In this document: in pieces, positions 1 through 51,371 of the stretch
Layout of the letters: each line of letters starts with the position of its first letter
Position numbering within the stretch: position 1 is the stretch's first letter
NCBI GenBank assembly: GCA_017939155.1
Contig: JAGAZZ010000042.1
Location: 1-51,371 of the forward strand
DNA from: Alphaproteobacteria bacterium
GTDB lineage: Bacteria > Pseudomonadota > Alphaproteobacteria > RF32 > CAG-239
DNA length: 51,371 nucleotides
Direction of reading: 5' to 3'
Notes under the pieces: model-generated
Database searches by the model: none
What the model was told of the DNA's origin: nothing
What the model saw: the letters and a program-made list of their open reading frames with translations, nothing else
Translations under genes and position numbers: made by a program

Positions 1-345
1 ATCATACGCCTGCTCCTTGTTACCTAAACTTTGCTGCTTGGTGCCGACTTCCATCAGGCGCATGGCAGACGCCAATAAGTGTTTGGAAATACACCAAACT
101 TCGCCCTCATAACTCGGGATAATCTTAAGCATAAGTTTTTTGCGGGTTTCGCGCACATCTTCAATCAAATCGTAAAACGAAGTCTTGCCGGTTTTCGCCC
201 CCGAAAACACCAAATGCTCTTCAATCGAAATCAAGTTCATAATCGCAATCGTCAAATCCTGGTCAGACGACAAATCTTTCGGGTTAACTTTTTTCGTTGC
301 GTCAATCCGCTCCACAAATTCTTTTACGTTTTCTGCTTTTTTCAT
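1..345 (-). CDS. Hypothetical protein, cut by the window edge
   Basis: An open minus-strand frame runs from an ATG at 345 off the left edge, 115 codons without a stop. The start is supported by a GGAG about seven bases upstream. The protein begins MKKAENVKEFVERIDATKKV and is mostly helical and soluble, with no signal peptide or membrane segment. It contains the phrase LISIEEHLVFSGAKTGKTSF, which is not a full Walker A motif. I do not recognise the family. The plus-strand frame covering the same bases has low-complexity basic composition and is rejected as a shadow. Confidence 0.7.
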   Translation of the reverse strand, partial: MKKAENVKEFVERIDATKKVNPKDLSSDQDLTIAIMNLISIEEHLVFSGAKTGKTSFYDLIEDVRETRKKLMLKIIPSYEGEVWCISKHLLASAMRLMEVGTKQQSLGNKEQAYD

Positions 346-434
346 TTCAAAACTCCATATATGACAAAAACAATATATAGCATAATAGCTACATATTAAA
401 AAGTCAATATGTTTTTTTAATTGTGTAAAATATC

Positions 435-463
435 TTGTATTTTTGCTCTTGCTTTGCTATATA
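435..463 (+). promoter_or_regulatory. Sigma70-like promoter for the META lipoprotein gene
   Basis: TTGTAT (435-440) and TATATA (458-463) are separated by exactly 17 bases and lie about 48 bases upstream of the start codon at 511. The spacing and position fit a housekeeping promoter; this is inferred from sequence only. Confidence 0.5.
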
Positions 464-510
464 AATTCCAAACAACCCTGCAACGCAAATTAGTCATATA
501 GGAGAATAAA

Positions 511-876
511 ATGAAAAAACTGTTATCCACCCTCATCGCCGCAGTAGCACTCACCGCTTGCTCAGAAACAGCCCAAACCCCGGTCGGCAAAACCTACGCT
601 TTGCTGCCTGAAAAAGCCATCACCATCACCTTTGACGCCAAAGAGCCCCGTTTTTACGGTCAGGCTGTAAATAACTATTTTGGCGAATATAAAATTGATA
701 ATAAAAATATCACCTTAAACCTTCAAGGCTCAACCATGATGGCCGCCCCCGAGCCCGAGATGAAAAAAGAAACCGATTATTTTCAAAATCTTGGCAAAAT
801 CAAAACCTATACACTAAACAATAAAACCCTTGAGCTTAAAGGAAACGATGTCACGTTGAATTTTGTTGAGCAATAA
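511..876 (+). CDS. META-domain (HslJ-like) outer membrane lipoprotein
   Basis: A 121-aa protein with a lipoprotein signal: a basic KK start, a hydrophobic stretch and a lipobox LTAC with Cys17 as the predicted lipidated residue. The body matches the META domain pattern found in HslJ-type proteins: a YFGEYKIDNKNITLN strand, then GSTMMAAPEPEM, then YTLNNKTLELKG. HslJ-family proteins are linked to heat shock and antibiotic tolerance, but their biochemical role is unclear. An AGGAG site lies eight bases before the ATG and a promoter is visible at 435-463. The gene appears monocistronic and converges with the pilin-like gene at 880, leaving only three bases between stops. Confidence 0.8.
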   Translation: MKKLLSTLIAAVALTACSETAQTPVGKTYALLPEKAITITFDAKEPRFYGQAVNNYFGEYKIDNKNITLNLQGSTMMAAPEPEMKKETDYFQNLGKIKTYTLNNKTLELKGNDVTLNFVEQ

Positions 877-879
877 GTT

Positions 880-1542
880 CTATTCAAATTGAATAATCCA
901 ACGACAAGTGTCATTATGGGCACAAGATGTGCAATGCGTTATAATGTCAGAAAGACTTAAATCGCTCAAACATTTTCTATTTCCGCCGCAATAATCATCT
1001 CCGTACCACTTAAGAGAAGCCATGCCGGTGTTTTCATTATCATCATTATATTTTTCAGTGTAGGCAGTTAGGATATAGGTATTAGCAGACATTTGTCTGA
1101 ACACATCATAAACCATAGCTATACACAAATCCTTTGCATCCGCATTGCTTTTTTGCTTTCCTTTGGTTTGGTAGTCAATATCAATTTTTCCCGTACCTTG
1201 TCTCACAAAAAGAGTAAATCGTCCGCCCATGCTGTCTATAATCCAACCGGTTTTATCTAGAATCCATAATTTAGGGAGCAAATTCATCTGAGTAACATAA
1301 TTTTGAATTGAAAAAAGTTTTACATCAGGATTCTGTCTGGCCATTTTCTTCCACTCATTGTCATAGAGCAAAACATCATGGATAAACTGTGTATATTCAT
1401 CTTTAAGCCGGTTAATTTTGTATTTTCTCATCGCAGTCGAATAGCCTGAAATTGCCCCGACAGATAAAATCCCGACAATTGCTAAAACGCCAAGCATCTC
1501 AATCATAGACCGCCCTTTTTGCTCTATATAAAATAATTTCAT
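880..1542 (-). CDS. Type IV pilin-like (prepilin) protein
   Basis: I choose the ATG at 1542 (220 aa) over the upstream in-frame ATG at 1566 because AGGAG sits seven bases before it. The N-terminus carries a class III signal: a short basic leader ending KGR, then SMIEMLGVLAIVGILSVGA, with the Glu at mature position 5 expected in prepilins followed by about 20 hydrophobic residues. A globular region with several cysteines follows (DYCGGNRKC, CTSCAHNDTC), suggesting disulfides in an exported domain. It would be cleaved by a prepilin peptidase and could be a pilus or pseudopilus subunit. No assembly genes are in the window, so the machine it belongs to is unknown. Confidence 0.75.
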   Translation of the reverse strand: MKLFYIEQKGRSMIEMLGVLAIVGILSVGAISGYSTAMRKYKINRLKDEYTQFIHDVLLYDNEWKKMARQNPDVKLFSIQNYVTQMNLLPKLWILDKTGWIIDSMGGRFTLFVRQGTGKIDIDYQTKGKQKSNADAKDLCIAMVYDVFRQMSANTYILTAYTEKYNDDNENTGMASLKWYGDDYCGGNRKCLSDLSLSDIITHCTSCAHNDTCRWIIQFE

Positions 1543-1566
1543 ACCGACACTCCTAATTTTATCCAT

Positions 1567-1800
1567 AAAACAAATGCCGCCTTGATGAGAGGCAGCAGGA
1601 AGTTAGAAGCTATTCAAAGGAAATAGTGTAGGTATTGGGCGTATATAAATATATATACACCTTATTAACTACCTTCCTGCTTTATGCAAAAAGGTAGTTT
1701 TATATCCATAAACGGACAACCTTTGAGAGGCTTCTAAACCTCATATCGGTAATCAGCCGATACACTTTAAAACTAGGTTACAAAAAAAGACAAGTCAAGT
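1567..1800 (-). promoter_or_regulatory. Possible structured 5' leader of the pilin-like gene
   Basis: About 230 bases separate the pheT terminator from the pilin-like gene. On the minus strand they can fold into at least three hairpins: TATCGG pairs with CCGATA (1744-1749 with 1757-1762), GAGG with CCTC (1727-1730 with 1739-1742) and ACTACCTT with AAGGTAGT (1668-1675 with 1691-1698). The sequence matches none of the riboswitch cores I know, including the GEMM cyclic-di-GMP class. It may be a long leader or a small RNA; function is unknown. Confidence 0.3.
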
Positions 1801-1836
1801 AAAAAAAACAGCCGCAGAACTTTGCGGCTGTGAAAA
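1800..1836 (-). terminator. Rho-independent terminator after pheT
   Basis: AGCCGC and GCGGCT form a stem around an 8-base loop. On the minus strand it is followed by an uninterrupted run of T, 16 bases beyond the pheT stop codon. Confidence 0.85.
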
Positions 1837-1851
1837 ACGCAAGGCTAAAAC

Positions 1852-4236
1852 TTAGCGCAACGCCGCGCCGGTCTTTTTGCCCACTTCAAAGATAACCTTA
1901 TTCATCAGCGTTTCAAGTTCCGCGTCGGTATAAGATTTTTCTTTTGGTTGGAAAGTGACCGTGATGGCGATAGATTTTTTATCTTGAGCTAAATTTTCGC
2001 CCTCATAAACATCAAAAATCCGCACATCGGTAATATTTTCGCGGTCTGCCGTTTTAGCCGCCGTCACAATATTAATTGATGGAACATTTTTGTCGCACAC
2101 AAACGCCAAATCTTTTTCAACCGTCTGCAAGGTTGAAAGCTCGAGCTTTTTCTTCGCCTTAGATTTGCCGTCGCGCGGGGCAGGGATGTTTTCTAAAAAC
2201 ACCTCAAACGCCATCACGTTGGTCTTAATGTCTAAAGCTTTCAAAACAGCCGGATGTAATTCACCAAAGTAGGCTAAAACATTTCTTCCTAAACGGATAG
2301 CTCCGCTCCGCCCCGGATGATAATATTGAGGTGCGTCAGTGGTAATTTGCGGCGCCTCAATCGGTCCCTTAACCGCCCCAATAGCAGCCAAAGCCGCCGC
2401 TTTTGCATCAAACACATCGTATGAACGCGAAGTCCCGCTCCAATCTTTTTTGCTGGTTTTGCCAACCAAAATACCGCTAGCCGCTGTCTGTTGTTCGCCA
2501 GGCGTACGCCCGAAAAATTCCGGCGCTACCTCAAAAATTGCCAAATTCGTATATCCGCGGGCAATGTTGTTTTTCGCCCCGATTAAAAGATTCGGCAACA
2601 AAGACGGGCGCATTTCATCAAGCTCGTTGATAATCGGGTTTTGAATGTCAACAGGCTGATGACCTCTGCGGAAATATTTGGCAATAGCACTATCCGTAAA
2701 GCTGAATGTCACGGTTTCATACATCCCGCGCATTGCAAGCTCATGTTTAACCATCATCACGTTGTTTTGTAATGTTGTTAAAACCGGTTTCGGGAAATCT
2801 GCCGTTTTCATTGAAACCGCCGGAATATTATCAAGCCCGACCATGCGCACAACTTCCTCAATCAAATCCTGTTCGCACTCAATATCGCCGCGCCAAGACG
2901 GAGAAACCGCGGTAATCACGCCCTCGCTTTCGCTAACCGTAAACCCGAGGTTGCGCAAAATCGCCGCGCATTTTTCCTGCTCAATCTCCATCCCGACAAA
3001 ACTCTTCATCTTTGCCATCCGAAGCTGAACCGGTTTAGCCTCAAATTTTTCTTCACCGGCAACTTCAATCTCAGAAGCCTCGCCCCCACAAATATCAAGA
3101 ATCATCTGCGTTGCGTAGTTATTGCCCGAGATATTAGACATCGGGTCAACCCAGCGTTCGTAACGGGCGCGAGAGTCGGAATCAAGCTGTAATTTTCGTC
3201 CCGTGCGGGCAATGCAAACCGGATTAAACAAAGCACATTCGAGCAAAACATTAGTCGTATCTTCAAAACTTCCTTTGCTCAAACCACCCATAATACCGCC
3301 TAAGCATTGGACACCTTCGTCATCGCAAATTCCCAAAGATTTATCGTCCAAAACATAGCTTTTTTCATTTAAGGCAACAAACTCTTCGCCGTTTTCAGCC
3401 ATGCGCACCGTCACATTACCAACCAGTTTGTCCGCGTCAAAAACGTGCAACGGGCGCGCCAAATCATAGTTGATGTAGTTGGTAATATCAACCAAAGCGG
3501 AAATCGGACGCAAACCAATCGCTGTTAAGCGGTCTTTCATCCATTTTGGCGTTTCTGCTTTGTTGTTAACACCTTTAATATAACGTGCCGTATACGTCGG
3601 GCAGGCGTCTTTGCACATCACATTAACCAAAATCGGGCTTTTAAATGTTCCCTTAATTTCTTTAATATTGAGCGGTTTTAAAGTGCCAAGCCCGGCAGCC
3701 GCTAAATCCCGCGCAATGCCGCGTACACCCAAGCATTCTGCTCTGTTCGGTGTAATCGAAACTTCAATCACCGGGTCAATGTTCAAAATTTCTGCCGCAG
3801 GCACACCGATAGCCGTATCCGCCGGCAGTTCAATAATCCCGCTGTGGTCGTCGCCAACCATCAGCTCTTTTTCCGAGCACATCATACCCATACTCTCAAC
3901 GCCGCGGATTTTAGCAACCTTCAAGCGCTCACCATAACAAGGGATAAGCGCGCCCGTCGGGGCATAAATACCAATCAATCCCTCATGAACATTCGGCGCT
4001 CCGCAAACAACCTGCAACGTTTCTTTGCCGGTGTTAACACGTAATATATGCAAATGGTCAGAATCAGGGTGCATTTCAACCGTTTCGATTTTTGCCGTGT
4101 TAAATCCCTCAAGTGCAGCCGCCGGATTGATAACTTCTTCAACCTCTAAACCGATTCGCGTTAATGTTTCCACAATCTCATCAACCGAAGCCGTCGTGTC
4201 CAAATGTTCTTTTAACCAAGATAAAGTAAATTTCAT
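1852..4236 (-). CDS. pheT: Phenylalanine--tRNA ligase beta subunit
   Basis: This 794-aa protein is the beta subunit of the heterotetrameric PheRS that charges tRNA-Phe in the cytoplasm. The bacterial long-form domain order is visible. An N-terminal EMAP-like tRNA-binding domain spans about 40-150 (HPDSDHLHILRV, VCGAPN), followed by the B3/B4 editing region, and a B5 domain and catalytic-like core around VRMVGLDNIP. A C-terminal FDX-ACB anticodon-binding domain ends near TLMNKVIFEVGKKTGAALR. Its ATG overlaps the pheS stop by four bases (ATGA), indicating translational coupling. It is the last gene of the rpmI-rplT-pheS-pheT operon. Confidence 0.98.
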   Translation of the reverse strand: MKFTLSWLKEHLDTTASVDEIVETLTRIGLEVEEVINPAAALEGFNTAKIETVEMHPDSDHLHILRVNTGKETLQVVCGAPNVHEGLIGIYAPTGALIPCYGERLKVAKIRGVESMGMMCSEKELMVGDDHSGIIELPADTAIGVPAAEILNIDPVIEVSITPNRAECLGVRGIARDLAAAGLGTLKPLNIKEIKGTFKSPILVNVMCKDACPTYTARYIKGVNNKAETPKWMKDRLTAIGLRPISALVDITNYINYDLARPLHVFDADKLVGNVTVRMAENGEEFVALNEKSYVLDDKSLGICDDEGVQCLGGIMGGLSKGSFEDTTNVLLECALFNPVCIARTGRKLQLDSDSRARYERWVDPMSNISGNNYATQMILDICGGEASEIEVAGEEKFEAKPVQLRMAKMKSFVGMEIEQEKCAAILRNLGFTVSESEGVITAVSPSWRGDIECEQDLIEEVVRMVGLDNIPAVSMKTADFPKPVLTTLQNNVMMVKHELAMRGMYETVTFSFTDSAIAKYFRRGHQPVDIQNPIINELDEMRPSLLPNLLIGAKNNIARGYTNLAIFEVAPEFFGRTPGEQQTAASGILVGKTSKKDWSGTSRSYDVFDAKAAALAAIGAVKGPIEAPQITTDAPQYYHPGRSGAIRLGRNVLAYFGELHPAVLKALDIKTNVMAFEVFLENIPAPRDGKSKAKKKLELSTLQTVEKDLAFVCDKNVPSINIVTAAKTADRENITDVRIFDVYEGENLAQDKKSIAITVTFQPKEKSYTDAELETLMNKVIFEVGKKTGAALR

Positions 4237-5345
4237 CGTGCTAATCCTCCGTTATTGCTCAACCCGCTTGTCATTGAAGAAAAATCAAGCGCCGTAAATC
4301 CATAGTTTTTAAGCCAGCGAACGTCAGATTCAAAAAACGTCCTCAAGTCCGGTATGCCGTATTTAAGCATCGCAAGTCTATCCATACCCATACCAAACGC
4401 AAACCCCTGATACTCTTCCGGGGCAATGCCGCAAGAGCGCAACACATTCGGGTGTACCATACCGCAGCCCAAAATCTCCAGCCAGTCCGTACCGGCGCCG
4501 ATTTTAAGCTCAGTTTTTGTTTTCAAACAGCCAATATCCATCTCAGCCGAAGGCTCGGTAAACGGAAAGTAAGACGGACGGAAGCGAACCGGCAGCTCAT
4601 CAACTTCAAAAAAGGCTTTCATCACATCATACAAACAGCCCTTAAGGTGTGCAAGCGTTGTCGTCTTATCCACCACCAAGCCCTCAATTTGATGAAACAT
4701 CGGCGTATGTGTGGCGTCATAATCCGAGCGATAAGTACGCCCCGGCGCAATAATGCGAATAGGCGGCTGTTTCTTTTCCATCGTGCGGATTTGTACACTC
4801 GAGGTTTGTGTGCGCACAACGTAAGCATTGTCTAAATCAAACTCTTTGCTCACATCATTATTGATGTAAAACGTATCTTGCATTTGGCGGGCAGGGTGGT
4901 TTGGCGGTGTATTGAGCGCGTTAAAGTTATGAAACTGGTCTTCAATGTCCGGTCCTTCCGCCACTTCAAACCCCATCTCGGCAAAAATCGCCACCAGCTC
5001 TTCATATACTTTAGAAACCGGATGAATACGCCCCTGAACTTCCGGTCTGCACGGCAACGTCACATCAATCACTTCGCTTTTAAGCTTTTCGTTTAAAAGT
5101 TTTGTTTCAAGTTCTTGTTTCTTAGCCGCGATTTTGGCTTCCAGTTCAGCCTTAATCACATTGATTTTTTTGCCAAACTCGATTCTTTCTTCAACCGGCA
5201 TCCCTCCAAGCGTTTTTAAAAGCTCGGTAATCCGTCCTTTTTTGCCGAGTGCCCCAACGCGGACATCATCAAGCGCTTTTATCTCTTGCGCACTGGCAAT
5301 CTGTGCCTCAATTTCTGTTTTTATAATCTCAATATCACTCATCAT
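4233..5345 (-). CDS. pheS: Phenylalanine--tRNA ligase alpha subunit
   Basis: A 370-aa class II synthetase catalytic subunit that activates phenylalanine and transfers it to tRNA-Phe together with PheT. An N-terminal coiled coil (about residues 1-90) is followed by the catalytic fold: motif 2 around RTYRSDYDATHTPMFHQIEG and motif 3 around GMGMDRLAMLKYGIPDLR near the C-terminus. Length is slightly above the usual 330-350 because of a C-terminal tail. Two consecutive ATGs are possible starts; AGGTG precedes the first. The 3' end overlaps pheT by four bases. Confidence 0.98.
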   Translation of the reverse strand: MMSDIEIIKTEIEAQIASAQEIKALDDVRVGALGKKGRITELLKTLGGMPVEERIEFGKKINVIKAELEAKIAAKKQELETKLLNEKLKSEVIDVTLPCRPEVQGRIHPVSKVYEELVAIFAEMGFEVAEGPDIEDQFHNFNALNTPPNHPARQMQDTFYINNDVSKEFDLDNAYVVRTQTSSVQIRTMEKKQPPIRIIAPGRTYRSDYDATHTPMFHQIEGLVVDKTTTLAHLKGCLYDVMKAFFEVDELPVRFRPSYFPFTEPSAEMDIGCLKTKTELKIGAGTDWLEILGCGMVHPNVLRSCGIAPEEYQGFAFGMGMDRLAMLKYGIPDLRTFFESDVRWLKNYGFTALDFSSMTSGLSNNGGLAR

Positions 5346-5415
5346 AACACCTTATATACTTGGTTTAAAAACCTATATTCTTCTCCACTCCAAAGACTAT
5401 ACAGCCCAAATTTTA

Positions 5416-5460
5416 AACACAAAAGAGTCATCAAGGTTTCCCAAGACGACTCTTTATAAC
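5416..5460 (-). terminator. Hairpin between rplT and pheS, possible attenuator or terminator
   Basis: On the minus strand AAGAGTCGTCTTGG and CCTTGATGACTCTTTT form a long stem with a GAAA loop, followed by a weak T-rich stretch. It lies between rplT and pheS, so it may be a partial terminator that sets PheST levels relative to L20. Confidence 0.55.
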
Positions 5461-5482
5461 TGATATAAACTATACTAAAATC

Positions 5483-5842
5483 TTATTTAGCAAGAGCCGC
5501 TTTGGCAGTTTCTACTAACTTAGCAAAAGCTTGGGGCTCTTTGAAAGCAATATCAGCAAGAACTTTGCGGTCAAGCTCAATACCAGCTTTTTGAAGCCCG
5601 CTGATAAATCGGGAATAAGTCATATCATTCAAACGGGTTGCAGCATTAATACGCTGAATCCACAATGAGCGGAAAGACCTCTTCTTAGCCTTTCTGTCAC
5701 GATAAGCATACTGCAAACCTTTTTCAACTTTTTCAACAGCTACTCTGAAAACGTTTTTATTGCGTCCTCTGTAACCTTTCGCCATATCTAAAATCTTTTT
5801 ATGGCGAGCGTGTGCTGTAACACCTCTTTTAACACGAGACAT
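5483..5842 (-). CDS. rplT: 50S ribosomal protein L20
   Basis: A 119-aa, strongly basic protein with the L20 signature: an N-terminal [23 protein letters not shown]-type start ([14 protein letters not shown] seen directly), then [10 protein letters not shown] and the globular [11 protein letters not shown]-like core seen here as [13 protein letters not shown]. It binds 23S rRNA early in large-subunit assembly and in many bacteria represses its own operon. It follows rpmI by 15 bases on the same strand and precedes pheST, the classical gene order. infC is not in the window. Confidence 0.98.
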
Positions 5843-5857
5843 CTATAAATCCTCCAA

Positions 5858-6055
5858 CTACAAATAAGGTAAAAACTTTTTAACAATCTGAACATCAACC
5901 TCAGACAACAAGGTTGTGCCGCGAGCTTGTCTTTTCATTTTCTGGCTTTTGCAGAAGAGGCAGTGTCTCTTTTTCGCAAAATTTCTTTTTAATTTGCCGG
6001 TTCCGGTAGCGCTAAAACGCTTCTTTGCCGAACTTTTTGTTTTTAATTTAGGCAT
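5858..6055 (-). CDS. rpmI: 50S ribosomal protein L35
   Basis: A 65-aa basic protein starting MPKLKTKSSAKKRFSATGTG, the hallmark L35 N-terminus. An in-frame ATG 15 bases upstream exists, but the internal ATG at 6055 has an AAAGGGA site at the right distance and gives the standard L35 start. It is the first gene of rpmI-rplT-pheS-pheT. A promoter is visible about 90 bases upstream. Confidence 0.97.
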   Translation of the reverse strand: MPKLKTKSSAKKRFSATGTGKLKRNFAKKRHCLFCKSQKMKRQARGTTLLSEVDVQIVKKFLPYL

Positions 6056-6142
6056 TTCAATCCCTTTCAATTAAATTTTAACTTGGATTTACGCATAACA
6101 GCAAGGCATGCCATTAGCCCTGACCGTCATTTACGACACCCA

Positions 6143-6170
6143 TTTATACTTAAAAAAAATAAATTGTAAA
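6143..6170 (-). promoter_or_regulatory. Promoter of the rpmI-rplT-pheST operon
   Basis: On the minus strand TTTACA (6165-6170) and TATAAA (6143-6148) are 16 bases apart. The leader of about 80 bases between here and rpmI contains short inverted repeats (GGCATGCC and others), so L20 or L35 leader-mediated autoregulation is possible but not shown. Confidence 0.55.
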
Positions 6171-6210
6171 GCTTTTTTTTAATTTAAAATTAAGTTTTTT
6201 AACAAGCGTC

Positions 6211-6873
6211 TTAGACGATTACCGTCAAAATAATCCCGATAACGAGCGGAATGGAAAAATTATCATCAAGTTCAAACCAATGTTCAAAAAGCTCCATAAA
6301 CACCGCGGCAAAGCAAGCAATCACGCTAACGTAAGTAAAAGTAAAAAGCGGGTTAAATAACATCATAATCAAAAGCGCACTGACAAAAAAGGCAACTGTT
6401 CCCTCTAATGTCTTGTTTCTGTATATTTTACGCTGACCGATAGCCTTGCCGACCAACGCCGCCAAAGTATCAGAAATCAGCATAACCGTTAAGGCAATCG
6501 CCGCAATCACCGGTGAAAACAAAAGCGTGCAAATCAGCGATGAGGCTAAAATATAAACACCTCCCGTCAAATTAAAGCGCTTATGTTGGCGTTCGCTGTT
6601 TCGCAAAACGGTCATAAAGGGCAGCATAAATAAAATTCTTGCCCATTTCCATTTTTTATAATTGCCGTATTCTAAAAAAATCTCCCCCGCAAGTGCCAGT
6701 AAAAACACACACGAAGCAATAATTGTATTGCTGAAATAAATCAGCGCCGGAATCCATAAAGAACTCAAATGTATCCCTTTGCGATACACTTCATGACGAT
6801 AGTCCTTGGGAACGCGTGCCTCAAGTTCTTTGCTGTACTCTTTAATTTTCGCAACTGATATTTTCTTTCCCAA
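6211..6873 (-). CDS. SEC59/dolichol-kinase-like CTP-dependent lipid kinase family membrane protein
   Basis: A 220-aa integral membrane protein with about six hydrophobic segments. It carries motifs of the CTP:prenol/diacylglycerol kinase superfamily (SEC59, COG0170-like): RKGIHLSS near residue 31, the SDTLAALVGKAIGQRK loop around residue 135 and KTLEGTVAFF. Family members phosphorylate polyprenols, phytol or diacylglycerol using CTP; the substrate here cannot be told. It lies alone between rpmI and a divergent sulfatase-family gene, with stops and starts well separated. Confidence 0.65.
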   Translation of the reverse strand: MGKKISVAKIKEYSKELEARVPKDYRHEVYRKGIHLSSLWIPALIYFSNTIIASCVFLLALAGEIFLEYGNYKKWKWARILFMLPFMTVLRNSERQHKRFNLTGGVYILASSLICTLLFSPVIAAIALTVMLISDTLAALVGKAIGQRKIYRNKTLEGTVAFFVSALLIMMLFNPLFTFTYVSVIACFAAVFMELFEHWFELDDNFSIPLVIGIILTVIV

Positions 6874-7061
6874 AACACTCTCTCCGGTAAAATCTTACTA
6901 TGAGCTTTTTATAATCAGTTTAAAAAGAAATGTATTTATTTTATCCGTTTATTAACAAAAATCTCAATTCCGTATGTTGTGTATAAAAAGAACTATAAAA
7001 TTGTTTTTACGGTCGCTCATTCTAAACTAACCGCCGGACGTAAAATAAAAAAGGAACTGTT

Positions 7062-8510
7062 ATGAAGATATTATCGCTGTTATTAGTATTTTTCGGATAT
7101 ATGCTCTTTTCAACTGCAAACTGGATTCCGCGTAAATTTGGCGAGGTAAGTTATGAACAGATTATCTTTCACCTAAACGTCCCCTTGGATACGGAAATAA
7201 AACTGGTATACAGCTATTTGCAAAACACGCTCCTGATGAGCTCTATCATAACGGTTATCTTATATTTTGTCGCTCGCAAAATCTCACCGGCTAAGTGTCT
7301 GGGCTTTGCCACTGTTTTCTTTTTGTTTTCCTTAGTAGCAAGTTATCACAAAATGGACGTTTCTCGCATTATAAGCGAATATCATAGCCGTGGGGTCATG
7401 GGCGATTTATACGAGAAAAATTATACAGATACACAGTTTGTTAAAATCACCCCGCCCGCCCAAAAACGAAATCTGATAATGATTTTTGCCGAATCAATGG
7501 ATGTTTCGTACGCTAATCCGGATTATTTTGGGGTAAATCTTATTCCTGAATTACAAGAAATCGCTCAAAACAATATCAGCTTCAGCCATACGGAAGGTTT
7601 TGGCGGGTTTAGCAATATCATCGGCGCTAATTATACCCAAGCTTCATTGGTGTCGCAATTATGTGCCGTTCCGTTAAAGCTCCCGTTCGACGCGCGCCGT
7701 TATCATCCGACAAACGGTTTCCTTCCCGGCGCAACCTGCTTACCCGATATTTTAGCTAAAGAAGGCTATAACCAAAGCTTCTTAAATGGGATGACAAGAG
7801 AGTTTGCCGGAACCGATAAGTTTATCGAAACACATGGCAAAGCCAAAATCCTTGATTGGGATTTTTATTCTAAAAGAGATAACCTGTCTCCCAAAACGGA
7901 CCCTCGACGTAAAAGAACTGTGCGTGACGCAAAATTATTTGCCTATGCCAAAGAAGAGCTGGCTCTGTTAAGCAAGCAGGATAAACCGTTTTTTATGACA
8001 CTGATGACATTAGATACGCATTTTGGCAATGAGCATTTCTCTAAAGAAAATTGTCAAATCAAGTATCACGACGCCAAAATCAAAGATGAGGAATATTTTA
8101 AAAATGTTGTTTCCTGTTCAAGCCTGCAAATATCCGCTTTTGTTGATTGGCTATCTCAACAGCCTTTTTATGAAAATACGGAAATCGTCATTGTAGGTGA
8201 CCACCCGACCATGAGCAGTACAATCTTTTCAAAAGATATGGAGCGCCCGATATATAATGTTTACATCAACACAGTCTTCAAAGAAACCCCGTATGCTAAA
8301 AACCGTCATTTTACCGCGCTTGATACTATGCCAACCATTTTGGAAGGGCTGGGCTATAAAATTGACGGTCACAAACTGGGCTTAGGTGTTTCATTGTTTT
8401 CAGGCGAACAAACCTTGTTGGAAAAATTAGGTCTGGATACTCTAAACAGCGAGTTGGAAAAACAATCGGCAATCTATAATAAACTGCTCTACGGCAAAGA
8501 GATAAATTAG
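7062..8510 (+). CDS. LTA-synthase/OpgB-type phosphoglycerol transferase (sulfatase fold)
   Basis: A 482-aa envelope protein with N-terminal membrane segments (residues 1-20 and about 50-100), then a periplasmic sulfatase-fold domain. Visible motifs are NLIMIFAESMD with the metal ligand Glu/Ser region, the HTEGFGGFSNIIGANYTQAS nucleophile loop, FMTLMTLDTHFG and IVIVGDHPTM with metal-binding Asp-His. The nucleophile appears as Thr in the GANYTQAS region, as in LTA-synthase-like enzymes. Such enzymes move phosphoglycerol from phosphatidylglycerol to glycans or lipids, for example periplasmic glucans. AAGGA precedes the ATG. No operon partner is evident. Confidence 0.75.
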   Translation: MKILSLLLVFFGYMLFSTANWIPRKFGEVSYEQIIFHLNVPLDTEIKLVYSYLQNTLLMSSIITVILYFVARKISPAKCLGFATVFFLFSLVASYHKMDVSRIISEYHSRGVMGDLYEKNYTDTQFVKITPPAQKRNLIMIFAESMDVSYANPDYFGVNLIPELQEIAQNNISFSHTEGFGGFSNIIGANYTQASLVSQLCAVPLKLPFDARRYHPTNGFLPGATCLPDILAKEGYNQSFLNGMTREFAGTDKFIETHGKAKILDWDFYSKRDNLSPKTDPRRKRTVRDAKLFAYAKEELALLSKQDKPFFMTLMTLDTHFGNEHFSKENCQIKYHDAKIKDEEYFKNVVSCSSLQISAFVDWLSQQPFYENTEIVIVGDHPTMSSTIFSKDMERPIYNVYINTVFKETPYAKNRHFTALDTMPTILEGLGYKIDGHKLGLGVSLFSGEQTLLEKLGLDTLNSELEKQSAIYNKLLYGKEIN

Positions 8511-8580
8511 TTTTTAAGTGACTTTTGTTTAATTAACACCTCCCTTATTATCGCGGGGTTGCAACGTCACTCCTATCTAT

Positions 8581-8650
8581 GAGTCATTACGAGCCCAGCC
8601 GTAAGGCACAAGGGCGTGGTAATCCATAACTTGTGGCAAGCCACACAAAT
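8581..8650. repeat. Dispersed GTCATTGCGAG-type intergenic repeat, short copy
   Basis: GAGTCATTACGAGCCCAGCC at 8581 and the later TAATCCATAACTTGTGGCAA match the left and right ends of the longer copies at 20,296-20,625 and 29,768-30,196, but the middle hairpin modules are absent. It lies between convergent genes. Confidence 0.7.
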
Positions 8651-8651
8651 T

Positions 8652-8686
8652 AAAAAAATCCCCGCAGGTCTTTCCGCGGGGAAATT
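8652..8686 (-). terminator. Rho-independent terminator after aspS
   Basis: Minus strand: TTCCCCGC pairs with GCGGGGA around a short loop and is followed by a run of T, just past the aspS stop. Confidence 0.85.
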
Positions 8687-8688
8687 CT

Positions 8689-10458
8689 TTACTCTTTATC
8701 TTCTTCCACAATCTTAATATGCAAATCATCAATCTGCTGCTGGTTCACCGTGTTCGGCGCCTGCATAAGCAAGTCTTGCGCTTTGCCGTTTAACGGGAAG
8801 AGAATAACATCGCGGATAATCGGCTCGTCTAAAAGCAACATAACCGTTCTGTCAACCCCCGGAGCACACCCCGCGTGCGGTGGCGCGCCATACTTAAACG
8901 CATTAATCATTCCGCCGAATTTGTTATCAACCACGCTGTTGTCATATCCGGCAATTTCAAACGCTTTATACATAATCTCCGGCTTGTGGTTACGAACCGC
9001 ACCCGAAGCCAGCTCAACACCGTTGCAAACCATATCATACTGATAAGCCAAAATCTCAAGCGGGTCTTTGTTTAATAAAGCGTCCATTCCGCCTTGCGGC
9101 ATAGAAAACGGGTTGTGTGAAAATTCAACCGCGCCGGTTTCTTCATTTTCTTCATAAAACGGAAAATCAACAATCCAGCAGATTCTGAAAGCGTTTTTCT
9201 CAATCAAATCCAATTCTTCGCCAAGTTTGGTGCGAACTTTGCCGGCAAATTTATTAATAAGCTTTTTATTGCCACCCATAAAGACGATTGCATCGCCGTC
9301 TTTAAGCCCAAATGTGTTTTTAAGCTCTGCCATCTTTTCTTTATTAAAGAACTTGGCAATGCCTTTAACCCCGTTAGCAGATAACGCAACGTAAGCCATA
9401 CCGCCAAATCCTTCCTCTTTGGCAAAGCCGTCTAGCTTGTCAAAGAAAGACCGAGGCTTTTCTCCGGCATTAGGAATAACAATCGCGCGCAATTCTTCGC
9501 CGTTAGCCGCCTTATTGTCATAAACGCCAAATCCGGAATTGTTAAAGAACGCTGTCGCATCTTGAATATAAAGCGGATTTCTTAAATCCGGCTTATCAGA
9601 ACCATACTTTAACATCGCTTCTCTAAAGGCAATTCTCTGAAACGGCGCTTGGTCAACTGTTTTGCCATTGGCAAATTCGTTAAAAATGCTCCCCATAGTC
9701 TTTTCCATCACTGCGAACACATCTTCTTGCGTTGCAAAAGACATCTCCATATCAAGCTGATAAAATTCCCCCGGGCTTCTGTCAGCTCTCGGGTCTTCAT
9801 CACGAAAACACGGCGCAATTTGAAAATACTTGTCAAATCCTGAAACCATCAACAGCTGTTTAAATTGTTGCGGTGATTGCGGCAGCGCATAAAATTTCCC
9901 CGGGTTCAAACGTGACGGCACCAAAAAGTCCCTCGCGCCTTCAGGAGAAGACGCTGTCAGAATAGGGGTCTGATATTCTAAAAATCCCTGCTCGTTCATC
10001 AGCTCGCGCATACGCTTAATCACTTGGCAACGCAAAATGATGTTGTTATGGATTTTTTCCCGCCGTAAATCCAAAAATCTGTATTTCAAACGCATATCCT
10101 CAGGCGAATTATCCTCACCAAACACCTGAATAGGCAACACGTCAGCCTGAGAATGTAATTCAACCGATTCGACCAAAACTTCAATATCGCCCGTCGGCAT
10201 ATTCTTATTCACGCTTTCGCGCATAACAGCTTTACCGTCCACCGTAACAACGCTTTCAACACGGATATTTTCAAACTTTTCAAATAAATCGCTTGAGCTG
10301 TTCACCACGCATTGCGTGATACCGTAATGGTCGCGCAAATCAATAAAACATAAATTGCCTAAATTGCGTTTGCGGTGAATCCACCCCGAAAGCTTAACTT
10401 TTTTACCTGCATCACCGGCTCTTAATTCGCCGCAGGTATGCGTTCTGTATTCAATCAT
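8689..10458 (-). CDS. aspS: Aspartate--tRNA ligase
   Basis: A 589-aa bacterial-type class IIb synthetase that charges tRNA-Asp. The N-terminal OB-fold anticodon-binding domain (residues 1-110) shows [20 protein letters not shown]. Class II motif 2 is seen as [20 protein letters not shown] near residue 220 and motif 3 as [12 protein letters not shown] near 540. An inserted GAD domain lies between about 290 and 420, as in other bacterial enzymes. Whether it is discriminating for tRNA-Asp or also charges tRNA-Asn cannot be decided here. It is monocistronic, with a clear terminator. Confidence 0.98.
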
Positions 10459-10590
10459 AAATACCTCTAAGTAATGAAGTTAACATCAATAGCGCCATTA
10501 AATCCCCAATTTGGCATAAATGCAAGCTAAAATTAAAAAAATATTAAACAATGCCGGATAAGCTTAAAAAAAATAAAGGAAACCCGAAAA

Positions 10591-11754
10591 ATGAATTTAA
10601 TCGACACCACTAAAGAGCTTGAGCGCGTCTGCGACATCTTAAAACAACAAAAAGAGATAGCCATAGACAGCGAGTTTATCCGTGAAAAAACTTATTACCC
10701 GATTCCCTGCCTAATCCAAGTTGCCTGTAAAGAGGACGCCTTTCTGCTCGACCCTTTGGCTGAAAAGATGGACTTAAGCCCTTTCTTTTCTATTCTGCAA
10801 GATGAAAAAATCTTAAAAATATTTCACTCCGGCAGACAGGATATAGAAATTTTATATAATCTCTCAGGTTCAGTTCCCGTTTCTGTGTTTGATACGCAAA
10901 TAGCCGCCGAAGCTTGCGGTTTGGGTGAAAATGTAAGTTATGAAAATCTTGTCCGCGCTTGTTGTGAGTTAGAGCTTGATAAAACCTGCCGTTTAACCAA
11001 TTGGCAGCTCCGTCCGCTAACCGAAGAGCAAATGCAATATGCCCTGGGCGATGTAACCCATTTGTTAACCTGCTACGCCAAACTCTCAGACTATCTCAAA
11101 GAACATCAACGCGAAAGCTGGGTCGCCGAAGAAATGGCTGATTTGGTTGACATCACACATTATCAAATTATCCCCGAAAACGCTTGGCAACGGATTCGCC
11201 ACAACAGCCACTCACTTGCTTTCTTAAATGCTCTCAAAGCCCTGGCCTGTTGGCGTGAAAAGCGGGCAATAAGCCAAAACACTGCTCGTCAAAATGTGAT
11301 GAAAGATGAAATGCTGATAAATATTGCCACGGCTTTCCCGAAAAATATGGCGGAGATAAAACAAGTCCGCGGAATGCGCTCGGATATTGTTAAAAGTATC
11401 TTAGTAAAAGAGGTCATAGAGATTTTATCAAACCTAAATGAAAGCGATTTTGACAAGAGCTTAAGCAAAACAGACCGCGAAAAAGAGGTCACGTTATCGC
11501 CGACCCAGCAATCGCTCTATGAGATATTAAAGTTGCTCTTAAAAATAAAAAGCAATGAACACGGCGTGATTCCCCGTTTGATAACCACTGAGAAAAAATT
11601 GCGCGAATATGTCAAAAACCCAAAAATAATAAAAGGGCTTCAAGCAAGTTGGCAGTATGAAATTTTTTGGCAGTCTGCCGATATGTTGCGCCATGGAAAA
11701 TTAGGGTTAATGTATAACCCCAACACTCGTAAGATTAACATTAAAGAATTTTAA
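10591..11754 (+). CDS. rnd: Ribonuclease D
   Basis: A 387-aa 3'-5' exoribonuclease of the DEDD family that trims tRNA 3' ends and other stable RNAs. Exo I is IAIDSEFIREKTYYP with Asp26 and Glu28. Exo II is FHSGRQDIEILYN, and Exo III is the YALGDVTHLLTCY region. HRDC-type helical domains follow from about 210 (LKALACWREKRA). AAGGA precedes the ATG at a normal distance. The next gene starts 10 bases after the stop, so the two may be cotranscribed, although they do not look functionally related. Confidence 0.93.
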   Translation: MNLIDTTKELERVCDILKQQKEIAIDSEFIREKTYYPIPCLIQVACKEDAFLLDPLAEKMDLSPFFSILQDEKILKIFHSGRQDIEILYNLSGSVPVSVFDTQIAAEACGLGENVSYENLVRACCELELDKTCRLTNWQLRPLTEEQMQYALGDVTHLLTCYAKLSDYLKEHQRESWVAEEMADLVDITHYQIIPENAWQRIRHNSHSLAFLNALKALACWREKRAISQNTARQNVMKDEMLINIATAFPKNMAEIKQVRGMRSDIVKSILVKEVIEILSNLNESDFDKSLSKTDREKEVTLSPTQQSLYEILKLLLKIKSNEHGVIPRLITTEKKLREYVKNPKIIKGLQASWQYEIFWQSADMLRHGKLGLMYNPNTRKINIKEF

Positions 11755-11764
11755 GGAGAAGATT

Positions 11765-12289
11765 ATGAAAAAACTATATTTAACGCTTATTGCCACAATG
11801 TTATCATTTAACGCCAACGCGTTTCTCATTTCCCCACACGTCGGGCTGGATTATGTTTCTGCCACGCCTAATGGTTTTGGCGATATAGACAGCCTAAACG
11901 GCGGGGCTTTGAGTGTCGGCGTGAAAGCATTGGGTTTTGTTTCCGTTGAGGGATATTATCAAAAATATTTTTCTACCTCAGTCGCTCACGGTTCAAAAAC
12001 CAAACCGGCGGCGTATGGTGTAGACGCTGTTTTTGATACCTTGAATTTAGGCGTGGTTGAATTGTTAACCACCGTTGGCTATGGCAAATACACCTTAGAC
12101 GGTGGTAAACTGGATAAAAAAATGAAAGATTTTGAAAAAGAAGCCTATCGCGCGGGCTTCGGCGCACAAATAAACCCGACCTCAAATATCGGTATCCGCG
12201 CCATGTATCGCTACGTCTTTCCGGAAGATAATATCTTCAAGAAAAATGTTCAGGAATTCACCGTTGGTCTTAGATATTACTTCTTTTAA
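11765..12289 (+). CDS. Small outer membrane beta-barrel protein
   Basis: A 174-aa exported protein with a Sec signal peptide ending at NANA (about residue 19). It has alternating beta strands and a terminal aromatic strand (FTVGLRYYFF) typical of outer membrane barrels recognised by the Bam machinery. Size and glycine-rich strands (HVGLDYVSA, IGIRAMYRYVFPE) fit an eight-stranded OmpA/OmpX/OmpW-like barrel. An AAGGAG site precedes the ATG and the gene is 10 bases after rnd. The ligand or role is unknown. Confidence 0.75.
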   Translation: MKKLYLTLIATMLSFNANAFLISPHVGLDYVSATPNGFGDIDSLNGGALSVGVKALGFVSVEGYYQKYFSTSVAHGSKTKPAAYGVDAVFDTLNLGVVELLTTVGYGKYTLDGGKLDKKMKDFEKEAYRAGFGAQINPTSNIGIRAMYRYVFPEDNIFKKNVQEFTVGLRYYFF

Positions 12290-12386
12290 CAGTCACTTAA
12301 AAAACGATAATTTAAAATATTTGCCGTTTGTATGAAATTCAAGTCCGCTGAAATTTTAGCGGATTTGATTTTTTTTATAAAAAATC

Positions 12387-12415
12387 TTGCTAATTAGAAA
12401 AAAATGAAGTAGAAT
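12387..12415 (+). promoter_or_regulatory. Promoter for the structured RNA at 12,422
   Basis: TTGCTA (12387-12392) and TAGAAT (12410-12415) are 17 bases apart. The predicted start, about 12,422, falls just before the first hairpin of the RNA. Confidence 0.5.
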
Positions 12416-12421
12416 TAACCC

Positions 12422-12646
12422 AAGCCATATTCCTTAGAAAAGAGTAGGGCTTAGGGCCTAGGAAACCCTATAAAAATGTAAGCTGGTCGTGCGCACACGA
12501 CTTTAAAAATAGTGCCGATGTCATACCTCAAAAGGGGTAGATGTCGGTGAATAAGGCTCTGCCCCAATAAGCCGAGCCGTCTTAGCTTACATACGGTTTT
12601 CTAGCATCTGCCCGCCTTAAGTATTTAGAGCGGGTTTTTTCGTACA
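12422..12646 (+). ncRNA. Structured RNA with multi-branched fold, or leader of the next gene
   Basis: A 380-base gap contains a promoter, a complex fold and a strong terminator. ATGTAAGCT (12476-12484) pairs with AGCTTACAT about 115 bases later, closing a junction. It encloses three hairpins: GTCGTG/CACGAC with a CGCA loop, CCGA..ACCTC/GGGGT..TCGG with an AAAA loop, and GGCTC/GAGCC. A fourth hairpin (TAGGG/CCCTA) lies upstream. The unit ends with CCCGC/GCGGG followed by TTTTTT. The next gene begins 25-30 bases later, so it may be a transcription-attenuating leader or a separate small RNA. It lacks the conserved cores of RNase P, SRP RNA and tmRNA. Confidence 0.6.
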
Positions 12647-12669
12647 AACTTTTGAAAAGGAAAAAGAAG

Positions 12670-13446
12670 ATGGCTAAAAAAATAAATGCAGATAAGACGG
12701 AGTATATATTTACAGATGAAAAAGGAAATGAACTCACATACCAGTTAAATTGTCCCTACAACAGAGATTATCCTGAGCCTTATAATATAACACTGCATTT
12801 CACTCCCTGTTGGAATTTTGAGTCTCCCAGTTGGAATGAAGAGAAAGATAAGAAACTATTAAAAGATGCTAAAGATTATTTTGCGGCTCATCCGGAAGTC
12901 AAGGGCGGTGAATTTGACTCACAAATTCTATGTAATTATATAATGATTCAAGCACAAAATCATATTTGTGATAAAGTCTTGAACGGCACGGCAAACAGTT
13001 GGGAACAAGCTTTTGCAGAAGGTATGTGCACTCAGCCTACGTTTATGAGAGGGTGTGGAAATTTACCTTTGGGAACAAGTATTATGGTTTCAGAAGATAT
13101 ATTAAACGGTAAAGAGCCGTTTGCCAATGCTGTAAAACACGAGGAAGAAACAACAGGCAAAAAAGTTTCCCGTAATGTTGACAAATGGACAACATATCCG
13201 CGCAAAGAAGAATTGATAAAATATGTTGCAAGCCAAAACACAAAAGCTGAGATGAAAGAGCAAACAGGAGAAGAAATAACTAATCCGAAAGCCACGGCGC
13301 AAGGCTACCGGATTGATAAAAAATACAACAAACCCCAAGAGCAAGGGCACGAACCTAAAATAACATCTAAAGACAAAGCCTACACCGGCGAAGAAGTGAA
13401 TGCGCTGATAAGGGATTTAATAGCAAAAAAATCTCGCGAAATGTAA
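12670..13446 (+). CDS. Hypothetical lysine-rich cytoplasmic protein
   Basis: 258 aa from the ATG at 12670; the frame opens earlier at a TTG (12652), but AAGGA at 12656 fits the ATG. The N-terminal half contains aromatic and Cys residues (QLNCPYNRDYPEPYN, HFTPCWNFESPSW). The C-terminal 90 residues are lysine-rich and probably disordered, ending in a short helix. There is no signal peptide or membrane segment. I do not recognise a family. It follows the structured RNA at 12,422-12,646 and ends in its own terminator. It resembles the other charged, lineage-specific proteins here (13683, 20723, 24430) in character, not in sequence. Confidence 0.7.
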   Translation: MAKKINADKTEYIFTDEKGNELTYQLNCPYNRDYPEPYNITLHFTPCWNFESPSWNEEKDKKLLKDAKDYFAAHPEVKGGEFDSQILCNYIMIQAQNHICDKVLNGTANSWEQAFAEGMCTQPTFMRGCGNLPLGTSIMVSEDILNGKEPFANAVKHEEETTGKKVSRNVDKWTTYPRKEELIKYVASQNTKAEMKEQTGEEITNPKATAQGYRIDKKYNKPQEQGHEPKITSKDKAYTGEEVNALIRDLIAKKSREM

Positions 13447-13451
13447 TAAAC

Positions 13452-13508
13452 GCCTCGGTTTGAATTGTCCTTGAAAATTAGGACAGTCCAAACCGGGAGA
13501 TTTTTTAT
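13452..13508 (+). terminator. Strong Rho-independent terminator
   Basis: CTCGGTTTG..TGTCCT pairs with AGGACAG..CAAACCGGGAG over a long stem and is followed by TTTTTT. Confidence 0.85.
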
Positions 13509-13682
13509 ACAATTTTATAAAAAATAAAAACACCTGCTGAAAAATAACGTACGTTTTTTTTCAACAACTGTCAATAAAAATATATTTCGCATAATCAGCA
13601 AGATAAATTTCCGTAAATTTGATGAAAAAAAACGTACAATATAATTCAGCAACAAAGCTAAAATATGATAAGGAGAAAAGCT

Positions 13683-14270
13683 ATGGCAATAGATTATAAA
13701 GAGATAGGAGGACATCTCCAAAAAAGATTGGTAGAAGAAGAGCTTGAAACATATAGTAAGGTGACAGAAGATTGGCGGGAAAAAGTATCCTCTGATATAG
13801 AATTTATGGTAAACGTGTCAGCAAGTGCCTTAAACGAATATGGTTCGGCGTTGTTTAATCCTCCGCGTGCAGACGATATAAATAAAAAAATTATAGAAGT
13901 TGGCATGAAAGAGGGAACAATCAGAAAAGAAGGTGAAAAGTATAGATATAATTACCCCGATGGGAGATGCTATTCTGTGGATACTTATGGTGGAGGTCTA
14001 ACTGCGCCTTGCATGATGGCAACTTTTTTGGCTCACGAAGCGTTTGAAGTAGCCAAAGAGCGCAATCCTCAAGCCAAAGGATTAATGAACGAAGTTGAAA
14101 ACCATCGTCAAAAAGCCGGAAGAGAAGGAAATGGCGGTTTTTCGCAAGCCCTAAGTGAGTTGCAAGATTTGGAAGGGCTGGAAAAAAGCGGACGCATTTC
14201 TTTTAAAGAAAAAGATAACTCGCAAGTAGCAATGGCAGCAATGATGCAAGCAAAATCTAATGTACGCTAG
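13683..14270 (+). CDS. Hypothetical protein
   Basis: 195 aa from the ATG at 13683. AAGGAG eight bases upstream selects this start over the in-frame ATG at 13665. The protein is helical and charged. A central segment, YRYNYPDGRCYSVDTYGGGLTAP, is followed by a helix (MMATFLAHEAFEVAKERNP). No signal, membrane segment or catalytic motif is recognised. It ends before a bidirectional terminator shared with alaS. The 5' region (13,540-13,660) has A/T-rich stretches with two CGTAC(A/G)-containing segments that could be regulatory, which I cannot assign. Confidence 0.65.
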   Translation: MAIDYKEIGGHLQKRLVEEELETYSKVTEDWREKVSSDIEFMVNVSASALNEYGSALFNPPRADDINKKIIEVGMKEGTIRKEGEKYRYNYPDGRCYSVDTYGGGLTAPCMMATFLAHEAFEVAKERNPQAKGLMNEVENHRQKAGREGNGGFSQALSELQDLEGLEKSGRISFKEKDNSQVAMAAMMQAKSNVR

Positions 14271-14307
14271 GGCTAAAAACAATAGCAAAACATTAAATGC
14301 CACAAAC

Positions 14308-14338
14308 TAAAAAGGCTCTCATTCGAGAGCCTTTTTCT
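14308..14338. terminator. Bidirectional terminator between 13683 gene and alaS
   Basis: AAAAGGCTCTC and GAGAGCCTTTTT form a stem with a four-base loop and have a T-run in both directions between convergent genes. Confidence 0.85.
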
Positions 14339-14340
14339 TT

Positions 14341-16965
14341 TTACATCGCTTTTTTAACTTCTTCAAACGCATATTCAAGCTTATCTGCGTTCGGACCGCC
14401 GGCTTGCGCCATATCAGGACGTCCGCCGCCACCTTGTCCGCCCACAGCTCTTGAGGCAATACGCACCAAATCAACTGCGGAATATTTGCCGACCAAGTCT
14501 TTTGTAACACCAACCACAATCGAAGCTTTGCCGTCTTTATCCGTTGCCAAAACCATAACGCCCGAGCCGATGTTCTGGCTCATCTCGTCAATAAAGGCTT
14601 TAAGCTCTTTCGGGTGAACATCCGGAATAACCTTGCCGATAAATTTCACCCCGTTGACAACTTCCGCTTCCGTGTTTTTGAGAGCGCCGCCGCCGGCAAG
14701 GGATTTCTTTAAGTTAAAGATTTCCGCTTCCATCTTTTTGCGTTCGGCAAGCAGGTTGTTAATCCTTGCTTCCAAATCATTGACATTGGTTTTTAAGATA
14801 TTGCAGGCAGAGTGTAACTTGCATTCCACATCGTCCACATATTCTTCCGCCCCTTTGCCCGTCACGCACTCAATACGGCGCACACCTGCCGAAACTGCCG
14901 ATTCTCCAATGATGTTAAAGTAGCCGATTTCACCGGTATTGCAAACGTGCGTTCCGCCGCATAGCTCACGCGAATAAACTTCGCCGTCTTTTTCCATCGT
15001 TACCACGCGCACTTCTTCCCCGTATTTTTCGCCAAACAACGCCATCGCACCGGTTTTAACCGCTTCATCTTGGTTCATCAAAACCGTGTTGACAGTGTAG
15101 TTCTTGCGAATAGCCTCGTTAACCATATCCTCAGCTTGTTTCAATTCTTCTGCGCTGATTTGTTTCGGGTGCGAAATATCAAAACGCATTCTGTCCGCCG
15201 CAACCATAGAGCCTTTTTGCATAACATGGTCGCCCAAAATCGTGCGCAAAGCCTTATGCGCTAAGTGCGTTACTGAGTGGTTAGCGCAAATGCGTTTACG
15301 ATTCTCAACATTAACCTCAAAGTTGGCAAAGTCTTCAACTTTAACTTCGCCTTCAACCATCCGGCAACAATGCACGAATACGGTATCAAGCTTGCGTTTG
15401 GTGTCAAACACTTCCGCTTTAAAACCATTGCCCGAGATAACCCCAACATCGCCGACTTGTCCGCCACATTCTCCATAAAACGGCGTCTGGTTGGCAACCA
15501 AATAAAACTCACCACTTTTAACATTATCAACAATCTTGTTGTCTTGAACTAAAGTCTTGATAATACCGTCGCTCTTGGTGGTCGTATAGCCCAAAAATTC
15601 CGTCCCGCCGATATTTTCTTTCACTTCAAACCAAATCTTTTCCGTTCCGGCATCGCCAGACCCCGCCCAGTTTTTGCGCGCTTCTTCTTTTTGCTTAGCC
15701 ATCGCCGCATCAAAGCCGTTCACATCAACCTCGATTCCTTTGTTCTTGAGTGCGTCTTGGGTCAAATCAAGCGGGAAACCGTAGGTGTCATAAAGCTTAA
15801 ATGCTGTTTCACCGTTAAGTGTGTCACCTTTGTTCAAATGAGCGGTTTCTTCATCAAGCAAACGCATACCTTTGTCAAGTGTTCTGCCAAATCTTGTTTC
15901 TTCGGCTTTAATCGTTTCTGATATTAATTTTTCAAAACGATAAAGCTCCGGATAAGCCTCACCCATTTCTTTTTGCAACGTTGGCAAAAGCTTATACATC
16001 ATCGGCTCTTTAACCCCTAAAAGGTAAGCGTGCCGCATAGCCCGACGCATAATACGGCGCAAAACATAGCCGCGCCCTTCGTTAGAAGGCAACACACCAT
16101 CGGCAATCAAAAAGCTCATTGCTCGCAAGTGGTCGGCAATGACGTTATGCGAAGCCTGTAACTCGCCTTTCGGATTCGTATTGGCAATGTTGGCAATCGC
16201 CTCAATCAGGTGTTTAAATGTGTCTGTGTCAAAGTTAGAGTGAACACCCTGCAAAATAGCGGCGATTCGCTCCAACCCCATACCGGTATCAATGGAGGGC
16301 TTTTTTAAATTAATACGTGACCCGTCCGGCAAATCTTCAAACTGGTCGAATACCAAGTTCCAAATTTCAATAAATCTGTCACCGTCTTCTTCCGGTGTCC
16401 CCGGCAGACCGCCCCAAACTTCCGGTCCGTGGTCATAAAAAATCTCCGAGCAAGGACCGCAAGGTCCGGTGTCGCCCATCTGCCAAAAGTTGTCTTTGGT
16501 GGCAATTCTGATAATCCGTTCATCAGAAAGCCCTGAAACTTTTTTCCAAATCTTATAAGCCTCATCATCAGTATGATAAATCGTCACCGCCAATTTTTCT
16601 TTTGGAATCATAAACTCTTTGGTCAGCAATTCCCACGCATAATAAATCGCTTCTTCCTTAAAATAATCACCAAAAGAAAAGTTGCCGAGCATTTCAAAAA
16701 ACGTATGATGGCGCACATCGTAGCCAACACTGTCCAAGTCATTATGTTTGCCGCCGGCTCGAACGCTTTTTTGGGAAGTTGCGGCTCGTGTATAATCTCT
16801 GGTTTCGTTTCCTGCTAAAATGTTTTTAAATTGCACCATGCCCGAGTTTGTAAACATCAGGGTAGGGTCATTATCCGGCACAAGAGAAGACGCCGGCACA
16901 ATCTTATGCCCGTTCTTCTCAAAATAATTTAAGAAAGTTTTTCTTATTTGATTAACACTAGTCAT
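14341..16965 (-). CDS. alaS: Alanine--tRNA ligase
   Basis: A full-length 874-aa AlaRS. The class II catalytic core spans the N-terminal 250 residues ([31 protein letters not shown]). The editing domain carries zinc-type ligands [11 protein letters not shown] and CGGTHVC around 560-665. The C-terminal C-Ala domain ends with a glycine-rich [16 protein letters not shown] loop. It charges tRNA-Ala and clears mischarged Ser/Gly. It is monocistronic, and the terminator at 14,308-14,338 is shared with the convergent gene. Confidence 0.98.
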
Positions 16966-17062
16966 TTTTTCTTCCCAAAAAATTAAATTAAACTTTTTAA
17001 CCCGCCTAAAATAAAGCAGTTTTTTTTGTATGTCCAGTTTAAATTTTAGGGAGAAGACGTTT

Positions 17063-17536
17063 TTAGTTCAGAAAAACGAGCATAACGTTCAAATAAGTCG
17101 CAAACAACAGCCAAAGCAAATACGGCAACATTAAAACAAACGCCCAGCCGTTGATAAAAAGAAGCGTGTGCATTAAAAGTGCCACCACCATATCAAGCAA
17201 AATAATCACCACGGCAGACGCCCAAAGCTGTTCCAAATAAAAAAAGCTGAACGTCCATAAAATCTGTAAAAACAGTTGCGTCACAAACAACGCGTTCGCA
17301 TCATAAAACTGTTCTTCGCTCTTTTGGCTTTCAAGCGTGATATAAAAGCTTATAAAAAGTAAAACATAAATCACCGTCCACGCATAAGAAAAATAATGGT
17401 TTTCAGGCGTCATCGCCGGAAGCTCTAACGTACCGTAAAAAGAATCTATCCCTAAACTGGTGAAATAGCGGCAAAGCATAGCCGTAATAAAAACCAAAAC
17501 AAAAGTATAAAGTGCTTGCGTCAGTCTTAAAGCCAT
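17063..17536 (-). CDS. tspO: TspO/MBR-family tryptophan-rich sensory protein
   Basis: A 157-aa inner membrane protein with five predicted transmembrane helices, the TspO fold. Characteristic pieces are the [13 protein letters not shown] segment, [18 protein letters not shown], and a last helix with [16 protein letters not shown] where TspO proteins have the W..FA..LN pattern. In alphaproteobacteria TspO binds porphyrins and modulates tetrapyrrole export and stress responses. It stands alone between alaS and the divergent map gene. Confidence 0.8.
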
Positions 17537-17619
17537 TTTTTTCCTCCCAATGCCAAATATCCCTTTATATATGCCGTATTTCTAAAAAAACATCGCCCGC
17601 AAAAAAAATAATAAAGCGT

Positions 17620-17647
17620 TTGCATTTTAAAAAAAAAAGTTTATAAA
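17620..17647 (+). promoter_or_regulatory. Promoter of map-radC
   Basis: TTGCAT (17620-17625) and TATAAA (17642-17647) are 16 bases apart and lie 33 bases before the map start. Confidence 0.5.
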
Positions 17648-17679
17648 CAAAACAAGAACAAAATATAAGGAGCAAAAAA

Positions 17680-18480
17680 GTGGTGCAGACAGATGATAAT
17701 GGAATAAAAATTTATGAACCGGCTGATTTTGAGGGAATGCGCAAAGCAGGAAAATTAGCCGCAATGTGTTTGGACTATATCACTGATTTTGTTGATGTCG
17801 GCGTAACAACTGAGCGTTTGGATGACTTGTGTCGGGAATTTATCAAATCGCATAACGCTATCCCCGCCTGTCTTGGTTATCACGGCTACCCCAAAACAAT
17901 CTGCACTTCAATTAATCACGTTATTTGTCACGGTATCCCTGATGATAGAAAGCTTGAAGACGGCGACATTGTTAATATCGACGTCACCGTTATTTTAGAC
18001 GGTTGGTATGGTGACACCTCAAGAATGTATTATGTCGGCAAACCCAAACTCAAGGCAACGCGCTTATGTGATGTAACTTATGAGTGTTTAATGCGCGGTA
18101 TTGATGTTGTGCGCCCCGGCGCCCGATTCGGTGACATCGGCGCCGTGATTGAAGAATACGCTCACAAATACGGCTACTCGGTTGTCGAGATGTTTTGCGG
18201 TCATGGTTTAGGGCGCGTTTTTCATGATGAACCCAACGTTTTGCACTTTGGTCGCAAAGGCACCGGACCGTTAATCAAAGAGGGAATGTTCTTTACCATC
18301 GAGCCGATGATAAACATTGGCAAAAAGTTTGGCACGATTCTCCCGAACGGTTGGACAGCCGTAACCAAAGACCGCACGCTTTCCGCCCAGTTTGAACACT
18401 CTCTTGGTGTAACAAAAGACGGTTGCGAAGTCTTTACATATTCTCTAAAAGGGTTAGACAAGCCTCCCTATAAAAAATAA
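17680..18480 (+). CDS. map: Methionine aminopeptidase, type I
   Basis: A 266-aa metalloprotease of the pita-bread fold that removes N-terminal Met from new proteins. Metal ligands are in place: NIDVTVILDGWYGDT (Asp101, Asp112), the FCGHGLGR His, FFTIEPM Glu and SAQFEHS Glu. Translation probably starts at GTG; AAGGAG lies nine bases before the first of two adjacent GTG codons. radC follows 15 bases after the stop and is likely cotranscribed. Confidence 0.95.
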   Translation: MVQTDDNGIKIYEPADFEGMRKAGKLAAMCLDYITDFVDVGVTTERLDDLCREFIKSHNAIPACLGYHGYPKTICTSINHVICHGIPDDRKLEDGDIVNIDVTVILDGWYGDTSRMYYVGKPKLKATRLCDVTYECLMRGIDVVRPGARFGDIGAVIEEYAHKYGYSVVEMFCGHGLGRVFHDEPNVLHFGRKGTGPLIKEGMFFTIEPMINIGKKFGTILPNGWTAVTKDRTLSAQFEHSLGVTKDGCEVFTYSLKGLDKPPYKK

Positions 18481-18495
18481 TAAGGATAAAGGACT

Positions 18496-19227
18496 ATGGC
18501 AATAAAAACAAATAAACAAGAAGAAACACAAACCCCGGAACCCGATTATGCTGGACACAGGCAACGCTTAAAAGCCCGCTTTTTATCAGATTTAGGGCGC
18601 TCTATGCCGGACTATGAGTTGCTTGAGCTAATCTTGATGTATGCGATTCCCAGACGCGATGTAAAGCCGTTGGCAAAATCTTTGTTGCGTGAATATGTCA
18701 ATCTGGCAAACGTCCTGTCAGCCCCACCCGAAGAATTGATGAATATTCACGGTGTCGGCACAAATGCTGCGGTTTTATGTTCAATCATCCATGCCAGTTG
18801 TAATAAAATTTGTTGGGAAAATCTTGAAAATAAAGATTTGCCGGTTTTAACCAGCAAGCAAAAGGTGGTCGAATATTGCCGCACGCGTATTGGTTATGGC
18901 GATAGGGAACAACTGCTCGTGATTTATCTTGACATTCATGGTCGCTATATTCGTGACAGTATAGAACAAGTCGGAACAATCGGTTCAGTTATCCTAAATG
19001 CGCGCGATATTATCAATAAAGCAATGCGGTTTAAAGCTTGCGCTGTTCTTATCGCGCATAATCACCCATCAGGAGATTGCACGCCTTCAATGGGCGATAT
19101 CGAAATGACCAAAGAACTCAAAGACGGTCTTAAAACTGTTCGTATGCAACTGGAAGACCATATTATCATAAGCCAACGCGGTTATTATAGTATGCGTGAA
19201 AATCTGCCGTTTATGCGCAATCCGTAA
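18496..19227 (+). CDS. radC: RadC family JAB/MPN-domain protein
   Basis: A 243-aa protein with an N-terminal helix-hairpin-helix-like region (LMNIHGVGTNAAVL around 81-95) and a C-terminal JAB metalloprotease-like domain carrying HNHPSGD at 188-194. The name comes from a DNA-repair claim that was later withdrawn; the real function is unsettled, and homologues are often tied to mobile elements and competence. Here it sits behind map in a core context and ends in a terminator, so it looks like the chromosomal copy. Confidence 0.93.
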   Translation: MAIKTNKQEETQTPEPDYAGHRQRLKARFLSDLGRSMPDYELLELILMYAIPRRDVKPLAKSLLREYVNLANVLSAPPEELMNIHGVGTNAAVLCSIIHASCNKICWENLENKDLPVLTSKQKVVEYCRTRIGYGDREQLLVIYLDIHGRYIRDSIEQVGTIGSVILNARDIINKAMRFKACAVLIAHNHPSGDCTPSMGDIEMTKELKDGLKTVRMQLEDHIIISQRGYYSMRENLPFMRNP

Positions 19228-19247
19228 CACTAATAACCACTTCTCAC

Positions 19248-19275
19248 AACACCCGTTTTAAGGGTGTTTTTTTTT
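19248..19275 (+). terminator. Rho-independent terminator after radC
   Basis: AACACCC and GGGTGTT form a stem with a seven-base loop followed by nine or more T. Confidence 0.88.
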
Positions 19276-19362
19276 ATAATCAAAGATTTAAAAAAATGCC
19301 GTGCACGAAGTGATTTTTTATCTTGTCAAGTAAGTGTATTTATGCTCTCGTAATTAACGAAT

Positions 19363-19392
19363 TTGTAAGAATTATTTATATAGAATTATAAC
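19363..19392 (+). promoter_or_regulatory. Promoter for the RNA at 19,398
   Basis: TTGTAA (19363-19368) and TATAAC (19387-19392) are 18 bases apart. The expected start coincides with the beginning of the paired region. Confidence 0.5.
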
Positions 19393-19397
19393 ATATT

Positions 19398-19583
19398 AAA
19401 TGGCGTTTTGGTTGTCCTCAGACCAAAATATTATTTTTACACCGGAACAGTGAAAGCTGCCGTCAGGGTGTATGTGAGGAAAAAAGAAATTTTTATGTTT
19501 TATGAAGGAGAAAAAAGCCCGCAGGGAAGCTTTTTTTAACCGCCAAAACGGGCAGGGATAGAAACCAATCCTCGCCCGTTTTT
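19398..19583 (+). ncRNA. Structured RNA about 185 nt, possibly 6S RNA (ssrS)
   Basis: The 478-base gap after radC holds a promoter-to-terminator RNA with a long rod-like fold: CGTTTTGG (19404-19411) pairs with CCAAAACG (19543-19550), CCTCA with TGAGG, and ACACC with GGTGT. Length, the 5' segment GTCCTCAG..ATATTATTT..ACACC (compare GTCCCCTGA..ATATTT..ACCAC in E. coli 6S) and the internal bulges fit 6S RNA, which sequesters sigma70 RNA polymerase. The 3' end is a terminator at 19549-19583 (CGGGC/GCCCG then TTTTT). The identity as 6S is a judgement by shape, not a proven match. Confidence 0.5.
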
Positions 19584-19705
19584 GTATGCAGATAAATTTT
19601 ACTGATTTTTAATTTTTTACTAAATAAGGCTTGACAAAGCATAATCTTTCTGTCAAATTACTCATGTTCAATTATCATTTTGTTTAACAATTAAAAATAA
19701 TTTTT

Positions 19706-20191
19706 ATGGACGTAAAAAAAATCGTTTCCGCTTATGCCGGAAAAAATGACAAAGGTCAAAACGAGATTGATTTGAAAGGTTTGGCATCAGACAAGGCTTT
19801 TCGTGAACAAGCCATCAAGGCGGTCATCAAAGAAGTTCAGGAGAAAGATGACGTCTGTGTCCTCATCCCGGCATTTCGGCGCGACAACACTCATTTGAGC
19901 AAGCTCATCAATGAGTTGGCGCTGACCCTGCAGGTAAAAACGCTGGTGACCGGCGATGTGACAAACCTCAAGCGGGTCAAGTCACATCCGAAAAACATTA
20001 TGCTCATAAAGCAGTCTTTCCGTACCGGAAAGGAACTGCAAGCGCAGATTGATGAGATTAAGGCAATGGGGTGCACGGTGAGTGTGTTCTGCCTGTTGGC
20101 GCACTCGTCTGCCAAGCTTCAGAGCTTCGGCTATCAGAACGAGGTTAAGATAAAGGCTCTTGTCGCTGTTGACGAGATTCCATACATCTGA
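19706..20191 (+). CDS. Phosphoribosyltransferase-like protein with degenerate PRPP loop
   Basis: 161 aa. An alternating strand/helix pattern and the segment IMLIKQSFRTGKELQAQIDEIKAMGC sit where phosphoribosyltransferases have the acidic DDxxTTGG PRPP motif, but the two acidic residues are missing (KQS instead of DD). AHSSAKLQSFGY and LVAVDEIPYI follow, as in PRTase tails. It is probably a PRTase-fold protein without normal PRPP chemistry. There is no Shine-Dalgarno site, only an A/T-rich stretch before the ATG, and codons are richer in CTG, CTC and GTG than in neighbouring genes. Both hint at transfer, perhaps from Bacteroidota. A terminator follows. Confidence 0.6.
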   Translation: MDVKKIVSAYAGKNDKGQNEIDLKGLASDKAFREQAIKAVIKEVQEKDDVCVLIPAFRRDNTHLSKLINELALTLQVKTLVTGDVTNLKRVKSHPKNIMLIKQSFRTGKELQAQIDEIKAMGCTVSVFCLLAHSSAKLQSFGYQNEVKIKALVAVDEIPYI

Positions 20192-20226
20192 TGCGCCAAT
20201 CTGACAACCTTAAACAAAAACACAAC

Positions 20227-20254
20227 AAGACCGGTTAATACCGGTCTTTTTTTT
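20227..20254 (+). terminator. Rho-independent terminator
   Basis: AAGACCGG and CCGGTCTT form a perfect stem with a six-base loop followed by a T-run. Confidence 0.88.
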
Positions 20255-20295
20255 ATAAGCTTAGTTAAAAAATTTGTTGAAAAACAGACATAGCC

Positions 20296-20625
20296 CGAGT
20301 CATTACGGCTTGCAGGATAAAAAACGTCCGGTGGACGCTTTTTACCGAGAGCTATAGCAGTTGTTAGATTGTGACTTGCCGCAAGGCAACCAATACAATC
20401 TTTACAACTGGCTTGTCCGAACAGCGTGAGTACGCAACGTCAGTCACTTCTCCCACCACGAGTCATTGCGAGCGCCGCCGTAAGGCACAAGCGCGTGGCA
20501 AACTTCTCTTAGCTTTGCTAGGGAGGGACGACCGAAGCAAAGGTTAGTTGTTCGCGCAAGTAGGAAGATGAAATCTTCCGTAGCGGCGCAATCCACAACT
20601 TGTGCAAAGCACTCAAATTATAAAT
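20296..20625. repeat. Dispersed modular hairpin repeat, copy 2
   Basis: This fills the 530-base gap. GAGTCATT(A/G)CG appears at 20,296 and again at 20,460. The second unit runs through ACTTCTCTTAG, stem CTTTGCT/AGCAAAG (20513-20519 with 20536-20542), TTAGTTGTTCGCGCAAGTA, stem GGAAGAT/ATCTTCC (20563-20569 with 20573-20579, loop GAA), GTAGCGGCGCAATCCACAAC and TTGTGC. The same modules occur at 29,768-30,196 with different but still complementary stems. No coding frame is supported. Confidence 0.85.
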
Positions 20626-20680
20626 TAAATTTTATTTCAACAAAATTGTTTAATCGAGCCTTTTTATAAAACAACCATAA

Positions 20681-20709
20681 AAAAACCTCGGATATTTCCG
20701 AGGTTTTAT
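20681..20709 (-). terminator. Rho-independent terminator of the 20723 gene
   Basis: Minus strand: AAACCTCGG and CCGAGGTTTT flank a short loop and are followed by T residues. Confidence 0.8.
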
Positions 20710-20722
20710 CTTACAGCGTAAA

Positions 20723-21619
20723 TTATCTGCCGCCTCTGCTTTGCTCTTGCGAACGGGCAAGCATGGCTTGTCTGTCAGCTTCGTTTTCATTGCGTTTTTC
20801 ACGTTTGCGCATTTCTTCCAAAGCTTTCGGGTCTTTAAGCTTTTCAAGCTTGGCTTTTTCATCAGAGAAACCAAGACCAATTTCAGCCACGGCTTTAGCA
20901 TCTTCCGGTTTGAAAACCTGATTGCCGTTAACATCTTTAACTTTTGGCAACACCTCGCCAACCATCATCGCTTTATCATTGGTAGCGTTAACCTTAAAGC
21001 CACTGTCTTTCATTATATCTGTCCGGTTCGCATCGTTTGCAACATTGTTTGCTACGTTATCAGCTTTACCCTGCGCCGCATTTTGTACCCGATTTGCTTC
21101 ATTTGTTGCGTCAATATTACGGTTAAACTTATCAATCGTGTTCATAACATCAGTAACATCGGTACGCTGCTTGCCATCTTTCGAAACCAAAACCCATTGC
21201 GGTCCTTCTTGGTGGATTTCCATACCGCTCGGAAGCTTGATTTTCGAAAACATTTCTTTCATCTTAGCTTCCGCTTTTTGTATAGCTTTATCCTTTTTCT
21301 GTTCATCTTTTTCTTTGTCTTTATTGTTTTCTTTTCCATCTTTAGATAGCTTAGATAACTTAATGCCATGTTTCTCCTCAGCCTTCGCAATTTTTTCATC
21401 AAATTTCTTCATGCGCTTGGCTAAGTCCTCCATAGATATAGGCTTTTTCTTATCTTTTTTCTGGTCATTGGCAATAACTGGGGCTTCAACCGTCTGTGTT
21501 GCTATTTTAGCCAGTCTATCTTGCACACCTCCCTCTCCGGTCAGACCATACGCTTTTTTACGAGCTTTTATACCTTCAATCCGTTCTCCAGGGGACTTCA
21601 TTTCTCTTTTATCACTCAT
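20723..21619 (-). CDS. Hypothetical charged coiled-coil protein
   Basis: 298 aa with GGAG before the ATG. The composition is dominated by Lys, Glu, Asp and Asn, with runs such as KDEQKKDKAIQKAEAKMKEM and NADNVANNVAN-like repeats in the middle (VANNVANDANRTD). The C-terminal third is a predicted long charged helix ending EQSRGGR. No signal, membrane segment or enzyme motif is seen. It is probably a lineage-specific structural or secreted-effector-like protein. It may share a transcription unit with nothing else; the GtrA-like gene lies 68 bases upstream on the same strand. Confidence 0.65.
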   Translation of the reverse strand: MSDKREMKSPGERIEGIKARKKAYGLTGEGGVQDRLAKIATQTVEAPVIANDQKKDKKKPISMEDLAKRMKKFDEKIAKAEEKHGIKLSKLSKDGKENNKDKEKDEQKKDKAIQKAEAKMKEMFSKIKLPSGMEIHQEGPQWVLVSKDGKQRTDVTDVMNTIDKFNRNIDATNEANRVQNAAQGKADNVANNVANDANRTDIMKDSGFKVNATNDKAMMVGEVLPKVKDVNGNQVFKPEDAKAVAEIGLGFSDEKAKLEKLKDPKALEEMRKREKRNENEADRQAMLARSQEQSRGGR

Positions 21620-21687
21620 GGCACTTCTCCATCTAAATCTTACTTTTATCTGATTTTACCATAAAAAAAATGAACCTGCAATACTTT

Positions 21688-22122
21688 TTAGTCAAAAATA
21701 TCATAAATTCGTGCAAGTAAGCTTTTTCGGTGCTGTTTAAAGGCAAAGTGCTTGAATAACAAATAATTTGTAACCAACAGAAATAAAATCACCACGCCTT
21801 GCGCCGCATAAATATTCCAAAATAGCTCTTCAAGCAAAAATTTAAGCAAAAAAACATTAACAATGTAACTCCCCGTCCAAATCAATAAAGATTTAAGGTA
21901 TTGCCGCAGATGTTCTCCTTGTGCCGAAAACACAAAATATTTATAGCTCCCAAACGCAATAAAAGAAGAAACAAACCACGTCAGCGCCAAAAGCAGCTGA
22001 TAGTGCTTTTGCGAAAAAAAATAAACTAATCCCGAAAATAAGACAAACCTCAAGAGCATATTAAGCGACGCCATAATCGCAAAGCGGATTTTTTCATCTA
22101 TTGCCAACCATTTTTTAAACAT
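21688..22122 (-). CDS. GtrA-like membrane protein
   Basis: 144 aa from the ATG at 22122 with an ideal AGGAGG five bases upstream; the longer frame starting at TTG is not needed. Four hydrophobic helices and the typical GtrA pattern are visible: FAIMASLNMLLRFVLFSGLVY, then ALTWFVSSFIAFGSYKYFVF, LIWTGSYIVNVFLLKFL, and VVILFLLVTNYLLFKHFAF. GtrA proteins are thought to flip or present undecaprenyl-linked sugars for cell-surface glycosylation. No glycosyltransferase partner is adjacent. Confidence 0.85.
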   Translation of the reverse strand: MFKKWLAIDEKIRFAIMASLNMLLRFVLFSGLVYFFSQKHYQLLLALTWFVSSFIAFGSYKYFVFSAQGEHLRQYLKSLLIWTGSYIVNVFLLKFLLEELFWNIYAAQGVVILFLLVTNYLLFKHFAFKQHRKSLLARIYDIFD

Positions 22123-22176
22123 CAAAACCTCCTAAAAGACAATATAAAACTTTTTAAGCCGGTTTCAATTTTGCAT

Positions 22177-22206
22177 AAAAAAACCTCCTTTAAGGAGGCT
22201 TTTCAA
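22177..22206 (-). terminator. Terminator of tRNA-Thr
   Basis: Minus strand: GCCTCC and GGAGG around TTAAA, followed by TTTTTTT, starting a few bases after the tRNA 3' end. Confidence 0.85.
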
Positions 22207-22209
22207 TAA

Positions 22210-22285
22210 TGGTGCCGACACACGGACTCGAACCGCGGACCCACTGATTACAAATCAGTAGCTCTACCAACTGAGCTATGTCGGC
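22210..22285 (-). tRNA. tRNA-Thr (anticodon TGT)
   Basis: On the minus strand a 76-nt cloverleaf can be drawn. The acceptor stem is GCCGACA/TGTCGGC with discriminator A and an encoded CCA. The D arm is AGCTCAGTTGGTAGAGC and the T arm has GGTTCGAGTCC. The anticodon stem ACTGA/TCAGT encloses the loop TTTGTAA, so the anticodon is TGT, reading ACA (Thr). The genomic CCA end is present. Confidence 0.96.
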
Positions 22286-22373
22286 AACGAACAAAAGCTC
22301 TTATAAAAGAACAATTCTTAAATGTCAATAAAAAAAATAAGATTTATTAACGTAAATAAAAAAGTTTCACGCG

Positions 22374-22401
22374 TTGACTTTTATCTGAAATTTTATATAC
22401 A
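22374..22401 (+). promoter_or_regulatory. Promoter of apt
   Basis: TTGACT (22374-22379) and TATACA (22396-22401) are 16 bases apart, 28 bases upstream of the apt start codon. Confidence 0.5.
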
Positions 22402-22428
22402 TAAAAGAGAATAAAAAGGAGCTAAAAA

Positions 22429-22840
22429 ATGACACCCGAAGAAATTTTAACCCACATCCGTAATATCCCGAATTTTCCCAAACCCGGCATTATGTTTAAA
22501 GACATCACGACAGCCTTAAAAAATCCCGAAGTATTTAACGCCATTATCGAAAATATGTATGGTCAAGTCAAAAACTTGGAGTTTGATTATATCGCCGCAA
22601 TAGAGAGCCGTGGTTATTTGTTTGCCGCTCCCTTAGCTTATAAAATGAACAAAGGACTGGTGCTTATCCGTAAACCGGGAAAGTTACCTGCCAAAGTCGT
22701 CCGGCAGGAATACAGTCTTGAATATGGAACAGACGCGCTTGAGATGCACGAAGACGCCATAGCCCCAGGGCAAAAAGTTTTGTTGATAGATGACCTCTTG
22801 GCAACCGGAGGCACGGTGAAAGCCGCCGCCGGCTTAACCT
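22429..22840 (+). pseudogene. apt: Adenine phosphoribosyltransferase, 3' end lost
   Basis: The first 136 codons are a clean Apt: FPKPGIMFKDITTAL at the N-terminus, the adenine-binding region IESRGYLFAAPLA, RKPGKLP and the PRPP motif VLLIDDLLATGGT at 117-129. After KAAAGL the similarity stops. The expected last 35-40 residues of a 170-180-aa enzyme are absent. The frame instead runs on, out of phase, through the next gene to a stop at 23091, giving a serine/leucine-rich tail with no Apt character. AAGGAG precedes the ATG and a promoter is present. Apt salvages adenine to AMP; this copy is probably inactive or altered. An assembly junction is an alternative explanation. Confidence 0.75.
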
Positions 22841-22867
22841 CAGATAAAATATTAAAAACAAATTATT

Positions 22868-23326
22868 ATGAAGAAAAAAATTTTTATCATAACAGTCGTT
22901 ATGATGCTCTTTGCAGTTCAAGGTTACGCGCAAAGAGGATATTATCGTCATTACTATCCTTCTTACGGATATTACGGTTACTACTATCGTCCGTATTTCT
23001 CAACTTGGGATTGGTATGTGTACGGCGGCTATCGGTATATGTACTACCAAAACTGCTATTTCAACGCGCTTCTGGGGTGCTATCTCTATGATTCGCTGGA
23101 GCAACCCAGCAAAATCAGGATAGAGGGTTTGACATTTACCCGGTATGATGACCGTTTGCAGGTCAAAAATGCAAACGAGCCCGTCACCTATCTTGATTTA
23201 TACCGTAACCAAACCTTAAAGTATACCTATAAGGATGGTCGGACGATATATGTCAGCACCGGTAGCGGTTATGCCACAATCTCTTTTTATGACAAAGCGG
23301 GCAACCACGCCGAATACGAACTCTAA
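22868..23326 (+). CDS. Secreted tyrosine-rich protein, Bacteroidota-like
   Basis: 152 aa with a Sec signal peptide (MKKKIFIITVVMMLFAVQGYAQ) ending in AQ, a cleavage style common in Bacteroidota. A Tyr-rich segment follows (RGYYRHYYPSYGYYGYYYRP), then a small beta-rich domain with YLDLYRNQTLKYTYKDGRTIYV and a GYATISFYDKAGN end. No Shine-Dalgarno site precedes the ATG; the upstream bases are A/T-rich (ATTAAAAACAAATTATT), again Bacteroidota-like. It begins just 3' of the point where apt breaks, suggesting insertion of foreign DNA. Function unknown. A terminator follows the stop. Confidence 0.65.
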   Translation: MKKKIFIITVVMMLFAVQGYAQRGYYRHYYPSYGYYGYYYRPYFSTWDWYVYGGYRYMYYQNCYFNALLGCYLYDSLEQPSKIRIEGLTFTRYDDRLQVKNANEPVTYLDLYRNQTLKYTYKDGRTIYVSTGSGYATISFYDKAGNHAEYEL

Positions 23327-23328
23327 AA

Positions 23329-23356
23329 ACAAGGGGGCGAAAGCCTCCTTGTTTGA
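23329..23356 (+). terminator. Rho-independent terminator
   Basis: AAACAAGGGGGC and GCCTCCTTGTTT form a stem with a GAAA loop. Confidence 0.75.
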
Positions 23357-23520
23357 GTTTAAACATAATATTTTTCCGATTCGTTTTAATAAGTTCCTAA
23401 ATTGATTTAAAAAAAATAGTCAAACTATATAATATTTTATATCTTTTCGCATTTTGTTTTAAATTTCATCTTTCCCCCGTTAAAGTTCATCTGCTGAAGT
23501 AACTTAACCGGAGAAATTTT

Positions 23521-23775
23521 ATGATAAATATTAGAATATACTGTAACAACCTTCATAGAGAATATGATAACGTCTATAACATCGTTAATAAAGTTATGGC
23601 GGAAAACGGATTGGAATATAAAATATGGCGTTTAACCGATGAGCGAGATATGGAATATCGTAGCATTATGTTTCAACCGCATATCGTGATAAATAATCGC
23701 GTTGTATATGCCAAAGCCTGTCCGACCGAAGAGGAAATGTGGTCGATATTAAAAGATATGCAGTTGATAAAATAA
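23521..23775 (+). CDS. Small thioredoxin-fold protein lacking the CxxC motif
   Basis: 84 aa. The pattern INIRIYCNN at the N-terminus, a central helix, and PHIVINNRVVYAKACPTEEEM matches small thioredoxin-3/glutaredoxin-like domains, including the cis-Pro-type QPHIVIN strand and the NGKVV-like turn. The usual CxxC is replaced by CNNLH, leaving a single N-terminal Cys (Cys8). It might therefore be a monothiol or non-redox version. CGGAG lies before the ATG. The HD-domain gene follows 50 bases later on the same strand. Confidence 0.5.
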   Translation: MINIRIYCNNLHREYDNVYNIVNKVMAENGLEYKIWRLTDERDMEYRSIMFQPHIVINNRVVYAKACPTEEEMWSILKDMQLIK

Positions 23776-23824
23776 TTAATTGCAGATAAACTGACTGATA
23801 CGATGATAAATGAAGAGAGAAGAA

Positions 23825-24355
23825 ATGAGACGATTGTTATTTTATACCGAAAAATTAAAACACTTGCCAAGAAGCGGCTGGCTGAGAAAAAAAATACAAA
23901 CCCCGGAAACTGTTGCCGCGCACAGTTGGCAGATGGCGATGATGGCAATGCAACTGTCAAGAACGATGATAAAAGAAAATTATGATTTTGATAAAATTAT
24001 CCGAATGTGCCTTTGTCACGATATAGCCGAAAGCCTGATAGGGGATATTACGCCTTTAGAAGAGGCCTACGCTAAAAAACAAGAGGCTGAAAAAAGTGCT
24101 ATAAATTTTATAGCAGAAGATGCCGATATTCCCGAAATCATTATTTTATTTAGAGAATATGAAGAAAATAAAACCCCCGAGGCGCAATTAGCGCACGATT
24201 TAGATAAACTGGATATGTATGCCCAGTCAATTGATTATGAGAAAAAAGACCAAACACTTGATTTAAGCGAGTTTCGCCAATCTGCCGAAAAAGAAATTAA
24301 AACACCGCTTGGAAAAGCCATATTAAAAGACTTAAGCCGAGGTCTGAAAGCTTAA
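23825..24355 (+). CDS. HD-domain phosphohydrolase (HDDC2/YfbR-like 5'-nucleotidase family)
   Basis: 176 aa from the ATG at 23825, chosen over 23810 because AGAGAG precedes it and the start RRLLFYTEKLKHLPRSGWL aligns with family N-termini. HD ligands are seen in VAAHSWQMAMMAMQLS (His), CLCHDIAESLIGDITP (His-Asp) and LAHDLDKLDMYAQ (Asp). Members are metal-dependent 5'-deoxynucleotidases acting on dNMPs. It is likely cotranscribed with the small thioredoxin-fold gene and ends at a bidirectional terminator. Confidence 0.8.
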   Translation: MRRLLFYTEKLKHLPRSGWLRKKIQTPETVAAHSWQMAMMAMQLSRTMIKENYDFDKIIRMCLCHDIAESLIGDITPLEEAYAKKQEAEKSAINFIAEDADIPEIIILFREYEENKTPEAQLAHDLDKLDMYAQSIDYEKKDQTLDLSEFRQSAEKEIKTPLGKAILKDLSRGLKA

Positions 24356-24367
24356 AAATTCTCATCA

Positions 24368-24428
24368 AAAAACTCCCGCTTTGCACTGTCCGACTTTTGG
24401 AAAACAGTTTATTTCCGGGAGTTTTTTA
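24368..24428. terminator. Bidirectional terminator between the HD gene and the 24430 gene
   Basis: AAAACTCCCG and CGGGAGTTTTTT form the stem with a long internal loop. T-runs occur on both strands between convergent genes. Confidence 0.7.
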
Positions 24429-24429
24429 A

Positions 24430-25863
24430 TTATCGCCCATTAGCCGCCGTTTTAAGCGAACTTAAATTCTTGAAAGCTTTTTTAGCTTGTTTAACCGCAT
24501 TGCGTTTAGCTATATAATCTTTTTGTGTTTGGTGCGAAGCGTTGTCATAAGCGCTGTAAGAACCACTGCCTTTAACGCCGCAACCGTTGCGTCCGGCTTT
24601 AATAACTAAATCATTAATAGCACTTTTATCAACCGGCTTGCCCTTAAGAAAATCCTCAAACAAGCGTGTTTCTTTAGAATACGGCGCAATAACCTTATAC
24701 ATCGTGTAAGAATAAGCATACCAATCTAAATTTGTCCCCTTATCAAATTCGATTTTTCCGGCTTTTTCTAACTGGTGCAAAGCCTTGTAAAGGTTTTGCG
24801 ATTTTTTCTCGCCCAAGTGCAACTTAACGCTTGCCTCGTGGCTTGCTTTATATGCCTCTTCAATCGAAATAGTCTTATCTTGAGCTGATACGATTTTTTG
24901 CGCAACCTTCTTGTTAGAAACATCGCTTTTCTTTGTTGTTTCAGGCTTGTTTATTTCTTGTTTGGTTTCAGGTTTGATGTTGTTTGCCAAAAAAGCCTTA
25001 CTAAAGTCAAAGGTTTTGACGTTATTTTGCTGAACCGCAGATATTTTTTTAAGAGCGCTGTTCATCTCAACCGGATTTTGTTTTGTTTCACTCTTCATCA
25101 CCCCGTGTTCAGATTTAATTCCGATACATCCCAAAAAGGCAATTCCGGTCACAACAGCCGCGCGTTTAACCGTCCGCCAAGCATTTTTTAACAAGGAGCC
25201 GTTAAACTTAAAACGTCTGTTCCTCATTCTAAAGGCATTAATGTCTTTGTTTGTGTCGCGTTTTTTGGGTGTAGAAAATTCTTTAAAACGTTTCGACTGT
25301 TGATAAGAGCCAAACGAAGAAACAAGTTTTCCGAAATTTTTATCAGCTAACATCTCGCCATTAAGAGTCCTGTCAATTTTAAGCGAAATCAAACTCATCA
25401 ATTTATTTTTTAATTTGCTGGTCGAATAGTCGGTAACACCTGCCATCAACTCATTTATCATCATCAAATCGTCAGAACTTAATTTAAGAGTCTGTTTCTT
25501 ATTTTCTAAAATCTTAAATTTGGTAGCCAAAAAGTTTTTTCTTTTTTCTTCTTGTTTGCGTTTGGTAATAATTGAAATCTTAAATCGAGTGTAAGCCAAA
25601 GGCAAAATGGCTTTAACCGCAGGATGACGCGATTTTTTCAGCAAAATAAGAAAACTATTCAGAGTGTCTTCGGCGTCTTCATCAAAAATCACGGCACCGG
25701 AAACATAATCCTGCAAAAGCGAAGCGCTGTCTTCTTCCACAGCGGCATTGCACTGACCAAAATAATTATCTGTGGAATAATTAGGGTTAATCCCACTTTG
25801 GGTAGCCATATACATCTGTAACGTAGCATTATTAATAAGAACCGGACTCTTATTTGACGGCAT
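24430..25863 (-). CDS. Hypothetical protein with one central membrane segment
   Basis: 477 aa with GGAG before the ATG. The N-terminal 230 residues are helical and basic (KRKQEEKRKNFLATKFKILENKKQ). One hydrophobic stretch, TVKRAAVVTGIAFLGCIGI near 230-250, could span the membrane. The C-terminal part is Lys/Gln-rich, then helical (IEEAYKASHEASVKLHLGEKK), with a GRNGCGVKGSGSYSAYDNASH element near 430. I do not recognise a family. It is preceded by a near-consensus promoter and appears monocistronic. Confidence 0.65.
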   Translation of the reverse strand: MPSNKSPVLINNATLQMYMATQSGINPNYSTDNYFGQCNAAVEEDSASLLQDYVSGAVIFDEDAEDTLNSFLILLKKSRHPAVKAILPLAYTRFKISIITKRKQEEKRKNFLATKFKILENKKQTLKLSSDDLMMINELMAGVTDYSTSKLKNKLMSLISLKIDRTLNGEMLADKNFGKLVSSFGSYQQSKRFKEFSTPKKRDTNKDINAFRMRNRRFKFNGSLLKNAWRTVKRAAVVTGIAFLGCIGIKSEHGVMKSETKQNPVEMNSALKKISAVQQNNVKTFDFSKAFLANNIKPETKQEINKPETTKKSDVSNKKVAQKIVSAQDKTISIEEAYKASHEASVKLHLGEKKSQNLYKALHQLEKAGKIEFDKGTNLDWYAYSYTMYKVIAPYSKETRLFEDFLKGKPVDKSAINDLVIKAGRNGCGVKGSGSYSAYDNASHQTQKDYIAKRNAVKQAKKAFKNLSSLKTAANGR

Positions 25864-25895
25864 TATCTATCTCCAATAAATTAAAAATTGCAACA

Positions 25896-25924
25896 CATAT
25901 AACACTTTAAAAAGTTTTTGTCAA
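25896..25924 (-). promoter_or_regulatory. Near-consensus promoter of the 24430 gene
   Basis: Minus strand: TTGACA (25919-25924), 17 bases, TATATG (25896-25901), about 33 bases upstream of the start codon. Confidence 0.65.
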
Positions 25925-25981
25925 CATTTTGTTTATAAAAAAGTGTTGCTATTTAAAAATGAAACGCTAGTATCCGAAGCT

Positions 25982-26767
25982 ATGATGAGAAAACAAATAT
26001 TAATTTACCAAGATACCGGTACAAATGATATAAGAAATCTAAAAAAAAGCCTTGAGCAATACTTTCAGCCTCAAGAAATTGCTATAAAAACCACCAATGC
26101 GGATGAAATTATCAAAAAAAATATTTTAGATGAAAATATCTTAGCATTTTTTATGCCGGGCGGCAGGGCGACTCCGTATCTTGAAAAGTTAAAAAAGCTG
26201 GGTAACGAAAAAATCGCTTCTTATGTTCAAAACGGCGGTATCTATTTTGGAATCTGCGCCGGCGCGTATTATGCCAGCCGCAAAGTCTTTTTTGAAACCG
26301 ATGTCAAAGAACTCTGTATTATTCAGGAATGCGGGCTTAATTTAATAGATGCCGACGCCATCGGAACGCTGTATAAAGAATTAAACATCAGCCCGTATAC
26401 CAGAGATTTCCAATCAATAGCTCCCGTAAAAGTACGCTGGCTCGCAGATGAAGAAACGCATATCGCCTGTTATCACGGCGGTCCATACTTTAAGCCGCTG
26501 TCCGCAAGCCCCTTGCAGGTTTTAGCCGAATATGAGCTCAATGGCAAAAAACTCCCCGCGGTGGTGATACAACAACACGGTCAAGGAATAGCCGTCGCCT
26601 CCGGTCTGCATATTGAAGATAGCGCCCAAAGTCTTCGTGAAGTATTACTCAGGCTGAATAAAGAAGATGAATACACCAAACAAGTTCTTCAAAAGCTGGA
26701 AGCAGGCGAAGCCTTAAGAAGAGCCTTATTTAATAAATTAATGTCAAAACTCGCTCCAACCCGCTAA
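25982..26767 (+). CDS. Biotin-protein-ligase N-domain-like glutamine amidotransferase-fold protein
   Basis: 261 aa from the ATG pair at 25982/25985; the longer frame begins at TTG and lacks a better ribosome site. It has the class I amidotransferase-like fold of the BPL_N family: FFMPGGRATPYLEKL, then NGGIYFGICAGAYYAS with the nucleophile-elbow Cys92, and HGGPYFKPL and GIAVASGLHIE further on. The family occurs fused to eukaryotic biotin ligases or alone in bacteria, where its reaction is unknown. It lies just upstream of mnmA on the same strand. Confidence 0.65.
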   Translation: MMRKQILIYQDTGTNDIRNLKKSLEQYFQPQEIAIKTTNADEIIKKNILDENILAFFMPGGRATPYLEKLKKLGNEKIASYVQNGGIYFGICAGAYYASRKVFFETDVKELCIIQECGLNLIDADAIGTLYKELNISPYTRDFQSIAPVKVRWLADEETHIACYHGGPYFKPLSASPLQVLAEYELNGKKLPAVVIQQHGQGIAVASGLHIEDSAQSLREVLLRLNKEDEYTKQVLQKLEAGEALRRALFNKLMSKLAPTR

Positions 26768-26897
26768 GCCATATAAAAAAATCTTGCGCTCGCCGAAAAA
26801 CGCTTTTATAGTATCGTTTATCAAAGAAAGTAAAAACTTTGAATTTTTATGTTTCTTTGGTGAAGGTCATAACACATTTTCACTAAAAAGGACAAAA

Positions 26898-27989
26898 ATG
26901 AAAATACTCGTAGGAATGAGCGGCGGGGTGGATTCTTCCGTTGCCGCTTGTATCTTAAAAGATATGGGGCATGAGGTCATCGGCGCCACCATGTCAATTT
27001 GGGATAAAGAAAAACATTTTAACATCACCGCGCAAAAAGACGCCTGCTTTTCCCCTCATGAAGAGCAAGACATTAAAACCGCCCGCGCAATTTGTGAGAA
27101 ACTGGGCATAGAATATCACGTTATAGATTGCACCAAACAATATCAAAAAATGGTGCTTGATAATTTTAAGCAGGAATATCTTGCCGGGCGCACGCCAAAT
27201 CCGTGCGTGATGTGTAATGCCACCATAAAGTTTGAGGCGTTGCCTCGCTCCGCTAAAGAGCAGGGTATAGAGTTTGATAAATTCGCCACCGGACACTACG
27301 CCCGCTTGTCTTATAACAACACTCTAAACCGTTATCAGTTGCAACGAGCAATTGATGAAAAAAAAGACCAATCCTACTTCATTTATCGTCTGCAGCAGGA
27401 ACAACTTGCAAAAATTCTTCTTCCGCTCGGCGAATACACCAAAGAACAAGTGCGCGACACTGCCCGCAAATACGGTCTTGAGGTGAGCGATAAACCCGAT
27501 AGTCAGGATTTTTATACCGGCGATATTAATGATATTCTCCAAACTGCCCCCAAACCCGGCAATTTTGTCGATAAAAACGGCAAAATCCTAGGCAAACATC
27601 AAGGAATCTGGAATTTTACGATAGGTCAGCGCCGAGGTCTAGGCATTAGTGCCGACCGTCCGCTATATGTTATCGGCTTAAATAAAGAAAACAACGAGGT
27701 CGTTTTGGGCTATGCCGAAGAGGGGATGAAATCAGCGCTGACAGCCAAAGATTTGACTTGGCTTTCCGTTCCTCCGTTTGAAACCCAAAAAGAAATCTTA
27801 ATCAAGCTTCGTTCATCGCAAACGCCAATCCCCGCGATTTATACGCCAAATGACAGGGAAACCGTAACCATACACTTTTTTGAAAAGCAAAAAGCCGTGG
27901 CTGCCGGACAATCCGTCGTCTTTTATGATGAAAACGACTATGTCCTCGGTGGCGGTATTATTGAAAGTACGCAAAATGCTTCTGACTAA
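26898..27989 (+). CDS. mnmA: tRNA 2-thiouridine(34) synthase MnmA, CxxC type
   Basis: 363 aa from the ATG at 26898 (AAAGGAC upstream), which places VGMSGGVDSSVA, the PP-loop ATP site, at residues 5-16; the longer frame adds unrelated residues. It adenylates and thiolates U34 of tRNA Lys, Glu and Gln. The first catalytic Cys lies in NPCVMCNATIKF (Cys103, Cys106), giving a CxxC pair where E. coli has NPDIMC. The region where E. coli has the second catalytic Cys199 (DSTGICF) reads DSQDFYTGD here, with no Cys. This suggests the iron-sulfur-dependent version of the enzyme. It overlaps hydE by 14 bases. Confidence 0.93.
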   Translation: MKILVGMSGGVDSSVAACILKDMGHEVIGATMSIWDKEKHFNITAQKDACFSPHEEQDIKTARAICEKLGIEYHVIDCTKQYQKMVLDNFKQEYLAGRTPNPCVMCNATIKFEALPRSAKEQGIEFDKFATGHYARLSYNNTLNRYQLQRAIDEKKDQSYFIYRLQQEQLAKILLPLGEYTKEQVRDTARKYGLEVSDKPDSQDFYTGDINDILQTAPKPGNFVDKNGKILGKHQGIWNFTIGQRRGLGISADRPLYVIGLNKENNEVVLGYAEEGMKSALTAKDLTWLSVPPFETQKEILIKLRSSQTPIPAIYTPNDRETVTIHFFEKQKAVAAGQSVVFYDENDYVLGGGIIESTQNASD

Positions 27990-28965
27990 AGACGAGATTG
28001 TCGCTCTGCTTAAAGATGAAGCCCATCAGCAAGACTTATTCGACAAAGCAGACGAAGTACGTCGCCAATATGTCGGCGATGAGGTGCATTTGCGCGGGTT
28101 GATAGAGTTTTCTAATATCTGTCGCAATAATTGTCTTTATTGCGGTATCCGCCGCGGCAACACCAAAGCTATCCGTTACCGGATGAGCGAGGAAGAAGTG
28201 ATAGAAACTGCCCGCCGTGCGGTAAACCTTGGTTTTAAAACAATCGTTATGCAATCCGGAGAAGATATGTATTATGATACAAGCCGGATGTGTCGCATTA
28301 TTGAAGCCATCAAAAAGTTTGATGTCGCCATAACCTTGAGTATCGGCGAGCGGACGTATGAGGAATACAAAGCGTTCCGCGCCGCCGGTGCTGACCGTTA
28401 TTTAATGCGTATCGAAACCACCGACAAAGCTCTATATCATAAGCTAGACCCCGAGATGAGTTGGCAACACCGCTACGAGTGCCTGCTTAAAATTAAGGAA
28501 TTAGGCTATGAATTAGGCTCGGGCATAATGGTCGGTCTGCCTCAGCAAAGCATTGAAAGTATCGCCGAGGATTTGCTGTTTTTAAAAGAAATAGGTGTGG
28601 ATATGGCAGGTATCGGTCCGTTTATTCCGCACCCCGAAACCCCGCTCTCTAAAGAACCCGGCGGTATGCTAAACCTCTCCTTGCGCACCATGGCAATAAT
28701 GCGTCTTCTTATGCCTGATATTAACATTCCCGCCACCACGGCAATGGAAAGTTTAGCTCCCAACGGGCGCATGCAGGCGCTCCAAGCCGGCGCCAACGTC
28801 GTTATGCCAAATGTAAATGAAGGAGAGTATCGTAAACTCTATGAGCTGTATCCCAATAAAGCCTGCATAAATGATACGCCAAACCATTGTCGCAGTTGTA
28901 TAGAACTAAAAATCCTCTCCATCGGTCGCACCATCGGCACCGGCTACGGCAGCCACCGGAAATAA
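27976..28965 (+). CDS. hydE: [FeFe]-hydrogenase H-cluster maturase HydE (radical SAM)
   Basis: 329 aa starting inside the end of mnmA. The radical SAM cluster motif is CRNNCLYC (Cys49, Cys53, Cys56) after LRGLIEFSN, the HydE/BioB-like context. TIVMQSGEDMYY, MRIETTDKALYHKLDPEMSW, and GIMVGLPQQS with IGPFIPHPETPL are strongly HydE-like. HydE acts with HydG and HydF to build the diiron subcluster of [FeFe]-hydrogenase, so the organism probably makes or uses H2 anaerobically. No other hyd genes are in the window. PylB, a relative, is less likely given the sequence and the lack of other pyl genes. Confidence 0.9.
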   Translation: MLLTKDEIVALLKDEAHQQDLFDKADEVRRQYVGDEVHLRGLIEFSNICRNNCLYCGIRRGNTKAIRYRMSEEEVIETARRAVNLGFKTIVMQSGEDMYYDTSRMCRIIEAIKKFDVAITLSIGERTYEEYKAFRAAGADRYLMRIETTDKALYHKLDPEMSWQHRYECLLKIKELGYELGSGIMVGLPQQSIESIAEDLLFLKEIGVDMAGIGPFIPHPETPLSKEPGGMLNLSLRTMAIMRLLMPDINIPATTAMESLAPNGRMQALQAGANVVMPNVNEGEYRKLYELYPNKACINDTPNHCRSCIELKILSIGRTIGTGYGSHRK

Positions 28966-29015
28966 ACTCTCCTTTAACCATTTTCCCCCTATAATAAATC
29001 AAAAGGAGTCTGAAA

Positions 29016-29726
29016 ATGAAAAAACTGTTTTGCACCCTTGTCGTAACGTTAACATTTTTATTAAATTTCTCAGCCAATGCTTTAGAAACAAAATCTTATA
29101 TTCCCGAAAATCCAACCCGCGCGTTAATTTTTATTCACGGCTACGGCGGTTCTGGCGAACGGATGACGTGGATAAAAGACCGGCTAAAACCGCTCTTTCC
29201 CGATACGGCTTTTTATTTTCCGACCGCGCCGGATAAAGCACCTTATGGCGGTTATCAGTGGTTTGTCATCCCGGAACTGGGCGAGGGAATGTCAAGGGAA
29301 GATATTTATCAAGAGATGATGAAAGACGCGCTGCGCAATACCGCTCCCCTGCATAAATTAATCAAAGAAATCCGCCAAAACCTCAATATTTCTTATCAAG
29401 ATATTGATATAGCAGGCTTCTCCCAAGGCGGATTAATGGCGCTTTTAAGCGCACTAACTTTTGATGATAACTTAGGAAAAGTTATCTCACTTTCCGGTGT
29501 GCCGCTTGTCTTTACATCGGATTTTACAAAATCGCAAGTCAAAACAGCCCCAAGCATTTTGCTCATCCAAGGCAATAGAGATAACATTATTCCTAAAGAC
29601 AGTCTGGATTTAACCAAACAAACCTTAAACGCCTTAAAAATAACTCCGGTCGTTCGCGAAATCCCTAATATGTCCCATACGATTAGTTCTGAGGCATTGC
29701 AAGAATTGCAAACGTTTTTAAAATAA
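29016..29726 (+). CDS. Exported alpha/beta hydrolase (phospholipase/carboxylesterase family)
   Basis: 236 aa with a signal peptide ending SANA (about residue 22). The hydrolase fold shows LIFIHGYGGSGERM (oxyanion region), the nucleophile elbow GFSQGGLM, an acid in LLIQGNRDNIIP and the His in NMSHTIS. This is the carboxylesterase/lysophospholipase (YpfH/EstB) subfamily, here directed to the periplasm. AAGGAG precedes the ATG. It is monocistronic, and the downstream stretch carries long dispersed repeats. Confidence 0.82.
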   Translation: MKKLFCTLVVTLTFLLNFSANALETKSYIPENPTRALIFIHGYGGSGERMTWIKDRLKPLFPDTAFYFPTAPDKAPYGGYQWFVIPELGEGMSREDIYQEMMKDALRNTAPLHKLIKEIRQNLNISYQDIDIAGFSQGGLMALLSALTFDDNLGKVISLSGVPLVFTSDFTKSQVKTAPSILLIQGNRDNIIPKDSLDLTKQTLNALKITPVVREIPNMSHTISSEALQELQTFLK

Positions 29727-29767
29727 AAAAAGCCCCGCAACGCCAGCCTTTCTAACAGTTTCACTGC

Positions 29768-30196
29768 GAGTCATTGCGAGCGTCCGTGACGTCAGTCACA
29801 CATACGCGCGGCAAACTTCTCTTAGCTTTGCTAGGGAGGGACGACCGAAGCAAAGGTTAGTTGTTCGTACAAGTAGAAAAGCATAGCTTTTCGTAGCGGT
29901 ACAAACTTCTCTTAGCTTTGCTAGGAAGGCCACCTCTCTCCTGAGTCATTGCGAGGTGCATGGCGTTAGCCATACGCAACCGCGGCAATCCATAACTTAT
30001 GCGCAAGCATTCCTTATCTAATCATAGCCGCGGCAACACTTAGTTGTTCGCGCAAGTAGAAGCGAAGCTTCGTAGCGGTACAAACTTCTCTTAGTGTTGC
30101 AAGCGAGCATAGCGAACACAGCAACACTTAGTTGTTCGCGCAAGTAGAAGCGAAGCTTCGTAGCGGCGCAATCCATAACTTATGCGAAGCATTCCT
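29768..30196. repeat. Dispersed modular hairpin repeat, compound copies
   Basis: This fills a 575-base gap between genes. GAGTCATTGCGAG occurs at 29,768 and 29,942. Three loop modules appear with conserved flanks (CAAGTA before, GTAGCGG after) and different perfect stems: GAAAAGC/GCTTTTC at 29876-29892, and GAAGC/GCTTC at 30059-30071 and 30147-30159. The long-stem module also varies, CTTTGCT/AGCAAAG at 29826-29855 versus GTGTTGC/GCAACAC at 30094-30127. Ends read CAATCCATAACTTATGCG. No coding frame is supported. Confidence 0.87.
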
Positions 30197-30212
30197 TATC
30201 AATCATAACCGA

Positions 30213-30249
30213 AATAAAAAAAAGCCCCGCGTGATAAGTCACGGGGCAG
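30213..30249 (-). terminator. Rho-independent terminator downstream of the 30302 gene
   Basis: Minus strand: GCCCCGTGA and TCACGCGGGGC form the stem, followed by TTTTTTTT. Confidence 0.8.
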
Positions 30250-30256
30250 GGCTTTT

Positions 30257-30386
30257 AAAGCGGTAAGCAAAAAACGGGCAAACCCAAAATTCGCTACCTT
30301 TTTACGGATAATAAAGCGTGTAAAGCGGTAAGTAAAAAACCGGGCGAACCCAAAGTTTGCTCCCTTTTTCCGGGTAATAAAGCGTC
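30257..30386. repeat. 65-bp imperfect tandem duplication at the 3' end of the 30302 gene
   Basis: Two adjacent units (30257-30321 and 30322-30386), each starting AAAGCGGTAAG and ending near AATAAAGCG, differ at about ten positions. In the downstream unit, which lies outside the coding frame's end, the codon matching GAA is TAA. That codon is the stop of the gene. Confidence 0.8.
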
Positions 30387-30820
30387 CGGTCAGGATACAG
30401 AAAATGGATACATGAATACTTATCGTTTTGACTATATCCCAACGCCAGATACCACGCGTTCTTAAATGGTCTACCGCCAAGTTGGACAAGTAATGAATTA
30501 ACGTCATACCATTCACGTTTCATTGCATCAAGCAACCTCCAAGTCGGAATCTCGCAACCGATACCGGCTAAAGTAATGCCGTTGCAATAATCCTGCGCCG
30601 CTTCTGGCTTAATTTTCTTTTCATATCCTTGAAGCAAAATGATGAAGTTATTAAACAAAATCCCCAAAGGCTTTCTGCCCACAAGGTCAGCTTTGCGCTG
30701 GCTGACTAACCCATCTTCATACACAACCGGATAGTCAAAATGCTTTTCAAACCAGCAAACTCTCATCCGTTTCCACCAATTATACTGATGAAAACTTACA
30801 AAATTAGACAACAATTCCAT
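30302..30820 (-). CDS. Hypothetical protein with DUF1566-like C-terminal tail
   Basis: 172 aa. There is no signal peptide; a Trp/Tyr-rich start (NWWKRMRVCWFEKHF) leads to a C-terminal region CEIPTWRLLDAMKREW, NAWYLALGY and a final SKLWVRPVFYLPL, resembling the ends of DUF1566/fibrobacter-type surface modules (RPV at the end of the last strand). The C-terminal coding part is tandemly duplicated and the reading frame stops inside the second copy, so the present C-terminus is probably a recent change. The ribosome site is weak. Function unknown. Confidence 0.55.
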   Translation of the reverse strand: MELLSNFVSFHQYNWWKRMRVCWFEKHFDYPVVYEDGLVSQRKADLVGRKPLGILFNNFIILLQGYEKKIKPEAAQDYCNGITLAGIGCEIPTWRLLDAMKREWYDVNSLLVQLGGRPFKNAWYLALGYSQNDKYSCIHFLYPDRTLYYPEKGSKLWVRPVFYLPLYTLYYP

Positions 30821-30937
30821 AAAAACATATTTTAAAAATTAAACAATAATCAAATATCACTTCAACGATACCACAAACAAAAATGAAGTCAAATACATTT
30901 TAGAACATTTATGAGGAGTAAAAAGAAAAGTAAAAAA

Positions 30938-31894
30938 TTATGCCCCGGCAATCAAAGCGTTGCCGCAGGTAATGCGGTCACTGTCTTCTTCACGGCTGGG
31001 CACAAACACAATCACATCCCAGCCAGCCTCCAGCAAAGGCTGCTCAAATTGGCGGTATACATCATAGTCATCATAACACGTCGTCACATCAAAACCATTT
31101 TGCACGGCCGAATGTGTTTCATGAATAGGAGTTATTTTGACAATAAACATATCAGGACTAAAGAGTTCTGTCAGTCTGCCGGCGTCCAAAATCGTGTCTT
31201 TGGTAACGGCAAAATTAAGCGTGTATTTGCGCCCGACAGGTTGCGGCAAACGCTTCGCTAACACAGAAATTTCCGTCAAACTTAAACTCTTATGGTTAAA
31301 CTGATACTGTCTTTGCTCTTCATCTGTCGAGTTAATACTAAACTGCAAGCCCGCCTCGCCATGATAATCAATGTTTTTAATATCGCACCATTCTAAAATA
31401 AAGTTTGCCAGATTCTTGTTTTCCTTAGGCAACATCGTCGAAACAACCGGATGAATGGTATCTGCTTTGATATATTTATTGACAAGCCCCCGCAATTTCT
31501 CACGCGTAAACGTCAAAACATTAGGGTTAAAAGTCGGCTCTCCCATCCTTGCAAAATGGACATTAAAGCGTTTTGTTCGGTCAACTGTTTCATTTCTTAA
31601 AATCGTATCAATCTCATATTCCAAGTCTTCAAGCGAGGCGTTGCCGTGAAAACCGTATTTTGGGCAATCGCAAAACATACACTTCATCAAACAGCCCTTT
31701 TGTGTGCTGATGGTCGCAACCCACTTGTTTCTCAAATCAACAGGCTTATGTTTGACCCCGTTTATTTCTTTGTTAAGCCCTAAAAACGATGCTTTGATAT
31801 TATTCTCTTTTCCGTAATCCCCCACGGTCAAAAACTCAAGCTTCCGCTCATCGTCAACATAAATCTTCCCCGTATGGGTCTTAATCGTCCGCAT
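30938..31894 (-). CDS. RlmN/Cfr-like radical SAM protein
   Basis: 318 aa. The radical SAM motif is KGCLMKCMFCDC (Cys68, Cys72, Cys75), followed by FARMGEPTFNPNVL, the counterpart of the RlmN FMGMGEPL motif. Near the end, Cys310 in RITCGNAL matches the conserved C-terminal Cys that carries the methyl intermediate in RlmN/Cfr. The N-terminal accessory domain is short, and spacing differs from housekeeping RlmN. This looks like a divergent paralogue of the 23S rRNA/tRNA adenosine C2/C8 methylases; the target nucleotide is unknown. It stands alone. Confidence 0.75.
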   Translation of the reverse strand: MRTIKTHTGKIYVDDERKLEFLTVGDYGKENNIKASFLGLNKEINGVKHKPVDLRNKWVATISTQKGCLMKCMFCDCPKYGFHGNASLEDLEYEIDTILRNETVDRTKRFNVHFARMGEPTFNPNVLTFTREKLRGLVNKYIKADTIHPVVSTMLPKENKNLANFILEWCDIKNIDYHGEAGLQFSINSTDEEQRQYQFNHKSLSLTEISVLAKRLPQPVGRKYTLNFAVTKDTILDAGRLTELFSPDMFIVKITPIHETHSAVQNGFDVTTCYDDYDVYRQFEQPLLEAGWDVIVFVPSREEDSDRITCGNALIAGA

Positions 31895-32057
31895 CTTTTA
31901 TCCTCCAGATAAATACAATCCTATAAAAAGGCATTATATGCGAAAATATAAAAATGTAAATAAGCAAAGTTAGTAATAAAAATTTTTTATCCTCCCCTCT
32001 TAAAGACTTTCAAAAATACCAAAACTTGTAAAGTTTGATATCAGGTTCAAAGAGCAG

Positions 32058-33776
32058 TTATTCTCCAACCTCGAGCAACGGAGTCAGTTCTAAAACCTGT
32101 TCTAAAGGAAAAGCACTCTTTCTTTCCCCTTCGTCCCAATAATCCGAACTGCCACCGTTAATCGTTGGTTTATGATGCGGGTTATAAGTCAGCTTTGTAC
32201 CAAGCATATAATCATACGCGCGTAATCCTTTCGTATCCTGCAAATTGACATCAGCTCCTTTTGCAAGCAAATATTTAACCACTTCATACTGCCCCTCTTG
32301 TGCCGCATACATCAAAGCACTGCGTTTACCATGGTTAATACATAAATGTTTATCATATTCCCCGCAATCTTCATCTTCAAACGTCTGTTTGTTAATATCT
32401 GCTCCGTTTTCAAGTAATAGCTTCACGCTATCTAAATACCCGTATTGCGCAGCAACCATTAACGGCGTCTTTCCGAACCAATTTGGATAATCAATATCAA
32501 AATCTTGTTCATTTTTACCTAACCTGATAATCTCTTTCAAATTATCCGGATAAGCAATACTTAAATCCAGTAGTTTTTTATAATTTTTCAAATCCGGGTA
32601 ATTCGCTTCAATTTCTTTCCACTCACGACCGGTTAAGAGCATATAATTTAAGTTATCAGGAGTAATCAAATCCCAAGATTCCATTGAGGGCATTTTCAAT
32701 ACATACAACGCCGTATTGTATGCCTTTTTTGCAGATACCCCAAAAGTTTTAGTATAATAATCAGCTAATTTTTCCAAAGCTTTTTTATACCCGATACCAT
32801 AATTTAACACTTCGTTATACTTCGCAAAATTATAGTATGACAGCACAGCCCATTGTGTATAAGCAAAATTGTCCCATCTTTTCTGTTGTTCAACCTCAAA
32901 ATCAGGAAAATACTGCCGCATAAGTGCATTATACACGGCTCTCGCCTGATAATAAAAACGAATAGTTCCACAGGATTCTTCCATCCCTTCTCGAAACAAC
33001 ATATTCGTATAATGCCTTAAATCAGCATCATAGTTATATTTGGAATATAACTCGCAATCCGAAATCATAAAACTTTGTGCGCCATGCCCACCACCTGCAC
33101 CATCAAAAGACGCCACCTTATGATATTTTTGTGCTGTTTCACAAGGTATATAAACAGCCATATCTTCAGACCAATGTCGCCAATGCGGAATAATATCAAG
33201 CAAACATTTTAAATCTGCATAACATACCTGATAATCATCTCCAATTCTATCCAGATATTCTTCCTCTCTCCAACTGGACTGCCATTTCTCAGCTTTAAAA
33301 TATTCCAATAAATCATTATGGCTTTCTTCTGCCGCCTTTTTATATGATATAGTCGCAACTTTTTCGGGCTGATAGGCTTGCAACAAAACCATCAACTGAA
33401 AATTTTGCGCAGGCGTTTTGTTTTCAAGACTTTCTAAATACCGTATACTTCCTAACGGGTCATATCGAACCGCATATTGTGGTTCAAATACCGTATTATC
33501 CTTAAAATTATTAAAAGGAAATTCATCCAAGAGGACAGATAAATAAGCAAGTTTATATGCTTCGTTTAAAGGGCTGCTTATCGTTAATACAATAGAATTA
33601 TCCAATACATCAAGTCTGTCGGCAAAAGTTTTGTCGTCTTTAATTTCTTGAACTTTCTGCTGATATTTCTCAAGCAGATTATGTTTCAACAAATACTCTT
33701 CCATCGCCCAAACACAGGACGGCAATAATGCACCGACTAAAAGCAAAAAAACAAACGCAAAAACTTTTTTATTCAT
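32058..33776 (-). CDS. Exported protein with C-terminal ankyrin repeats
   Basis: 572 aa from the ATG at 33776, selected by GGAGG seven bases upstream over an earlier in-frame ATG. A signal peptide with VFAFVFLLLVGALLPS ends near VWA. A long helical region of unknown family (about 25-430) resembles TPR-like helical arrays. Then at least two ankyrin repeats follow: GKTPLMVAAQYGYLDSVKLL with LENGADIN, and RSALMYAAQEGQYEVVKYLL with AKGADVN. Periplasmic or secreted ankyrin proteins mediate protein contacts. It is monocistronic, facing away from the CRISPR locus. Confidence 0.78.
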   Translation of the reverse strand: MNKKVFAFVFLLLVGALLPSCVWAMEEYLLKHNLLEKYQQKVQEIKDDKTFADRLDVLDNSIVLTISSPLNEAYKLAYLSVLLDEFPFNNFKDNTVFEPQYAVRYDPLGSIRYLESLENKTPAQNFQLMVLLQAYQPEKVATISYKKAAEESHNDLLEYFKAEKWQSSWREEEYLDRIGDDYQVCYADLKCLLDIIPHWRHWSEDMAVYIPCETAQKYHKVASFDGAGGGHGAQSFMISDCELYSKYNYDADLRHYTNMLFREGMEESCGTIRFYYQARAVYNALMRQYFPDFEVEQQKRWDNFAYTQWAVLSYYNFAKYNEVLNYGIGYKKALEKLADYYTKTFGVSAKKAYNTALYVLKMPSMESWDLITPDNLNYMLLTGREWKEIEANYPDLKNYKKLLDLSIAYPDNLKEIIRLGKNEQDFDIDYPNWFGKTPLMVAAQYGYLDSVKLLLENGADINKQTFEDEDCGEYDKHLCINHGKRSALMYAAQEGQYEVVKYLLAKGADVNLQDTKGLRAYDYMLGTKLTYNPHHKPTINGGSSDYWDEGERKSAFPLEQVLELTPLLEVGE

Positions 33777-33882
33777 ATTAACCGCCTCCATTATATTAAT
33801 CTCATAAGAATAAATTAAATTCTTAGAATAAGTCAATCACAATTTTCTTAAATTCCGCCTCACACACAAACACAAAAAGAGA

Positions 33883-34020
33883 ATGTTACAAAGTATAGAG
33901 AGCTGTGTGAAAGCACCACCGCAGGCTATATTCAGTCCTATGCAGGCAATAGAAGATTTTATCCTTATTAAAGCAGGCATTAAAGAAATAGAAACCAATA
34001 ATGCTGTAAAAGAAAACTAG
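33883..34020 (+). CDS. Possible 45-aa small ORF upstream of cas1
   Basis: The frame runs from ATG at 33883 to TAG at 34020, ending 11 bases before cas1. The peptide contains PPQAIFSPMQAIEDFI and KAGIKEIETNNAVKEN. It could be a small leader gene or the C-terminal remnant of a gene once upstream of cas1. It does not resemble the end of the Cas9 in this window. No clear Shine-Dalgarno site is seen. Confidence 0.3.
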   Translation: MLQSIESCVKAPPQAIFSPMQAIEDFILIKAGIKEIETNNAVKEN

Positions 34021-34031
34021 GGAGAACGCTG

Positions 34032-34937
34032 ATGGAAAAACAAATTATAGAAATAAGTAACGATGGCTTTTATTTGTCATTGTTTCGCGGGTTTTTAGTG
34101 ATAGAAAACGATAGCTTAAACATAAAGCAAAACGCGCCGCTAGATAATATTTTATCACTGGTTCTTTCCGCAAATAATGTAATAATCTCTAAAAATATAG
34201 TTAATGCGATATGTGAAAATGGAGGAGTTATAATTTTTTGCGATAAATGTTATCTTCCGAGCGCCATAACACTTCCCTATACAGGACATTGGCTAATAGC
34301 TCCACGCATAAAGCAGCAAATAGATTGTTCGCTGCCTCTGCAAAAAAATCTCTGGAAAAATATTGTACAACATAAAATTCTCAATCAAGCAAATGTGTTA
34401 GAACATTTTTTTCCCGAACATCAAAACTTAGAACGATTGAGATGGCTGGCTAAAGAAACTCTGAGCAATGATGCCAGAAATCATGAGGGACAAGCGGCAA
34501 GTATTTATTTTAAATCATTATTTGGTAAAAAATTTGTGCGTGATAGATTAAGCGATGACCTCAATATTTTATTAAATTATAGCTATACTATTCTTAGAGC
34601 AATAGTAGCAAGAGCTGTTGCAGGAAATGGTCTATTGCCCTATTTAGGAATAAAACATTGCAATAAAACTAATCCCATGCCTTTAGTGGATGATTTAATC
34701 GAGCCGTTTCGTGCGGTTGCTGATAAAATTGTTTATGATGAAGTTAATAAGCTTATAAATATAGACCATATAGAATTAACCCCGGAAATCAAGAGAAATA
34801 TAACCAAAATAATTACATATCCCGTACAGACAGAAAAAGGATGTGTTTCTCTAAATGATGCCATATACGATTTTGTGGCCAGCTTAGTTGTAAGCTATGA
34901 AATGAAAACAGTAGCATTAAGGTATCCCGAGATTTAA
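34032..34937 (+). CDS. cas1: CRISPR integrase Cas1, type II
   Basis: 301 aa, the usual length for type II Cas1. The metal-binding triad of the integrase is visible: Glu152 in NHEGQAASIYFKSLF, His209 in YLGIKHCNK and Glu224 in DLIEPFR. GGAGAA sits six bases before the ATG. Together with Cas2 it inserts new spacers at the array leader end. It is on the plus strand, separated from cas2 and cas9 by a 100-aa gene and the whole array. This differs from the usual cas9-cas1-cas2-array order of type II-C. Confidence 0.96.
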   Translation: MEKQIIEISNDGFYLSLFRGFLVIENDSLNIKQNAPLDNILSLVLSANNVIISKNIVNAICENGGVIIFCDKCYLPSAITLPYTGHWLIAPRIKQQIDCSLPLQKNLWKNIVQHKILNQANVLEHFFPEHQNLERLRWLAKETLSNDARNHEGQAASIYFKSLFGKKFVRDRLSDDLNILLNYSYTILRAIVARAVAGNGLLPYLGIKHCNKTNPMPLVDDLIEPFRAVADKIVYDEVNKLINIDHIELTPEIKRNITKIITYPVQTEKGCVSLNDAIYDFVASLVVSYEMKTVALRYPEI

Positions 34938-35000
34938 AAAGAAAATAATTAAGTTACATCAAATCTCAAAAATTGAAAATATAAAAAGGAGAATAAATAA

Positions 35001-35303
35001 ATGACAATTTATAAACGTTCAAAATTGACACCGGAAATTTTAAAACAATGGAAACGTGACGCTCAAAAAGATTTAATTTACATTCAAGCGAATAGTATTT
35101 TTGATTTACAGATGGCCATTAGCGAGAGTGAAGAAACAAACGAAGTAGAATTAACTGAAAACGGGAAAGTGTTGGTTGATGGTTACCTGTGTGGATATTG
35201 GCGCCAAAAAGACAATAAATATATATGGTACACACCGGGAGAAGGTTTAGAAGATACTCACTACGCCTCAAGTACAAAAATTATTCAAGGTCCATGGAAA
35301 TAA
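35001..35303 (+). CDS. 100-aa protein of unknown function between cas1 and the array
   Basis: An excellent AAGGAG lies before the ATG, 63 bases after the cas1 stop on the same strand, so cotranscription with cas1 is likely. The protein starts MTIYKRSKLTPEILKQWKRD (basic helix), then an acidic segment (SESEETNEVELTENGKVL) and a compact Trp/Tyr-rich end (GYLCGYWRQKDNKYIWYTPG). It is not Cas2, Csn2 or Cas4: size and motifs do not match, and cas2 is found elsewhere. It occupies the slot where cas2 normally sits. An accessory adaptation factor, a regulator, an anti-CRISPR or an unrelated gene are all open. Confidence 0.7.
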   Translation: MTIYKRSKLTPEILKQWKRDAQKDLIYIQANSIFDLQMAISESEETNEVELTENGKVLVDGYLCGYWRQKDNKYIWYTPGEGLEDTHYASSTKIIQGPWK

Positions 35304-35322
35304 CAAACCTCAATACTAAATG

Positions 35323-36547
35323 AACTAAAGTAACTGTCTAATTAATCTCTGATATAACCAGTATTTTCAAGACCAGAATTAGCAATATGTTATAGTTGAC
35401 TGTCTAATTAATCTCTGATATAACAAAATATCGAACAGGGATACGTCCGCTTATGTTATAGTTGACTGTCTAATTAATCTCTGATATAACATACCTTCGG
35501 TTATCGCTTTATGAGTTTTAGTTATAGTTGACTGTCTAATTAATCTCTGATATAACTTTCACTATAAAATTCTTGTCCACGTTTGCGTTATAGTTGACTG
35601 TCTAATTAATCTCTGATATAACAGATAGACACGGAGTTCTGATAGTTCCCGAAGTTATAGTTGACTGTCTAATTAATCTCTGATATAACTTAAGCAACAC
35701 AGGATTATTAGACAAATCAGTTATAGTTGACTGTCTAATTAATCTCTGATATAACGGGCGTAAAGGCTGTATTACTCCGCTAAAAGTTATAGTTGACTGT
35801 CTAATTAATCTCTGATATAACACAAAGCATTAGCATTCTTTATCTGATTATGTTATAGTTGACTGTCTAATTAATCTCTGATATAACACGTATTCGACTT
35901 TATTTGCGCAACCGGATGTTATAGTTGACTGTCTAATTAATCTCTGATATAACCCATCTGTGAGAAAACTCTGCGCCGGTTGCGTTATAGTTGACTGTCT
36001 AATTAATCTCTGATATAACATACATACAAAACATACAACCGGTTCTTTCGGTTATAGTTGACTGTCTAATTAATCTCTGATATAACCAAATTTAAACAAT
36101 GTTGGTGAATTATAAAGTTATAGTTGACTGTCTAATTAATCTCTGATATAACATTAAAAAGCTCTTCTCGCGTTCGATGAGGTTATAGTTGACTGTCTAA
36201 TTAATCTCTGATATAACAAGCAAGGCGAAAGCGTTGACGCACAAACTGTTATAGTTGACTGTCTAATTAATCTCTGATATAACAATTGTTTTCATACCTA
36301 AACGCCTAAAATGGTTATAGTTGACTGTCTAATTAATCTCTGATATAACTCTACACTTACGTTGGTTGTATGTGAACCTGTTATAGTTGACTGTCTAATT
36401 AATCTCTGATATAACTTCTAAAGGCTCTAATTGGGTGAAGTTTACGTTATAGTTGACTGTCTAATTAATCTCTGATATAACTATGATTTGCCTGATGGCG
36501 CGACGTGCTATGTTATAGTTGACTGTCTAATTAATCTCTGATATAAC
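35323..36547 (+). CRISPR. Type II-C CRISPR array, 19 repeats and 18 spacers
   Basis: The 36-bp repeat begins GTTATAGTTGACTGTC and ends AATCTCTGATATAAC; spacers are 29-31 bp (15 of 30). Starts are 35323 (degenerate in its first ten bases), 35389, 35455, 35521, 35587, 35654, 35720, 35786, 35852, 35918, 35984, 36051, 36117, 36182, 36248, 36314, 36380, 36446 and 36512. All repeats except the first are identical by eye. The plus strand is the crRNA strand, because the tracrRNA anti-repeat at 40652-40675 complements it. Each full repeat holds TTGACT (repeat bases 8-13), 17 bases, TATAAC (31-36), a promoter reading into the adjoining spacer. Confidence 0.99.
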
Positions 36548-36561
36548 CTAATAAGGCTAAA

Positions 36562-36600
36562 GGTTTGAAAATAACTAAATTTTCAAGCCCTTTTCATTTT
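36562..36600 (+). terminator. Terminator-like hairpin at the array end, inside the putative leader
   Basis: GGTTTGAAAA (36562-36571) pairs with TTTTCAAGCC (36580-36589), one G-U pair, followed by CTTTTCATTTT. It would stop plus-strand array transcripts before they run into cas2-cas9. The A/T-rich stretch 36,548-36,693 also holds an inverted repeat CCGAAT/ATTCGG (36640-36645 with 36661-36666) and is the likely leader if new spacers enter at this end. Confidence 0.55.
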
Positions 36601-36693
36601 AAAAATAAAATATATAAAAGCAAAATTTCTCGAAAATAGCCGAATTTTTAATGAGAATCGATTCGGAAAAGTCAAAAAATTTAATATATTTCT

Positions 36694-37014
36694 TTAAAAA
36701 AGTAACAACTGTCCTTCTTTCTCGCGCATTTCTTCCTCGTTTTCTTCATAATTTTTCCCCAGATAATTTTCTGTCATCAAATATTGCTTATCTGTAATAT
36801 ACAAAAAGGAAACAGAACTATTATCCGGAACAAAACGAGATATTTTTTTCACCAAATTACGCCCAACATCAAGACTCTTGACAGGTTTCAGATAAACCGA
36901 AAACTGTTTCATCACAAATCCGTTATCAAGAAGCGCATTGCGAAAACGTGTAGCTTTCCGCGATTCGGTACGAGTTCTAACAGGGCAGTCAAACATACAG
37001 ATTATCCACATCAT
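36694..37014 (-). CDS. cas2: CRISPR adaptation protein Cas2
   Basis: 106 aa from the ATG at 37014, 19 bases after the cas9 stop; the frame is open further into cas9, but the Cas2 fold begins at MMWIICMFDCPV. The first beta strand with Asp (MFDCPV), the RKATRFRNALLDNGF helix and QFSVYLK are typical of type II Cas2. The C-terminal 30 residues are an acidic then charged tail ending LLLF. Cas2 forms the core of the Cas1-Cas2 integrase. It is cotranscribed with cas9 but unlinked in transcription from cas1. Confidence 0.93.
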   Translation of the reverse strand: MMWIICMFDCPVRTRTESRKATRFRNALLDNGFVMKQFSVYLKPVKSLDVGRNLVKKISRFVPDNSSVSFLYITDKQYLMTENYLGKNYEENEEEMREKEGQLLLF

Positions 37015-37033
37015 CGACCACCCAGTTAATGTT

Positions 37034-40000
37034 TCAGCTCTTTGCCTTCGTGCCATTCCAAAGCACCTTATGCTTTTTCTTAACCTTACCAAATGGCGTG
37101 AGTTCAATTTTTCGCGCCTTGTTTTTCGTAAAATAACTTAAACCACGATTAACCAAACTTCCTACTAACATATATTCGGGGTCTTCTTTTGCTTTTGTTG
37201 TGCCTCTTGCATCCGTTACATAGTCAATGGCGATAGAACCTGCACTAAACTTCTTTACTCTTGCCAAGCATCTGTCTTTATCAGTATATCCTTTCCATTC
37301 TTCTGGCGTATTTAACTCTAATAAATCTCCTTGCTGAATAGACCAGATAATTTTCCCACCATCTTTCTTCCATTGTGGTACAAAATCAGCTTGGTTGATG
37401 TCAAAACGTTTAATAACTTCCCAACCAACTTTACCGTCTTTTTCAAAGAAATCGACACAATGGTTGTTACGTCCTTCATAAGCAAGTTTATGCTTAGGAA
37501 TATAAACCAGCGAAGAATTATTTTCGTAACACTTAAAATTATCACCTTTCCATAGTTTTTTATCTTGAATAATACGGAAAGCTTTAGTTAAGATTCGTCC
37601 TTCGGTGATTTTGATTTCTTTTTTTCCGTCTTGGATAGCTTGCTCATTTTCTGCAATTAAAATTTGCTCTGCCGTATTTGCGTAAAGTTCAAAATTTTCT
37701 TTGAGTTTTGCTTGTTTCGCTTTATTTTCGGCAATTTCTTCCGCCCATTCATCTTTGATAGTGTCAGGTACTAAAAGTTTATCTAAATCTTTGAAAGATT
37801 TGACAACTTGTAATACTTTGCGCGAATATGATGTAATTAAAGCCTCATTATCTTCAGGATTAGTGCATAAAACGATACGTCCAGTTTCTTTATGAAATTG
37901 TCCTGCTTTACTATGATTCGGCTTATGCGAAACATTGATATTTTTTAACACTTCAATAACCCGACGGCGAAAATCGCCAACAGAATGAACACTCGTTAAA
38001 GGCAATGGATACTCAAGCCGTCGCAAATCCATTTCCTTAGCCATCTTTTGAATAAGCGAGCGATTAGCGCAGGCCACAGTAATCGCATCCATTGCATGAT
38101 GACGGTGGTCAATACGCGGTTTTTTCTTCCAATCAGGATTAGACTTAGTTACTTGTCTTTTCCAGCAATTATCATAATCGGGCATACATTCGCCGTCTAT
38201 GACCTCTCCTGTTTTTTCGTTTACCCAATAAGGGGAACACGAAATTTTTTCTGGTACGCTGTCATTAAGTCCTGCTAAATCATATTCTATTCCCCAAAGG
38301 TACCAATGTTTGCGAAGCTCTGCTGTCTGCCCGCCTTTGACTGCCAAAATGCGCGTGTGTATCACTTCGTCACTATCATCGCAGTCAATAATAGCCCGCA
38401 AATAGCGTTGTGCCATTTTTGAAACATACCGCGTATCTGTCAAATAGCGATTCGTTTCATCTTCATCCCCATTGTCTTCAAATTTTTCACGTGCGTCAGC
38501 TTCAAAACGCCATGCTTTTTGCGGCATACGCTTGCGTGCATTTTCTAAAATTTTGCGAATAACCTCTGGCTCTTTGGTCTGTTCAAAATATTCGTATGCA
38601 AATCTATCACCTTTATTCAGATTGTCCTTGCGATTAACCAGACACAGATTCGAGTAAGTATCAGTCCCTCCTTTGGCTTGTGGAATAATATGCTCAATTT
38701 CGAAACCGCTGAAATTTTGCGGTATTTCCACACGAGGGTCATACGCATCAACCCAGCCTTGCTCTTTAGCAAGCTTGTATTTCAAAATATTGTTACGATT
38801 AACAAATAATTTTCGCTCATTTAAATATTTTTTTGCTTCTTCGTTTAATTTTTCATTTTGTTTTTGCTTTATTTCCTCCTGCTTCTTCTTTTTAGTTGAC
38901 ATCCCGACATCGCGTCCTAGCTCTAAATTAATGTCGTATGGCTTACCATAAATGCGGATAATGTCATTAACCACCAAACGTATCTGATTTAGAATCATAT
39001 GTACAGCAGGGTTGGCAATTTTGCCCCAGCGTATTTCATCAGGATTAAGGTTTGTATTGTTTTGAATAACAAGATGCGGCAAAGGTTGCGTATCCGTTTG
39101 CAAAATCTCTCCGTAATAAGGTAAAGAACAACACTTTCCTTGCATGGTGCGGGCAATTTCTTCTTCCGCCATAAAACGCGTATCTTCTTTTGCTAATCTA
39201 TCGGTAATTTCACGAGGGGATAAAACCTCTTGTTTCATCTCTGCAAGTAAAATTTCCGTAGCGGATTTTCCAAGCATTCCCCGCCCTTTGGGAAGTTTTG
39301 TTAAAAGGTTACCAATCTCCTTTTCGTCTTCAATGTTAAGAAGTTCTTTTAATTGTAAAATAAGCTTGTCTTCGTTGAGCAACCGGCCATTTATATCGTT
39401 TTCATCTTTTGGTTCAGCCAAAAATTCAACAAACTCTGCCAATTTCTCACCAGATAAATTTTTAATATATTCAACGTTCATAAACTCTGGACGCGAATAC
39501 AAATAAGCTTTTATAACTTTATCATCAATAAGAGAAATTTTAATCTGACCACTAAAATTAAGCAGTTCTTTGATTAATTTCTTACCTGCGTTTTTCCCTT
39601 TAAGTAAAAGCTCATTGATAATTTTATCGCGTTCTTCAAGGGTTAAGCGCCGCCTTCCCATATCCGTTTCAATGCGAATATTATTAACCTCTTCATAAAT
39701 ACGACGCATTTCAGATAATGGGTGCGCTTTCAACAATCTATCTTCATTACGAAAATAAATACACTTTCCAACGGCATACGGAGCAGGGGACTTTTCGTAA
39801 AACAAAATATCGTAGATTTCTTGTTTTAGGCCATCTTTGTTCATTTGTGGAAAGTACTGCGCCTGTGTATCCCAGATTTTATGAAATTCATCTTTTACTA
39901 AATACCGCGGGATAGCATAATCAACAATATTCTTCTCTAAGGCATATTTACTTTGTCTAATGTGTCGCTTTTCGGGAGATTTTTTTTCACCATTTTCATC

Positions 40001-40546
40001 TTTAGCATACCCTTCTTCAATCCGCTTATAAAAATAATCACCGACCGTTAAAGAGTTTGTCTCTTTAAGGTGTTGTAACATCATATCGTATGACGAAACC
40101 TTTCCCTTTTTCTTGGGTGTTGTTCCTTCTTCTAAAATCTCTTCTTCTAATTCTTCGGCTGCAGAAACAAAACCCGCTCCTCTGTGTTTAGCAATATGTA
40201 AAATCGCTCGACCGATATAATGCGGAGAGGCTAATTGTCCAAATAAAGCATCATGACGGATTATATAGGGAGATTTAGAACGCAATCTATCGGTCCCTTC
40301 TGGAGAAGAATCAACCCATAACCCATTCTCAAAAAGTTTTTGCGCTAATAAATTTAATCGTTTCTTTGTACGAATAAGATTTTTTCTGGCAGTTCTTTTT
40401 AAACGCCGCTCCTCAGCCCCTTCCGAAACTTCAAAAATTCGCACTCCGGCATCAATAATATCCATTGCTTCATTGTGCTCATTTAATTGAATAACAGCAC
40501 TTCCAATAGAACCTACACCTAAATCTAATCCTAAACGATACTTCAT
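37034..40546 (-). CDS. cas9: CRISPR endonuclease Cas9, type II-C
   Basis: 1170 aa. RuvC-I is YRLGLDLGVGSIGSAV with Asp8. The Arg-rich bridge helix lies at 46-72 (ERRLKRTARKNLIRTKKRLN). RuvC-II is NLELGRD with Glu542. The HNH motif is GFEIEHIIPQAKGG with His619 and later Asn633/Asn644 in SNLCLVNRKDNLNKG, and RuvC-III is RIDHRHHAMDAI with His816, His817 and Asp820. All catalytic residues are present, so double-strand cleavage is expected. The size and absence of csn2 and cas4 fit II-C. AGGAG precedes the ATG. cas2 follows, and the tracrRNA is divergent upstream. The PAM cannot be read from sequence. Confidence 0.98.
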   Translation of the reverse strand: MKYRLGLDLGVGSIGSAVIQLNEHNEAMDIIDAGVRIFEVSEGAEERRLKRTARKNLIRTKKRLNLLAQKLFENGLWVDSSPEGTDRLRSKSPYIIRHDALFGQLASPHYIGRAILHIAKHRGAGFVSAAEELEEEILEEGTTPKKKGKVSSYDMMLQHLKETNSLTVGDYFYKRIEEGYAKDENGEKKSPEKRHIRQSKYALEKNIVDYAIPRYLVKDEFHKIWDTQAQYFPQMNKDGLKQEIYDILFYEKSPAPYAVGKCIYFRNEDRLLKAHPLSEMRRIYEEVNNIRIETDMGRRRLTLEERDKIINELLLKGKNAGKKLIKELLNFSGQIKISLIDDKVIKAYLYSRPEFMNVEYIKNLSGEKLAEFVEFLAEPKDENDINGRLLNEDKLILQLKELLNIEDEKEIGNLLTKLPKGRGMLGKSATEILLAEMKQEVLSPREITDRLAKEDTRFMAEEEIARTMQGKCCSLPYYGEILQTDTQPLPHLVIQNNTNLNPDEIRWGKIANPAVHMILNQIRLVVNDIIRIYGKPYDINLELGRDVGMSTKKKKQEEIKQKQNEKLNEEAKKYLNERKLFVNRNNILKYKLAKEQGWVDAYDPRVEIPQNFSGFEIEHIIPQAKGGTDTYSNLCLVNRKDNLNKGDRFAYEYFEQTKEPEVIRKILENARKRMPQKAWRFEADAREKFEDNGDEDETNRYLTDTRYVSKMAQRYLRAIIDCDDSDEVIHTRILAVKGGQTAELRKHWYLWGIEYDLAGLNDSVPEKISCSPYWVNEKTGEVIDGECMPDYDNCWKRQVTKSNPDWKKKPRIDHRHHAMDAITVACANRSLIQKMAKEMDLRRLEYPLPLTSVHSVGDFRRRVIEVLKNINVSHKPNHSKAGQFHKETGRIVLCTNPEDNEALITSYSRKVLQVVKSFKDLDKLLVPDTIKDEWAEEIAENKAKQAKLKENFELYANTAEQILIAENEQAIQDGKKEIKITEGRILTKAFRIIQDKKLWKGDNFKCYENNSSLVYIPKHKLAYEGRNNHCVDFFEKDGKVGWEVIKRFDINQADFVPQWKKDGGKIIWSIQQGDLLELNTPEEWKGYTDKDRCLARVKKFSAGSIAIDYVTDARGTTKAKEDPEYMLVGSLVNRGLSYFTKNKARKIELTPFGKVKKKHKVLWNGTKAKS

Positions 40547-40621
40547 AAATTTTCTCCTAAAACAAATATATACAAAAGTTATAGGAAAACTATTGACAAT
40601 TCAAGAAAAATATTGTCATAT

Positions 40622-40627
40622 TATAAT
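40622..40627 (+). promoter_or_regulatory. -10 box for tracrRNA
   Basis: A perfect TATAAT lies about 25 bases before the anti-repeat. TTCAAG, 16 bases upstream (40600-40605), is the best-spaced -35; a perfect TTGACA (40593-40598) is 23 bases away, too far. The same A/T-rich stretch must also hold the divergent cas9 promoter. Confidence 0.5.
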
Positions 40628-40633
40628 GATATT

Positions 40634-40746
40634 TGTGAAGACATAATTTTTTCAGAGATTAATTAGACAGTCAACACATATATAATAAGACTGAAAATGT
40701 CGTAAGATGAGGAGGCAAGAAATTGCCTCCATTATTTTGTAAAAAA
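40634..40746 (+). ncRNA. tracrRNA
   Basis: The anti-repeat at 40652-40675 complements 24 consecutive bases of the CRISPR repeat without mismatch. Next comes a bulge (ACATA), then TATAAT, which can pair with the first six repeat bases (GUUAUA), giving the usual lower stem. A small nexus-like hairpin follows (GAC..GTC), then GGAGGCAA/TTGCCTCC with a GAAA loop at 40711-40730, and a U-rich end. It pairs with crRNA to load Cas9. The order anti-repeat, nexus, terminal hairpin is standard. Exact ends are estimated. Confidence 0.9.
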
Positions 40747-40750
40747 CTCG

Positions 40751-40908
40751 TTGACAAATTCCACTTTTGTTCTTATCCTACCCTTGCACTTTAAGTCAAG
40801 GTGCGGAGCTGTCGTAGGCTTCTATATAAGGTTCGGTGTCGGATAACATCGTTAGTTATCTTTATGATAACACATATCCCCGACTGTAAAAGGTCGGGGA
40901 GCTTTTAG
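40751..40908 (+). ncRNA. Second promoter-hairpins-terminator unit downstream of tracrRNA
   Basis: TTGACA (40751-40756), 17 bases and TATCCT (40774-40779) form a good promoter with a start near 40,786. The transcript would hold CCTTG/CAAGG (40782-40786 with 40797-40801), GATAAC/GTTATC (40842-40847 with 40855-40860, or 40855-40860 with 40866-40871), and a terminator CCCCGAC/GTCGGGG (40878-40884 with 40893-40899) followed by AGCTTTTA. It may be an independent small RNA or a second 3' part of a long tracrRNA. It matches no RNA family I know. Confidence 0.5.
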
Positions 40909-41051
40909 CGTATGTCCAAAGGTGTCTTTATCTCTGAAATAACACCTGAAAGGCTAAAAGAATCATTTTGAGCAATATGATTTACGAACTCTCCGACCGC
41001 CTTATCTTAAAGGTGGTTTTCTTATTTTTGAACTATCGGAGGGCAATCGCC

Positions 41052-41534
41052 ATGAAAAAAATCGTATTTTTACCACTCATCACCTTATTATTCGCAAGCG
41101 CCGCGTTCACAAACGTGTATGCAACAGACAAAGCTGCTGCGCCAAAAGCCAAAGTTAAACTGATTGTCACAGAAGTTTTAGACGGCGATACCATCAGAGG
41201 AGTCATTAACTGCCAAGAATTTGTAACGATACGTTTAGCAGATATTGATTGTGCTGAAAAAAGCAAAAAAACGAAAAAATTAGACAAACAAGTCCAAGAA
41301 TGGAATATGTCGCAAGAAAAATTGATAAAGCTCGGAAAAAAATCCAAAGAAAAATTAGAGGCTTTGCTTAAAACCTATGAAACAGAAATTTCCTTTGCAG
41401 AAACACCAGAAAAAGTATGCAAAACAGGCAATGGCGACAGATTGGTTGGCATAGTTTACGCCAAAGACATCAACGTCAACGAGTTTATGCTCAAAGAAGG
41501 CAAATGCCGCCCTTTTACTTGTGCAGATAGATAG
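41052..41534 (+). CDS. Secreted thermonuclease-like (SNase) protein
   Basis: 160 aa from the ATG at 41052, selected by GGAGGG; the earlier in-frame start adds 28 residues of no signal character. The signal peptide ends near VYA. The SNase fold keeps its active-site residues: VLDGDTIRG (Asp44, Asp46, Thr47), IRLADIDCAE (Arg61, Asp64, Glu69) and DRLVGIVYAKDINVNEFML (the second Arg). Such enzymes cut DNA and RNA with calcium. It is the first of four tightly spaced same-strand genes (to 42866). Confidence 0.85.
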   Translation: MKKIVFLPLITLLFASAAFTNVYATDKAAAPKAKVKLIVTEVLDGDTIRGVINCQEFVTIRLADIDCAEKSKKTKKLDKQVQEWNMSQEKLIKLGKKSKEKLEALLKTYETEISFAETPEKVCKTGNGDRLVGIVYAKDINVNEFMLKEGKCRPFTCADR

Positions 41535-41548
41535 TAGGCTACTACTTA

Positions 41549-41749
41549 ATGAATAAAATAAAAGAAATATGGAAATGGGCAAAATTAGCTATATGGGCAA
41601 TTGTAGCCATAGTTTATTTGGGATGGTTAATATCGTTAATTCCTCTTTCAACAATCATAAAAATAGTTTCTTGGACTTTAGGAATAGTCATTTTCATTTT
41701 TATGGTAGTTATGTTTGGTAATGATGACACAACCGCCCGTCGTCCATAG
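41549..41749 (+). CDS. Small membrane protein
   Basis: 66 aa with two hydrophobic helices (AKLAIWAIVAIVYLGWLISL and IIKIVSWTLGIVIFIFMVVM) and a charged C-terminal tail ending TTARRP. It starts 14 bases after the SNase stop and ends 14 bases before the SNase-like paralogue. No family is recognised. The context suggests a membrane partner of the exported nuclease-like proteins. Confidence 0.6.
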   Translation: MNKIKEIWKWAKLAIWAIVAIVYLGWLISLIPLSTIIKIVSWTLGIVIFIFMVVMFGNDDTTARRP

Positions 41750-41763
41750 AAAGGGAAATCTAA

Positions 41764-42342
41764 ATGACTAAACATTGGAAAAGGTTTATTTTATGTTGTA
41801 TTGCAGGAATGCTGTGCGGTATTATTGCCAGAGAAATAATCGAAAAGTATTCAGAACGCACGATTGATGTAATATCTGGAGATACTTTGGAAATCACATC
41901 GCATAATAGTTTTCATATTCTTCTTAAGCATAATAGCTTGCCCGCTAAAACCTGGAACATTAATCTAAATAACAGAATAACTAGGATTAAGCTGGATAAA
42001 GTGGATTGCACGGGACACCGTATTATAAAAGATTATTGCCAAGAGCTTGGCGAACAGGAGCTATCTGCAGAGCAGGTAAAGGAATACTGGGATAAAACAA
42101 CAAAAAGTTTGAAAAACTTGTTAGCACGACACCCAAACAATATAACATTTAAGCCTATATGGATTGATAAATATAATCGGGTACATGGAATTCTTTATGC
42201 TGGTAGTGTAAATGTGAACAAATATATGCTAAAATCAGGCGGATGTTTTCTTAAAAATACTTCATCAGAAAAATTGCCGTATGCGGTACACAGAGAGTTA
42301 CTTAAATGTTATCAATCAGTATGGGTAGGAAAAAAACAATGA
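41764..42342 (+). CDS. Membrane-anchored SNase-like protein, probably inactive
   Basis: 192 aa. An N-terminal hydrophobic anchor (FILCCIAGMLCGIIA) is followed by an SNase-like domain: VISGDTLEI, RIKLDKVDCTGH, KSLKNLLARHPNN and NRVHGILYAGSVNVNKYMLKSGG, matching the neighbour's IVYAKDINVNEFMLKEGK. At the active site the neighbour's Arg61 and Glu69 positions read Lys76 and Gly84, so catalysis is unlikely. Four extra Cys may form disulfides. Its stop overlaps the start of the next gene (ATGA). Confidence 0.65.
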   Translation: MTKHWKRFILCCIAGMLCGIIAREIIEKYSERTIDVISGDTLEITSHNSFHILLKHNSLPAKTWNINLNNRITRIKLDKVDCTGHRIIKDYCQELGEQELSAEQVKEYWDKTTKSLKNLLARHPNNITFKPIWIDKYNRVHGILYAGSVNVNKYMLKSGGCFLKNTSSEKLPYAVHRELLKCYQSVWVGKKQ

Positions 42343-42866
42343 CTAAATCCCCCAAAGAAGATATATCCGAAGTCTATCAAACAGAAACTCATCCGATATT
42401 GGATGATGAGGACAGACTGGGTGAAATGAACAAAAATCAGCGAGAATATATGTCTTTATTTGATAATCCAGAAGACTATGAGAATGAAATCGCCGAGTAT
42501 GATGACTATGAACCTGATGATTATGCGGATGACGTAGCTCTTGATGATGTCGTTTATGCTGAGGAAAATAAAGAGCTTGAAATAACAGCCGAAGATTTAA
42601 CAGAAGACGTGATAAAAAGGCAAATGCGTGAAATTTTGCAAGCAAATTATCCCAAAGCAAGTTTGGATGAGATTTTTTATTGGATGCGGTTGTTGCGCCA
42701 AAAATATGGCATAAGCATTGTTCCTAATGATGTTTTCACAAGAGAGATTTGGCTGGATAACTTCAAAAAAGCAACATCATCACAAAAAATAACAATGTTG
42801 TTAAAGGCTGTTAAACAAAAGATTTCTGATTTATTTAAACGCGACGACATAGACATTCCTTTTTAA
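42339..42866 (+). CDS. Hypothetical acidic protein
   Basis: 175 aa from the ATG at 42339, overlapping the preceding stop by four bases, with AGGA upstream; the longer frame inside the SNase-like gene is not used. The N-terminal half is very acidic (EYDDYEPDDYADDVALDD). The C-terminal half is helical and basic (LRQKYGISIVPNDVF, LLKAVKQKISDLFKRDD). No family is recognised. Translational coupling suggests it works with the membrane-anchored SNase-like protein. Confidence 0.6.
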   Translation: MTKSPKEDISEVYQTETHPILDDEDRLGEMNKNQREYMSLFDNPEDYENEIAEYDDYEPDDYADDVALDDVVYAEENKELEITAEDLTEDVIKRQMREILQANYPKASLDEIFYWMRLLRQKYGISIVPNDVFTREIWLDNFKKATSSQKITMLLKAVKQKISDLFKRDDIDIPF

Positions 42867-42877
42867 GCAATCTGCTC

Positions 42878-42910
42878 TGTCCAGTATATTATATATAAAT
42901 ATACTGGACA
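42878..42910. repeat. Perfect 11-bp inverted repeat downstream of the SNase operon
   Basis: TGTCCAGTATA (42878-42888) and TATACTGGACA (42900-42910) flank 11 A/T-only bases. There is no T-run, so it is not a standard terminator. It may be a recombination or protein-binding site, or a boundary of the inserted segment. Confidence 0.6.
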
Positions 42911-42966
42911 CAGACAGTTGAGGGGGTAAAACTAAAATCCCGAGGGCATCTAATCTCTAATAAACC

Positions 42967-43107
42967 GTGATATACATAAACGGTAACTCAGGCGATTTTG
43001 ATAACTACAAACATCCATACGAATCAGACGACAAGTTCATCCGCCGCGTCATAGACGATGCTTTTTATATCAACAGAGAAGAACGAGGCGTTTGTTTTAG
43101 TATTTAG
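42967..43107 (+). pseudogene. Short gene relic
   Basis: An open 46-codon frame beginning GTG encodes a natural-looking sequence with GDFDNYKHPYESDDKFIRRV and DDAFYINREERGVCFSI. There is no ribosome site. It lies in a 610-base stretch (42,867-43,476) with another C-terminal relic at 43,275-43,409 (LNHRSEVLAMKEQVQMIKGL, no start codon). The region looks like decayed accessory DNA. The remainder of the stretch contains no supported gene. Confidence 0.4.
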
Positions 43108-43234
43108 TTAATCTCTAAAGCGATTCTCTACAAAGTTATTTAAAATATAGAAATATAAAACCTTATTTCAGTCATTCGCGGAAAGATAAGCCACAAAGAA
43201 AAGCGCCGCTTACTGCTTACTATTTGCTTACCTG

Positions 43235-43272
43235 TAAAAACAAAGGGTTTAGACAATCTGCCTAAACCCTTG
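43235..43272 (-). terminator. Terminator of the serine recombinase gene
   Basis: AAGGGTTTAG (43243-43252) and CTAAACCCTT (43262-43271) form a perfect 10-bp stem, followed on the minus strand by TGTTTTTA. Confidence 0.7.
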
Positions 43273-43476
43273 ATTTTAGTGGTGAGCCAGACTCTAAAGA
43301 ATTCGCACAAAAATCGGTCATCAATATCAACTTTTTCTTGAACCATCGTTCTGAAGTGTTAGCAATGAAAGAACAAGTCCAGATGATAAAAGGTTTGCTT
43401 GCTGCTTAAAATAACTTTCCAATTGAAATCGCAAGGAGAAAATGTCATAATTCAGCCTGATTTAAGCGATTCTCTG

Positions 43477-44076
43477 TCAATTTAATCCATATCGTTTTAT
43501 AAATCTTGATAAGGTCATATATTGCACATTCATTATTTTTGATATTTGGTTCTTGGAAACCCCTTTAGCGAGCAAGTCTTGAATGCGTTTGAGGTTCTTC
43601 GCCAGTTTCAATCTCTTTGATTCAGCTCCGATTGGTCTTCCGAGCTTTATGCCTTGCTCTTTCTTGGAGGCAAGCGAACACTTTGTTCTTTGGCTGATGA
43701 GGTCTCGTTCTATTTGGCTTGCAAGACCAAAAGCAAAGGCTAATACTTGCGATTGCAAATCATTTCCCAAATGATAATTCTCTTTGATGGTGATGACTTG
43801 ACAGTTTTTGTTCAAACAGGTTTGTAATATGGAAAAGGTTTCAGGAACCGAGCGAGAAATTCTTGAAAGCTCCGAACAAATCAAGATGTCTCCATCTTTT
43901 ATTTCTTCCAATAAGGCTCCAAGTTTCCTTTTGTTCAAAGGTTTTCGTGAGGATATTGTTTCTTCAACCCAAACATCAATTTTCATATTGTGTTTGGCAG
44001 CATATTCATTGATTTCATACTCCATATGCTCAAAGGATTGTTTCTCGGTGCTTTTGCGGATGTATCCATAAATCAT
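43477..44076 (-). CDS. Serine recombinase of the resolvase/invertase family
   Basis: 199 aa. The N-terminal catalytic domain begins MIYGYIRKSTEKQS with nucleophile Ser9 and Arg7. ICSELSRISRSVPETFSIL gives the conserved Arg cluster, and FAFGLASQIERDLISQRT the dimer helix. The C-terminal helix-turn-helix (KGVSKNQISKIMNVQYMTLSRFIKRY) is standard for small resolvases and invertases. GGAG precedes the ATG. It could resolve or invert the adjacent segment. An inverted repeat 50-75 bases upstream of its start (AATGTTC/GAACATT, 44127-44152) is a candidate recombination site. Confidence 0.9.
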   Translation of the reverse strand: MIYGYIRKSTEKQSFEHMEYEINEYAAKHNMKIDVWVEETISSRKPLNKRKLGALLEEIKDGDILICSELSRISRSVPETFSILQTCLNKNCQVITIKENYHLGNDLQSQVLAFAFGLASQIERDLISQRTKCSLASKKEQGIKLGRPIGAESKRLKLAKNLKRIQDLLAKGVSKNQISKIMNVQYMTLSRFIKRYGLN

Positions 44077-44126
44077 AAAATTCTCCTTTTGATATATTTA
44101 TCGGAGAATCAAAGGATTGAGAGCAA

Positions 44127-44152
44127 AATGTTCTGTCATGTTAACGAACATT
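44127..44152. promoter_or_regulatory. Inverted repeat near the recombinase gene, candidate crossover site
   Basis: AATGTTC (44127-44133) and GAACATT (44146-44152) with 12 bases between. Small serine recombinases bind such imperfect palindromes of about 26 bp, which is the span here. Confidence 0.4.
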
Positions 44153-44308
44153 AAAATCAACTAATTTTTTAAGTATTTTGTTGAGGTGTAATGCGGTTCA
44201 TTTAGGGCTATATAATTCCTTAAAACACAAGGGGTTCAAAGGATTTAAAAGGTTAAATTTGTGCTGTTCATTTAGTCAGAAAAACTCATTCAACACAATT
44301 GTTCGTTT

Positions 44309-44340
44309 CTGTTAAGTCCGAAATAAAGAAAACTTAACAG
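44309..44340. promoter_or_regulatory. Perfect 9-bp inverted repeat abutting the SLOG gene start
   Basis: CTGTTAAGT (44309-44317) and ACTTAACAG (44332-44340) flank 14 bases and end 9 bases before the ATG at 44350. It could be an operator or an mRNA hairpin close to the ribosome site. GTTCATTTAG also repeats directly at 44196 and 44266. Confidence 0.5.
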
Positions 44341-44349
44341 GATTGGATA

Positions 44350-44847
44350 ATGGGGAAAATTTGTGCGTTTTTAGGAAATGATTACGATTTCATGCGTAGC
44401 AGAAAGCGGGAAAGAAGACCAAGAATTTGGTTAAGAGAAAAGGTAAAAGAACAAATTATTTATCTGATAGAAAATGAAGATGTTACAACCTTTTTTGTGG
44501 GAGAAATCGGTGGATTTGAAGAAGATGCCTATGATGCAGTATTAGAAGCAAAGGAACTGTATCCTCATATTCATATTACGCTTGTTATATCCAAAATAAC
44601 TGAACTGCATCCAATTGGAGAAGATAATCCCAAACACATTCATACAGGAAAATATTGTGATGACTTTATCTATCCTGATAAAAGTGCAATGGGTTACAAA
44701 AGATTAAGCATTGTCTATCGCAACCGCTACATCATAGAAAATAGTGATTTTATTATTGCTTACAATGAATATCACGGCAAAGCCTATGAATTCTGCAAAC
44801 AAGCCAAAGGTAAAGGGGTAAAAGTGATTGAATTGGGAGAAGAATAA
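44350..44847 (+). CDS. SLOG-family (YpsA/DUF1273-like) nucleotide-binding protein
   Basis: 165 aa Rossmann-like. It has the N-terminal MGKICAFLGND strand and a helix ending in IENEDVTTFFVGEIGGFEEDAYDAVLEAKELYPHI split over the core, the hallmark of the SLOG/DUF1273 group (VGxxGGFDxxA). YRNRYIIENSDFIIAYNEYHGKAYEF follows, as in YpsA. SLOG proteins bind nucleotides or nucleotide-derived signals and are frequent in conflict systems, where they sense cyclic or ADP-ribose signals. It stands directly before the restriction-modification genes on the same strand. Confidence 0.75.
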   Translation: MGKICAFLGNDYDFMRSRKRERRPRIWLREKVKEQIIYLIENEDVTTFFVGEIGGFEEDAYDAVLEAKELYPHIHITLVISKITELHPIGEDNPKHIHTGKYCDDFIYPDKSAMGYKRLSIVYRNRYIIENSDFIIAYNEYHGKAYEFCKQAKGKGVKVIELGEE

Positions 44848-45011
44848 GTAAAAACTTTAAAATTTAATAGTATTAGCAAAAATTTAAGTTTTTTGTGCAA
44901 AAACATATTAAACAGGATGCTTTTTGCATCCATTTAGATATAATGAAATAAATTTTATCGTTTTTCAAAAGGTTAAACAAAAAGTAAGTTGCATATAAAG
45001 GGGTATTGTTT

Positions 45012-47024
45012 ATGGAGTTAGCTCTGCAAATTAGGGAAAATACATCTCAAAATAACAATAAATGTGATATTATACAGTTTCCTGCAAGTAATAAATTAAA
45101 AACATGTAAAATTAACAATAAAAGATATTTAGGAAACAAGTATAAATTGCTAGACTTTATACGAAATGTTGTAGATAAAGAGTGTTCGGATGTTGAAGTA
45201 GTTGCAGATATATTTGCAGGTACTGGTGCAGTAGCTTCTGCTTTTGAAGATAAAATATTAATAACAAACGATATCTTGTATAGTAACTATATATGTCATT
45301 TGGCGTGGTTTGGTAAACAAAAGTATTCATTGCTTAAAATAAAGGATTTAATCAAATACTATAATAGTATATCAGTATCAAAAGATAATTACATGAGCGA
45401 TAATTTCGCAGATACCTTTTTTAGCAAAACAAACTGTAGAAAAATTGGATTCATAAGAGAAGATATAGAAAAACAATTTAATTCTCATAATATAAATGAA
45501 AGAGAAAGAGCTATATTAATCACATCACTATTGTATTCTATGGATAAAATTGCTAATACATGTGGACATTATGACGCATACAGAAGAAATGGTGACTTAA
45601 GTAAGAAACTTGAATTGTTAATTCCTACTCCCAATTCTGCATTAAAAAGCAATCAAATATACAATGAGGATGCAAATGAATTAGTCAAAAATATTGAAGC
45701 AGATTTAGTCTATATTGACCCTCCATACAATTCACGCCAATATTGTGATGCCTATCACTTACTGGAAAATGTAGCCTCTTGGAAAAAACCTACAGTCTCT
45801 GGCGTAGCAAAAAAAATGAACAGAGATAATCTAAAAAGCGATTATTGCACAACCAAGGCAACGCAAGCATTCAGAAGCCTGATAAAGGATATAAAAGCGA
45901 AATATATTCTACTTTCATATAACAATATGGAAACAAAGGGAAATGACCGTTCCAATGCGAAAATATCAGATGTGGATATAATGGAAATATTGCAAGAAAA
46001 AGGAGAAGTTAAGGTCTTTTCAAAGAAGTATAAGTCTTTTACAACAGGAAAATCTAATATTCAAGACAACGAAGAAAGATTGTTTTTGTGTAAATGTAAA
46101 AAAGAAGAGAAACAATTGTTGATTCAGTCGCCAATGAATTATCTTGGTGGTAAATTCAAATTATTAAAACAAATTTTGCCAGAATTTCCTCAAGGGATAC
46201 ATAATTTTTTGGATTTGTTTGCAGGAGGAGGAAATGTTGGTATCAATATTTCTGCTAATAAAATAGCGCTAAATGATAATAATCAGAGCCTTTATGGTAT
46301 ATATAGCCTGTTTAAAAAGAAGGATAAAAAAGAAATTTTAGATTCAATACAAGATATTATTACAAAGTTCTCTTTATCCGAAAGTAGCAAGTATGGATAT
46401 GATTATTATTCATGCCAAAGTGACACGGGATTACAAGAATATAATAAAGTTGGCTATACAAAATTAAGAGAATATTTTAATTCCAAAAAGATAAAGGATG
46501 ACGAATACTATCTCCTATTGTATGTACTTATTATATATTCTTTCAACAATCAGTTGCGATTTAATAATCAGGGAAAATTTAACTTGCCCGTTGGAAAAAG
46601 AGACTTTAATTCTAAAATGAAGATGAAACTTTCACTATTCCTTGATAGAATTAAATCAGAGAAAATCATGCTATCAAACTATGATTTTAGGGACTATCCT
46701 TTGGAAAATATTAACAAGGATACCTTTGTGTATGTTGACCCACCATATCTTATCACATGTGCAACATATAATGAAAAGAATGGATGGACAGAACAGGATG
46801 AGAAAGATTTATTAAAATATTTAAGTAATCTTGATGCAAAAGGTATCAAATTCGCACTCTCTAATGTTCTATATAGTAAAGGAAAAGAAAACAAATTGTT
46901 ACAAGCGTGGATAAAAGAAAACAATTATAAGGTAATAAACCTAGACTATTCTTATGGAAATTCTAACTATCAGACCAAAGATAAAAAGAGCAAACCACAA
47001 GAAGTTCTAATCGTAAATTACTAG
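45012..47024 (+). CDS. Double-domain D12-class N6-adenine DNA methyltransferase
   Basis: 670 aa from the ATG at 45012 (AAGGGG eight bases upstream). Two complete D12 MTase units lie in tandem: unit 1 with YLGNKYKLL (about 40), DIFAGTGAVAS (about 66) and DPPYNSRQY (about 236); unit 2 with NYLGGKFKLL (about 376), DLFAGGGNVG (about 400) and DPPYLITCATYN (about 576). Fused pairs like this, as in M.FokI, methylate adenines on both strands of an asymmetric target, as needed for type IIS systems. The endonuclease gene follows 10 bases later. The exact target is unknown. Confidence 0.9.
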   Translation: MELALQIRENTSQNNNKCDIIQFPASNKLKTCKINNKRYLGNKYKLLDFIRNVVDKECSDVEVVADIFAGTGAVASAFEDKILITNDILYSNYICHLAWFGKQKYSLLKIKDLIKYYNSISVSKDNYMSDNFADTFFSKTNCRKIGFIREDIEKQFNSHNINERERAILITSLLYSMDKIANTCGHYDAYRRNGDLSKKLELLIPTPNSALKSNQIYNEDANELVKNIEADLVYIDPPYNSRQYCDAYHLLENVASWKKPTVSGVAKKMNRDNLKSDYCTTKATQAFRSLIKDIKAKYILLSYNNMETKGNDRSNAKISDVDIMEILQEKGEVKVFSKKYKSFTTGKSNIQDNEERLFLCKCKKEEKQLLIQSPMNYLGGKFKLLKQILPEFPQGIHNFLDLFAGGGNVGINISANKIALNDNNQSLYGIYSLFKKKDKKEILDSIQDIITKFSLSESSKYGYDYYSCQSDTGLQEYNKVGYTKLREYFNSKKIKDDEYYLLLYVLIIYSFNNQLRFNNQGKFNLPVGKRDFNSKMKMKLSLFLDRIKSEKIMLSNYDFRDYPLENINKDTFVYVDPPYLITCATYNEKNGWTEQDEKDLLKYLSNLDAKGIKFALSNVLYSKGKENKLLQAWIKENNYKVINLDYSYGNSNYQTKDKKSKPQEVLIVNY

Positions 47025-47034
47025 GAGTAAGAAA

Positions 47035-48873
47035 ATGTTTGATTTTTGGAATTTTTCAACATCTGTTCGTAATCCAGAAAGATTGCCAGATTTTCTTAAA
47101 GTTGCAGCTAGGTTAGAAGGAGAAATTTGGAATGATGAATCACAGGAAAAGTTTCAAATATTGTTAATCCAAAATCGTTTGTATTTAGATTCTGATAATA
47201 CACAGTCTCTCAATAAGCTATCTGAAGAGCAAAAATCTTGGTTGGCTGACAAAATGCACGAAATGACGTTTGAAGAAGCACAAAGCATATACGAGGCTAA
47301 ACAATATGTTGGTGGCGGAGCTATGCGAGGAAGACAATCAATGAATCCGCTTAAAAAACTAGGATATATAGTTGCAGAGAAAAATGAAGCAATACGAGTA
47401 ACGGATATAGGAAGAAAATTGTTGGATGGCGAAATTCAATTTGATGAGGCTCTATTAGAAAGTTTGTTAAAATATCAACTACCTAATGAAATCACAGAAG
47501 GTTGTAAAGATTGGAATTCTAAACCTTTTATATCAACATTAAAACTGATAAAAAAAGTGAATGAATTATGTGATGAGAGAGAATTAAAGGCTAAAGGAGT
47601 GTCTTCTGATGAATTTGGTATTTTTGTTCTATCTATGACGGATTATGACCAAATTGATGAAACTGCAGAAAGAATTTTAGAGTTTCGTGCAGATTATGAA
47701 AGCATAAAACAACAAAATTTTGCAAATTACAGAGAGTATAAAGCAGCAAGAGATATGTATAAAAATAATTATATTCAAACCTATCTCGCTGACTTTAATA
47801 ACCCAGTGAAAAATGCAAAAGAATATGGCGATAGTATGAAAAGATACTTGAGACAAACAAAATATATAAGATTTTTAGGGGCATATGGTAATCAGTATAT
47901 AGATTTAGAGCCTAGGCGTATGTTAGAAATTAATTCCATATTAGAGAATGATACGGGGGCAAGTAGAAATTTTACCAAACAAGAATGGTTAAATTATATC
48001 GGAACTCAAGGAGCATACGAACTTCCATTTGAAACGATTAATAAATTAATAGAAATTTTGAATAAAATTAACTCTGAAAATCACAGATTAGAGGATAAAC
48101 TTTCGTTACAACACAAGGAATTTGTGGCTTCAGAGCAAAAAAATACATTAAAAGAAGCTATCAGCAAAGCTAGAGAATACCGCACATTATTACAAAACAA
48201 AGAATTAAAATTTGATTATAACCAAGATATAACAAAAATAGATACAGCTGTAGAAATGTTGTCAGACATAGCTCAAAATAAAGCGGATAAATTAATCAAT
48301 AAACCATCTGTGGAGTTAGAAAAATGGGCAAATATTGCGTTGAATATAATAAATGATGCCATAAGTATAAAACCTAACTCTCCTGTAGGAGATGATAATG
48401 AGCCGACCTTTACAGCTCCAGCAGGAGTTCCTGATATTGAATGTAATTATGAAAACTTTAGTATGATTTGTGAGGTAACGACTCTTAAAGGTAGAAATCA
48501 GTGGTATAGCGAAGGTCAGCCAGTTATGCGCCATTTAAGAGAATTTGAAAATAAAAATACAACACATTCGTGCTATTGTCTTTTTATAGCACCTAGTTTG
48601 CACGAAGACACATTAGAAACATATTGGATGTCTGTTAAACATGGTTATAAAGGAGCTCTTCAAAAGATTATTCCGATGACAATCAAACAATTGGCTGAAA
48701 TTCTAAATATCATAAAGATTAAAAAGCAATCAGGAAGTAATGTTTCACATATGCAAATGAAAGATTTATATGACAAATGTGTTAATATAGCAGAAGTTGA
48801 AGATTCTTCCGTATGGCATTCCTACATAGAAAATCAAATTCATATGTGGAAAAATAGTTTGATTGTAGCTTAA
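47035..48873 (+). CDS. AlwI-family type IIS restriction endonuclease
   Basis: 612 aa. The opening FWNFSTSVRNPERLPDFLKV and the winged-helix region (MNPLKKLGYIVAEKNEAIRVTDIG) match the AlwI/PleI/MlyI/BstNBI group. The nuclease core is near 460-500: AGVPDIECNYENFSMICEVTT with the acidic residues of a PD-(D/E)xK-type site, then GQPVMRHLREF. Relatives cut or nick a few bases outside GGATC or GAGTC. The target of this enzyme cannot be read from sequence. AGGAG precedes the ATG, and the paired methylase lies directly upstream. Confidence 0.78.
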   Translation: MFDFWNFSTSVRNPERLPDFLKVAARLEGEIWNDESQEKFQILLIQNRLYLDSDNTQSLNKLSEEQKSWLADKMHEMTFEEAQSIYEAKQYVGGGAMRGRQSMNPLKKLGYIVAEKNEAIRVTDIGRKLLDGEIQFDEALLESLLKYQLPNEITEGCKDWNSKPFISTLKLIKKVNELCDERELKAKGVSSDEFGIFVLSMTDYDQIDETAERILEFRADYESIKQQNFANYREYKAARDMYKNNYIQTYLADFNNPVKNAKEYGDSMKRYLRQTKYIRFLGAYGNQYIDLEPRRMLEINSILENDTGASRNFTKQEWLNYIGTQGAYELPFETINKLIEILNKINSENHRLEDKLSLQHKEFVASEQKNTLKEAISKAREYRTLLQNKELKFDYNQDITKIDTAVEMLSDIAQNKADKLINKPSVELEKWANIALNIINDAISIKPNSPVGDDNEPTFTAPAGVPDIECNYENFSMICEVTTLKGRNQWYSEGQPVMRHLREFENKNTTHSCYCLFIAPSLHEDTLETYWMSVKHGYKGALQKIIPMTIKQLAEILNIIKIKKQSGSNVSHMQMKDLYDKCVNIAEVEDSSVWHSYIENQIHMWKNSLIVA

Positions 48874-48920
48874 TGGTATCATCATAGAAAATTACTGCAT
48901 GGTGAGGAGAAAACTATAAT

Positions 48921-50324
48921 ATGCAAATTGAAAAAATACATATATACAATTTTAGAGGGATTGAAGACGAAGAATTTAATTTTAAGGACTTAAATATTAT
49001 TATTGGAAACAATGGAACATCAAAAACAACGATATTAGAAGCACTTCACTATGCATTTTCTCCAAATTATGCACAAAACCATATTAGTTACAGTGATTTT
49101 TATAATAATACTGCTTCATCAATAGATATTGATGTCTATTTCAGTGAAACATTTTTTATTAGTTTACAATTTGGATATCAGATGAAACAAATTCCTTTTA
49201 ATAGGATTCATTTAGGTATAAAGCGTAGAGATTCTTCTAAAGGTATTAAAAAAGCATTTAATGATGGATTTGTTTTTAGTCATTGCTTAATGCCTGTATA
49301 TAAAAGTGTAAAGGACGGAAAGGGTTGGAACGTAATAGACGGAGATGGAAAGGAACAAACAGTTTCACTTCTGCAGGCAAAAGAAGCATTAAACAACCTT
49401 CCAATGAGATGTTTTTACTTCAATAAAGACAGAGAAAAGCAATTAAATAGAGGTTTTAATAGCTCTGTAAATTCTGTATTTGATGATTTTAACTGGAAAT
49501 TCTTATTACAATTAACTAAAGATAATGAAAACACTTATGATGCAGATAAAAATAAATTAGAACAATGTATTTTGAGCCATATAGATGGAAAAAATATAGA
49601 AACAAGTATTGGAACAATTAATAAAAAATTATCTGAATATTTTTCTCTTTCCCCAATTAATATTTCTTTTTTAGATAGAAATAACCCATTTAATACAGCG
49701 TTTCTAACCAATCAAGAACATAATCAAGATTTACCGATATCAAAACTAGGTTCAGGGATTGAAATGGTTATGGCATTGGTATTTTTAGAAACTCTCGCAT
49801 CTTTATCAAAAGAAAATATAATAATACTTATTGATGAACCTGAATTACATTTACATCCAACTCTACAGAAACAATTGTTAGAGTATATCAAGAAGCTATC
49901 TACAGAAAGCAGAATACAAATTCTATTTTCAACACATTCTCCATATATGTTTAAGGATTGTTGTTCAGACGAACATTGTAACTTAATAAGCAGGGGGGCT
50001 AATTACAATAAGAGTATTTTCCCTTGGGGCAAAACATGGGGTGAAATAAATTATTTCACCTATAATTTACCTACAGTTGAATTTTTTAATGAATTGTATG
50101 GTTTCTTTCAAAAAGACAGAAAAATAATTGAGTTTGATGAATTTTTACAAACTAAGAACATCCCTGTGGTAAAAGTATGGAAAAGAGATGAAACAACGGA
50201 ATATTCATATACTCTTCCTTCCTATGTAAGAAATTCTATACATCATCCTGAAAATACATTAAATATAAAATTCACCAGTGATGAACTTAAATTAGCAATA
50301 GAACAACTTCTATCTGTATTATAA
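48921..50324 (+). CDS. OLD/ABC-type AAA ATPase with C-terminal RNSIHH motif
   Basis: 467 aa. The SMC/ABC-like ATPase core has IIGNNGTSKTT (Walker A, residues 28-37), a KLGSGIEMV signature (275-283), IIILIDEPELHLHP (Walker B, Asp305, Glu306) and FSTHSPYM (His339). Residues 380-467 form a separate helical tail holding YVRNSIHHPEN with Arg437 and His442, matching the R-x4-H spacing of HEPN ribonucleases. It starts 47 bases after the restriction enzyme on the same strand. Such ATPases with nuclease-like tails occur in anti-phage systems; that role is inferred. Confidence 0.75.
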   Translation: MQIEKIHIYNFRGIEDEEFNFKDLNIIIGNNGTSKTTILEALHYAFSPNYAQNHISYSDFYNNTASSIDIDVYFSETFFISLQFGYQMKQIPFNRIHLGIKRRDSSKGIKKAFNDGFVFSHCLMPVYKSVKDGKGWNVIDGDGKEQTVSLLQAKEALNNLPMRCFYFNKDREKQLNRGFNSSVNSVFDDFNWKFLLQLTKDNENTYDADKNKLEQCILSHIDGKNIETSIGTINKKLSEYFSLSPINISFLDRNNPFNTAFLTNQEHNQDLPISKLGSGIEMVMALVFLETLASLSKENIIILIDEPELHLHPTLQKQLLEYIKKLSTESRIQILFSTHSPYMFKDCCSDEHCNLISRGANYNKSIFPWGKTWGEINYFTYNLPTVEFFNELYGFFQKDRKIIEFDEFLQTKNIPVVKVWKRDETTEYSYTLPSYVRNSIHHPENTLNIKFTSDELKLAIEQLLSVL

Positions 50325-50433
50325 ATAGGCAAATCTATAGTAATTTACTTTCTAATTAATCCTTGTGATTTTAGAAACCCAACCCTATGTATATGGTATT
50401 AATAAGAAGAAAATATGTATAAAAGGTAATAAA

Positions 50434-51087
50434 ATGAAGAAATGTTGCATAAACTGTGCTTTTTGTGCTAGGTATATAAATAATTCAGCAAATTTTTTGA
50501 CTAAAGAAGAGCACCAACAAGCTCTTTCTGGCAACTTTGATTTTGTTGGAAGAGAACAGAGGGCACAAAAAGAATGGCAAAACCAATATAAACGGATTTA
50601 TGACGGTTTAAGAACGGGACAATATCATGATAAATTAGGTGGTGGTAGAAATGTTATGGAAGTGCTAACACATGCAAATAATCCAGATAATTTTCCTATT
50701 GTAGCATATCCTGACCCAATTACAGAATTATTTGGATTACCACCTTATCCTCAAGCTCCATATAAAGATTTTCTTGTTTGTATGCATGATTTATGGAATT
50801 TTCAGGGGAAAGAAAAAGAGTTTCCAAGTTTAAATCAAAAAAGAAAATGTCTTTTCTTTTATTCATACGATAAAAAAGGTAACAAAAGTTTTGAGGGTTG
50901 CGAAAAAGAACGTGAGGCGTTATTAGCAAAAAGTCGTTTTACGACAACAAATCTATTAGTCATAATAGGAATAATTGTAACTATTGTACTTTCTTGGCTA
51001 CAAATGTGCAATAATAAACAAAGTGGCTTATCTCAACAAAATATAGAGACACAAAACTTAAAAGCAGATGTAATTGATAAAAAATAG
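50434..51087 (+). CDS. Cys-rich, C-terminally membrane-anchored protein
   Basis: 217 aa from the ATG at 50434; the frame is open 23 codons upstream, but those residues look unlike a start region. The N-terminus has four cysteines, CCINCAFC, like a metal-binding knuckle. A globular domain follows with GREQRAQKEWQNQYKRIYDG and CLFFYSYDKKGNKSFEGC. One transmembrane helix (NLLVIIGIIVTIVLSWLQMC) is near 175-195 and a short polar tail ends the protein. No family is recognised. Its place after the ATPase suggests a membrane effector or sensor of the same island. Confidence 0.6.
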   Translation: MKKCCINCAFCARYINNSANFLTKEEHQQALSGNFDFVGREQRAQKEWQNQYKRIYDGLRTGQYHDKLGGGRNVMEVLTHANNPDNFPIVAYPDPITELFGLPPYPQAPYKDFLVCMHDLWNFQGKEKEFPSLNQKRKCLFFYSYDKKGNKSFEGCEKEREALLAKSRFTTTNLLVIIGIIVTIVLSWLQMCNNKQSGLSQQNIETQNLKADVIDKK

Positions 51088-51091
51088 CAAA

Positions 51092-51349
51092 TTAAGCCGC
51101 TTGCGTTCCCACAGTTTGTTTAATCATCCAATCAATCTGCTCTTTGGTGGCACCTTGTGATAACAGAGATTGTTCCATCTGCATAAGTCTTGTTTCAGCA
51201 TATAGTAATTTGGTACGGAGTTCAGAATTTTCTCTTTCCAATGTTTCTATACGGATTTTAGCCATATCCAATTCATATTTGGTATCTTTGAAACTCTTTT
51301 CATAGTATTCTTTGTTGTCTCTTAAGACCTTTTTATCAATATTATTCAT
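51092..51349 (-). CDS. Small coiled-coil protein
   Basis: 85 aa, nearly all one amphipathic helix (MAKIRIETLERENSELRTKL, then YAETRLMQMEQSLLSQG), ending KEQIDWMIKQTVGTQAA. There is no signal or membrane segment. A weak ribosome site is present (GAGAAT before the ATG). It converges with the Cys-rich gene, the stops lying five bases apart. The C-terminus KEQxxxMIK..AA faintly recalls a relic near 43,400. Function unknown. Confidence 0.6.
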   Translation of the reverse strand: MNNIDKKVLRDNKEYYEKSFKDTKYELDMAKIRIETLERENSELRTKLLYAETRLMQMEQSLLSQGATKEQIDWMIKQTVGTQAA

Positions 51350-51371
51350 ATTCTCAAGAATTGGTGCAAAC

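Follow-up and report, generated by a model that had tools for sequence, protein, structure and literature searches.

A predicted sigma70 promoter within the repeats of an alphaproteobacterial type II-C CRISPR array

The CRISPR-Cas locus and its relatives

The window, i.e., the whole 51,371-nucleotide stretch of contig JAGAZZ010000042.1 analysed here, comes from an AT-rich alphaproteobacterium of the gut or rumen and contains a CRISPR array of 19 repeats and 18 spacers (35323-36547, + strand) flanked by cas genes and a tracrRNA gene. The features to which we refer below are the following.

34032-34937, + strand: cas1 (type II, TIGR03639), upstream of the array and co-directional with it
35001-35303, + strand: open reading frame of 100 amino acids between cas1 and the array
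35323-35358, + strand: degenerate first repeat, AACTAAAGTAACTG..., with GTAACT at the -35 position, the extended -10 TGATATAAC retained and a score of 0.3 bits in the host promoter model
35389-36547, + strand: repeats 2-19, 18 identical copies of the 36-nt sequence GTTATAGTTGACTGTCTAATTAATCTCTGATATAAC, with 17 spacers of 29-31 nt in between
35396-35401, + strand: putative -35 box TTGACT in repeat 2, placed identically in the other 17 intact repeats
35416-35424, + strand: putative extended -10 element TGATATAAC in repeat 2; every intact repeat has it at bases 28-36
36562-36602, + strand: intrinsic terminator, a hairpin and its T-rich tail, directly downstream of repeat 19, at the presumed leader (acquisition) end
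36694-37059, - strand: cas2 (TIGR01573), convergent with the array
37034-40546, - strand: cas9, 1170 amino acids (TIGR01865, E 2.7e-141; Pfam matches to RuvC_III and HNH)
about 40620-40745 (5' end approximate), + strand: tracrRNA gene with anti-repeat, bulge, lower stem and terminator

The locus belongs to type II-C: it encodes a Cas9 with RuvC and HNH domains, has cas1 and cas2, adjoins a tracrRNA gene, and none of the neighbouring open reading frames searched matches csn2 (II-A) or cas4 (II-B). The cas9-cas1-cas2 order facing the array, which is typical of II-C systems and not part of their definition, is absent from the window. Cas9 relatives with 64-76% identity occur in the same bacterial family, and 14 arrays of this clade, including that of the window, were read. 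Relatives named in the genome collection are a Pseudomonadota metagenome-assembled genome and an Alphaproteobacteria metagenome-assembled genome from roe-deer rumen. In each of the 14 array-bearing loci of the clade (the window and L033-L045), the array stands between cas1 and the oppositely oriented cas2-cas9 pair; in the other array-bearing loci of the class, cas9, cas1 and cas2 stand together on one side of the array. Within this clade, cas1 has changed sides relative to the array. The 100-residue product of the open frame between cas1 and the array has no match in Pfam, NCBIfam or PADLOC. In L038 and L045 a homologue lies at the equivalent position, and other genomes of the family carry homologues elsewhere.

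Putative promoter elements of the repeat and the host promoter model

Bases 8-13 of each intact repeat read TTGACT and bases 31-36 read TATAAC, the two hexamers being 17 nt apart and each deviating by one mismatch from TTGACA and TATAAT, respectively. Bases 28-29 are TG, and this dinucleotide, overlooked in the original prediction, turns the -10 box into an extended one. That prediction had assigned a TTGACT-17-TATAAC promoter in the crRNA direction to every repeat; the arrangement is read directly in 18 identical repeats, and the statement thus holds for 18 of the 19, failing for the degenerate repeat 1, which lies just outside the stretch for which it was made. Repeat 1 diverges across its first ten bases, and its -35 box has been lost with them, as had been recognised from its GTAACT.

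Because the genome is that of an AT-rich alphaproteobacterium, we derived the promoter matrix from the host's own tRNA genes, applying expectation maximisation to 28 of their upstream regions. The promoters found in these upstream regions (L052-L081) follow the pattern TTG[AC][AC][AT], 15-17 nt, TATAAA, with A at position -7 in 76% and T in 9%; those of tRNA-Lys and tRNA-Glu read TTGACT-17-TATAAA. It was reported that most alphaproteobacterial sigma70 promoters lack the -7T, and a CarD-type factor was proposed to serve such promoters (PMC8407463); a CarD-domain protein is encoded in the host genome by a 171-aa open frame. Since -7 is mostly A in this host and alphaproteobacterial promoters usually do without -7T, TATAAC is an acceptable -10 box here. 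The one mismatch per box noted originally is correct for both boxes, with the refinement that the mismatch in the -10 box is the loss of -7T, a base which 17 of the 18 other II-C repeats in the class sample have and which is mostly absent from alphaproteobacterial promoters anyway. A generic promoter scan detected none of the repeat sites because the scanner demands T at -7.

Scored with the host model, the repeat reaches 11.4 bits, compared with a leave-one-out median of 10.6 bits for the tRNA promoters. Outside the array, 0.024% of the positions in the window score at least 11.4 bits, as do 0.45% of the dinucleotide shuffles of the repeat. All 18 sites of this score lie on the + strand and point in one direction; the reverse strand of the repeat scores -5.7 bits, and promoters firing from the opposite strand were rejected, no site of at least 9 bits being present on the - strand of the array.

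The tracrRNA and the direction of crRNA synthesis

The tracrRNA gene provides an independent measure of strand. Its anti-repeat (40652-40675) is a 24-nt perfect complement of repeat bases 7-30 and is followed by a bulge, by the lower-stem partner TATAAT (40681-40686), which pairs with repeat bases 1-6, and by a terminator hairpin (40711-40730); all four elements are kept in the relatives. The anti-repeat and the terminator together mean that crRNA is made from the + strand, and this bears out the original claim that the promoters point in the crRNA direction. The -10 box (bases 31-36) lies outside the paired stretch 7-30, and tracrRNA pairing thus cannot account for it. The -35 box lies inside that stretch, and pairing might thus be another reason for its conservation.

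It is conceivable, then, that the -35 match reflects nothing but the tracrRNA-pairing segment and that the extended -10 alone acts as the promoter. This would agree with the complete pairing of bases 7-30, with the extended -10 being the sole element named for Campylobacter jejuni (PMC3656092) and proposed for Clostridium cellulolyticum, and with several class repeats, e.g., those with CTTCCT or TTTCCC, that have no recognisable -35. TTGAC, however, is invariant in all 14 clade repeats and is kept even where the partner base in the tracrRNA has changed (L042 and L039). The -35 match at a spacing of 16-18 averages 5.0/6 in the clade and 3.8/6 in the other class repeats, against about 2.5 and 2.4, respectively, in shuffles that hold the -10 region fixed, and 0 of 2000 such shuffles reached the observed level. 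We consider a purely pairing-determined -35 unlikely, and the earlier remark that the -35 is stronger than usual is borne out by the comparison of 5/6 in the clade with the mean of 3.8/6 elsewhere in the class.

Repeat ends across the clade and the class

The backbone of the clade repeats is nearly fixed and their last four bases vary among the 14 arrays. The ends read TATAAC (the window and L043), TATAAT, TATAGT, TATGTT, TATGCT, TACGTT, TACATT, TAAGCT and TACGTA; the -10 boxes of the relatives are often poor, as in TACGTT and TAAGCT, with scores of 3.4-6.5 bits. On the clade Cas9 tree base 36 changes 3 times and bases 33, 34 and 35 change 4, 2 and 6 times, so that base 36 does not clearly stand out from the three before it; the conservation of base 36 within the clade was rejected as proof, three changes being too weak alone. 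Variation is also seen within single arrays: in L045 the older copies end in TATGTT and the newer in TATGCT, and along the array of L033 the tail passes from TACGCT to TACGTA. In both arrays one repeat variant seems to have replaced another during array growth. Among other irregularities, a pair of neighbouring spacers recurs together in L043, one spacer is present twice in L037, and L039 carries at 12024-12059 a lone repeat-like copy, GTTATGGTTGACCGTTTAATTAATCTCTGATAAACA, beyond the tracrRNA and in the sense of the array.

The wider alphaproteobacterial sample comprised 25 arrays. A nexus-motif search was unreliable for orienting their tracrRNAs, and the arrays were oriented instead according to which side carries the tracrRNA terminator; this succeeded for 18 of the 25 and made no use of the repeat ends. 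In these 18 repeats, which are related by shared ancestry, T31 and A32 are invariant, bases 33-35 are free, and base 36 is T (i.e., TAnnnT) in 17; TATAAC is the end of the remaining one.

The ends of the window repeat are perfectly palindromic (GTTATA/TATAAC), and base 36 adjoins the presumed leader end, where an integrase could need a given base. Such ends might thus have been set by Cas1-Cas2 integration, through terminal inverted repeats or the leader boundary, with TATAAC being no more than the palindromic partner of GTTATA. The window repeat, with its palindrome kept and its -7T missing, is nevertheless unlike most sampled repeats: the terminal pair is broken in 12 of the 14 clade repeats and in 17 of the 18 others of the class, where the 36/1 pair is Watson-Crick in only 6%, and bases 33-35 vary freely. 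Palindromy, moreover, predicts no -35 at 17 nt. An origin of the ends in integration thus appears highly improbable; judged from their letters, the class repeat ends look like -10 boxes rather than palindromes.

The two ends of the array

A degenerate repeat is found at the 5' end of clade arrays wherever one is seen, and the first repeats of the clade have lost bases 1-16 and kept the extended -10. The same was described for II-C arrays in general, in which the first 15 nt of the oldest repeat, at the 5' end, are mutated, and was explained as the removal of an "extraneous" crRNA (PMC12080349). The weakness that the original prediction ascribed to the first repeat is real, and it can now be seen as a case of a decay general in II-C. 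Spacer 1 (35359-35388), which lies 5' of the 18 intact repeats, may be weakly expressed by way of repeat 1, whose -35 is gone.

The 5' flanks of the clade arrays contain no conserved leader. In 6/14 relatives cas1 extends into the first repeat, where its stop codon is found, and in two more cas1 ends 3-9 nt before that repeat, which leaves no room for a leader promoter there. In the window, the host model gives no site above 8.3 bits between cas1 and the array. An alternative source of RNA would be read-through from cas1, or from a promoter inside it, yielding one long pre-crRNA, with the boxes in the repeats being by-products of other constraints. It would be helped by cas1 being co-directional and, in several relatives, directly adjoining the first repeat or running into it. 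It would also be helped by two features of the window, where the interval from cas1 to the array has no terminator and cas1 itself contains a host-model site of 9.7 bits at 34618. Read-through leaves unexplained, however, both the match to host promoters on one strand only and the TAnnnT ends of the class, which recur in those class loci that lack a cas1 upstream of the array; as the only route to crRNA it is, in our opinion, rather improbable, and it may coexist with promoters in the repeats.

The 3' flank of the clade arrays is conserved, and the terminator hairpin starts about 10-16 nt beyond the last repeat in the 14 arrays. The RNAalifold consensus has 18 pairs, 12 of them with two-sided changes that preserve pairing. 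Strictly defined terminators are present in the 3' flanks of 11 of the 14 arrays vs 0.3 expected from shuffles, and in one 5' flank vs 0.6 expected. Of the 25 wider class arrays, 8 have a similar terminator at a distance of 6-12 nt from their last repeat; the class-set listing of 5'-flank terminators leaves out L117 and L122, the entries of which were slicing errors. In II-C systems arrays are transcribed toward the acquisition end (PMC12080349, PMC8092290), and the 5' degenerate repeat, the conserved 3' flank and the 3' terminator fit this rule. We infer that spacers are acquired at the downstream (3', cas2-proximal) end. The three newest spacers have no exact protospacer matches in IMG/VR.

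Proposed mechanism of crRNA synthesis

Taken at the level of sequence, the data are best described by the known II-C model in which every intact repeat provides the start of a separate crRNA, and we regard this as very probable for the window. Points against it are the often poor -10 boxes of the relatives, the changes of base 36 within the clade, the location of the -35 in the paired stretch, the shared ancestry of the class repeats, and the palindromic end without -7T of the window repeat. Each intact repeat would act as a sigma70 promoter with the -35 TTGACT (bases 8-13) and the extended -10 TGATATAAC (bases 28-36). The polymerase bound at repeat n would start near base 7 of the next spacer (range 5-9), which for the first intact repeat places the expected start at about 35431 (sigma70 geometry, PMC3656092). 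The RNA would cover about 24 of the 30 spacer nucleotides as guide and enter repeat n+1, which would pair with the tracrRNA, whereupon RNase III would trim the 3' end; the 5' end would be the primary start and need no trimming. The position, strand and spacing of the promoter and the predicted start inside each spacer, all contained in the original prediction, agree with the II-C mechanism shown experimentally. Promoters and RNase III are not alternatives to each other, RNase III being the expected maker of the 3' end.

New spacers would join at the 3', cas2-proximal end, and since they are added there the array would manage without a leader promoter. The first repeat would serve as a promoter only. 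The last repeat would also fire, and its useless RNA would meet the terminator within about 40 nt, so that transcripts would be stopped before they enter cas2-cas9 in antisense. The array can probably produce each of its guides independently of the others, and read-through from cas1 could supply a long pre-crRNA as well. A fuller reading for the clade, to which we give slightly less than an even chance, is that its repeat can be a complete -35/-10 promoter of tRNA strength, that the terminator at the acquisition end shields cas2-cas9, that cas1 has come to lie at the oldest end, and that read-through and the repeat promoters could both feed the array.

Relation to known systems and significance

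Neisseria and Campylobacter are known to have systems of this kind, and per-repeat promoters were stated for II-C in general (PMC12080349). In C. jejuni, dRNA-seq revealed repeat-embedded promoters with the start at spacer position 5 (PMC3656092). The window resembles that system in the -10 located in the last repeat bases, in the predicted start inside the spacer and in the expected use of tracrRNA and RNase III for the 3' end (PMC3656092); it differs in the order of cas1 and in that C. jejuni has an extended -10 only (GGTAAAAT), whereas here there is also the -35 TTGACT at 17 nt and a -10 without -7T. Neisseria meningitidis has a promoter in every repeat and crRNAs without 5' processing (Zhang et al. 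2013, as cited in PMC7038990 and PMC10309648); according to these citing papers its promoter was shown experimentally, whereas the present one is predicted, and its repeat sequence is a different one. In Clostridium cellulolyticum H10, the crRNAs of which carry 23-26 nt of spacer, the array likewise runs opposite to cas genes and the repeat resembles an extended -10 in its last nine bases, but all cas genes lie on one side of the array and no -35 was noted (PMC7038990). The II-C survey agrees with our loci in the mutated oldest 5' repeat, and with what is predicted for them in acquisition at the last repeat and in per-repeat promoters; it stresses terminators upstream of the array, whereas the conserved terminator of this clade is downstream, by the newest repeat (PMC12080349). 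The present analysis adds the calibration against host promoters, the class-wide TAnnnT signature and, for the clade, the full -35, the terminator downstream of the array and the changed position of cas1.

Repeat-embedded crRNA promoters have been shown experimentally in few species, and the present analysis extends their prediction to a class with a different sigma70 consensus. The repeat ends TATAAC, TATAAT, TATGCT, TACGTT and others form a natural series on one backbone, which would allow the dependence of crRNA level on promoter strength to be tested at constant tracrRNA pairing. The conserved downstream terminator would be a simple reason why arrays that fire at their own cas genes are harmless.
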